Shown piece after piece: positions 1 to 37,967 of a stretch of DNA of 37,967 nt. The notes beneath the pieces are model-generated. The model ran no database searches, was not told the origin of the DNA, and saw only the letters and a program-made list of their open reading frames with translations. The DNA is taken from positions 1-37,967 of IMG/VR virus record IMGVR_UViG_3300017782_000067; one strand, written 5' to 3'. Numbering within the stretch: the first letter of the stretch is position 1; each line of letters opens with the position of its first letter. The position numbers and the translations under genes are program-made. Origin of the DNA: a virus.

Positions 1-72
1 GAGCCAATGCGAGCCAATGAAAGTTTTGAAGGCAAATGCAATAAAGCATATAGATGCATGTCATGTTTTAAA
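1..72 (+). repeat. Left copy of imperfect terminal direct repeat
   Basis: This segment matches the last 72 bases of the window with 8 substitutions and no gaps. Both copies lie in the same reading frame of the gene that wraps round the ends. The first 22 bases and the last 15 bases are identical. Four substitutions are silent and the other four fall in two codons (Ser/Thr and Gly/Ser). This is what two variants of the same locus look like, so the window ends probably overlap in a circular or terminally redundant genome. Confidence 0.9.
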
Positions 73-144
73 GGTATTGTTGCGTATTTTAAAATGAATC
101 TTACAAAGTATGAGGAAGAAATTAAAAGACATATTAAGCAATGA
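1..144 (+). CDS. 3' part of a small Cys-containing protein that wraps round the window ends
   Basis: The frame is open from base 1 to a TGA at 142-144 and encodes 47 residues. They begin EPMRANE and contain CNKAYRCMSC, a Cys-x6-Cys-x2-Cys arrangement. The same residues end the reading frame that starts at 37761, so both pieces belong to one gene of about 93 codons once the 72-base overlap is collapsed. It follows the tape measure gene with a short overlap and overlaps the next gene by 35 bases, so it is part of the tail/head late operon. I do not recognise a family. The three cysteines could bind a metal, but a fourth ligand is not evident. Confidence 0.75.
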   Translation, partial: EPMRANESFEGKCNKAYRCMSCFKGIVAYFKMNLTKYEEEIKRHIKQ

Positions 145-424
145 AAAATTGATAAATGATTTTATTGATTATTACAGCATTGAGTTTGATGTTAAGCCAA
201 AGATTGTTTTAACAATGATTGAGCATAATTTTATCAAACCCAATGTAATATTTACTTATGCAGTTAATAAAAAGTACAATGATATTATTGATTCAGTGCC
301 TAAAAAAGAAGCTGCAATATTAGAAATAGCGCATAGGTATAAATTGGGGCGTACTTATATTTTTAGGCTGTTAAAATATGGTGAAGCATACTTTAGAAAA
401 ATTAAGTACGAAAAAGTGAACTAA
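110..424 (+). CDS. Small HTH-like protein, late operon
   Basis: This gene encodes 104 residues and starts at an ATG that overlaps the preceding gene by 35 bases. The C-terminal third, roughly residues 67-96 (ILEIAHRYKLGRTYIFRLLK), has the pattern of a helix-turn-helix: a helix, a turn after the K-L-G, and a recognition-type helix. The N-terminal half is helical and charged, with no recognisable domain. Its position just ahead of the protease and capsid genes would suit a late regulator or a small DNA-binding protein, but that is inference. The family is not identified. Confidence 0.7.
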   Translation: MRKKLKDILSNEKLINDFIDYYSIEFDVKPKIVLTMIEHNFIKPNVIFTYAVNKKYNDIIDSVPKKEAAILEIAHRYKLGRTYIFRLLKYGEAYFRKIKYEKVN

Positions 425-475
425 GACTTTAGTTATAGAATATACTATTTTTTATTGCCTGCGTATTATGTAGGT

Positions 476-1492
476 ATGAGAACAATAGAAATATATAACA
501 CCGAAATTGGCGAATTTGCACTAGCACAGTTAAAAAACGATCTGGAAAACGCAGGCGGTGAGGATGTATTGTTAAAAATATATTCTTATGGTGGCAATCC
601 CTTAGATGGTTTTGCAATGGCTAATGAAATACAAAATTACAGCGGTCGTGTTACATCCTTAGGTGTTGGGATGGTAGCAAGTGCCGCAACTATTCCATTT
701 TTAGCCGCTGACGTTGTTACAATGGATAAAGATTGTCTGTTAATGATCCATAACGCATGGACAGGATTAGAGGGCGACGCAAAAACCTTAAGACAACAAG
801 CGGATGTGTTAGACAAAGTAAGTAATACACTTGCTAATTTTTATGCAGAATGTACGCAAAGATCCAACCGCAACACATTATCATACGAAGACATACAAAA
901 TTACATGAACGATGAGACTTATTTCACGGCTGGCGAAGCTTTGGATATGGGTTTTATTGATTCAATAAGCAATTCTATTCAAAAGCCCCAACAAACAGAA
1001 ATAAGGGCTAAATTAAATAATTTTAAAAGCATTGAAAAGATGGACAATAAAACATTGTTACAAAAAATTAGTGCCCTGTTTGCTAATAATACTGAAATGA
1101 AAGAAGTAATGGCAGCACCAGAAGAGGGCAAAATGTCACGTGAAGAAGTTGAGGAAATGGTACGCAAGTTAAAAGATGAAGGCTATGACATTATACGACG
1201 TGAAGCTAGAGATATGGACAGGGAGGACGATATTGAAAAAGGTCTTGGATTCTTTAAAAATGATGAAGAAAAAATAGACATGGAAGACCAAGCGGTTAAC
1301 CAAATGAAGAAAATGCAGAATCAAATTGAAGCTTTAACAAGTCAACTTAATAAAGTTCGTGAAGGCAATATAAGTGCCGCACCTGCAGCAACAGGAATGC
1401 AAAATGAAACGAGTAAAAAATGGCGTGGCATTAGTGCTGAAACAAAAAAACAGTTGGCGGCAATTGAAACAGCAATGTTAAAAATTAAATAA
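476..1492 (+). CDS. ClpP-like (S14) prohead protease fused to scaffold-like tail
   Basis: A 338-residue head maturation protease. Residues 1 to about 175 have the ClpP/S14 fold signature. The nucleophile is Ser69 in GMVASAAT, the catalytic His is His92 in MIHNAW, and the third acidic residue is expected around NDETYFTAGEALDMGFID. Residues beyond about 185 are charged, low in hydrophobics and partly coiled-coil (QMKKMQNQIEALTSQLNKV), which suits a scaffold that the protease removes after capsid assembly. A TTG at 455 would add seven residues, but the ATG at 476 is preferred because the domain begins directly after it (RTIEIYNTEIGEF). An in-frame ATG at 1040-1042 (Met189) lies exactly at the domain boundary and could give a separate scaffold. 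The capsid genes follow directly. Confidence 0.9.
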   Translation: MRTIEIYNTEIGEFALAQLKNDLENAGGEDVLLKIYSYGGNPLDGFAMANEIQNYSGRVTSLGVGMVASAATIPFLAADVVTMDKDCLLMIHNAWTGLEGDAKTLRQQADVLDKVSNTLANFYAECTQRSNRNTLSYEDIQNYMNDETYFTAGEALDMGFIDSISNSIQKPQQTEIRAKLNNFKSIEKMDNKTLLQKISALFANNTEMKEVMAAPEEGKMSREEVEEMVRKLKDEGYDIIRREARDMDREDDIEKGLGFFKNDEEKIDMEDQAVNQMKKMQNQIEALTSQLNKVREGNISAAPAATGMQNETSKKWRGISAETKKQLAAIETAMLKIK

Positions 1493-1519
1493 TTTTTTAA
1501 TCAATTTTAATATAATATT

Positions 1520-2293
1520 ATGTCAAATATAGTAAAGCCAGAAAGCGCATTTTTTGGAGATCATAAGCCAGCTTTTGATAATACATTACCTAAAGACGGT
1601 GGCGTATTTCTTAGAGGCGTACCCAAAAAAGGCAATACAATTGTTTATTTTCCTGCATTTAGCTACACTTTAGCAGCAGGAGTTTTGACAATTACAAATG
1701 AAGATCCAAGTAAAGCAACAGAACCATATAAATCTTTTACAGTGCGTGTATCTGATCATGAAGGTGGCGAAGCAGGAGGAAGCATAAAAGACGGTGACCC
1801 GTTTACAGTTGATGTATCTAAGCTTAAACAAAATTGCAAATGGACATTAGGGTTTGGAACATCCAAGCAGGATGTAAATAAAATAGATTCCTATTTTAAT
1901 TTTGCTATTAGAAACTTAAACCCTGAAGTTGCATCAGGTGGATATGACACAGGCGATGCACTTGTGAGATCAAGAATTTCAGTTGATGGCGCATTTGTTT
2001 TAGATAGCGATACAATTGCAGTAACAAGCACTGTAGGAACTGATTACACCGCAACATTTGATGTTGAAAATTTAGGAAATGTTAATGATGTAGAATTTAC
2101 AGTTGAGCTGCAAGAAATTTTGGGCGACATGTCAACATCGCAAACAACACCTTTAATTGTTGCGCCTGGTGGTTCGGGTCAATTTACAGTAGTACTTGAC
2201 GGGCAAACAGCAGGTGAATATTTTGGAATTGTAAAATTAATAAGTGCAGATAAGGGCGTATTTTCTGTTGCTCTTAAGTGGACTATTTCGTAA
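1520..2293 (+). CDS. Probable capsid decoration/head structural protein
   Basis: This gene encodes 257 residues between the protease-scaffold and the major capsid gene, a usual place for a head decoration protein. The N-terminal part (about 1-150) is beta-rich with several Gly-Gly turns. The C-terminal part (about 160-257) looks like an Ig/CARDB-type beta-sandwich: a strand pattern TATFDVENLGNVNDVEFTV, then a proline/glycine turn (VAPGGSG) and a final strand FSVALKWTIS. There is no catalytic motif. The Ig-like reading comes from strand pattern only. A minor head or tail structural protein is the alternative. Confidence 0.6.
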   Translation: MSNIVKPESAFFGDHKPAFDNTLPKDGGVFLRGVPKKGNTIVYFPAFSYTLAAGVLTITNEDPSKATEPYKSFTVRVSDHEGGEAGGSIKDGDPFTVDVSKLKQNCKWTLGFGTSKQDVNKIDSYFNFAIRNLNPEVASGGYDTGDALVRSRISVDGAFVLDSDTIAVTSTVGTDYTATFDVENLGNVNDVEFTVELQEILGDMSTSQTTPLIVAPGGSGQFTVVLDGQTAGEYFGIVKLISADKGVFSVALKWTIS

Positions 2294-2312
2294 TTAAAAA
2301 TTATATAAAAAA

Positions 2313-3305
2313 ATGGCTACAGAATACAGCAGCAGAACGATAAACATAGACGGCATAGAAGCAAACACAATTTTTCTAAAACCTGTTTATACGGATCCTG
2401 CAATAGTAGATTTATTTCGAGTAATGCCACGCATTAACTATCGAAAAAAAATGGCTTTTTTGGGTGAGATGCCCCCGCCAATGCGCAAATATATTGGTTG
2501 TGATTTTAACCCTACAACGGGAGTAGTTTTAAGTGAACGTGAAATTGACACAGAACTAATTCAAATTAACTTAGTTTTGTGTGATGCAGATTTTGTTCAA
2601 ACTGATTACGATCAATTATTAAATTATGATACAGATAGAAGTGTTTTTGAGGGCACTATAATTCTTGAGTTAATGCAAGAGCGTTTACGTTTAGCAACTC
2701 AAAAACACATTGAAACATTGGCATTCTTTGGTGATCGCACAAGTCCTGATCCTGTAATTAACATCACAGACGGTTTATTCACTAAGTACTTTCCTGAAGC
2801 GGTTGCACAAAATTTAATACCTTATACGCCAGTTGTTCAGGCTAATGCGCTTGGTAGTGGTGACGCTGTTAAATTAATGAACGAAGTTTATTATAACAGA
2901 ACTAAACAACTTAGAGGTGTTGAAAAAAATCTACAACGTTTCTATGTATCTAGTGAAGTTTACGATAGGCTAGAGCAAGACGCGCAAGATGGCGTTTACG
3001 GTAACCAAGCTTATATTACTTCTATTCGTGAAGGTATTCCAATTATGGAATTTCAAGGTATTGAAGTAGTGCAAATGAATCTTTGGGATACTTTTTACAA
3101 TGAATATGTTGACCCAAATGTTGACAATGCTAAATTAGTAGTATTAACAACACGTGATAATATGGTTTTGGGTACGGATATTGAAAGCAATATGAATGCA
3201 GTTCGCTTGACTTTTGATCCTTCAAAACGTGACACACAAATTCACGCAGCGTTTAAGCTTGGGTTTAACTATATTCATGAATCACTTTTTTCAATCGCAT
3301 ATTAA
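2313..3305 (+). CDS. Major capsid protein
   Basis: A 330-residue protein with the size, order and composition of a phage major capsid protein. It follows protease-scaffold and decoration genes, with short gaps and A-rich start contexts. Suggestive features are the early EANTIFLKPVYTDPAIVDLF segment, a long helix that would serve as a spine (ILELMQERLRLATQKHIETL, about residues 112-131), and a C-terminal beta region ending in HESLFSIAY. There is no membrane segment or enzyme motif. No sequence comparison was possible, so whether it is an HK97-fold member of a named family is an inference from context. Confidence 0.8.
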   Translation: MATEYSSRTINIDGIEANTIFLKPVYTDPAIVDLFRVMPRINYRKKMAFLGEMPPPMRKYIGCDFNPTTGVVLSEREIDTELIQINLVLCDADFVQTDYDQLLNYDTDRSVFEGTIILELMQERLRLATQKHIETLAFFGDRTSPDPVINITDGLFTKYFPEAVAQNLIPYTPVVQANALGSGDAVKLMNEVYYNRTKQLRGVEKNLQRFYVSSEVYDRLEQDAQDGVYGNQAYITSIREGIPIMEFQGIEVVQMNLWDTFYNEYVDPNVDNAKLVVLTTRDNMVLGTDIESNMNAVRLTFDPSKRDTQIHAAFKLGFNYIHESLFSIAY

Positions 3306-3317
3306 AATATATATATC

Positions 3318-3851
3318 ATGGCATGTACAGTAATTGCAAATTGGGATTTATGCACTGAGGGTGGATCAACGGGCGGAATTGATGAAATTAAGCTTTTAAA
3401 AGCTGATGAGTTTGAAAGCGTAACCGTAGGCACTGAGGGAGAAATCACAGCAATAACATTAACAGCAGGCGCAACAGAAGGATTCCAAGACATTGACTTT
3501 ATCAGTCAGGGGGCGCAAAATGTTGACAGCATAGCAGTAACAAATCAGGGTACTAATGTAGTTGACACAAATACATTAACTATAATTGTACCAAAGCAAA
3601 CGCAAGCTAAATGGAATTTTGTTTTAAACATAACAGATTGTGTTTGTGGTTTGATTGTGTATTATAAAGATCTTAACGGTGAAGAATGGTTATTAGGTAC
3701 AGAGGGTAAAAAACAAAGATCATATATGACGCAAATTGATGCTGATACAGGTTTAGCGTTTACAGATCCAAACCAAATAACATTTACAATAACCACAGAA
3801 GGCAAAGTTGCCAAACGTAACGCAAATGGAATAACATTACCAACAGTGTAA
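3318..3851 (+). CDS. Probable tail tube (major tail) protein
   Basis: A 177-residue, beta-rich protein directly after the major capsid gene. It begins MACTVIANWDLCTEGG. It ends with alternating strands (EEWLLGTEGKKQRSYM, then QITFTITTEGK), the kind of beta-sandwich pattern seen in tail tube proteins that stack as hexameric rings. Four cysteines are present, two of them in the pair Cys-Val-Cys. A terminator-like hairpin follows immediately. A second head protein is the main alternative, because the tail assembly genes lie elsewhere in this genome. Confidence 0.45.
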   Translation: MACTVIANWDLCTEGGSTGGIDEIKLLKADEFESVTVGTEGEITAITLTAGATEGFQDIDFISQGAQNVDSIAVTNQGTNVVDTNTLTIIVPKQTQAKWNFVLNITDCVCGLIVYYKDLNGEEWLLGTEGKKQRSYMTQIDADTGLAFTDPNQITFTITTEGKVAKRNANGITLPTV

Positions 3852-3868
3852 TTTTTGTCATAAATACG

Positions 3869-3905
3869 GGGGCTGCTTTTTTCATACTTTTGCAGCCCCT
3901 TTTTA
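3869..3905 (+). terminator. Hairpin terminator between tail tube and portal operons
   Basis: An exact 8-bp stem GGGGCTGC (3869-3876) pairs with GCAGCCCC (3892-3899). A 15-base loop separates them and TTTTT follows. The loop contains TACTTTTG, which fits the -7 element of Bacteroidota promoters, but no TTG lies at the usual 19-21 bases upstream. The same 8-bp stem recurs at 13599-13653. Confidence 0.7.
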
Positions 3906-3916
3906 AATATATAATT

Positions 3917-4174
3917 ATGTACAAAGTAATAAAAAATGTTCGTGTTGGTGCAACCATAGAAGATGGCAGTAAGAGGCTAAATAAATTACTATCTGAATGT
4001 ACACAAGACGAATTGCAAGCCTTATACGAAGAAATAAAACTTATTAAGTATATAGAAAAAATAAGTAATGAAGCACCACCAAAAAAGAAACGCAACAACA
4101 AAAAAGGGAAGCCGCCAACAAGGCTTGAAGACTTCGAAGTTACCGACACAACCGACAGCGAAAAAGAAAACTAG
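3917..4174 (+). CDS. Small basic protein overlapping the portal start
   Basis: The gene encodes 85 residues from the ATG at 3917, 12 bases after the terminator U-tract. The first half is a compact helical region (RLNKLLSECTQDELQALYEEI). The second half is a Lys/Asn-rich low-complexity stretch followed by an acidic Asp/Thr tail. The last 107 bases overlap the start of the portal frame. A continuous upstream TTG frame exists but would start inside the terminator hairpin, so the ATG is preferred. I do not recognise a family. It may be a small head protein or an assembly factor made with the portal. Confidence 0.6.
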   Translation: MYKVIKNVRVGATIEDGSKRLNKLLSECTQDELQALYEEIKLIKYIEKISNEAPPKKKRNNKKGKPPTRLEDFEVTDTTDSEKEN

Positions 4175-5606
4175 TATAAAAAATAATATTGCTAAGCTCA
4201 ATCGCTTTGGATTAGGTTATAATGATGCCTTAGATTTTGTCTTAAATAAAGACATAATTTTAGAGTATCAAAAATATGAGTTGCAATACAACTTTGAAGA
4301 GTATGTTCCTTTTTTAAGTGATGACAATTATTTATTTACTCGTATTGATTTCTTAGCAAAAGGATCACCCACATTAGGAGCCATAATAGCCAATAAGACA
4401 CATCTTATTGCAAGCGGTGGCATAAATGTATATCAAGCACCAACAAAAACTATTATAAACGGATTTAAGAAATCGTTAAAGCAAAATATTGATAATATTG
4501 AGCAAATAGCACCGCTAAATGATTACTTTAATGATGTTGATAATGATAAAGATTTACAGGAGGTTATTGCAAAAGTAACACGTGATTATATCACTTACGG
4601 AAATGCTTTTGTGCAACTAATAAAATATAAAGGCACTAAATTTGATCAAAACGGAGTGCTGCAAGATTACAAAAAGTTAATTGTTAAGCACACGCCGCTT
4701 GGCTATTGCCGCCCCAAAGTAGTGCGGAATAGAGATGAAAAAAGATATATTGGAGTAAGTGCAGATTTTGAAAAAGGTATAAGGCTACCTGTTAATGTCA
4801 AAGATATACCAATGTATCCAAATTTTGAAGAAGTTGAAATAAATGGCGATGCATACGAGCGCACAATAATACATTTAAAAGATTACCAACCCAATTTTTA
4901 TTATTGGGGTGTGCCAGATTGGATTGATTGCAATTTGTTTGCAGAAATCGAGTATAGAATTGCAAGATTTAATATTAGTCAATTTGAAAACGGATTTGCA
5001 CCAAGTGCAATAATTACAATGGGAGGTGCAACAAGTGACCCAGAAGACGTACAAGAGTTTACACGATATTTTCAAGAAAGTTTTACTAATACGGGTAACG
5101 ATGCAAAAGTGTTGTTTTACATGTTGGAAAATCCAGACTATAAAATTGATGCACAGATATTAAGCGACATTAGAGAAGGTCAATTCACTGAATTGCAAAC
5201 TTTATGTGCTCAACAAATTATAACAGGCTGTAATTGGACAACTTCATTAGCAGGAATACCAACACCAGGTAAATTAGGCAGCAACCAACAATTAAGGTCT
5301 GAATTTAGTTTGATTGAAAATATGGTTTTAAAGCCTATTCAAAATTTGATGAATAGAAAGCTAATAAACCCAATAATACAGGAAGCAGGCAAATATATGG
5401 GTTATGATTGGAGTGTGATACATGCAGAGTTGGCAACAAATAACCCATTAGATTTAAGCAGCGAATTAGATTTAAATGCTGTATTAACACCAAATGAAAA
5501 ACGTGAATTATTAGGCTATGAGCCACTAGATGATACACAATTAGCAATATTAAACGCAATGCAAAATGATAATACTAACCAACAAACAGGAAATAATACT
5601 GAATAA
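4068..5606 (+). CDS. Portal protein
   Basis: A 512-residue protein of portal size. It would form the dodecameric ring at the capsid vertex that DNA passes through during packaging. Portal-like features are the YITYGNAFVQLIKYKG segment, which resembles the GNAY/F element of many portals, the long helical region in the second half, and the Gln/Asn-rich C-terminus. The first 40 residues are Lys-rich and low-complexity and overlap the preceding gene by 107 bases. No other ATG lies before the conserved-looking region, so this start is kept with reservation. The connector gene starts within its last 41 bases. The portal is unusually far from the terminase genes at 26 kb. Confidence 0.78.
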   Translation: MKHHQKRNATTKKGSRQQGLKTSKLPTQPTAKKKTSIKNNIAKLNRFGLGYNDALDFVLNKDIILEYQKYELQYNFEEYVPFLSDDNYLFTRIDFLAKGSPTLGAIIANKTHLIASGGINVYQAPTKTIINGFKKSLKQNIDNIEQIAPLNDYFNDVDNDKDLQEVIAKVTRDYITYGNAFVQLIKYKGTKFDQNGVLQDYKKLIVKHTPLGYCRPKVVRNRDEKRYIGVSADFEKGIRLPVNVKDIPMYPNFEEVEINGDAYERTIIHLKDYQPNFYYWGVPDWIDCNLFAEIEYRIARFNISQFENGFAPSAIITMGGATSDPEDVQEFTRYFQESFTNTGNDAKVLFYMLENPDYKIDAQILSDIREGQFTELQTLCAQQIITGCNWTTSLAGIPTPGKLGSNQQLRSEFSLIENMVLKPIQNLMNRKLINPIIQEAGKYMGYDWSVIHAELATNNPLDLSSELDLNAVLTPNEKRELLGYEPLDDTQLAILNAMQNDNTNQQTGNNTE

Positions 5607-6204
5607 GTATAGTTTTTTCCCGCAAAATATGGAGCTTGATGCTGCTATAATTGGTAGTATTTACCCAGCGGAAAAGCGTTTTTTAAAATCTTTGTTAGGT
5701 GAAGACTTATACAATGAAATGATAAGTTTAGGCAGTGGCGTTGTATCTAATTATGTGGCAAATCCAAATGTTGAAAAGTTTCCAAATAATGCAAATTATG
5801 AAAAGCTTTGGGCAAATTACCTGCTTCAATTTATGAGTATTGCAGTAATGCATGAATCTTTGCCATTTATTGCCGCTCAAATACAAACTAATGGAGTAGT
5901 ACAACAAAATCCATACGGGGCAACAGGATTGACAATAAAAGACGCACAAACGCTGCAATTACAACACAGAGATACAATTTTTAATTTATGGTACGAGATA
6001 GAGAAATTTTTATGTGATAACAAAAAAGAATATCCACTATTTAAACCAAGGAATTGTATAAGATATAATTGTAAAGATTGTTTTGATAGTGATATTAATT
6101 TTTTTGAATATTTGTTACATGGTAGACACAGACACCGTGTAAGAGTAAAAAAGGGGGTAGTATTTTATGGACGTTCGCACCATTATTGGAAACATAGACA
6201 TTAA
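5566..6204 (+). CDS. Head-tail connector-like protein (DUF6712 type)
   Basis: A 212-residue protein directly after the portal, overlapping it by 41 bases. The start (MIILTNKQEIILNKY, then PAEKRFLKSLLGEDLYNEMI) and the position after the portal match the DUF6712-type proteins common in Bacteroidota phages, thought to be head-tail adaptors. That assignment is from memory of the family. The last 13 or so residues (FYGRSHHYWKHRH) overlap the next gene and look unlike the rest. Removing one base from the A6-G5 run at 6147-6157 would end the protein at a TAG just before the next ATG, so the true C-terminus is uncertain. Confidence 0.6.
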   Translation: MIILTNKQEIILNKYSFFPQNMELDAAIIGSIYPAEKRFLKSLLGEDLYNEMISLGSGVVSNYVANPNVEKFPNNANYEKLWANYLLQFMSIAVMHESLPFIAAQIQTNGVVQQNPYGATGLTIKDAQTLQLQHRDTIFNLWYEIEKFLCDNKKEYPLFKPRNCIRYNCKDCFDSDINFFEYLLHGRHRHRVRVKKGVVFYGRSHHYWKHRH

Positions 6205-6421
6205 TGTTCTAGCAAGCAGTGCAGTTGCTTGTTTTGGAACTATCACATTGACAGGAGCTACGCAAGTTGTATATTGTACAATTGCTTTATTTTCTTTTTT
6301 ATTAACCTTAGTACATTCAATTGACAAACACAAAAGACGCATGAAAGAGCTTGATTTAAATAATAAATTGTTAGAACAGCAAATTGAAAAAAACAAGGTT
6401 AAAGATGAAAGTAAAACTTAG
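6167..6421 (+). CDS. Small membrane protein, possibly holin-like
   Basis: This 84-residue protein has one or two hydrophobic segments (about residues 15-45, including VVYCTIALFSFLLTLVHSI) followed by a highly charged, helical C-terminal tail rich in Lys and Glu. That is compatible with a small holin or another inner-membrane protein. The minus-strand operon at 24.7-25.9 kb is a better lysis candidate, so the role here is open. It overlaps the connector gene and the next small membrane gene, which indicates translational coupling. Confidence 0.55.
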   Translation: MDVRTIIGNIDINVLASSAVACFGTITLTGATQVVYCTIALFSFLLTLVHSIDKHKRRMKELDLNNKLLEQQIEKNKVKDESKT

Positions 6422-6665
6422 ATATGTTTGCTTTTTAATGTGGATAATTTGCGCTTTTGGCATTATTCACATTCATTATATACAAAAGCAAGAATTGAGC
6501 AAAAACAAAAACATAGAAGATATAGAAACTAAAATTAAAAGCGATTTTAAAAGGGCTAATTTTAGTAAAAAAAACATAATAAACATATTAATTATAATAA
6601 TAAATAAAACTTGTAATAACTATGAAAAATCTGAAAGAATTACAAAGCACCCTGCACAATTTTAA
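6405..6665 (+). CDS. Small membrane protein with suspicious 3' extension
   Basis: The ATG at 6405 overlaps the preceding gene by 17 bases. The N-terminus is a membrane anchor (CFLMWIICAFGIIHI) followed by a charged helical stretch. After about residue 56 the reading frame runs through a very AT-rich stretch that looks intergenic and into the next gene. An A8 run lies at 6567-6574. One A fewer would put a TAA immediately after it, giving a protein of about 56 residues. The long version may therefore be an indel artefact or a recent mutation. Function unknown. The neighbours are also small membrane proteins. Confidence 0.5.
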   Translation: MKVKLRYVCFLMWIICAFGIIHIHYIQKQELSKNKNIEDIETKIKSDFKRANFSKKNIINILIIIINKTCNNYEKSERITKHPAQF

Positions 6666-6789
6666 AAAACAAAATATTGAGTACAAATCTAACCCTATTG
6701 ACCCCATAGGTATTATTGTTTTTGTTGTTGATTTTTTAATTGCTTTAGTAGATAATTTTGTCAGCGATCCAGACAATCAAAAACCTTAA
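6622..6789 (+). CDS. Small hydrophobic protein, 55 residues
   Basis: A short reading frame starting at an ATG in an A-rich context and ending three bases before the start of the fibre gene. It has an N-terminal charged helix and a central hydrophobic segment (IGIIVFVVDFLIALVDNF), so it is probably membrane-associated. The close spacing on the right supports a real gene in the same operon. The 44-base overlap on the left is explained if the preceding gene ends earlier at the A8 run. The family is not recognised. Confidence 0.5.
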   Translation: MKNLKELQSTLHNFKKQNIEYKSNPIDPIGIIVFVVDFLIALVDNFVSDPDNQKP

Positions 6790-6792
6790 ATT

Positions 6793-7530
6793 ATGGACAT
6801 AAAAAAATTAGGCAATAATCGTATTTTATTTTTAGATGGAAATCGTATAAGATTTTCAATTTCTGGTCAGTGTTCTGCTTATCTTGACGACAATCAAGAA
6901 GATATAGTTATTAAAGAAGATGGCACAACATACAGCTTTGTAGCTGAAGAAGTTGAAAATATTGACACGGGTAGCGGTTTAGTGCCATTCTCGGGAAATG
7001 CTAATACTTTACTTACAGAACTGAACGAAAATTTTTTTAAAGCTTCTAGCGGTGGCGGTGGCGGTGGGGGCGATCAAATTATTAAAGGTTCAACACCGCC
7101 AAGTGATACATCAAAGTTTTGGTTTAATACAGCTTTAGGATTTACATTTTATTATGAATCTGGTGTTAACAGGTGGTTATCTGACCAAAACTATGTTCAA
7201 AATTTTAGCGCAAACGCAACATTAAACAACAACGGATTTTTTAAAATTGACAATGTTAGATTAACAGCAGATAGAGGAATTGTAACGCCTTACGCATCTA
7301 GTTTAGCATTTTTTACTTGGTATCAAAGCACAGATGTTGCAGGTGATGCAGTTGTTTATTCGCAAGGCAATGTAATTAAAAGTGTACCTGTTTCAGGTCT
7401 GCAAGGGGCTGCATTGGTTCCAGATTTCCCAATTATTGATAAGTTTGAAACAATATCTTTGCAATGGCAAGGCTTACAAACAACTAATTTTGTTGGGTAT
7501 TTATCATATAAAATAACTTATATACCATGA
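6793..7530 (+). CDS. Fibre or collar protein with glycine hinge
   Basis: This gene encodes 245 residues. An N-terminal beta-rich module (about 1-88) is joined by a run of seven glycines (about residues 87-93) to a second module. That module contains a short motif common in tail fibres (PPSDTSKFWFNTALGFTFYY, the carbohydrate-facing 'phage fibre' style repeat) and a C-terminal beta-sandwich ending in SYKITYIP. The gene overlaps the start of the giant adhesin by four bases (ATGA), so the two are translated together and probably sit in the same fibre. Function is inferred from composition and neighbours. Confidence 0.6.
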   Translation: MDIKKLGNNRILFLDGNRIRFSISGQCSAYLDDNQEDIVIKEDGTTYSFVAEEVENIDTGSGLVPFSGNANTLLTELNENFFKASSGGGGGGGDQIIKGSTPPSDTSKFWFNTALGFTFYYESGVNRWLSDQNYVQNFSANATLNNNGFFKIDNVRLTADRGIVTPYASSLAFFTWYQSTDVAGDAVVYSQGNVIKSVPVSGLQGAALVPDFPIIDKFETISLQWQGLQTTNFVGYLSYKITYIP

Positions 7531-10500
7531 TTAATTTAAAAAATATAAGCGGTTCAGATTATGATATAAATAATTTAGTAGTTGACCCGCAAGTTTTAGA
7601 CCCTGTAAATGATGGTAAAATATTGGCAGGGCAAATAATTGATATTAGTGTTAGTTTGACACCTGATCAAATAGATGAAAGCGATCAAATATTGGACGGA
7701 ATAAATAACGATATTTTAGTTTTTTGTGATAGCAACGGCAACGAATACAGCAAAGAACAAAGTTTAGTGTTATTTTTTAATGCGCCTGAAAGTTTTGTTG
7801 TAGGCGTAGATTTTCAAGATAATGCATTAGTTTTAGATAAAAACAACGTGTATGTTAATGGGGGCTACACAGGCACTGAAATTGGAACAAAAGAAAATCC
7901 ATTTAGTGGATGGCAGGCGGCAATTGATGTAGCCAATGACAAGGCAAATATTTATATGACTGGTGTGTTGTCAAGTGTTGTTGGACCTACAGATAAGAGT
8001 TTGTTTTTTTTAGGTGAGAAAGATAAAACTTTTGTAAAGTTTGAAAACTTTGATCCTGCAAATGGTCATTTGTTTGAGCAATTACAACCGAACTGCTTAC
8101 AAACTTATTATTTTAAAGACATTATATTTGAAAATGCAGGCGATCACGCAATATGTATTTTAAGCGCTTTAAAAGTTCAAACAATTAACTGTAATGGTTT
8201 TAACAATGGATGGACCAATGCAACAAGTAATCAAAATAAGATAGCATTTATAAATAACACAACACAAACGCAAGCAGATTTACAAGCATTTGCCGCAAGT
8301 AGTGATGTAAGTGATGGCGGTTTTGTAAAACTTGTAAATGTTCCTGTTGTTAGTTTATCAGAATCAGACACCTTTTATAACAATTCATCTTACTATTTAG
8401 AAAATTGCGGTATTGGTGGCAGCGTGTTTATATCTAGGTTGCAAAATTCATACAATTTAAGCCCTGTAAAAGTTATAAATTGTGATAACGTAACAGCTTA
8501 TAATATGTATTACGGTGATACAGCTAATCAAGGGTTGTATGTTGAGGGTGGAAAAGAAAACCGTTTTGCATTAAGTGTATTTCAAAATAATTGGAGTAGT
8601 GACGTGCAAACCAAAAATGTAAGCAATACAAAGTTTAGAGATAACGATTTAACAAACAGTCAAAGGTGTGATTACAATTTTGATGGTTCTTTAGTTACTA
8701 AAGGATCATTTCATATCAGTGGAAACCAAGCAGACAATGACAGAAAGTTTTTACTTGAAGTTTTAGATTCACAAATACATAGCACAGAACGCATAACAGG
8801 TCTTAATGTATGCGGTATTTATTTCGATGTATCGTTGGGTAATATTGGAGCAGGACAAAATATAATTAATATTGATGATGTTGGTTTGATTGGTTTTGAT
8901 GAACAAATTGATATGAGTTATGTTGATGCGCGTAACTTAAAGATTACTGTTGGAGATAACAGAAGCCAAGAAAATGAAGTAAGCTATATTAAGCCGCCTT
9001 TATTAGGTAATTTTTATTCTAAGCCTTTTAGTAATCAAGTTACACGTGTTTTGTTTCCTGACTTTTCACTAGATAATAGCTTAACTAACATTATAGTTAA
9101 AGACAGGCAAACAGATTTAGTTATTGATATATACCCTATAAATGGCTTAAGTGTTGATGTTACAACAATGAATTTATTGTATGGCGAAAAAATACAACTT
9201 GAAAATTTAGTTCGTGAAAATATTTCTATTAACGGAACATTATTAAATTTAGGATCAGACACCACAACAGCAAATGAGTTAAATAATTTATTCACTAGAA
9301 ATGACACAGGGGGCGGAATAGTTGACCCGCCAAACCCTACATTAATAGGAGTGCCAGAACCTTTAGCAAGTGGAGACAATTACAATCCTGCATATATTAC
9401 GCAAGGCATACCAGACGGTTCAGGAAAATTTAATCTAATTGCAACAGAAACGGGAGACAATAAAGGAGATATTTGGAGCTTAGTGCCATTAGATCAAAGT
9501 GAGGAATTTACACAGTTTCAAACAGATAGTTCCGGAGGAGGTAAAAGGTTTTATGTTGGATTTTGTAGAGATGATCAATTAAGTTCTTTGGGTGATGGCT
9601 CAGGAAACGGAAGTGAGGGGCTGCAATGGTCTTTGGCTATTTATGAAGGTTACAACGCACCTTGGACATTTTACGGCGATCAATCTGCATTTAGTTATGG
9701 CGAGTATTTTACTAATAAAGAACTATTTAGATTACACAGTAATATATTAAACGGAAAAGTAACTTGGAAAGTTGGCATTGATGTTGATGGTAAATTTAAA
9801 GTTTATGTATTTAGTGTGTTAGATAGTGAGTACAAATTTGTGGCTTCAACAAGTTATTCTTTAACAGGTGATGATTATCACACAGTTGTAAGAATGTACA
9901 GCCAAGGCATGGGATTTTATGATGACTTTGTCAACTTTAGATTTCCAGAAACAGGCACACCATTAACATTTTATTATATTGAGTCACCACAAGGCAACTA
10001 TGAATATCCTTTATTTTTAAGTGAAGCTGAAGCAATAGAATTTGACACGGAAAACGGTGGAACAGGACAAGCAATAGCATATCAATATAATAACGAAATA
10101 CCCGTTGTTCAAACTTATTACATGCCTGAAAGCTTACAGGTAGTAGATAGTTCAACAATACCGCCAACAACATTGTCAACTTATGAAGATATTGAATGGA
10201 ATATTGTAACAGTTGGTAATGACTCAAATTTTGCGCCTACAGCTTTTTCAACTCAAACTATTGATAAAATAGAAAATGAGTATTGTAGTGTTCAAGTAGC
10301 ACCGCAGGACGTTACATACACAACTACATTAAGCAATAATTTGCCAAGCGGTTTAAGTTTTAATGGCTTTTTAATTAGTGGAACAATTCCTTATGTTGAA
10401 AGCGATCAATCACTTGATATAATTGTAACACGTACAAATGAATTTGGATCAAGCACAGGGGTTTTAACAATAAACATACAAAACAGTCCTGCATTATCTA

Positions 10501-13469
10501 ATTTAACAGGATGGACAGTACACCAAGGCAATACTTTTATACCTGACAATGTACTAGCTACCAATAACAGTTTATTAGACTTTGACACTGTATTAAACCA
10601 AGGTGAAAAATTAACATGGACACAAACTAATTCAGGAGGTGCAACGGGTGGATTTGGTCAATATGCACAAATAGGATTGTTAAAATCTGGTGTTGATAAG
10701 TCAATTGAAGATGTCGGAAATGTAACAGCGCCTTGGGAATTTAGATTGGTAACATGGACGACAGGCGTAAATAATGCAAATGGTGCAAATGGTGTTGGAT
10801 GGGATAATAATGCAAAGTTAGATAATGGATTGACAAATAATGGCATTGAATGGGAATTACACTACAAATCAGATGGTTTTGTTGAAGTATATAGAGATGG
10901 CGTTTTAAAAATTACGTCTTTGGTTTCTTATTCAGGTGGCTTAACAATAAGCTATGCAACACCACAAGTATACGGGCTAAACACCAAAGTACCTTTATTT
11001 GTAAAATCAACTATACCATTTACAGGCGGTGCACCTGATGGATTCACTTTAACAAGCGGATCAATGGATAGTCAAAATGTTTTGGGCACTAACGGTGTTG
11101 TTACATTAGATTTAGTAATTGCAGAAAACAAACGTTTTATAATTCCAAGCACATTTGTAAGTACTAATATTTTACCTAACTTACAAGCTAGTTTAAATAA
11201 AGCATATATTGCAGTGCCTAAAATTGGTGCAAATTGGAATAATATAGATTTACATATTGATTTTGATGCAGTTCACAGATGGGAATTTCAAAGCGGTGAC
11301 AGACACAAATTAAGTGAAAGCGTCGGAGATTCTATAAATGCAAACCCATTAGTAATAAATAGTGCAACAGATCCAACATATAATTTTGCAATTGAATGGG
11401 ATGGCACCAACTTGCATGTAATTGCACATAGTAGTTTAACAGAATTAAATACAAGACCAGGCGTTATAAATGGAGGTGTATTTGATAGAGTGTTTACTTA
11501 TTCTAATTATAATAATGTTAGAACGGGTAATTTGCCAATAGTATTTGCAACTAAAACAGGCGGTAAATTTACACTTACAACGGATCAATTAAGCATTATT
11601 GACATACCTTTGGGACAATATGACTTTAATGTTGTTGAGCTTACAGAAACAGTTGCAAGTTATAACGGCTTAACGGGTTCGCAAATAAATTTGCAGGCAG
11701 ATTACATATATAGATTTTATTTAACTGATGGATCAATTGAAAGCACAGACACATTGACATTTGAAAATGTTTCTACTTTGCAGCCATACACAACAGGGGT
11801 AACGACAAATGGAAATTTTGGTGATTATGATTACTATGTTGAATTTGCTATACCTTCAGATGTTCCACCGATTAAAATAATGTGGAACGGAAACAACAAC
11901 GGAGTTTTAAATATTAGTGGCTCTACTTATGTTGAGCCTGTCACGGGTGTTACTTTAGAAGGTCCAGCAGCTAACCAAAGCGGTAATGTAATGTTGGCTA
12001 ATTCTTGGCTTGCTATTGATGAACCATTAAGCGCAGGCGAAAGAATAGTTTTTACAGCAGCATTTTTAGCAGAGGCAGTGGCAGAGTTGAGCAATTCAGA
12101 AGCAATATTTTTTGGGCTTAAAAAATCGGGTTGGGTCAATACAGATTTAACAGATGGTTTTGCAGGCGGTATTTATTTTTATTTGCAAAAAGTAAGCAGT
12201 ACAGATATTAGAATTTATATGATTGGTGGCACGGGTACGAGCTCAACAATATTTACAACCAATACCATACTAACTGATATGTTTATTGAAGTTACTTCAA
12301 GCGGTGATAATATTCGAATAGGTCAAAAAGTTATTACTAATTTTGATGATGATCCAGAAACAACAGCTTATTCAGAATGGGTAGGTAATAAACGCCAAAC
12401 GGGTAATCAGGGCTTTAGTATTACTTCAGTTGATGTTGTTATGTTTTACTTAAAAGCAACGGGTTCATTTGATACTGCAAATGTTAATTGGAATTTATTA
12501 AATGAGTATGCTGTACCAGTTGCAGGAAATAATTTAATAACTAGCCACACAAAAGCTTTAGACTTTAGCGGTTCCAATGAATATGCTTATCAAGTTAGCA
12601 ACCAAAATTATAACAATGTTTTAAGAATGAATAGTATTAGCTCAACGGTTGCGCCACCAAGTAATTTAAATAATACTTCTAATAATTCCAATGCAAGACC
12701 TTGGGCAATTACTATAATTTACAAAATAGACGGCAACAACTCAAATCAGCACATTTGGAATATGGGAGAAGGTGCAGGGTCTAACGACGACAATATATAT
12801 TTAAGATTGGCTGCGGATAGGAATTTATTTTTTGGTTGGGGTCGTGATGGGTCATTAAATGAATGCAGTTTAGGGCAAATAAATACATCAAATTGGTATG
12901 GCTTATATGTTGCGCATAACGGCACAAGGTTAACAAACCCAAGCGCAACAGACCTTGCAACTATGTTTACTATTAGAGCAATGGCACAGCCAACACAATG
13001 GTCATCATTAAGTGGTGATATATCTATTGCTAGCAATTGGACTGCAACGGGTGGCAATATGACTCGTTCTTTTAATGGTCAGTTTAGTGTGGCCGGCAGG
13101 GGCAGCAATAGAAGTTTCCACGGTAAAATAAACAGCGTTGTGGTAACTACATTAAAAACTAATTTTGCAATGCCAAGTGATGAAGAAATCAAATTAATGA
13201 TTAAAGACCCTGAAAAATGGGTGCAAGATTATAAAGTTGGTGAAACATTTAGAAGGCCAGACGCATTTGGTACTTCAGGAGTATTTGCACTTAATAATAT
13301 TAATAGTGCGAGAAGTACACAAGTTTGGACTTTTGAAAATTCTTTAGATGCTTATGCTTTAATGCGTAATTTTGTATCTACTTCGGATCAAAACGAAACA
13401 GCATTGAGAATGCAAAGCATGCAATCAAACGACATTGAAACTATAAATATACCTTTCTTAACATCTTAA
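7527..13469 (+). CDS. Giant multidomain tail adhesin (receptor-binding protein candidate)
   Basis: This 1980-residue protein is the largest gene in the window. Residues about 1-100 form an attachment-like beta module. Residues about 108-500 begin with VYVNGGYTGTEIGTKENPF and continue with short repeating strands typical of a right-handed beta-helix (pectate-lyase-like). Residues about 600-870 contain a lectin-like module and a YPLFLSEAEA...YYMPES segment. Residues about 928-985 resemble a putative Ig (He_PIG-like) domain (NLPSGLSF). Several beta-sandwich modules with Asn/Gly-rich loops follow. Residues about 1674-1935 resemble a concanavalin/LamG lectin (KALDFSGSNEYAY, SFHGKINSVVV). There is no clear catalytic motif. 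It overlaps the glycine-hinge fibre gene by four bases. It probably binds surface glycans of the host. Confidence 0.75.
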   Translation: MINLKNISGSDYDINNLVVDPQVLDPVNDGKILAGQIIDISVSLTPDQIDESDQILDGINNDILVFCDSNGNEYSKEQSLVLFFNAPESFVVGVDFQDNALVLDKNNVYVNGGYTGTEIGTKENPFSGWQAAIDVANDKANIYMTGVLSSVVGPTDKSLFFLGEKDKTFVKFENFDPANGHLFEQLQPNCLQTYYFKDIIFENAGDHAICILSALKVQTINCNGFNNGWTNATSNQNKIAFINNTTQTQADLQAFAASSDVSDGGFVKLVNVPVVSLSESDTFYNNSSYYLENCGIGGSVFISRLQNSYNLSPVKVINCDNVTAYNMYYGDTANQGLYVEGGKENRFALSVFQNNWSSDVQTKNVSNTKFRDNDLTNSQRCDYNFDGSLVTKGSFHISGNQADNDRKFLLEVLDSQIHSTERITGLNVCGIYFDVSLGNIGAGQNIINIDDVGLIGFDEQIDMSYVDARNLKITVGDNRSQENEVSYIKPPLLGNFYSKPFSNQVTRVLFPDFSLDNSLTNIIVKDRQTDLVIDIYPINGLSVDVTTMNLLYGEKIQLENLVRENISINGTLLNLGSDTTTANELNNLFTRNDTGGGIVDPPNPTLIGVPEPLASGDNYNPAYITQGIPDGSGKFNLIATETGDNKGDIWSLVPLDQSEEFTQFQTDSSGGGKRFYVGFCRDDQLSSLGDGSGNGSEGLQWSLAIYEGYNAPWTFYGDQSAFSYGEYFTNKELFRLHSNILNGKVTWKVGIDVDGKFKVYVFSVLDSEYKFVASTSYSLTGDDYHTVVRMYSQGMGFYDDFVNFRFPETGTPLTFYYIESPQGNYEYPLFLSEAEAIEFDTENGGTGQAIAYQYNNEIPVVQTYYMPESLQVVDSSTIPPTTLSTYEDIEWNIVTVGNDSNFAPTAFSTQTIDKIENEYCSVQVAPQDVTYTTTLSNNLPSGLSFNGFLISGTIPYVESDQSLDIIVTRTNEFGSSTGVLTINIQNSPALSNLTGWTVHQGNTFIPDNVLATNNSLLDFDTVLNQGEKLTWTQTNSGGATGGFGQYAQIGLLKSGVDKSIEDVGNVTAPWEFRLVTWTTGVNNANGANGVGWDNNAKLDNGLTNNGIEWELHYKSDGFVEVYRDGVLKITSLVSYSGGLTISYATPQVYGLNTKVPLFVKSTIPFTGGAPDGFTLTSGSMDSQNVLGTNGVVTLDLVIAENKRFIIPSTFVSTNILPNLQASLNKAYIAVPKIGANWNNIDLHIDFDAVHRWEFQSGDRHKLSESVGDSINANPLVINSATDPTYNFAIEWDGTNLHVIAHSSLTELNTRPGVINGGVFDRVFTYSNYNNVRTGNLPIVFATKTGGKFTLTTDQLSIIDIPLGQYDFNVVELTETVASYNGLTGSQINLQADYIYRFYLTDGSIESTDTLTFENVSTLQPYTTGVTTNGNFGDYDYYVEFAIPSDVPPIKIMWNGNNNGVLNISGSTYVEPVTGVTLEGPAANQSGNVMLANSWLAIDEPLSAGERIVFTAAFLAEAVAELSNSEAIFFGLKKSGWVNTDLTDGFAGGIYFYLQKVSSTDIRIYMIGGTGTSSTIFTTNTILTDMFIEVTSSGDNIRIGQKVITNFDDDPETTAYSEWVGNKRQTGNQGFSITSVDVVMFYLKATGSFDTANVNWNLLNEYAVPVAGNNLITSHTKALDFSGSNEYAYQVSNQNYNNVLRMNSISSTVAPPSNLNNTSNNSNARPWAITIIYKIDGNNSNQHIWNMGEGAGSNDDNIYLRLAADRNLFFGWGRDGSLNECSLGQINTSNWYGLYVAHNGTRLTNPSATDLATMFTIRAMAQPTQWSSLSGDISIASNWTATGGNMTRSFNGQFSVAGRGSNRSFHGKINSVVVTTLKTNFAMPSDEEIKLMIKDPEKWVQDYKVGETFRRPDAFGTSGVFALNNINSARSTQVWTFENSLDAYALMRNFVSTSDQNETALRMQSMQSNDIETINIPFLTS

Positions 13470-13508
13470 TAGCGATTTATTAATTGGGTGTTCTTTATTT
13501 TTTCTTTG

Positions 13509-13543
13509 GCGGTGCAAATTAATTTTTGTACCGCTTTATTTTT
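13509..13543 (+). terminator. Strong terminator after the adhesin gene
   Basis: GCGGTGCAAA (13509-13518) pairs over ten positions, one of them G-U, with TTTGTACCGC (13525-13534) across a six-base loop. A T-rich tract follows. It ends the late head/fibre operon and insulates the early promoter just downstream. Confidence 0.85.
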
Positions 13544-13555
13544 ATTCATTATAAT

Positions 13556-13587
13556 TTGTTTTTAAAAATAAATAGTTGTATATTTAC
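13556..13587 (+). promoter_or_regulatory. Bacteroidota-type promoter, copy 1
   Basis: TTG (13556-13558), a 20-base spacer and TATATTTAC (13579-13587) match the Bacteroidota consensus TTG-N19-21-TAnnTTTG except for the last base. It lies just after a terminator and faces the early genes. A 36-base stretch including it (13553-13588) is repeated exactly at 15466-15501. Confidence 0.8.
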
Positions 13588-13598
13588 ATTATTACAAA

Positions 13599-13660
13599 GG
13601 GGCTGCAATAATTTATTTTTTAAAATGGGGTTTAGAAAAGATTAAGCAGCCCCAATTTTT
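13599..13660 (+). terminator. Leader hairpin, possible attenuator of the early operon
   Basis: GGGGCTGC (13599-13606) pairs with GCAGCCCC (13646-13653) around a 39-base AT-rich loop, followed by AATTTTTTT. It lies between the early promoter and its first gene, so transcripts must pass it. Either it attenuates the operon or it ends a roughly 65-base leader RNA. The stem is identical to the one at 3869-3899. Confidence 0.6.
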
Positions 13661-13683
13661 TTAACATTAAACTTATTTTTATT

Positions 13684-13908
13684 ATGGCAAATTTTATAAA
13701 ATTAACAACAACAAACACTGTATTAAAAAAAACAGAAATATACGGATTAAAAAAAGTTACTATTAGTGTAGGTGATGTTAATTATGACATACAATTTAAT
13801 GAAATTGAACAACATTTAGTGATTACAAAAAATGATCTGTTTATTAACGACAAGTTTTCAACTATTGAAGCGCATGAAATTTACACTAACATTGCAACTA
13901 TAAAATAA
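13684..13908 (+). CDS. Early hypothetical protein, 74 residues
   Basis: First gene after the early promoter and leader hairpin. The sequence alternates short strands (KKVTISVGDVNYDIQF) and one helix, suggesting a small single-domain fold without membrane segment or cysteines. The start region AAACTTATTTTTATTATGG closely resembles those of the genes at 15534 and 15753. It precedes the recombination genes by 18 bases. The family is not recognised. Confidence 0.65.
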   Translation: MANFIKLTTTNTVLKKTEIYGLKKVTISVGDVNYDIQFNEIEQHLVITKNDLFINDKFSTIEAHEIYTNIATIK

Positions 13909-13926
13909 TTATTCACACTAAAATTT

Positions 13927-14592
13927 ATGACAATGGAAAATAAAAATTTAAACTTTTGGTCAAAAGTATGTAAAACGCCAATAAATAAAACTAAGCAAGT
14001 TAAGCAAGGCGGCATGTCTTATACTACAATAAACGCACAATATCAGCTAAAACAAGCTACAAATCAATTTGGTGTGTACGGTGTAAAATGGAAATTACAT
14101 GATCTTAAGCACGAATTAATTAACATAGATAATGAAATATTATTAGTATTGAATGCAAAATTTAAAGCTAATGAATGTGAATTTCCAATAACAAATTCAA
14201 TTTATTTAAAACGCAAAACAAAGAACGGTTTAAAAATAGACACGGACGCATACAAAAAGCTTGAAACCGATACACTAACAAAAGCACTCAGCAAACTAGG
14301 GTTTAACGCTGATATATTTGAGGGGTTATATGACAACCAAAATTATTTAAATAGTTTATCTTTAGACGCTGATTTAAAAAATGTAGATCAAGAATATAAG
14401 CCAACATTGCCAGTTGCTAAAAATGATCAAATTGAATATCTTGAAAAAAACTTAAACGATAATAATAAAGATCAATTATTGAAAAGATTTTTTAGCAAAT
14501 GCAGCGTAACACAAAAGCAACTTGACAGACTTGAAAAATTAAATATCGATTGTTCACACATAACACCTGTAAACGATGGAACTAAAGATTGA
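13927..14592 (+). CDS. Single-strand annealing protein (Rad52/ERF-like candidate)
   Basis: A 221-residue protein upstream of a YqaJ-type exonuclease, the standard pairing of phage annealase and nuclease. Residues 31-60 (SYTTINAQYQLKQATNQFG, then YGVKWK) and 114-137 (TDTLTKALSKLGFNADIF) match the pattern of phage single-strand annealing proteins. In these a conserved T-x-A/L-TKALS-x-LGF segment precedes an acidic loop (here YDN). The C-terminal 60 residues are helical and less typed. Such proteins anneal complementary single strands during phage recombination and replication. The exact superfamily (ERF, Sak3/DUF1071 or Rad52) cannot be settled by eye. A second ATG at 13933 is possible. Confidence 0.6.
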   Translation: MTMENKNLNFWSKVCKTPINKTKQVKQGGMSYTTINAQYQLKQATNQFGVYGVKWKLHDLKHELINIDNEILLVLNAKFKANECEFPITNSIYLKRKTKNGLKIDTDAYKKLETDTLTKALSKLGFNADIFEGLYDNQNYLNSLSLDADLKNVDQEYKPTLPVAKNDQIEYLEKNLNDNNKDQLLKRFFSKCSVTQKQLDRLEKLNIDCSHITPVNDGTKD

Positions 14593-15229
14593 TCAAGGAA
14601 GTGGCGTATGGTTTATAAAGCGTGCGCCACGCTTTACAAACAGCAATATATTTACTTTGATAGGCAAAGACAAAACCAAGTTAACACAAGGGGCATTAAC
14701 TTATGTGTATGATAAGGCAGCAGTTGCATTATATAGCAAGCATTTATTTGAAGATGAAAACAGCTATACAAGTGAATCAATGCAAAGGGGGAACGATCTT
14801 GAGCCTGTGGCACGTATGGAGCACTCAATTAAGACAGGTGTAAATTTTCGTGAATGTGGTTTTTTTCTACATAGTGTCTTAGGTAAACACTTTGGGGGCA
14901 GTCCCGACGGATTAAGCGAATGCGGTACTATTACAGCAGAATACAAATGCCCTGACAATTACGGTACATTTTTGAAGCTTTGCATGTTAGATACTCCAGA
15001 CGATTTATATAAACATAGCAAGCAATATTTTTACCAATGTCATTCACATATGTTATTGACAGGCGCAAAGATGTGTCATTTTGTTGTGTTTGATCCTAGA
15101 GAAAAAAAGATACCAGACATAAAAATACTAGAAATACCGTACGATAAAGAAATTGCAGAACGTATTGAAACATTTGTAAGATTAGCGATTAAAGAGAAAT
15201 TAAGAATTATTAAAAAATTAACATCATGA
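14576..15229 (+). CDS. YqaJ-type phage exonuclease
   Basis: A 217-residue nuclease of the PD-(D/E)XK class. The motifs appear in order: Glu76 in RGNDLEP, Asp111 in GGSPDGL, Glu122-x-Lys124 in AEYKCP, and Gln154 in YFYQCHSHMLLTG. These are the metal- and DNA-binding positions of YqaJ/lambda-exonuclease proteins. It would resect double-strand ends to give single strands for the annealing protein encoded just upstream, with which it overlaps by 17 bases. Length and motif order are normal for the family. The next gene overlaps its stop by four bases. Confidence 0.85.
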   Translation: MELKIDQGSGVWFIKRAPRFTNSNIFTLIGKDKTKLTQGALTYVYDKAAVALYSKHLFEDENSYTSESMQRGNDLEPVARMEHSIKTGVNFRECGFFLHSVLGKHFGGSPDGLSECGTITAEYKCPDNYGTFLKLCMLDTPDDLYKHSKQYFYQCHSHMLLTGAKMCHFVVFDPREKKIPDIKILEIPYDKEIAERIETFVRLAIKEKLRIIKKLTS

Positions 15230-15450
15230 AAAAGCAAAAATTAAATAAGCAGCAATTTAAAAAATTTATATTAGATAAATGCAATCCATATAATTGGAAA
15301 ATTAACCCAGCAAAACCCCCAAAACATATTAGTACAAGTTCTTATTTAACTTACAGGGACAATGGTATTTTGCCGCTCAATAAACTTGAAACCCTATTAA
15401 ATAAAATGGGTTATCAAATAGACAATATTGAAATATCAGAAAAAAAGTAA
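15226..15450 (+). CDS. Small basic early protein, possibly DNA-binding
   Basis: This gene encodes 74 residues, strongly basic, starting in an ATGA overlap with the exonuclease stop. The C-terminal half (SSYLTYRDNGILPLNKLETLLNKMGYQIDNIEI) has the helix spacing of the last helices of an Xre-type DNA-binding domain. A full HTH is not clear. It ends the recombination operon: a promoter copy follows within 20 bases. Function unknown. Confidence 0.6.
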   Translation: MKKQKLNKQQFKKFILDKCNPYNWKINPAKPPKHISTSSYLTYRDNGILPLNKLETLLNKMGYQIDNIEISEKK

Positions 15451-15468
15451 AAGTTTTTTAATATAAAT

Positions 15469-15500
15469 TTGTTTTTAAAAATAAATAGTTGTATATTTAC
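15469..15500 (+). promoter_or_regulatory. Bacteroidota-type promoter, copy 2
   Basis: TTG (15469-15471), 20 bases and TATATTTAC (15492-15500) are identical to the promoter at 13556-13587 and sit in an exact 36-base repeat. It drives the small accessory genes from 15534 on. This copy has a short leader and lacks the hairpin that follows copy 1. Confidence 0.8.
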
Positions 15501-15533
15501 AATACATTAATTAACAAACTTAATTTTATTATT

Positions 15534-15737
15534 ATGGACAATCAAAAATCATTTGATCAATTTAAAAAAGATATTAATAACTTATATAAAGTTGGTAATT
15601 TAATTTTTTTAAGTAATAATATTTTAGATACTGCAAAAATAAAAAGTATAAAGTTTGATAAATTTTTTAATTGTGCAACTTTATATGTTATTAAAAAAAG
15701 TGGATTTGGTCAAAGTATTAATTTTTTTAACAAGTAA
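15534..15737 (+). CDS. Hypothetical early protein, 67 residues
   Basis: First gene after the second early promoter. The ATG at 15534 is chosen because an upstream in-frame TTG at 15489 lies inside the promoter. The protein has an N-terminal charged helix (SFDQFKKDINNLYKVG) followed by strands (NCATLYVIKKSGFG), with no membrane segment or metal site. Its start junction resembles those of 13684 and 15753. The family is not recognised. Confidence 0.6.
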   Translation: MDNQKSFDQFKKDINNLYKVGNLIFLSNNILDTAKIKSIKFDKFFNCATLYVIKKSGFGQSINFFNK

Positions 15738-15752
15738 ACTTAATTTTTTATT

Positions 15753-15977
15753 ATGGATATTGCAAAAATGATCACGGATTACAAACAATTATTACAAGAC
15801 ACACAAGTATTAATTTGCAAAAACACAGACACTAGAATACGCAAGCAAGACACTATGGATTGTTTTGAGATGCAAGAACTAGAATGCGAACGTAAATTAT
15901 TGCACACCAAAAAGCAAAGTTATATTAATTTTATTGCAAAGCTTGAATCTTTATTGCTAACCAATGTAAAATTATAA
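15753..15977 (+). CDS. Hypothetical helical protein, 74 residues
   Basis: A predicted all-helical, probably coiled-coil protein (long runs such as EMQELECERKLLHTKKQSY and FIAKLESLLL) with three cysteines that are not in pairs. It begins 16 bases after the previous gene in the shared junction AAACTTAATTTTTTATTATG, and the next gene starts three bases after its stop. The family is not recognised. Confidence 0.6.
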   Translation: MDIAKMITDYKQLLQDTQVLICKNTDTRIRKQDTMDCFEMQELECERKLLHTKKQSYINFIAKLESLLLTNVKL

Positions 15978-15979
15978 TC

Positions 15980-16240
15980 ATGGATAATTACGCAGGTTGT
16001 TACGGATCAAACCAATTTGATAGACATTTTTCTGATATGTTAGATGCACATTTAGACAGAATTGAAGACGATCAGCCGTTTGATTACGATAATTACGAAA
16101 GACATCAAACATGCGATTGTTGCAAGCAAAAATTTGATGTTACAGATTATGGTGTTGAAGAAATTTACATGGAAGCAGCCGACGAACATTGGATATATTG
16201 CATGTATTGCGACGAAGAAACAATTTTAGAATTTAGTTAA
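15980..16240 (+). CDS. Small acidic zinc-ribbon-like protein
   Basis: An 86-residue, strongly acidic protein with two Cys pairs, CDCC (about residues 48-51) and CMYC (about residues 74-77). These could form one zinc site. The spacing and the acidic surface suggest a small protein-binding zinc ribbon, but no named family is recognised. Its stop codon lies inside the first copy of the 33-base repeat. Confidence 0.65.
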   Translation: MDNYAGCYGSNQFDRHFSDMLDAHLDRIEDDQPFDYDNYERHQTCDCCKQKFDVTDYGVEEIYMEAADEHWIYCMYCDEETILEFS

Positions 16241-16268
16241 TAACAGGGGCGCACAGCCCCACAAAATA
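16236..16268 (+). repeat. 33-base direct repeat with GC hairpin, copy 1
   Basis: An exact 33-base repeat of 16651-16683. It starts in the stop codon of the upstream gene (GTTAA) and contains the hairpin GGGGC-GCACA-GCCCC (16246-16260). No T-tract follows, so it does not look like an ordinary terminator. It may instead stabilise mRNA 3' ends or act as a recombination boundary. Confidence 0.9.
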
Positions 16269-16290
16269 CAACTTACAAAAAATAATTATC

Positions 16291-16506
16291 ATGAATTTTA
16301 TATCTATAAAAAATAAATTACCAGAATATAACCCTACACAACACAGAGCTTTTGATATTTTAATTAAAGCTACAAATGATAGGTATTATACTGGTTATGC
16401 TGTTACTGAGTATGGTAAAACTACTTTTTACCAGTATAATGGCAGAAAAATATTAAATGTTATTTCTTGGCTATATTTACCAAAACAGCAAAACAAAGAA
16501 TCATGA
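16291..16506 (+). CDS. DUF551-like small protein
   Basis: A 71-residue protein that matches the shape of DUF551 proteins in phages: ISIKNKLPEYN near the start, a central strand pair (YYTGYAV, TTFYQYNG) and a final ISWLYLP. DUF551 members are small early phage proteins of unknown role. The match is by motif memory. The gene ends in the shared junction CAAAACAAAGAATCATGAA, overlaps the next start by four bases, and sits between the two 33-base repeats. Confidence 0.6.
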   Translation: MNFISIKNKLPEYNPTQHRAFDILIKATNDRYYTGYAVTEYGKTTFYQYNGRKILNVISWLYLPKQQNKES

Positions 16507-16655
16507 AAAAATTAATAAAAATAATAGTGTTATTTGCTTTGTCTTGGCTTATATGTTGCAACTTTTATCAAGCTTTAACATGTAAAACAATGACACAACA
16601 GGAGCTATTTTTAAGGATTCACAAGAGTTTTATTATAGATTTTAAAAAATGTTAA
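16503..16655 (+). CDS. Small secreted or membrane-anchored protein
   Basis: This gene encodes 50 residues from an ATGA overlap with the preceding stop. The N-terminus (KKLIKIIVLFALSWLICC) is a typical signal peptide or anchor: two lysines, a hydrophobic core, then two cysteines. The Cys could be a lipobox, though LICC is not a perfect one. The rest is short and helical. The stop lies in the second 33-base repeat. Superinfection exclusion proteins are often like this, but the assignment would be speculative. Confidence 0.6.
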   Translation: MKKLIKIIVLFALSWLICCNFYQALTCKTMTQQELFLRIHKSFIIDFKKC

Positions 16656-16683
16656 TAACAGGGGCGCACAGCCCCACAAAATA
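16651..16683 (+). repeat. 33-base direct repeat with GC hairpin, copy 2
   Basis: Identical over all 33 bases to 16236-16268. It again begins in the stop codon of the upstream gene and contains the GGGGC/GCCCC hairpin (16661-16675). Together the two copies bracket the two-gene cassette 16291-16655. Confidence 0.9.
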
Positions 16684-16689
16684 AAAAGT

Positions 16690-16836
16690 ATGAAAACTTA
16701 TAAAATAATATTTAGAAACAGCAAAACAGGACTACCACAGGGCACGACAATACAAGCCGCCAATAAATCAGATGCAATTGCCAAAGTAAAAGCATTTTAT
16801 AACGTATCTGAAATTATTGAATCATGGGAAGTATAA
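16690..16836 (+). CDS. Short hypothetical protein, 48 residues
   Basis: A short frame beginning seven bases after the second 33-base repeat. The pattern (KTYKIIFRNSKTG, then TTIQAANKSDAIAKVKAFYNV) is that of a small strand-helix domain seen in many uncharacterised phage proteins in which a strand is followed by an A-x-x-x-x-A-I-x-K helix. It overlaps the next gene by 13 bases with the junction GAATCATG. Function unknown. Confidence 0.55.
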   Translation: MKTYKIIFRNSKTGLPQGTTIQAANKSDAIAKVKAFYNVSEIIESWEV

Positions 16837-16934
16837 TAGTAACACTTAAAAAAAATAAGTACAGCCCAAAAGTTATGCAAGCTATAAAGGCAAAATACAA
16901 AGGTTTAAAAGTTGTTTTTAAGTTTAAAAAATAG
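16824..16934 (+). CDS. Very short basic protein, 36 residues
   Basis: A small frame inside the GAATCATG junction at the end of the previous gene, ending two bases before the next ATG. The product is very basic (about one third Lys). The tight packing between neighbours favours a real gene, but at this length the support is weak. Function unknown. Confidence 0.4.
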   Translation: MGSIIVTLKKNKYSPKVMQAIKAKYKGLKVVFKFKK

Positions 16935-16936
16935 TT

Positions 16937-17374
16937 ATGAGCATTCCACATTACAAGGATTCAGATCCCATACTTATAAATCAATGGATAACTAATGCAG
17001 AAATTTACAATTGGAGTAATCAATTATTTACCCTTGAGGCATTTGGTAATAAAAATCATAAATATCATTTGACATTTTGCAAACCAACTTTACAATATTG
17101 TTTAGATCAAAATGGTAGAGATGAATATTTTTCTCCTAAAAATGAAGAAGAAGAAAAACTATATTATTTGCAAGTATTAATTTACCGAATTATAGAAAAA
17201 TATTATTTACATATTAAATTTGATGAAAATCAAATGCAGAAACTTTATTTAATTTATTTAATTTGTTTAGAAACATCAGAATTATCTGAAGAAGTAATAA
17301 AACTTATTAAATCCAACGACTTAAAAAACATAGAGCTTGCATATTTATTAACTTATCCAAATGAAGAATCATGA
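16937..17374 (+). CDS. Hypothetical protein, 145 residues
   Basis: A soluble, mostly helical protein with several aromatic-rich helices (EEKLYYLQVLIYRIIEKYYLHI, shown in part). There are no cysteine pairs or catalytic motifs I can name. It ends NEES-stop in an ATGA overlap with the next gene. Its end resembles the QNKES ending of the genes at 16291 and 17371, because all three share the same junction sequence. The family is not recognised. Confidence 0.65.
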   Translation: MSIPHYKDSDPILINQWITNAEIYNWSNQLFTLEAFGNKNHKYHLTFCKPTLQYCLDQNGRDEYFSPKNEEEEKLYYLQVLIYRIIEKYYLHIKFDENQMQKLYLIYLICLETSELSEEVIKLIKSNDLKNIELAYLLTYPNEES

Positions 17375-17625
17375 ATGACTGGAAACTTACACAGGAAGAA
17401 CAAAATAAATTACCTAAAAAATATCTTGAAAAATATAAAAGAGCTTTATTTTTTATAAAAATGCCTCATGCAATTGGTCCATATGGAGGTTGGGCAACTG
17501 GTCATGATATACTAAAAGATCTTGGATGGACTGAAGTTAAAAAAACAAAAGGTCATAGAACTTGGATTTCTTTAGTAAAACCAGAAATTAAAACAATTTT
17601 AGAATATCAAAACAAAGAATCATGA
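17371..17625 (+). CDS. Hypothetical protein, 84 residues
   Basis: A small soluble protein with a conserved-looking glycine/aromatic segment (MPHAIGPYGGWATGHDILKD) that could form a ligand or nucleic-acid binding loop. The last residues QNKES are identical to those of the gene at 16291, because the 19-base junction CAAAACAAAGAATCATGAA is exactly repeated. It starts and ends in ATGA overlaps. The family is not recognised. Confidence 0.65.
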   Translation: MNDWKLTQEEQNKLPKKYLEKYKRALFFIKMPHAIGPYGGWATGHDILKDLGWTEVKKTKGHRTWISLVKPEIKTILEYQNKES

Positions 17626-18125
17626 ACGCAGCAAACATAATAATATCACTAACTTGGGTAATGTTCTTAGTATCGTATTATCCACATGTAGAAAAGCAAT
17701 TAGAGCCAGTTCCAGTAATTGAGCAGCAACAGCCAGATACTAACACTTTAAATCAAAGCAATGTACTTAGGTACGCAACAAAGATAGGTGTTAAGTTTCC
17801 AGAAGTGTATTTGCGTCAGTGTATTATGGAGTCGGGGCATTATTTTGAAAGTAACTTATCTAAGACTAATAATAATTTTCATGGTATGGCACATCCTTAC
17901 ATTAGAAAAACAACTAGCATAGGCGTAAAAGGAGGCATGGCAAAATATAAGTCATGGAGGCATTGTATAATAGATTATAAATATTGGCAAGAGTATTGGC
18001 AAGAAGAAATTGACGCAATAAACACCGTAGATGATTATATAAAATTTCTTAGAAAGTCGGGTTATCTGGGTGGAGCTCGCAAAACTTATGAAAAAGAATT
18101 ATTAATGGTTAAATTGAGCTTATGA
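17622..18125 (+). CDS. Membrane-anchored glucosaminidase-type peptidoglycan hydrolase
   Basis: This 167-residue protein starts with a hydrophobic segment (about residues 5-20), then a Pro/Gln-rich linker (25-45) and a glucosaminidase-like domain. Glu70 in RQCIMESGHY is the expected catalytic acid, and SKTNNNFHGM matches the NNLFGI-like motif of the FlgJ/GH73 group. GMAKYKSW and the aromatic WQEYW segment also fit. The N-terminal hydrophobic stretch may be a signal-anchor. It would cut peptidoglycan glycan chains during entry or lysis. The main amidase lies 5 kb downstream, so this is a second muralytic enzyme placed among small accessory genes. Its last codons carry the first copy of the TTAAATTGAGCTTATGA junction. 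Confidence 0.75.
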   Translation: MNAANIIISLTWVMFLVSYYPHVEKQLEPVPVIEQQQPDTNTLNQSNVLRYATKIGVKFPEVYLRQCIMESGHYFESNLSKTNNNFHGMAHPYIRKTTSIGVKGGMAKYKSWRHCIIDYKYWQEYWQEEIDAINTVDDYIKFLRKSGYLGGARKTYEKELLMVKLSL

Positions 18126-18475
18126 GAATAATAAGAAAAGCAAGAAAAGATTATGAATGTGATAAATGCAAGGGTATTATTAGAAAAGGTAATAGTTACA
18201 TTCATTATTCAGAAAGATTTCCTAAATATAATCATGATGAAACTAAACAAATTGGAATTGAATATTTTAATTCTAAAACTTGTAAAAATGAGATGTGTGA
18301 TGGTGTTTTAAAATATGCTTTTGATTATAAAAATGTATTAAAAAAATGCAACAAAGGAAAATGTAAGTATGAAGAAATAAAAGAATTTGATCATTATGCT
18401 GGAACTAATAGAGTTGATGTACCCACTGGAAAATATATTTGCATTTATTGCAACAAAATTAAAAAGAATTATTAA
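18122..18475 (+). CDS. Multi-cysteine zinc-binding protein
   Basis: A 117-residue basic protein with four Cys pairs: Cys13-x2-Cys16 in ECDKC, then TCKNEMC, KCNKGKC and a final CIYC. This should allow two zinc sites. The first part (RKARKDYECDKC, GIIRKGNSYIHY) resembles zinc ribbons of small phage proteins that begin with a C-x2-C and a K-G-x-x-Y strand. No HNH or nuclease motif is seen. It is bracketed by two copies of the TTAAATTGAG junction. Function unknown. Confidence 0.65.
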   Translation: MRIIRKARKDYECDKCKGIIRKGNSYIHYSERFPKYNHDETKQIGIEYFNSKTCKNEMCDGVLKYAFDYKNVLKKCNKGKCKYEEIKEFDHYAGTNRVDVPTGKYICIYCNKIKKNY

Positions 18476-18491
18476 CACTTAAATTGAGATT

Positions 18492-19001
18492 ATGAAAATT
18501 ACATTTAAAGATTTTAAAAATCAAATGGAATATTTAAAAGAAAAAGGTATTAAAATTTTGCAAATAAGAGAAAATCATTTCCCTAATGAATTTGAAATAA
18601 AAGGATTTGGAATTGACACAGGCCATTTTTATTACAAAGAAGGCCTTGCAATATTTAGAATAGAATCTAATGAACATTTTGGTAGTAAGGAGTCAGATTA
18701 TCGTATTCAGTGTAGAGATTTAATTGAAAAGGATGTTCAATATTACATAGATAAAAGAAAAGAAGAACAAAGAACTTTGATTCCTCAATATGAAGAAGAA
18801 ATTAAAAAAGCATCTGAAGAACTTGAAAAGCTTGAGTCTGAATTAAGAACAAAAATATCATTAGTCAGAAAATACGCTAAAGTTAATAGTGTAAGCAAAA
18901 TGATAGAAGAAAGCGAAAGAGCAGATAAATTAAATCGTAAAATAAAAGATTTAAGAAGAAAGATAAAAGATAAAGAAGAACATATAATTAGTTTACTTTA
19001 A
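18492..19001 (+). CDS. Coiled-coil hypothetical protein
   Basis: A 169-residue protein with a mixed N-terminal domain (about 1-85, including FGIDTGHFYYKEGLAIFRIE) and a long charged coiled coil (about 95-169) with regular Leu/Ile spacing. There are no cysteine pairs. It begins and ends within the 22-base junction shared at 18473 and 18999. Both junctions include the upstream stop codon, so it behaves like a self-contained cassette. Function unknown. Confidence 0.65.
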   Translation: MKITFKDFKNQMEYLKEKGIKILQIRENHFPNEFEIKGFGIDTGHFYYKEGLAIFRIESNEHFGSKESDYRIQCRDLIEKDVQYYIDKRKEEQRTLIPQYEEEIKKASEELEKLESELRTKISLVRKYAKVNSVSKMIEESERADKLNRKIKDLRRKIKDKEEHIISLL

Positions 19002-19017
19002 CACTTAAATTGAGCTT

Positions 19018-19356
19018 ATGAACTTAGAAGAAAAAATAAAAGAGATTGAATATCTTTGTCAGAATTTGGATGAAAGTAATTTTTATTTGTCAAGATCTTT
19101 GACTAACAAATCAATATATTTTATTGGTATGCATGACTTAGATGATTTTAGTATATTTGATATTAATTGTGATAATTCATACAATGCATTAATCAATAAT
19201 CTAAAGAAGAACCAAAAACAACCAGATCTTTATACTTTGGATGAGATTTTTAAAATAGAACATAAATGGTATGTTAATTATAATGATTCAAAAAATAATT
19301 TAGATAGAGTTGAGTACATTAAAAAACATGCTAAACCTTACAAAAAACTTGACTAA
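19018..19356 (+). CDS. Hypothetical protein, 112 residues
   Basis: A soluble protein with an N-terminal helix (EKIKEIEYLCQNLDESNFY), a short central strand region and a basic C-terminus. No motif is recognised. It starts at the third copy of the junction ending GAGCTTATG and is the last gene before the structured RNA region that precedes the replication initiator. Confidence 0.6.
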   Translation: MNLEEKIKEIEYLCQNLDESNFYLSRSLTNKSIYFIGMHDLDDFSIFDINCDNSYNALINNLKKNQKQPDLYTLDEIFKIEHKWYVNYNDSKNNLDRVEYIKKHAKPYKKLD

Positions 19357-19507
19357 CTAATTATTTTTTAGTATATTGTGACTACAATAGATGTTTTAAT
19401 TGGTATTTATATTTGTGATGCTATCAACCAAATAGAATTGAAGAAGCAAATATTTTATTAAAAATAAGATGTCATGAAATAACATAATTTAAATTTATAT
19501 CATAGGT

Positions 19508-19611
19508 AAGTCGAACGATCTGCGATATAAGTAAACCACATAAAAGCTGAATGTGTAATCAGCAGTTTTAAATTGAGTATCTCCGTTCGACTTTAGGGAT
19601 ACTCTTTTTTT
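19508..19611 (+). ncRNA. Structured leader or small RNA with nested pseudoknot and terminator
   Basis: Three interlocked pairings are visible. AAGTCGAACG (19508-19517) is the exact complement of CGTTCGACTT (19584-19593). CACAT (19537-19541) pairs with ATGTG (19551-19555), while GCTGA (19546-19550) pairs with TCAGC (19559-19563); this is a compact H-type pseudoknot with an AAAA loop. GAGTATC (19575-19581) pairs with GATACTC (19598-19604), followed by seven Ts, which makes a terminator. The first element pairs with the loop of that terminator. A -7-like TATATTTG lies at 19408-19415 without a good -33. It is either an attenuator for the initiator gene 18 bases downstream or a separate small RNA. 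Confidence 0.6.
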
Positions 19612-19629
19612 ATGCCATAAATTTACATC

Positions 19630-20574
19630 ATGAATAACAAGCCAAGCTATTACGGAATAATACCAGCACATGTAAGATATTGCAAAGAACTTAAACCAAT
19701 TGCACGTTTATTATATGCAGACATAACAGCCTTATGCAATGCAAATGGATATTGTACAGCTAAAAATAAATACTTTGCAGAAGCTTTTGAATTATCTGAT
19801 CGATCAATTACCAGGTACATATCTGAATTAGAAAGATTAAATTTTATTTGGATAGAAAGCATTACAACTCCACTAGGTACTTTGCGTAAAATATGGGTAG
19901 ACAAAACTGTCATGGGTAGACAGAACTGTCTAGGGGGGGGTGACAGTTCTGTCTACCAGAATAATATAAATACTAATAAAGTAAGTAAAGAGCCTGAAAA
20001 TTGCATTAACGATCACGATCGTATCACAAAAGAAATATCAAGCTACTTACAAACTGATGCAGGCAAACAACAAAAAGCATACTGGTTAAGTACTACAATG
20101 TTTAGCGGTAATTTTGACGAAGCATTGTCGAGCTTTACTGATTGGTATTACGGCAAAGATGATCTGGCTTTCATAAACAACCCTCTAAGGTTCTTAAATA
20201 AAAAAATGGTGTATTGGTTAAGGAATAAAAAAACAAGCGCATACACAAAGGATAAATCACCAAATAAGAGTAACAAGCCTGAAGATTTAGAAAGCTATTA
20301 CAAGGAATGTAAAAAAACAGCTAATCAAATAAAGCATTTGTTAAAACGTAATAAAAATAAATATCAAGCCTTTTTAAAAATTGCAACGCTTAAGCAAACA
20401 GTATTTGAATATTCGGTTTTATTTACGTATCCTTTTGAAAGCTCGGAGTATACCAGAACCAGCATTTTAAATATGTTTATGAAAGAGGTTACAGAATGGC
20501 AAAAGAACAATTTTACAAGTAAACAAATGATGGAGAAATTTAAAAAATTTGTTAAAATTAAAAACTTTAGGTAA
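19630..20574 (+). CDS. Replication initiator with helix-turn-helix domain (O-like)
   Basis: A 314-residue protein. Residues about 27-76 form a winged helix-turn-helix of the HTH_36 type (LLYADITALCNANGYCTAKN, then FELSDRSITRYISELERL), as in phage and plasmid replication proteins. The middle part, residues 88-112, is encoded by three iteron-like repeats. The rest is basic and helical and may recruit the helicase. The layout recalls phage lambda O, whose origin iterons also lie within its gene. The next gene but one encodes the primase-helicase. A structured RNA with a terminator ends 18 bases before the ATG. The last 41 bases are duplicated after the next gene. Confidence 0.75.
   Translation: MNNKPSYYGIIPAHVRYCKELKPIARLLYADITALCNANGYCTAKNKYFAEAFELSDRSITRYISELERLNFIWIESITTPLGTLRKIWVDKTVMGRQNCLGGGDSSVYQNNINTNKVSKEPENCINDHDRITKEISSYLQTDAGKQQKAYWLSTTMFSGNFDEALSSFTDWYYGKDDLAFINNPLRFLNKKMVYWLRNKKTSAYTKDKSPNKSNKPEDLESYYKECKKTANQIKHLLKRNKNKYQAFLKIATLKQTVFEYSVLFTYPFESSEYTRTSILNMFMKEVTEWQKNNFTSKQMMEKFKKFVKIKNFR
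19895..19957 (+). other. Iteron cluster, candidate replication origin inside the initiator gene
   Basis: Three copies of an 18-base unit are seen. R1 is GGGTAGACAAAACTGTCA (19895-19912) and R2 is GGGTAGACAGAACTGTCT (19914-19931). R3 on the opposite strand is GGTAGACAGAACTGTCA (19957-19941). R2 and R3 form a perfect 16-bp inverted repeat around a loop with eight Gs. R1 and R2 are 19 bases apart and read in different codon phases, so the repeat is conserved as DNA and not as protein. Each unit has an internal dyad, GACAG-AA-CTGTC. Confidence 0.75.
20527..20567 (+). repeat. 41-base duplication, copy 1 (end of initiator gene)
   Basis: Encodes the last residues of the initiator (MMEKFKKFVKIKNF). 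It matches 20770-20810 at 39 of 41 positions. The two copies bracket the 70-codon gene between them. Confidence 0.9.
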
Positions 20575-20786
20575 TGGCAAAGAAATTGTATCACAACATA
20601 ACACAAAAAATATACAATGAAACAAATGTAATTGATTTAATAGAGAATATGAATGATGGAGATTTAATCCTTTATTCAGAGTATGGCAATGGCTTAGTTT
20701 ATGTTCTTCCTGATAAAGAATTAAATAATATTAAAAAATATGTTAATGATTTCTATTATTCAATTTTAGATGATGAAGAAATTTAA
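20574..20786 (+). CDS. Small inserted gene, 70 residues
   Basis: An acidic 70-residue protein whose ATG overlaps the initiator stop (TAATG). The middle reads as strands (GDLILYSEYGNGLVYVLP) followed by a helix. Its final codons lie in the second copy of the 41-base duplication, but in another frame than the initiator-like reading (MMKKFNKFVKIKNL). This suggests that the gene was inserted at the 3' end of the initiator with duplication of that end. No family or function is recognised. Confidence 0.6.
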   Translation: MAKKLYHNITQKIYNETNVIDLIENMNDGDLILYSEYGNGLVYVLPDKELNNIKKYVNDFYYSILDDEEI

Positions 20787-20810
20787 CAAATTTGTTAAAA
20801 TTAAAAACTT
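20770..20810 (+). repeat. 41-base duplication, copy 2 (relic of initiator 3' end)
   Basis: Two substitutions separate it from 20527-20567. Read in the initiator frame it still encodes a near-copy of the initiator C-terminus, although it now spans the stop of the small gene and the gap before the primase gene. Confidence 0.9.
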
Positions 20811-20816
20811 AACTAT

Positions 20817-22613
20817 ATGGATATTAACACAAAACAACTGCTGAAAAATAATCTTAGAGTTGTTGCAGTTGGAAAAGATAAACGTGCATTGGGTAAATGG
20901 AAACATTATAGAGATGCACAAACACCAGAACAATTAAGAGCTGAAGTAAATAAAACAGGCAATTTTGCAGTAATTTGTACAGATGGATTGGAATGTATTG
21001 ATATCGATGCAAAGTTTGATTATTCAGATACTTTGATTGATGAGCTTATAAAAGCATTGATATTTGGTATTGATGGCATAGAAGAATATTTACTACCAAC
21101 ACACACACCAAATCATGGAATGCATTTAATTTATAGATGCAAGGAAATAAAAGAAGGCAATCAAAAACTAGCTTCTAGGTATGTAGTGCCAGAAGACAAC
21201 CCAACAAGCGAACACGATAAAACGAGATGTTTAATTGAAACAAGGGGTGAAGGTGGTTATTTTATTTTTCCACCGTCAATGGGGTATAGTTTTGATAATG
21301 AAAACACAGGCATTGATAATTTTGTAGTCCATGAAATAACACTTAAGCAGCGCAATCAAATAATAGAAATTTGCAAAACGTTTAACGAGGTAGCAAAAGA
21401 AACAATTAACAAGTCTAAGAAGCCAAAGATTGATACAAAAGTTAAAGGATCCAATAAAACGGTAATAGATGATTTTAACAGCCGTGTTTATGTGTCAGAT
21501 TTAATTGAAAGCTTAGGCTTTACATATTATCAAACACGAGGTGATTTTGATCATTATACAAGACCAGGTAAAAAATCGGGAGTAAGTGCCGCAGTTATAA
21601 AAGATAAAAATAAAGTTTACAATTTTTCGGGAAATAGTCCGTGCATGGATCAAGAAACAACTTACGATTCTTTTGCTTTATATGCTGCCATTAATCACAA
21701 TGGCGATTATAGTGCAGCCGCTAAAGATTTGTATAAGCAAGGTTATGGAGACAGGATTCAAAGCATACAGGAGCAAAATAAACAAGACATTGCATTAATT
21801 ACTAGCGATTCAAAAGATAAAGACAAAGCAGTAAACAATGAAAAGTTAGAACAAATATATTTAAACTCTCGTATAACATTAGAGAACAAGCCGCCAGATA
21901 TTGAATATATAATTTTTATTAAGGATAATTATGATATTGTTTATCCTATTGCATCATATGGTGATTTTATTACCTTAACTGGGTTTGCTGGTACTGGGAA
22001 AACTACATTTATTAATGAAATTATAAAGTCAAATATTACGCACACATATTGTTTAGATGATAAAATTCTTTTAAAAACACATGGAAATATAATACATCTA
22101 GATACCGAACAAAGTGAACAAGATTGTTATATAGATTTTCAAAAAGTAATGAACTCTGTCGGCATTAAAAAAACGCCTAGTTTTTATTTTAAATTTTCAA
22201 TTGGTGGTTATACAGTTAAAGAACGTTTGGCATTTGTTGAGTATGTTATAAATCGTGTTGGTGACGTAGGTATTTTTATTCTTGATGGAATAGTTGATAT
22301 GTGTACAAATTTTAACGACCTTGAAATTAGCCAAGCATTAATGGAACATATAAGGCAATTAGGAATAAAAAAGAAGTTTATAACATTTTCTATTTTGCAC
22401 TTAGCTAAAAGCACAGGAAAAGCCAGAGGGCACTTGGGTAGTATATCAGAAGAGAAAAGCAAAGCCATGTTTGAAACGGTTAAGGAAAAAGACGAAAGCG
22501 GTTTTACAGGAAGATATTTAATAAAACATATTAAGCAAAGAGGTGGTAAGTCAATTGATCAAATTGGTTATGAGTTTGACGGAAACGGAAATATTATATC
22601 AGAAAAATTTTAA
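20817..22613 (+). CDS. Primase-polymerase/helicase fusion protein
   Basis: A 598-residue replication protein. Residues about 10-165 resemble the bifunctional primase/polymerase (prim-pol) domain: IDID with Asp62 and Asp64, the TPNHGMHLIYR motif (95-107), and ETRGEGGYFIFPPS (141-154). Residues about 215-312 form a small linking domain. From about 360 on there is a RecA-type ATPase of the RepA/DnaB-like group: Walker A GFAGTGKT (389-396), an acidic strand HLDTEQSEQD, and Walker B VGIFILDG with Asp490. It would prime and unwind DNA at the origin held in the initiator gene upstream. Length and order are normal for phage primase-helicase fusions. Confidence 0.85.
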   Translation: MDINTKQLLKNNLRVVAVGKDKRALGKWKHYRDAQTPEQLRAEVNKTGNFAVICTDGLECIDIDAKFDYSDTLIDELIKALIFGIDGIEEYLLPTHTPNHGMHLIYRCKEIKEGNQKLASRYVVPEDNPTSEHDKTRCLIETRGEGGYFIFPPSMGYSFDNENTGIDNFVVHEITLKQRNQIIEICKTFNEVAKETINKSKKPKIDTKVKGSNKTVIDDFNSRVYVSDLIESLGFTYYQTRGDFDHYTRPGKKSGVSAAVIKDKNKVYNFSGNSPCMDQETTYDSFALYAAINHNGDYSAAAKDLYKQGYGDRIQSIQEQNKQDIALITSDSKDKDKAVNNEKLEQIYLNSRITLENKPPDIEYIIFIKDNYDIVYPIASYGDFITLTGFAGTGKTTFINEIIKSNITHTYCLDDKILLKTHGNIIHLDTEQSEQDCYIDFQKVMNSVGIKKTPSFYFKFSIGGYTVKERLAFVEYVINRVGDVGIFILDGIVDMCTNFNDLEISQALMEHIRQLGIKKKFITFSILHLAKSTGKARGHLGSISEEKSKAMFETVKEKDESGFTGRYLIKHIKQRGGKSIDQIGYEFDGNGNIISEKF

Positions 22614-22625
22614 AAACAAAAAAGT

Positions 22626-23507
22626 ATGAAAGAGTTAGGAATTAAAAGATTACAAACTTACTTAAACGGTAATGGAAACAATTTAATTGTAGATGGTATT
22701 TGGGGCGCTAAAAGCAAAAAAGCGTACTTAAATACATGGAAAGCCGCAGACAGCGCAGAACTTAAAGATATTGGCTTTGTAGAATGGGAATGTATAAAAC
22801 ACGCATCAAGACATCCAAAAGTTACAAAAGTGGGTAACTTACAGGAAAACTTTATTGTTGGCATTGGAGCAGGTCACAGCGGTGTATATAATAATAGTTG
22901 GGTATATCCTACTGCACCAAGCAAAATGTACAGACATAGTGCACAGATGCATTTTGGTAATACGTTTTATGAGGGTTATGAAAATAGGGTAGTAAGTGAA
23001 ATGCTAATACGTGAATTGACTTATAAAGGCATACAGGCAGTAAGATTGTACGATATTGATATTGATATGAAACCAAGTTTAAGAGGCTCAAAGTTTATTG
23101 AAATGCTTAACGCTGGTTATTTTGGTGTGGCTATTGATATACACAGTAATGCAATAGATGGAACACTAGAGCAAAAAGAAAAAACACAAGGGTCATGCAT
23201 TTACACAAGCATTGGAGAAAATAAAAGCGATCAATTAAGTAACTACCATTATGAAAGCTGGAAAGAGGTGTTTGGTAGTGATATGAATATAAGACAAAAC
23301 AAATACGATCCCAGTGGAGATTATGAAGCAAATTTTTCATTCTTAAAATATGCAGACCAGGGGACGCCCGATTGTGTTGCTATGCTTGAAGAGTTTGGGT
23401 TTTTTACATCTCAGCAAGATGCAGAATTTATAATTAATAATCGAAAACGTAGAGTTGAAGCGTTAATAAGAACTATTTTAAAAGCTAAACATAATTTGTT
23501 TGTTTAA
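22626..23507 (+). CDS. Endolysin: N-acetylmuramoyl-L-alanine amidase (Amidase_3 type)
   Basis: This 293-residue protein has an N-terminal peptidoglycan-binding-like segment (about 5-40, RLQTYLNGNG and VDGIWGAKSKKAY). A zinc amidase domain follows from about residue 75. Zinc ligands are His84 (GAGHSG), Glu119 (YEGYEN) and His173 (DIHSNA), and the catalytic Glu is Glu256 in LEEFGFFTS. It cleaves the bond between muramic acid and L-Ala in peptidoglycan. There is no signal peptide, so release would depend on a holin, probably from the minus-strand operon. The gene follows the primase gene by 12 bases and seems part of the early/middle transcript. Confidence 0.88.
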   Translation: MKELGIKRLQTYLNGNGNNLIVDGIWGAKSKKAYLNTWKAADSAELKDIGFVEWECIKHASRHPKVTKVGNLQENFIVGIGAGHSGVYNNSWVYPTAPSKMYRHSAQMHFGNTFYEGYENRVVSEMLIRELTYKGIQAVRLYDIDIDMKPSLRGSKFIEMLNAGYFGVAIDIHSNAIDGTLEQKEKTQGSCIYTSIGENKSDQLSNYHYESWKEVFGSDMNIRQNKYDPSGDYEANFSFLKYADQGTPDCVAMLEEFGFFTSQQDAEFIINNRKRRVEALIRTILKAKHNLFV

Positions 23508-23527
23508 TTAAATTAAAAAGTAAAAAG

Positions 23528-23755
23528 ATGAAAATTATTTCAAACATAAATAGATTATTAGATCAATTAAATTCAAGTGATATGGATACGATTACAAATG
23601 TTATTGATAAACTTAAATCATTACCTAATGAAAATTGTTTGTTAGTTGACATAAAAAGTAAGAACAGTAGAGGAGAATTGCAGGCTATATTTGATTTAGA
23701 AGAAGTTACTGAGTGCGGTGCTTATGTTTATGTGTTTTCTGCAATTATTAGTTAA
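23528..23755 (+). CDS. Hypothetical protein, 75 residues
   Basis: A small mixed alpha/beta protein (MDTITNVIDKLKSLP helix, then NCLLVDIKSK and a final strand YVYVFSAIIS) starting 20 bases after the endolysin. There is no motif that names a family. It may sit in the endolysin transcript. Confidence 0.6.
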   Translation: MKIISNINRLLDQLNSSDMDTITNVIDKLKSLPNENCLLVDIKSKNSRGELQAIFDLEEVTECGAYVYVFSAIIS

Positions 23756-23766
23756 AAACCAATCCA

Positions 23767-23919
23767 ATGAGCATAAGAAAAACATATAATGAAGCCACAC
23801 AAAAAGGCATGCAGCGAGATAAAGCGCAAAAGCTAAGTGATCTTAAAGAAGCAGCCCTAAAAGGCAATAAGGAGAAAGAGAAACAATTTTATTTAATGAT
23901 TAAAAGTTTGGAACGATGA
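23767..23919 (+). CDS. Short helical protein, 50 residues
   Basis: A short frame with strongly charged helices (QRDKAQKLSDLKEAALKG). It ends LMIKSLER-stop. The end of the 23954 gene reads LIIKSLKK-stop, and the DNA around both ends is similar (24 of 29 bases). Its stop overlaps a 12-codon frame (23916-23954) that in turn overlaps the next ATG, a possible coupling mini-gene. Function unknown. Confidence 0.5.
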   Translation: MSIRKTYNEATQKGMQRDKAQKLSDLKEAALKGNKEKEKQFYLMIKSLER

Positions 23920-23953
23920 ATTATTTATTTAACATATTTAAAAATATTAACTA

Positions 23954-24217
23954 ATGGGAACTTTATTCAATCAACAGCCTAGAAAATACCACCAAACACA
24001 GGATTATGACATAGATGTAATATGTACTGAAATTATGCATATAAAATCTACATACGGGATGAGTAATAATGAAGCAATTGAAGTTCTAAGAATAGCAGAA
24101 AAAAGAAGAACTAATAATATTTTTGTAGCAAATGGGGACATTAAAGATGAGCAATTATCTGGATTTGGTGAACTGATCAAAGAATTTAATTTAATTATCA
24201 AAAGTTTGAAAAAATGA
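23954..24217 (+). CDS. Hypothetical protein, 87 residues
   Basis: A soluble helical protein with a region (EIMHIKSTYGMSNNEAIEVLRIAEKRR, quoted in part) resembling UBA/CUE-like helices in spacing, without certainty. It starts in a TAATG junction and ends in an ATGA overlap with the next gene. No function can be assigned. Confidence 0.6.
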   Translation: MGTLFNQQPRKYHQTQDYDIDVICTEIMHIKSTYGMSNNEAIEVLRIAEKRRTNNIFVANGDIKDEQLSGFGELIKEFNLIIKSLKK

Positions 24218-24369
24218 AAATTGATTTAAAATTAGATAGTATTAAAATTTATAATCATGAATTAAGCTTTTTACTGCATCCAGCTATAATTGATATATTG
24301 GAAAAAGAAATTATTAAAATAGTTGAAAAACAAATTAATGAAAAAACCAAGAGATCAAATAATACATAA
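24214..24369 (+). CDS. Short hypothetical protein, 51 residues
   Basis: Starts in an ATGA overlap with the previous stop. The product alternates a strand region (KIDLKLDSIKIYNHE) with a charged amphipathic helix (DILEKEIIKIVEKQIN). It overlaps the next gene by 32 bases. The family is not recognised. Confidence 0.5.
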   Translation: MKIDLKLDSIKIYNHELSFLLHPAIIDILEKEIIKIVEKQINEKTKRSNNT

Positions 24370-24499
24370 TTTAAAATGTGGATGTATATGCACTAAGCGT
24401 AAAGGGTGGGTATTTTGTGAAAAAGCTAAGGCATTGTATCAAAAAACATTTAGTGGAAATTTTGAGGACATGAAAAAATATTGGCAACATTTTGACTAA
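24338..24499 (+). CDS. Short Cys-containing protein, 53 residues
   Basis: This basic protein has CGCIC near its start and a further Cys about ten residues later (WVFCEKA), an arrangement that could hold one metal ion. The Trp/Phe-rich ending (YWQHFD) is compact. It is the last gene of the early transcript: a hairpin terminator follows about 60 bases on. Function unknown. Confidence 0.5.
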   Translation: MKKPRDQIIHNLKCGCICTKRKGWVFCEKAKALYQKTFSGNFEDMKKYWQHFD

Positions 24500-24560
24500 T
24501 TAAATTATTATTTGTATAATTAAGTTTCATATTTTTGCTTCATAATGGTTATATAGTATT

Positions 24561-24596
24561 GAGATCTTGGGGGTAGGAGTCTAAGGTCTCTTTTTT
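24561..24596 (+). terminator. Terminator of the early transcript
   Basis: An eight-base-pair stem, GAGATCTT (24561-24568) with AAGGTCTC (24583-24590) and one G-T pair, encloses a G-rich 14-base loop. TTTTTT follows. A -7-like element TATTTTTG (24530-24537) stands just upstream, so a small RNA of about 50 bases ending here is also possible. Confidence 0.75.
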
Positions 24597-24606
24597 ACAC
24601 CTGCAC

Positions 24607-24637
24607 TTGACTAATTGAATATTTATTTGTATATTTG
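24607..24637 (+). promoter_or_regulatory. Perfect Bacteroidota-type promoter facing the lysis operon end
   Basis: TTG (24607-24609), 20 bases and TATATTTG (24630-24637) match the consensus exactly. No plus-strand gene lies between it and the bidirectional terminator 40 bases on, so it would make a tiny RNA or, by read-through, antisense RNA to the minus-strand spanin-like genes. Confidence 0.75.
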
Positions 24638-24672
24638 CTATATCCATATAAATTAAGTTAATAGCAAAAAAG

Positions 24673-24706
24673 AAGGGCACTAATTAATTTTAGCACCCTT
24701 TTTTTT
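24673..24706. terminator. Bidirectional terminator between convergent transcripts
   Basis: AAGGG...CTAA (24673-24683) pairs with TTAG...CCCTT (24690-24700) with a two-base internal mismatch. A T-run follows on the plus strand, and a T-rich tract on the minus strand lies beyond it. It can end the short plus-strand transcript and the minus-strand lysis operon, whose last stop codon is five bases away. Confidence 0.75.
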
Positions 24707-25136
24707 ATTTTATGATTATTCCTGCTATCAATCCAGATAAAACACATCCTGCCGCAATATACCATGTACGACGTTTAAGTTTTTTTTGTTTTATTTGTAA
24801 ATTGTCACGTTCTTGTTTGTACCAGCCTACATCGTTAATTAATTGAGTGTTTTGATTTTGCAATGTTGTAATTTCTGGTTGCAATCGTTCCCAATTTGTT
24901 TGTAAAGTAAAATTTAACTTTTCTAAGTTTTGCATTCTTTCATCCAACAAATCAAATGTGTTTTCATATAGCAACACCACACTTTGCAAACTGTCGTTAA
25001 ATTCTCGAACTTGCTTGCATATTTCTAGTTTTAAATCAATTTGTATCGCTTCAGTTCTCGTTAATGTTATTTGTGATTGAGCGATATAAGCTGTCGTTAG
25101 TAACATTACTGTAATCCATACTTTTTTTAAGTTCAT
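24705..25136 (-). CDS. Spanin-like protein with signal sequence, coiled coil and C-terminal anchor
   Basis: This 143-residue protein has an N-terminal hydrophobic signal (about 5-20, ending AYIAQSQ), a long coiled-coil-prone region (about 30-120, with regular Leu/Gln pattern) and a C-terminal membrane segment (about 125-142, WYIAAGCVLSGLIAGIII) ending in a lysine. No lipobox Cys follows the signal, so it is not a classical outer-membrane spanin. Its first 86 bases overlap the end of the preceding gene in another frame, as spanin pairs often do. It probably works in disrupting the envelope during lysis. Last gene of the minus-strand operon. Confidence 0.6.
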   Translation of the reverse strand: MNLKKVWITVMLLTTAYIAQSQITLTRTEAIQIDLKLEICKQVREFNDSLQSVVLLYENTFDLLDERMQNLEKLNFTLQTNWERLQPEITTLQNQNTQLINDVGWYKQERDNLQIKQKKLKRRTWYIAAGCVLSGLIAGIIIK

Positions 25137-25407
25137 CGATCTTTTTTTTAAGTAAATTAATATTGTTTAACTTTGCCGTAATGACTTGGTTGTTATTATA
25201 GATAATTTTTTTCATGCTATCAATAGCCAATGCATTTTTATTTATATTTTCCTGCATTAAGCTGTCAAGCAAACTTATCTTGTTGATCAATACCGTGTCA
25301 TTATATGGCGTGTATTCTTTAATTTCTGTCTTTGTAAGCCATGCAACAAATATGCCATTTGCAAATATTAAGGCAACTAAGAACAATAATATAGGTAAGT
25401 TTTTCAT
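25051..25407 (-). CDS. Inner-membrane spanin-like protein
   Basis: A 118-residue protein with an N-terminal membrane anchor (about 4-24, ILLFLVALIFANGIFVAWL) followed by a periplasmic coiled-coil-like domain rich in Asn, Lys and Leu. This is the architecture of Rz-type i-spanins. The 3' end overlaps the next gene by 86 bases in another frame, matching the nested or overlapping arrangement of spanin genes. The start is two bases after the stop of the small membrane protein upstream. The family match is by architecture only. Confidence 0.6.
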   Translation of the reverse strand: MKNLPILLFLVALIFANGIFVAWLTKTEIKEYTPYNDTVLINKISLLDSLMQENINKNALAIDSMKKIIYNNNQVITAKLNNINLLKKKIDELKKSMDYSNVTNDSLYRSITNNINEN

Positions 25408-25409
25408 TA

Positions 25410-25580
25410 TTATAATTTTTTATATATAAATTCAAGATAAACTATGATATATCCAATTCCAATATACATACCATATTTTAAGCCCCACAATTCAGAAATA
25501 ACAACTAACAAAGATATTATAAATATCAAATGCGATTGATCTATAAACAGTTTAAAAGCTTTATAAATTAAATTTTTCAT
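25410..25580 (-). CDS. Small membrane protein, holin-like
   Basis: A 56-residue protein with two hydrophobic segments (HLIFIISLLVVISELWG and GMYIGIGYIIVYLEFIY) and basic ends. The ATG overlaps the upstream stop (TAATG) and its own stop is two bases before the next ATG, so it clearly belongs to this operon. Size and topology fit a small holin or antiholin paired with the preceding 98-residue protein. Confidence 0.65.
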   Translation of the reverse strand: MKNLIYKAFKLFIDQSHLIFIISLLVVISELWGLKYGMYIGIGYIIVYLEFIYKKL

Positions 25581-25876
25581 TATACTATTTTTATATTTTT
25601 TCCAATACGTTTACTAACACCACCTAGAAACCATCCTGCCACAATTCCACTAAACTCACCTGCTTGTATGCCTAACTTGCTTAATATCAAAACAATATCT
25701 TTTGGGTCTATCCAATAAATTACTGAACATATTAAGCCAACAATTAAACACCATAATAAGTAATATCTATTATCTAACCAGAACTTTAAAAAGCTAAATT
25801 TTTTAGGGTGCAAATATTTTTGAGCTTCAAATAAAAAGAATAAGATTATACCTAAAATTACTTGTAATAGAAACAT
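25580..25876 (-). CDS. Putative holin
   Basis: A 98-residue membrane protein and first gene of the minus-strand operon. It has three hydrophobic stretches: residues about 2-17 (LLQVILGIILFFLF), 38-55 (YLLWCLIVGLICSVIYW) and a glycine-rich one near the end (FSGIVAGWFLGGVSKR). Length and topology suit a class I-type holin that permeabilises the inner membrane so that the cytoplasmic amidase can reach the wall. It is transcribed divergently from the terminase genes, with an 83-base gap that holds the start signals of both. Confidence 0.6.
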   Translation of the reverse strand: MFLLQVILGIILFFLFEAQKYLHPKKFSFLKFWLDNRYYLLWCLIVGLICSVIYWIDPKDIVLILSKLGIQAGEFSGIVAGWFLGGVSKRIGKNIKIV

Positions 25877-25935
25877 AATTGATTTTTTTTCGTATTTTAT
25901 AATATAACTAATAACTTAGTTAACGATAATATATG

Positions 25936-25943
25936 TAAATTTG
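25936..25943 (+). promoter_or_regulatory. Likely -7 element of the terminase/tail promoter
   Basis: TAAATTTG fits TAnnTTTG and lies 16 bases before the small terminase ATG. The -33 region has no good TTG (a TTA at 25916-25918 is 17 bases away). The inverted repeat TAACT-T-AGTTA (25912-25922) in the divergent gap could be an operator for both directions. Confidence 0.4.
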
Positions 25944-25959
25944 TTACAAATGTTAAAAA

Positions 25960-26457
25960 ATGGCAGGAGAGAAAAAAGGATATAGCAAACCCAACAAGGC
26001 TATAAAAAAGCGTAAAAAAGGTTATTACAAAGATATATTTCATAGACCCAGAAAGTTTGATACTGTTGAGGATATGGAGCAGGAAATTATAAAATATTTT
26101 GAAGAATCTGCAACCTCTGGTTTTCCTTTAACTATACAAGGTTTAGCCCTAACTTTAGGGTTTAGCACTAGGCAGTCATTGTTGAATTATGAAGGCTATA
26201 CAGATAAAAATAAAGAACCCTTTTTGGACACTATAAAAAAAGCAAAATTGGCAATTGAGCAATCTAAGCTTGACGGGGCGTTTTTAGGAACGTTTAACCC
26301 AGCTATTACAATCTTTGATTTAAAAAATAATCACGGGCATGAAGACAAAATTAAGAATGATACAAACTTATCTGTGCCTGAATCTATAACTTTTGAGTTT
26401 GAAAATAATAGCAATGGTTATACTTTACCAAGTGACGAAAAAGATATTAAAGAATGA
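25960..26457 (+). CDS. Terminase small subunit
   Basis: A 165-residue protein directly upstream of the large subunit, overlapping it by four bases. Its basic N-terminus is followed by a helical DNA-binding region (EDMEQEIIKYFEE, TIQGLALTLGFSTRQSLLNYEG) typical of small terminases, which have a helix-turn-helix of the form L-x-L-x-L-G-F-x-S/T-x-x-x-L. It would recognise the packaging site and deliver DNA to the large subunit. The C-terminus is acidic. Confidence 0.8.
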   Translation: MAGEKKGYSKPNKAIKKRKKGYYKDIFHRPRKFDTVEDMEQEIIKYFEESATSGFPLTIQGLALTLGFSTRQSLLNYEGYTDKNKEPFLDTIKKAKLAIEQSKLDGAFLGTFNPAITIFDLKNNHGHEDKIKNDTNLSVPESITFEFENNSNGYTLPSDEKDIKE

Positions 26458-27677
26458 ATGCACGTGCACCCTTTCAAATGACACCGATATTGTACACAAA
26501 CCTTACATCTAAGGCAGATACAATAATACATCAAGGTGGTACAAGTTCGGGTAAAACGTACAGTAATTTGCAATATTTTTTAATTAGAGCACTAGAGAAA
26601 CCAAGACAAAAGATAACAGTAGCAGGACAAGATATACCAAATTTAAAAAGTGGATCCATTAGTGATTTAGAAACAATATTATATGATATTCATTCAAAAA
26701 TAGATCCTGCATTAAAAAAGATCTTTGAAACTAGATATAATAGCACTGATAAAAAACATTACCTTTGTAATGGCACTTACATTGAATTTAAGTCTTATGA
26801 TAATTGGCAGGATGCAAAGAATGGTAAGCGTGATTATTTATTTGCTAATGAGTTAAACGGTATTGATTATAAAATATTTGAGCAGCTACATATAAGAACT
26901 AGCAAGCAAACCATAGTTGATTTTAATGCAGATGGACCATTTTACGCACATGAGAAATTAAACGGTGATGGCTATCAATGGTGTTTTAGTAATTACAAAG
27001 ATAATCCCTTTGTTAATCCTAACATTGTAAAAAAGATATTGAGCCGCATCAATGATAAAGCTTGGTTTGATGTTTATGGTTTAGGTAAGACAGGACAAAG
27101 TGCAGGTGTTATATTTAAAAATGTTACTTGGCTTAAAGAAGGTGCGGAACTACCAGAGGGATTAAAACAAATATCTTACGGGCTTGACTTTGGTTATGTT
27201 AATGATCCAACGGTATTAGTTAAGACTGGTTATTATGATGGTGCTTTGTATGGTAAGGTGTTATTGTATGAGCATAGTTTGACAAATCCAGAGATAGCGG
27301 CAAAGCTTGCTAAAATGCCTTTAGAAGTAAATGCAAGGATTTATTGTGACAGTGCAGAGCCTAAAAGTATTAAAGAGCTTAACAATGAAACAAGAAAGCA
27401 TAGTAGGTACTATAAATTTGTTGAAGCGGTAAAAGGTACAGACAGCGTGCGTAATGGTGTTAATCATTTATTGGAATTGCCCATGCGATTAGTATATTGT
27501 GACGAATGGAAAAGTGAACAATTAAATTACAAATGGAGTGACAAAAAAACAGATCGAAACGGTCGCAAAATTCCTGTAGATAATTATAATCATATATGGG
27601 ATAGTATGCGTTACGCTCGATCATCATTTATTCATAAATCTAAAAATAAGCTTTTGGGATTTGCCAAAGGTGGGTAA
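26454..27677 (+). CDS. Terminase large subunit
   Basis: A 407-residue ATPase-nuclease that powers DNA packaging. Walker A is GGTSSGKT (residues 28-35) and Walker B with the catalytic Glu is DYLFANE (127-133). The nuclease domain has Asp245 in YGLDFGY, Asp299 in YCDSAEP and Asp383 in HIWDSMRYA, the three acidic positions of the RNase H-like fold. This order and length match PBSX-type/Terminase_3 proteins. No intein or frameshift is present. It is followed by tail genes, while the portal is 16 kb away by circular distance. Confidence 0.92.
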   Translation: MNARAPFQMTPILYTNLTSKADTIIHQGGTSSGKTYSNLQYFLIRALEKPRQKITVAGQDIPNLKSGSISDLETILYDIHSKIDPALKKIFETRYNSTDKKHYLCNGTYIEFKSYDNWQDAKNGKRDYLFANELNGIDYKIFEQLHIRTSKQTIVDFNADGPFYAHEKLNGDGYQWCFSNYKDNPFVNPNIVKKILSRINDKAWFDVYGLGKTGQSAGVIFKNVTWLKEGAELPEGLKQISYGLDFGYVNDPTVLVKTGYYDGALYGKVLLYEHSLTNPEIAAKLAKMPLEVNARIYCDSAEPKSIKELNNETRKHSRYYKFVEAVKGTDSVRNGVNHLLELPMRLVYCDEWKSEQLNYKWSDKKTDRNGRKIPVDNYNHIWDSMRYARSSFIHKSKNKLLGFAKGG

Positions 27678-27681
27678 AAGT

Positions 27682-27927
27682 ATGGAAAAGCAATTAAATT
27701 TTAAACCTTTATTAGTTTTAAAAGTAAGCGAAGATTTAACAGAAGATTTTAATTGGGAAGAGTATGAAATAATGTGCGAATCGATGCCCGACTATCACCA
27801 TCTTCTTATTTTCTGCAATCAAGATAAAAAATATGATATAGAATTTTATCATTGTGATAATGTTGATGAAATAACAGAAAAAAAAGTAAACGAATTAATT
27901 AATTTAACAATGCAAAACAATGGCTAA
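27682..27927 (+). CDS. Hypothetical acidic protein, 81 residues
   Basis: The ATG at 27682 is preferred over an in-frame TTG at 27661 that lies inside the terminase gene. The protein is acidic, with a helix rich in Glu (EDFNWEEYEIMCE), a short aromatic/His stretch (DYHHLLIFC) and a C-terminal helix. It overlaps the next gene by eight bases. No family is recognised. Confidence 0.6.
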   Translation: MEKQLNFKPLLVLKVSEDLTEDFNWEEYEIMCESMPDYHHLLIFCNQDKKYDIEFYHCDNVDEITEKKVNELINLTMQNNG

Positions 27928-28291
27928 ACGACAAGCAAACCCAGACTTTATGTCTGATGCAGAGTACAAACAAATTATTGATAGTATTAAGACTTACAAA
28001 GAGCGCATAAGCAATCTTAAAAAATATCCAGATGCAGCACCTTCAATGGTGGTTAGACGCTCAATGTTGTTAATGACTGAAATATTACGCATCAATAAGA
28101 TATCACAAAGTAAGAACACATTTAAAGGAATACCTGCAAAAGTTCAAAAAATTGGCGCAAATATTCCTAAGCAACAACCAGAACCCAAGACAAAAGTAAA
28201 CGCAGCCACAATGGTAGGCGGTAATAAGAAAAAAGTAAGAAAAAGTAAAAAGAATGATACAATACAAAACGACAACGGGGATAACGTTTAA
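27920..28291 (+). CDS. Hypothetical basic protein, 123 residues
   Basis: The N-terminal half is helical (EYKQIIDSIKTYKERISNL, VVRRSMLLMTEILRIN). The C-terminal 35 residues are low-complexity and very basic (KKKVRKSKKN), a likely nucleic-acid or DNA-packaging contact. It overlaps the next gene by 38 bases in another frame. A packaging accessory or minor head protein is possible from the location after terminase. Confidence 0.6.
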   Translation: MAKRQANPDFMSDAEYKQIIDSIKTYKERISNLKKYPDAAPSMVVRRSMLLMTEILRINKISQSKNTFKGIPAKVQKIGANIPKQQPEPKTKVNAATMVGGNKKKVRKSKKNDTIQNDNGDNV

Positions 28292-28910
28292 GACGCCCGA
28301 AAGTTGGAAAGATGTAACATTACAAAAGTACATCCAATTTTTACAAACATTTAAGCAGGATCATGAATTTTATGTTGATGAAATTGAAGACTATAAATAC
28401 ATTGTTAAGTTTGTGGGGTTTTGGGCAAATGGCATTGATTCAAATACATTAAGTACTGCAGCCAAAAAAGATGAAGTAACAGCAGTATATTTGCAAATTG
28501 CTAAGGCTTTACAAGTTCCTGAAAGCATACCTTACACTAATGTTATTGAGTTTGAAGATGAATTATACTACTTGCCTAAAGTCGGAATGGTGCAAAGTAA
28601 TGTATATGAATTTATACAGGCTGCACAGGTTGAGCATAGAGTTGAAGAGCTTAAAAAGAATCAATTAGAAGCATTGCCAGATCTTTGTGCAATATTACTA
28701 AGGAAAGAAGATGAAATATACAACGAGCATTTTGATGAACAAATACGACCGATACGAGCAAAACAATTTTTAAGATTAACAATGGATAAAGCTTTGAAAG
28801 TAGGTTTTTTTTTACTCAAACAAAGCGTAGAATTAAAGAATTATTTAAATACTTATTCAGCAGCCAAACAGATATTGTCGCAACACAAGCTGAACAAGCC
28901 ATTAAGTTAA
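28254..28910 (+). CDS. Probable tail assembly chaperone, upstream frame
   Basis: A 218-residue helical protein ending in TAA at 28908-28910. It is the 0-frame product. Near its end the run of nine Ts encodes VGFFLL and contains two slippery heptamers in the right phase. A second reading frame in the -1 phase then stays open to 29113. This is the hallmark of tail assembly chaperones (gpG/gpGT-like), which coat the tape measure during tail assembly. The sequence has no enzymatic motif. The tape measure gene lies 4.6 kb downstream instead of next door, which is unusual. An alternative is a virion protein with an indel. Confidence 0.6.
   Translation: MIQYKTTTGITFKTPESWKDVTLQKYIQFLQTFKQDHEFYVDEIEDYKYIVKFVGFWANGIDSNTLSTAAKKDEVTAVYLQIAKALQVPESIPYTNVIEFEDELYYLPKVGMVQSNVYEFIQAAQVEHRVEELKKNQLEALPDLCAILLRKEDEIYNEHFDEQIRPIRAKQFLRLTMDKALKVGFFLLKQSVELKNYLNTYSAAKQILSQHKLNKPLS
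28805..28814 (+). promoter_or_regulatory. Programmed -1 frameshift site
   Basis: Nine Ts followed by A. In the phase of the upstream gene this gives T-TTT-TTT (28805-28811) and T-TTT-TTA (28808-28814), both X-XXY-YYZ slippery heptamers. The second is of the well-known U-UUU-UUA type. A slip of one base back enters the frame that ends at 29113. Confidence 0.7.
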
Positions 28911-29113
28911 ATAAAGTTTATGGATGGCATAGTTTAATTGTTGAGGTGGCAGAAACAAAATTGTTTGATATGGAAGGTATGAACAGTATTGATAGTATTT
29001 TTTACTCTGATTTGTATCAAGTATTGCAACATATTGATTTTACAAGGGGCAAAATAAAGCAGAATAACAAATACATGGAACTGAAACAAAAATACGATCG
29101 AGCAAGGCAATGA
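28814..29113 (+). CDS. -1 frame extension of the tail assembly chaperone
   Basis: This frame is open from just after a TAA at 28787-28789 to a TGA at 29111-29113 and has no ATG until about 28967. After a slip at the T-run it adds about 99 residues, giving a fusion of roughly 286. The extension is helical and charged (KLNKVYGWHSLIVEVAETK, then LYQVLQHIDFTRGKIKQ). Its stop overlaps the next ATG (ATGA), so the region is fully used by coding. Frameshift is inferred; a missing T in the run would instead merge the two frames. Confidence 0.6.
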   Translation, partial: TQTKRRIKELFKYLFSSQTDIVATQAEQAIKLNKVYGWHSLIVEVAETKLFDMEGMNSIDSIFYSDLYQVLQHIDFTRGKIKQNNKYMELKQKYDRARQ

Positions 29114-29310
29114 CAATAAAGGTTAAAAAAACACACAATGAATATCATGTACGCAAATATGAATGGGCAAGTTTTGAAGAAGAAAACGGATTGCATTATT
29201 TAAAATTGAAAAATGCAGACAATCCAATGATATTTAATGATGATCAATATATTAAACACGTACTAAAAAAAGACGGTACATTAATTATACATAGTCATGA
29301 CACTAACTAA
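29110..29310 (+). CDS. Small hypothetical tail-region protein
   Basis: This 66-residue protein is mixed strand/helix (HVRKYEWASFEEENGLHYL) and ends in a His-rich segment (IIHSHDTN). It starts in an ATGA overlap and overlaps the next gene by 14 bases. No family is recognised; context suggests the tail operon. Confidence 0.55.
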   Translation: MTIKVKKTHNEYHVRKYEWASFEEENGLHYLKLKNADNPMIFNDDQYIKHVLKKDGTLIIHSHDTN

Positions 29311-29881
29311 ACTTGACAACATATTTAATTTAATTGCACAGGCATTGCCAGAACTAAAGTTTTATCATTTTGGTTGGCTGCAGGATGTTAACGATAATAA
29401 CTTTGTTAATAACTTTAATACGCCAAGCACAGACCCAAACGGTATAAATCAACGGTTGTTTCCTGCATTGTATTTTTTGCCACCAGAAGGCGAATTTGAA
29501 GCGAATTTTAAAAAGAATCCAAGCAGAAATTTATATAATATTCAATTGGTTTTTACTGATCTTGAAAAGCGCACTAATGACGGAACGCCAACAGGTAAAA
29601 ATAATAGTGAGTATTACACGGAATTGCAAGATATTGCAGAACGTTTTTTAACTGTGTTCGGGGAAATACTTAAGAGAGGTAGAAAAGGAGTGCCACCATT
29701 TCAATTTAAATATGAATTTAATTCTAATTTTGCAAAAGAAAAATTAGTTTATTTAATGTATAGCTTTCAGTTTCCTTTGAGCGGTAATAATTGTGTTGAT
29801 GTGGATGACATAGACATTGACCAATTGGTTATTGATGTGGATGGTGTAAGTGATACGGATAGTTTAGAAAATAATTACTAA
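29297..29881 (+). CDS. Possible tail terminator/completion protein
   Basis: This 194-residue protein has a beta-rich core (FPALYFLPPEGEFE, NIQLVFTDLE) and an acidic C-terminus (VDVDDIDIDQLVIDVDG). It precedes an HK97 gp10-like gene by one base of overlap, and in many phages tail terminator and completion proteins occupy this spot. No motif proves it. It may contribute to closing or joining the tail to the head. Confidence 0.5.
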   Translation: MTLTKLDNIFNLIAQALPELKFYHFGWLQDVNDNNFVNNFNTPSTDPNGINQRLFPALYFLPPEGEFEANFKKNPSRNLYNIQLVFTDLEKRTNDGTPTGKNNSEYYTELQDIAERFLTVFGEILKRGRKGVPPFQFKYEFNSNFAKEKLVYLMYSFQFPLSGNNCVDVDDIDIDQLVIDVDGVSDTDSLENNY

Positions 29882-30378
29882 TGTTAGAGCAAGCACTACA
29901 AGAAATATTAAAGATTGTCAAAAAGGAATTTAACAAGCAGTTACAATTGCAAGGGCATAACCTTACAGGCAAGTTAGCGCAAAGTGTTGAGCAAAAAATA
30001 ACAACTACCTTTGACGGTTTTATAATTGATTTTAAAGCTTTGGCATATGGAAATATTATTAATAGGGGCGTGCCTGCAAATAGAATACCATTTAACCCAG
30101 GCAGCGGCAAAAAGACAAGTAAATACATTGATGGACTTACAAAGTTTGCCAAGCTTAGGTTTGGGGGCACTGACAAGGAAGCGCAAAGTATAGCGTTTGC
30201 AATAGCATATACACAGAAAAAACAAGGCATGCCAACTAAGGGCAGTTTTCAATTTAGTAAGAATGGCAAGCGTATTGGTTTTATTGATGATACTTTAGAA
30301 AATATAGAACCAATAATTGAAAAAATAATAGAAGATACAATATTTAATTTTATTCAAGGATTTAATTTAGCAAAATAA
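29881..30378 (+). CDS. HK97 gp10-like tail completion protein
   Basis: This 165-residue protein begins with an amphipathic helix (LEQALQEILKIVKKEFNKQ) followed by LTGKLAQSVEQKI, a segment matching the pattern of HK97 gp10-like proteins (helix, then a T/S-G-x-L-x-x-S element). A conserved-looking stretch RGVPANRIPFNPGSGK and a C-terminal helix complete it. Members connect head and tail or complete tails. Overlaps of one base link it to both neighbours. Confidence 0.6.
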   Translation: MLEQALQEILKIVKKEFNKQLQLQGHNLTGKLAQSVEQKITTTFDGFIIDFKALAYGNIINRGVPANRIPFNPGSGKKTSKYIDGLTKFAKLRFGGTDKEAQSIAFAIAYTQKKQGMPTKGSFQFSKNGKRIGFIDDTLENIEPIIEKIIEDTIFNFIQGFNLAK

Positions 30379-31646
30379 TGGCAATAATATCAACACCACT
30401 TTTTGACATAAACAGTATTTACAGACCTGTAGAATATGAATTTTCTATTTCAAATTTTCCCGTCACAATTGTTTATGCAATTATTGAAGTAAGAATAAGC
30501 GGTTTTTTAATTGCTACTAAATTGCAACCTGTAACAAGAATAAACGGCACTGCTGCTGTTTTTGATGTTGATATTAGTAAAGATTTACAAAGAAACTTGG
30601 GTACTGATTATTCTGATAATGCGCCAGATTTACCCAAAAATAGCATTTTCCCCACTTTTTTTAATCAGTCTTTAGTTGTAGATGATTTTAGAAATGTTAG
30701 AGGTAATATTGTATTAAATATTTCTTACTATGCTTTAAATACTCAAAATTTGCCTTTTTTAATAAGTACAGAATCAACAGACCCAATAACAGCAAGTATT
30801 GCAATAAGACAAATAACGGATGAACCAAGTTTAGACGAATACATACAAGATGGAACTAATTTAAAAAAAGCCTTAACAAGAAGACCAGGCGGTATATTAC
30901 AAGATCCTAACGCAAGCGAAAGAACAACATTAACAGAAACGCAAGATTTATCATTAAGTTTTTACGATGATGGATCGATTAATACTTTCCAAATTGATGC
31001 TAAAAATAACAGGACATCGGTCGGATTATTTTATGCTGACTTATCTGCATTAACTCAATTTGCTATACAAAAAACAGTATCAGTAGGATTACAAAGTTTA
31101 CAGGGATTAAATTATTTAACATCATCATTTGCAGGTGTTGAAGTAGATCAATACGGCATAACCTTTGGTAATTTTAGAAACCCAGATATTTTTACGCCAT
31201 TAACAGAAACTTATTGGTTTGATATTGTATGTGCTAAGCCAGACAGTTTAAATGTAATATGGATGAATGATCTAGGAGGTGGAGAAAGTTATACATTTCA
31301 AGCTGAAGTAATACAAACATTAAAAACTAAGGGAACTTACGCAAAAAAATCATTGAATAAAGATGCAGGGTTTGCAAGTACTAAATTTGTTGCTGGAAGA
31401 TTTAAACAAAACAATGTTGAAAATTTAGTACAATATCAATGCAAATCTAAAAATTTAGATAGTAACGAAGCAGAATATATAAAAAGTTTATTGTATACAA
31501 TAGAATGCTATATTGAAATAGATGGTAAATATTATCAGGCTCAAGTTGAAGACGCAACATTTGATGTTGACATAAATAATAAACACTTTACTGTTTTAGA
31601 AATTTTATTAACTAGATCTGTTGATCAAATATCAATGATAAGATAA
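30378..31646 (+). CDS. Tail-associated virion protein, 422 residues
   Basis: A beta-rich protein without membrane segments or enzymatic motif. The first 100 residues look like a beta-sandwich (YEFSISNFPVTIVYAIIEV). It lies between the completion protein and a larger tail protein in one operon with one-base joins. It is probably part of the tail tip or baseplate. No named family is recognised. Confidence 0.5.
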   Translation: MAIISTPLFDINSIYRPVEYEFSISNFPVTIVYAIIEVRISGFLIATKLQPVTRINGTAAVFDVDISKDLQRNLGTDYSDNAPDLPKNSIFPTFFNQSLVVDDFRNVRGNIVLNISYYALNTQNLPFLISTESTDPITASIAIRQITDEPSLDEYIQDGTNLKKALTRRPGGILQDPNASERTTLTETQDLSLSFYDDGSINTFQIDAKNNRTSVGLFYADLSALTQFAIQKTVSVGLQSLQGLNYLTSSFAGVEVDQYGITFGNFRNPDIFTPLTETYWFDIVCAKPDSLNVIWMNDLGGGESYTFQAEVIQTLKTKGTYAKKSLNKDAGFASTKFVAGRFKQNNVENLVQYQCKSKNLDSNEAEYIKSLLYTIECYIEIDGKYYQAQVEDATFDVDINNKHFTVLEILLTRSVDQISMIR

Positions 31647-33752
31647 ATGTATTTACAAATAACATACGCAGGTCAATTATTAGATTTTCAGGTTACACCA
31701 GAAAAGTTTTATTTTAGTTATTCTATTAAAAGCTTAGAAGACTTTACAAAGATTGGTGGTAGCTTAACAGAACGCAGTATATCTATACCAGCAACAAAGA
31801 AAAATGATAATATATTGTCGGCATATTGGGACAATACATTACAAAACTATGATGCTGCAAATTTTCAATCTATAACTATTAGTGATGGCGGGAAATTTAC
31901 TTTTGAAGGTAAAGCATTAATAAAAAAAGTTGAACTATACGGCGACAGTTACGGTCTTAAAGGTAAAACATATAAAATTGCTTGCTTTGCAAATAACAGT
32001 GATTTTATTATTGGATTGCAAAATAAATTAATGAGTGAGTTGTCTATACTGAGCAATGTTGATAATTTTAATTATGAAGAAGCAACAATAAGAACGGGGT
32101 TTACATATGCAAGCAGTAGGATATATTGCACAGGATTAATAAAATACGGAAATTGGGTACAAGCCGACAGAGTAGAAATATTTGATTTTACATTTTGTTT
32201 ATTTATTAAACCTTTGTTAATTAGTATTTTTAATGATTTAGGCTACATAGTAGAATCTAATTTTTTAAATGATCAAGAATTTGAACGATATTGCATGCCT
32301 TTGATTCCATTAGATGAAATAACACTTGACCAGAATTTTGAATTGGGTGGAGTTATTGCAACAGATACACAGGGCGTAATAAGTGCATTAGGTGTGTTCC
32401 CTTTAAATTTTAATACTGTGCAGCAGGGAAACAACTTAGGAAATTATAATACTAGCAACGGAAGGTATACCACTCAATTAGCAGGAACTTTTACATTTAA
32501 AATTGTGGTGCAAGTAAGGACAGCAAATATAGCACCTGAATTTCAAATATCTTTATTAAAAAATAATGTTTTACCTGTTGAGCAATTTCAAACTTTTGAT
32601 GCAACAGCAGCTAATGTTCTTGAAACTTTTGAATTATTGTTTAGTGTAGATTTAGACGCAGGCGATTTTGTAACTTTTGACATTGTTCAACAAACAACTC
32701 CGTATGAATATGTAATGATAAGTTATGAGTGTCAAGTATCAAATGTAAAGCCTCAAGATGGATTGCCCTTATTGCCTAGAACACTATTAAGAAATTACAA
32801 ACAATCTGATTTTATTGCAGGTGTTCAACACATGTTTAATTTAAATATTGAAGCCAACAGTTTAAGAAAAACAATAAGCATTGACCCAGCAGATATATAT
32901 ATATCAAGTAGTGAGCAAGGTCAAATAATACAAGAAGGTTTTTACAATGGAAAAGAGACAAAAAACATTGATTTATTGCCAACGTCAAGACTTTTTAATG
33001 AAAGCTCAAAGTATCAAAAACAAATTGTATACAAATTTAAATCTAATGATCCAACAAGCCAAGCCTTAGATAAGGATAGTACAATTGGTTTTTGTGATGG
33101 CATATATAATTTTGATGCAAATAGGTTTAAAGAAGGTCAAAAAGTAAGTGAAAACCCATTTTTTTATAAGACACCTATTTTATTGGACAGCCAAATTAGG
33201 GCAACACAAAGCGAGAACACACCCGTAATGCCTTTAATATGGCCTGAAAATTATTTGCAAGACAAAAGCCCTGAGATTAGTTATAACAATGTAGTGCCTA
33301 GAATATTTTACTTTAAAGAAATTTCAAGTATTTCAGGGCGCGAAAATGTTGTAAATGTTGGAGCTATTCAATTAAACGTTCCACAATTATTAACCTTAGA
33401 TGTAAATGAACCTAATAGTGGAATATTGCCCGTATCATATGGCAGTCAAACAATAGCTGGAACAGAATATGTAGGATTTTTAAGAAGGTTTTATTTGCCT
33501 GAACTTAAAAGGCAACAAGTGGGTAAATTGTTGGAAACTTGGATTTTTTGGGATGGCTTATCTGTAAGTAATATAACTTTTAAAAATAAAATATTTACCG
33601 ATGGTAGTTTGTATATATTGCAAGACATTTTAAACTTTGATCCTATTTCAAACAACAGTACTAAAACACGTTTATTGTTAGATGTGCCCGTTGAATCGGA
33701 TGATATAAACAATATTGAGTCAAGCGACATAAACCCAGTAATAATAGCATAA
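31647..33752 (+). CDS. Tail tip/baseplate-like protein, 701 residues
   Basis: A large protein directly upstream of the tape measure gene. The N-terminal portion has alternating strands (MYLQITYAGQLLDFQVTPEK) and an ERSISIPATKKNDNIL motif that I associate with a conserved family of Bacteroidota phage tail proteins. A central beta-sandwich (TFKIVVQVRTA) and a C-terminal region with further strands follow. There is no protease or lysozyme motif. It would sit at the tip with the tape measure protein. The assignment is by position and composition. Confidence 0.5.
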   Translation: MYLQITYAGQLLDFQVTPEKFYFSYSIKSLEDFTKIGGSLTERSISIPATKKNDNILSAYWDNTLQNYDAANFQSITISDGGKFTFEGKALIKKVELYGDSYGLKGKTYKIACFANNSDFIIGLQNKLMSELSILSNVDNFNYEEATIRTGFTYASSRIYCTGLIKYGNWVQADRVEIFDFTFCLFIKPLLISIFNDLGYIVESNFLNDQEFERYCMPLIPLDEITLDQNFELGGVIATDTQGVISALGVFPLNFNTVQQGNNLGNYNTSNGRYTTQLAGTFTFKIVVQVRTANIAPEFQISLLKNNVLPVEQFQTFDATAANVLETFELLFSVDLDAGDFVTFDIVQQTTPYEYVMISYECQVSNVKPQDGLPLLPRTLLRNYKQSDFIAGVQHMFNLNIEANSLRKTISIDPADIYISSSEQGQIIQEGFYNGKETKNIDLLPTSRLFNESSKYQKQIVYKFKSNDPTSQALDKDSTIGFCDGIYNFDANRFKEGQKVSENPFFYKTPILLDSQIRATQSENTPVMPLIWPENYLQDKSPEISYNNVVPRIFYFKEISSISGRENVVNVGAIQLNVPQLLTLDVNEPNSGILPVSYGSQTIAGTEYVGFLRRFYLPELKRQQVGKLLETWIFWDGLSVSNITFKNKIFTDGSLYILQDILNFDPISNNSTKTRLLLDVPVESDDINNIESSDINPVIIA

Positions 33753-33754
33753 CA

Positions 33755-36700
33755 ATGGCAAATAAAGAGATAATATTTAGTATACAAATAGAAGGTAATG
33801 AGCAGCTTTTAAAAAATCTTAATCAAGCGAAAGATGCTGTTTCTGATATTAATAAAAGGCTTAAAACGACTAAGGATGAAAAAGCCTATAAGTTACTAGA
33901 AGAGCAACTAATAAAAGCCAAGTCAGCACTCAATGATTTTAACAAACAACAAGTAGAAGCTGTCAAGTATTTTGAATCTGCAAAATTTGCATCTGGTAGT
34001 TTTGAGCAATTAAGTTTTAATATCAAGCAGACGACTATAGCTTATAAAAAATTATCTAAAGAAGAACGAGAAAGTGAAGCAGGTAAAAGACTATTAGAGT
34101 CTATTAAAGCAAACAAAGAAGAGTTAAAAAATTTAAACAAAGAATTATCTATAAACAATAAAGAAGTAAAAGAAAACGAAAATGAAATAAAAGCTGCTAA
34201 AGGATCCTACACGGCTTTAAATGATGAGATTAAAAATTTAACTAATGAATATAAAAATTTATCTAAAGAGCAGAGAGATGGAGTAGAAGGGCAAGCACTT
34301 AAAAAAAGTATTGTAGAAAATAAAAAGGAATTATCTCTTTTAAATAAAGAATTAAAAGTAACCAAAGAAGAAGTTAAGGCTGCTGATGGTTCTTATGATG
34401 ATTTAAATAAACAGTTGGTTGTTGCTAGAAGAAGGTTTAAGGAGTTAAGCCAAGAAGAAAGAGAGGGCTCAATAGGTAAAGAATTGTTAGCAAATATACA
34501 AGGGCTAGACAAGGAATTAAAAGACTTAGATAAAAGCATTGGTCAAAACCAAAGAAATGTTGGTAATTACGAGCAAGCAATATCAAATGCATTAGGCGGC
34601 TTTGGAGATCAAATAGTTGGAACTATAGATGGTTTTAAATCAATTGGCGAAGCGGCAAAAAATGCAGGTACTTTAATAAGCAAGGCTTTTGTTGCATTGC
34701 AAGCTGTTCAAGTAATAGTCGAAATAGTGGGCGCTATTGATGAATTTGTGGGAGAAACTAGGGAAGCACAAAGACAAATAGAGGCGACATTTGGCACATT
34801 AGGAGAAGAAACCGACAGAGCAACAGCACAAATAAAAGCTTTATCAGATACATTTAACATTGAATTTGACGATAGTTTAAAAGCTACAAATGCTTTAGTT
34901 CAGCAGTTTGGTGTTGATATAGACGAAGCAACAACATTGTTATCTGATGGTTTAGCAAGTGCAGGAAATCAAACAGCAGTATTAGGAATTGTAACAGATG
35001 AATTAGGTAAATTGTCTAGTGCTGGGATAGATGCTAGTGAAGCGGTTGGTCTTATTACTGAAGCTACAAACAAAGGTATAAATATTGATGTAATAAGTGA
35101 GGGTATTATATCACTTAGAGAAAATACAGATGCTACAGCCGAAGCTATTAAAAACGCATTTGGAGCAGAAAAAGCAAAACAAATAGCAGATGCTTTTAAA
35201 AAAGAACCCATTGAGGCTATCAAGTTAGTGTCTTCATTACAAAAGCAATTAGACCAAAATAGTCAAGAAAGTGCAGAATTAATAGCTAATGTATTTAAAG
35301 GTGTTGGAGAAGAAAATATAAAAAGTGTTCAAGCTATAGCAGATTTAAACGGAAGTTTAGACGATCTTAAAAAAAATGCAGGTGAGAATGCGCAAAGATT
35401 AGATGAATTAGGACAAGCAAATTTAAGATTAAATGAAGCGCAAGTAGAAGTAAGTAATAGCTTAAAAGGTGTCATAGGTAATAGTGATGCTTTTACGGCT
35501 AATGTAAAGACAGGGTTGTTATTAGTCCTAAGTGAAATACTTAAAGCAGTGCAACCTTTAATTGATTCTGTGAAAAATTTATTTAATGAATTTAAAACAG
35601 GCGGTGACAGTGTTGGATTTTTGGCAAAAGTAACAAAAGTATTGTCTTTAAATTTAAAAATAGTATCTGGTGTTTTAGCTGCAATAGGAAACCTTTTAAC
35701 ATTATTAGTTAAGACAATTAAATCAACAATAGCAGAATCAGAAGTATTAACCAAAGCATTTGATTTTGTTTCTAGCGCATTTAATAAAACAATAGCCATA
35801 GTAAGTGATTTGCAGTCTGCTTTTTCTGGTGTTCAAGTGGCTGCTAAACAATTAGCAAAAAATATAAAAAACTCTTTTAAGGGCATCTTAATTGATTTTG
35901 AAATATTTGGTAAAAAAGCTAAGCAGTTAGTTAAATTTGGCGAGGCAGACAGAGAAATACAAAGGCAAATTAATAACCTAAGAAAAGAGAGAAAAAAATT
36001 AAATGAAGAAAATTTATCTGTGTTAGAAGCATTTAATAAAGGTTTTGAAGATGCACAAAAAGCAAGGTTAAAAAAACAAGCTGAATTGGAAGCAGCAGAA
36101 CGAGCTCAAGCAGTAAAAGCAGAACAGCAACAGCAAAACAAAATATTACAAGAAAAACAAAAAGGTGATGCAAAATTAAGAAAGCAGCAAGAAGATGCAG
36201 CAAAGAAACGATTAGAGGCATTAAAAAAAGAACAAGAAAAATTTTTACAAGAACAACAAAAGATTGCTTTAACCCGTGCTGCATTAATTAATGAGTTGTC
36301 TAAAAAAATTAGAGATCAAGAAGTTAAAAATTTAGGTAACACATTAGATGCAAGATTGCAAGCCAGAGAGAATAAATTTAAAGATGAAATTGCAGCAATA
36401 GAACAAAATTTACTATCTATTGAACAATTACAAAACGATGCAGAGCAGGAAGCAATAAGATTGTTTGGTGAAAACTCGCTGCAAGTTATTGAGCTAAGGC
36501 AGAGACAAGCCAAGGAACTAGAACGCATACAATTTGAAAGTGAAGCATTGCAATTGGCTAAACAGCAAGAATTTGAAACGGATAAGCTTAAAATAATTGA
36601 GGATAACGAGAAAAAGCAACAGCAATTAAGGCAAGCTAACTTAAACAACACTATTGCCGACATTAATTTTAACACGCAAGTTGAGCTAACAGCATTGAAA

Positions 36701-37774
36701 AACAAGTTTGCACAGGGTTTAATTGATCAACAAGATTACAATAAGCAAGTAAAACAACTGCAATTAGCCAATGTCCAAAGCCAAATTGACGCAAATAACC
36801 AAGAATTACAAGCATTACAGCAATTAAGGGCTAGCGGAACAGCCATAAATGAACAATATTTTAAAGAATTAGAGCTAAAAACACAGCAATTACAAGTTCA
36901 ACAAATAGAATTAACCAATAGTATTGAGCAAAATAACTTTATTATATCAGAATCGATTGCCAATGTAATTAATTTAGCTTTAGAAAATACGCAAAAAGGA
37001 CTTGATTTTATAGATCAAATATACGCAAGTGCAGCAGAAAAAGAACAGCAAAGAGTTGACCAGCAAATACAAAGCAATGAACAGCAAGTATCTGAATTAG
37101 AATCTAGGTTACAACAAAGCGCAGGTTTAGAAAGGCAGTTTTTGCAACAGCAAATTGACAATGAAATTAAAGAGGGGCAACGACTAGAAAAAGAAAAAGC
37201 AAAATTAGAAAAAGAAGAAGCTAAAAGACAAAAACGATTTGCAATTGGTCAAGCTATAATTAATGGAGCTTTGGCAGTTACAAAAATATTAGCAACAACA
37301 CCATTCCCATTGTCATTGATTGAGTCAGTAAGAGTGGCGGCAACAACAGCGGCAGAAGTAGCAGTTATTAGTGCTCAACAATTTGCACAAGGTGGTAAAG
37401 TAGGAGCGGCAAATATTAAGCAGTTAAGCAATGGAGACAATGTACTTGCCACAGTAAAAACAGGTGAGGTAGTTTTAAATAAGCGACAACAAAAAGCTTT
37501 GGGTGGTGATCGTGCATTTGCATCAATTGGTGTGCCAGGCTTTGCGTCTGGTGGTTTAGTTGGCAGTGTTTTATCACCTGCATTGGCAGCACCAACAAGT
37601 GCGTTAGATGAACAAATACAATTTTTATCTACACTACAAAGCAATATTGAAGCGGTAAACAATAGAATTGACAACATACAAGTAAGCTTAAATACTGATG
37701 AAGAACAAAGAGAACAAGAAGACCGACAAGAAAATATATTATTTGCAACATTAACAACTGATGAAAATGTATAA
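33755..37774 (+). CDS. Tail tape measure protein
   Basis: A 1339-residue protein that sets tail length. Three tandem charged coiled-coil repeats of 56-68 residues span 82-268, each with the pattern YKxLSKEEREx(5)GxxL. A membrane-active, hydrophobic core region follows (about 300-335 and two more stretches near 590-660, such as LAAIGNLLTLLVKTI). A very long Gln/Glu/Lys-rich coiled coil occupies about 770-1150. The C-terminus contains GGKVGAANIK, GEVVLNKRQQKALGG and GVPGFASGGLVG, typical of tape measure ends. At the usual 0.15 nm per residue the tail would be near 200 nm. It overlaps the next gene by 14 bases. Confidence 0.9.
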   Translation: MANKEIIFSIQIEGNEQLLKNLNQAKDAVSDINKRLKTTKDEKAYKLLEEQLIKAKSALNDFNKQQVEAVKYFESAKFASGSFEQLSFNIKQTTIAYKKLSKEERESEAGKRLLESIKANKEELKNLNKELSINNKEVKENENEIKAAKGSYTALNDEIKNLTNEYKNLSKEQRDGVEGQALKKSIVENKKELSLLNKELKVTKEEVKAADGSYDDLNKQLVVARRRFKELSQEEREGSIGKELLANIQGLDKELKDLDKSIGQNQRNVGNYEQAISNALGGFGDQIVGTIDGFKSIGEAAKNAGTLISKAFVALQAVQVIVEIVGAIDEFVGETREAQRQIEATFGTLGEETDRATAQIKALSDTFNIEFDDSLKATNALVQQFGVDIDEATTLLSDGLASAGNQTAVLGIVTDELGKLSSAGIDASEAVGLITEATNKGINIDVISEGIISLRENTDATAEAIKNAFGAEKAKQIADAFKKEPIEAIKLVSSLQKQLDQNSQESAELIANVFKGVGEENIKSVQAIADLNGSLDDLKKNAGENAQRLDELGQANLRLNEAQVEVSNSLKGVIGNSDAFTANVKTGLLLVLSEILKAVQPLIDSVKNLFNEFKTGGDSVGFLAKVTKVLSLNLKIVSGVLAAIGNLLTLLVKTIKSTIAESEVLTKAFDFVSSAFNKTIAIVSDLQSAFSGVQVAAKQLAKNIKNSFKGILIDFEIFGKKAKQLVKFGEADREIQRQINNLRKERKKLNEENLSVLEAFNKGFEDAQKARLKKQAELEAAERAQAVKAEQQQQNKILQEKQKGDAKLRKQQEDAAKKRLEALKKEQEKFLQEQQKIALTRAALINELSKKIRDQEVKNLGNTLDARLQARENKFKDEIAAIEQNLLSIEQLQNDAEQEAIRLFGENSLQVIELRQRQAKELERIQFESEALQLAKQQEFETDKLKIIEDNEKKQQQLRQANLNNTIADINFNTQVELTALKNKFAQGLIDQQDYNKQVKQLQLANVQSQIDANNQELQALQQLRASGTAINEQYFKELELKTQQLQVQQIELTNSIEQNNFIISESIANVINLALENTQKGLDFIDQIYASAAEKEQQRVDQQIQSNEQQVSELESRLQQSAGLERQFLQQQIDNEIKEGQRLEKEKAKLEKEEAKRQKRFAIGQAIINGALAVTKILATTPFPLSLIESVRVAATTAAEVAVISAQQFAQGGKVGAANIKQLSNGDNVLATVKTGEVVLNKRQQKALGGDRAFASIGVPGFASGGLVGSVLSPALAAPTSALDEQIQFLSTLQSNIEAVNNRIDNIQVSLNTDEEQREQEDRQENILFATLTTDENV

Positions 37775-37967
37775 AATAGAGATACCAATTGATACAAAAA
37801 AAGACATAGTTAAAAGCATTCGTGATTCATCTAAAAAGATTTACACACCTATTGCGATAAAAAAGTTTTTAATAGAAAGTTATTACAGATATGTTGAGCC
37901 AATGCGAGCCAATGAAACATTTGAAAGTAAATGTAATAAAGCGTATAGGTGTATGTCATGTTTTAAA
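37761..37967 (+). CDS. 5' part of the small Cys-containing protein that wraps round the ends
   Basis: The reading frame from the ATG at 37761 (or 37767) runs to the end of the window without a stop and covers 69 codons. It begins MKMYKIEIPIDTKKDIVKSI and ends in the same Cys-x6-Cys-x2-Cys segment encoded at 1-72. The window ends exactly on a codon boundary. It overlaps the tape measure stop, so it is in the tail operon. Joined with 1-144 it makes a protein of about 93 residues. Family unknown. Confidence 0.75.
   Translation, partial: MKMYKIEIPIDTKKDIVKSIRDSSKKIYTPIAIKKFLIESYYRYVEPMRANETFESKCNKAYRCMSCFK
37896..37967 (+). repeat. Right copy of imperfect terminal direct repeat
   Basis: Ungapped match to bases 1-72 with 8 differences. 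Both copies are in the same frame of the same gene, which supports circularisation of the contig between two closely related variants. Confidence 0.9.

Follow-up and report, generated by a model that had tools for sequence, protein, structure and literature searches.

The short repeats that recur at gene boundaries in the early region of this phage are probably duplicated expression signals which double as occasional recombination patches or joints. The window, that is, the whole stretch of DNA that was analysed, is a complete virus record of 37,967 bases with a GC content of 31%, and the phage is tailed, encoding a head protease, a portal, a terminase and a tape-measure protein. The best-matching relatives of its terminase and primase are mostly phages or prophages of Bacteroidota, and the virus is ascribed to Bacteroidota hosts. 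The region concerned, bounded by the last structural gene and the primase, contains an annealase, a YqaJ exonuclease, about 15 small genes with no recognised relatives, a glucosaminidase, a replication initiator and the primase.

Repeats between 13.5 and 20.8 kb

Six exact pairs of at least 17 nt occur in this region: 36 nt at 13553/15466, 33 nt at 16236/16651, 19 nt at 16489/17608, 17 nt at 18472/18998, 17 nt at 18109/19005 and 23 nt at 20545/20788, the last being part of a 41-nt duplication with 95% identity (20527/20770). The number expected by chance was 0.01 with order-3 Markov sequences and 0.22 with codon-preserving shuffles, and the three pairs of at least 23 nt compare with 0 in 400 simulated sequences. 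All the longer repeats listed in an earlier, sequence-only reading of this DNA are therefore present and lie far above chance. The remaining 31 kb contains two pairs of at least 17 nt only, one of 22 nt at the contig ends (1/37896) and an 18-mer at 2050/31553; the comparison of repeat density between structural region and array that the same reading had proposed comes out as it anticipated, the structural part being free of such repeats save for these two. The AAACTTA-type starts (13669, 15516, 15736) had also been counted as a recurring junction. They do recur at starts, but have only 12-13 nt in common, and since the window contains 223 pairs of 12 nt they are notable by their position and not by their length. 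A stop/start boundary had been claimed for every junction: in five of the six pairs both copies indeed lie within start-codon zones, which represent about 5% of the window, whereas the sixth pair is a duplicated promoter of Bacteroidota type.

Table 1. Coordinates of the repeats, signals and genes discussed in the text
Feature	Position	Strand	Support
36-bp exact repeat, copy 1: Bacteroidota-type promoter (TTTG-N20-TATATTT) 5' of the recombination operon	13553..13588	+	
Leader hairpin GGGGCUGC...GCAGCCCC with U-run, terminator/attenuator-like	13598..13661	+	-22.8 kcal/mol, z -4.4
Small gene, function unknown, preceded by an AAACTTA-type start	13684..13908	+	
Putative single-strand annealing protein, RAD52-like by similarity	13927..14592	+	
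YqaJ/lambda-exonuclease family nuclease	14576..15229	+	Pfam PF09588, E 6e-14
36-bp exact repeat, copy 2: small-gene array promoter, with an AAACTTA-type leader after it	15466..15501	+	
First array gene 3' of promoter copy 2; small, function unknown	15534..15737	+	
33-bp exact repeat, copy 1: end of upstream gene with stop, then hairpin GGGGC-GCACA-GCCCC	16236..16268	+	
19-bp junction, copy 1: encodes ...QNKES* with overlapping ATGA start	16489..16507	+	
33-bp exact repeat, copy 2	16651..16683	+	
19-bp junction, partial third copy: ...NEES* with ATGA overlap	17356..17375	+	
19-bp junction, copy 2	17608..17626	+	
Glucosaminidase-type lysis gene, between two junction types	17622..18125	+	Pfam PF01832, E 2.6e-9
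Junction AAAAAGAATTATTAA...TTAAATTGAGCTTATGA, copy 1: coding, inside the upstream gene	18091..18126	+	
Junction AAAAAGAATTATTAA...TTAAATTGAGCTTATGA, copy 2: equal bases hold the upstream stop, in another frame	18461..18496	+	
Junction AAAAAGAATTATTAA...TTAAATTGAGCTTATGA, copy 3	18998..19022	+	
41-bp repeat, copy 1: codons for the C-terminus of the replication initiator	20527..20567	+	
70-aa gene between the 41-bp repeats, missing at the equivalent place in contigs G1 and G2	20574..20786	+	
41-bp repeat, copy 2: different frame, directly 5' of the primase start	20770..20810	+	

TTTG-N20-TATATTT is the form of Bacteroidota promoters, and both strong promoters of the window fit it. The array and the annealase/exonuclease pair are neighbours, as had been noted, but the pair (13927-15229) is in fact flanked by the 36-bp promoter copies, with the terminator-like leader hairpin sitting between promoter copy 1 and the recombination operon. 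The identification of the exonuclease as YqaJ-type was confirmed by its Pfam family, and that of the annealing protein is supported by matches of 33-36% to proteins annotated as RAD52-like or single-strand annealing; profile and structure searches with the annealase gave zero matches in Pfam, NCBIfam and PDB. The GC hairpin of the 33-bp repeat has no U-run on the coding strand. The 17-22-bp junction is present in three copies, the first two having the upstream AAAAAGAATTATTAA in common. The reading frame differs between copies at two junctions (18091/18461 and 20527/20770), which indicates that the copying or similarity is at the DNA level and not at the protein level.

Exchange between copies was simulated by joining the sequence across each repeat pair and inspecting the upstream protein and the next start. 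A complete upstream protein together with an intact next start was obtained for five of the six pairs, compared with 0.34 of 6 for random positions of the region at equal spacing. The idea that exchange would gain or lose complete genes stands for these five and does not extend to the 41-bp pair, where the initiator would pass from 314 to 323 aa, its first 301 residues being unchanged and its C-terminus altered.

Distant relatives and the FCL-2 group

No close relative of the window phage was found by DNA among 50,697 phage records, nor by searches with the exonuclease and primase (IMG/VR), terminase alignments (IMG/VR and genome contigs) and a primase alignment, the best protein identity being about 45%. 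The primase alignment search yielded two IMG/VR contigs, G1 (37,450 bases) and G2 (18,604 bases), whose identities with the window are 35-36% for the primase and 42-45% for the terminase; the same kind of search in 395 Bacteroidota genomes gave one distant match. Weak matches of the window primase to Arthrobacter phages were observed as well. At the DNA level, neither the hairpin pattern nor that of the CTTAAATTGAG junction gave a match in IMG/VR, and the search with the AAACTTA leader retrieved one unrelated contig, in which the leader follows a promoter and starts a gene.

The plan of G2 is that of the window, with a promoter, an AAACTT-type leader, small genes, a structured leader, the initiator and the primase. 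Its small genes had zero matches to those of the window, and one start-associated repeat of 20 nt is found at two successive small genes. The initiator and primase genes directly overlap in G1 and G2, and the gene located between the 41-bp repeats of the window is thus absent there; since homology between the window initiator and the initiators of G1 and G2 was not detectable, this empty site is a positional argument only. G1 was also considered as a case in which the entire small-gene block had been deleted naturally, its contig ends corresponding to the two edges of the block. This was rejected, as the joined ends leave half a terminator hairpin and circularity of the contig is unproven: because the contig ends at the block, the absence of the block is unreadable as a deletion.

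The FCL-2 group of Flavobacterium phages (79 related records, five of them compared) served as a comparator with similar hosts and not as close kin of the window phage. Repeats above expectation, several of which are promoter or leader copies, are found in other Bacteroidota phages (BS162P3, 11b and FCL-2). Among the five genomes compared, almost all gene gains and losses of the FCL-2 group fall in the non-structural part, and many of their edges lie at gene boundaries. The FCL-2-group promoter occurs in three copies; at one place the copy of F37 is identical to another over 73 nt, and at the same place S1, FCV-1 and VK58 have a chimera of two other copies, with the switch located within a shared 17-nt core. 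A 70-aa gene and about 300 bases are present in S1, FCV-1, F37 and VK58 and absent from FCL-2, where the junction fuses the leader of the missing gene to the leader of the next gene, both leaders reading AACTA..TTTAT..TTATGAAAACA; this event may be a loss in FCL-2 or a gain in the four others. The other gene losses in the group have edge repeats of 7-9 nt only, and a direct repeat of 26 nt at one FCL-2 deletion was discarded as alignment overlap, the real repeat being 8 nt. As these losses are edged by gene boundaries with 7-9 nt in common, long junction repeats are not required for boundary-precise turnover, and the leader repeats are one route among others. By analogy, the FCL-2-group events show the type of event and not its occurrence in the window phage.

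Origin and possible use of the repeats

We propose that the array would be an accessory early region, in which small genes lie among recombination, lysis and replication genes, and in which the duplicated signals would comprise a promoter, start leaders, many of them overlapping the stop of the preceding gene (ATGA), and a stop-plus-hairpin element. These signals were probably copied along when genes were earlier acquired or lost at gene boundaries, and would be retained chiefly for the expression of the next gene. Their copies would at the same time be homology patches, at which exchange within the genome or with a co-infecting relative could drop or add complete genes. We infer that exchange was the origin of the repeats and that the annealase took part; gene swapping between copies in the window phage itself would be of a kind seen in other Bacteroidota viruses. 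The 33-36 bp pairs may be long enough for the annealase, given that minimal pairing lengths are 23-27 bp in the case of Red-beta and 31-34 bp in that of RecA (PMC3945230). By the Red-beta measure, the suggestion that it could use such short homologies is tenable for the repeats of 36 and 33 bp, borderline at 23 bp and not tenable for those of 19, 17 and 17 bp. A broader generalization, rather unlikely as it stands, is that the long A/T-rich start leaders of phages infecting Bacteroidota, in which Shine-Dalgarno sites are not used, would be both translation signals and gene-preserving recombination joints; a phage with several leader families would then carry a modular array, with cassettes exchanged by the annealase that it encodes.

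A purely functional origin, in which promoter, start leader and hairpin are reused for joint regulation, as proposed for the SASs of mycobacteriophages, and play no role in recombination, seems rather unlikely. The fit of the 36-nt repeat to the Bacteroidota promoter speaks for it, as does the recurrence of start leaders and promoters in BS162P3, 11b and FCL-2; moreover, Bacteroidota have no Shine-Dalgarno sequences and their initiation depends on upstream bases such as A-3 (PMC6847099), which leaves room for a regulatory origin. However, exact identity over 33-36 nt seems beyond the need of such signals, the copies extend into upstream coding sequence in differing frames, the leaders are not widespread among hosts (neither exact pattern occurs in any of 395 Bacteroidota genomes), and the FCL-2 relatives have chimeric and converted copies. 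At the other extreme, the annealase and the exonuclease could form a dedicated system for which the junctions are sites of cassette reshuffling, at a rate that is high and under selection. The presence of both genes with the 36-bp pair on both sides, and of repeats of 33 and 36 bp exceeding the Red-beta minimum, would be in agreement with this, but three of the six pairs are only 17-19 nt long and exchange across the 36-bp pair, the longest, would cost the phage its recombination genes. Annealase/exonuclease pairs are, besides, common among phages generally, and we consider such a dedicated system improbable.

That genes were duplicated in tandem together with their leaders and then diverged is suggested by the arrangement of the junction copies in series and by the similar-looking repeats between adjacent small genes of phage 11b (11627-12068). 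Against it, the junction copies differ in frame and the proteins of the array, compared with each other, show no similarity at E<0.05; the genes between junctions are thus not paralogues of one another, which argues against a simple tandem gene duplication and makes this origin very improbable. The probability of chance matches is negligible: pairs of 12-14 nt are abundant in AT-rich phage sequence such as this, but the excess of pairs of at least 23 nt over the simulated sequences rules chance out for the five longer junction families, the AAACTTA starts excepted. The reading of the repeats as expression signals with an occasional recombination role accommodates the frame differences, the gene-boundary placement and the FCL-2-group conversions.

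Relation to known systems

The sequence-only reading knew of no named system with this arrangement, but precedents for the idea of exchange at junctions exist, namely lambdoid boundary sequences, the promoter early stem-loops (PeSLs) of T4-like phages and the SAS/ESAS repeats. PeSLs were reportedly described by Arbiol et al. 2010 and Comeau et al. 2014. They are repeated cassettes of early promoter and stem-loop located between small early genes, and modular shuffling between related phages is ascribed to them (PMC4503421). The window resembles them in part, having a repeated promoter and a repeated hairpin among small early genes; it differs from PeSLs in that the promoter (36 bp) and hairpin (33 bp) of the window are duplicated as separate repeats and not as a composite, that its commonest junctions are start leaders, that phage type and host phylum are different and that shuffling in the window would be an extrapolation. 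The window phage is not T4-like, its terminase and primase best matching smaller Bacteroidota phages, with no T4-like match seen among the terminase and primase comparisons.

Lambdoid boundary sequences are short conserved sequences at gene boundaries that were proposed as targets of homologous exchange (PMC3233612). Such sequences are found at gene boundaries in five of the six window pairs, but the lambdoid ones are common to different phage genomes whereas the window copies are known within one genome only. The FCL-2 group also resembles the window, with promoter and leader copies before small early genes and an annotated RecT-like annealase in the genome; there, in contrast, the copies of different isolates can be compared, and they reveal conversion, a chimeric copy and a single gene that was lost or gained. 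What sets the window apart is how many junction families a single small genome contains, their location on start leaders in non-Shine-Dalgarno hosts and the frame-independent duplication. An old dispute opposes targeted boundary sequences to random joining followed by selection as the explanation of exchange at gene ends (PMC3233612). Junction families around an annealase, taken together with the conversions and the leader fusion of the FCL-2 group, make the boundary-sequence model directly testable in hosts where genes are marked by start leaders and not by Shine-Dalgarno sites.

The SAS/ESAS of Cluster K mycobacteriophages are short repeats located directly 5' of the start codons of some non-structural genes; the structural half has none, and the upstream stop codon is sometimes part of the repeat (PMC3203893). 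The window repeats likewise lie immediately upstream of starts in the non-structural region. SAS nevertheless form one 13-bp family of 11-19 copies with a Shine-Dalgarno core, whereas the window has several unrelated families of 2-3 copies without it; the conserved 13-bp SAS family GGGATAGGAGCCC is absent from all repeat families found in the window, which are all AT-rich except the hairpin GGGGCGCACAGCCCC.

Hairpins in the leaders of the replication and recombination genes

The leader of the replication initiator, a gene upstream of the primase, carries a terminator-like hairpin. The loop of this hairpin, CGTTCGAC, and the stretch GTCGAACG, which lies some 70 bases further upstream, are complementary; because of this complementarity, a pseudoknot or an attenuator is possible at this site. 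The predicted minimum-energy fold of the leader is without the loop-upstream (pseudoknot) pairing, and its comparison with Rfam gave no match. At the same place in G2, a distantly related IMG/VR contig, a hairpin of very high stability (z -7.7) is followed by a U-run. The leader of the recombination operon, which encodes the annealase and the YqaJ exonuclease, is attenuator-like.

Features of the window and of the comparator Flavobacterium phages
Feature	Genome	Position	Remarks
Terminator-like hairpin, initiator leader	window	19500-19605	GAGTATC...GATACTC, then seven T
Hairpin and U-run, recombination operon leader	window	13598-13661	directly 3' of promoter copy 1, 5' of first gene
Imperfect direct repeat	window	1-72 and 37896-37967	at both contig ends; begins GAGCCAATGCGAGCCAATGAAA
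Promoter copies	L192, L193, L194, L195, L196	near 3.4, 28.8 and 41-43 kb
327-nt exact repeat	L195 (FCOV-F37)	43713/44920	in the variable early region; within 43713-45345
90-nt exact repeat	L195 (FCOV-F37)	45168/45256	in the variable early region; within 43713-45345

Base composition of the array genes

Third-position GC lies between 0.09 and 0.14 in the array genes at 15534, 16937, 17371, 18122 and 18492, the mean of the structural genes (0.24) being markedly above these five values. Such a low content would fit a foreign origin of these genes.

Dispersed and terminal repeats

Among the FCL-2 group Flavobacterium phages (L192-L196), one promoter copy is chimeric in some isolates and converted in others, and the copies of this group are a natural experiment, ready to hand, for testing whether dispersed repeats recombine. 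In the window, the direct repeat at the contig ends may be a genome end or an assembly feature.
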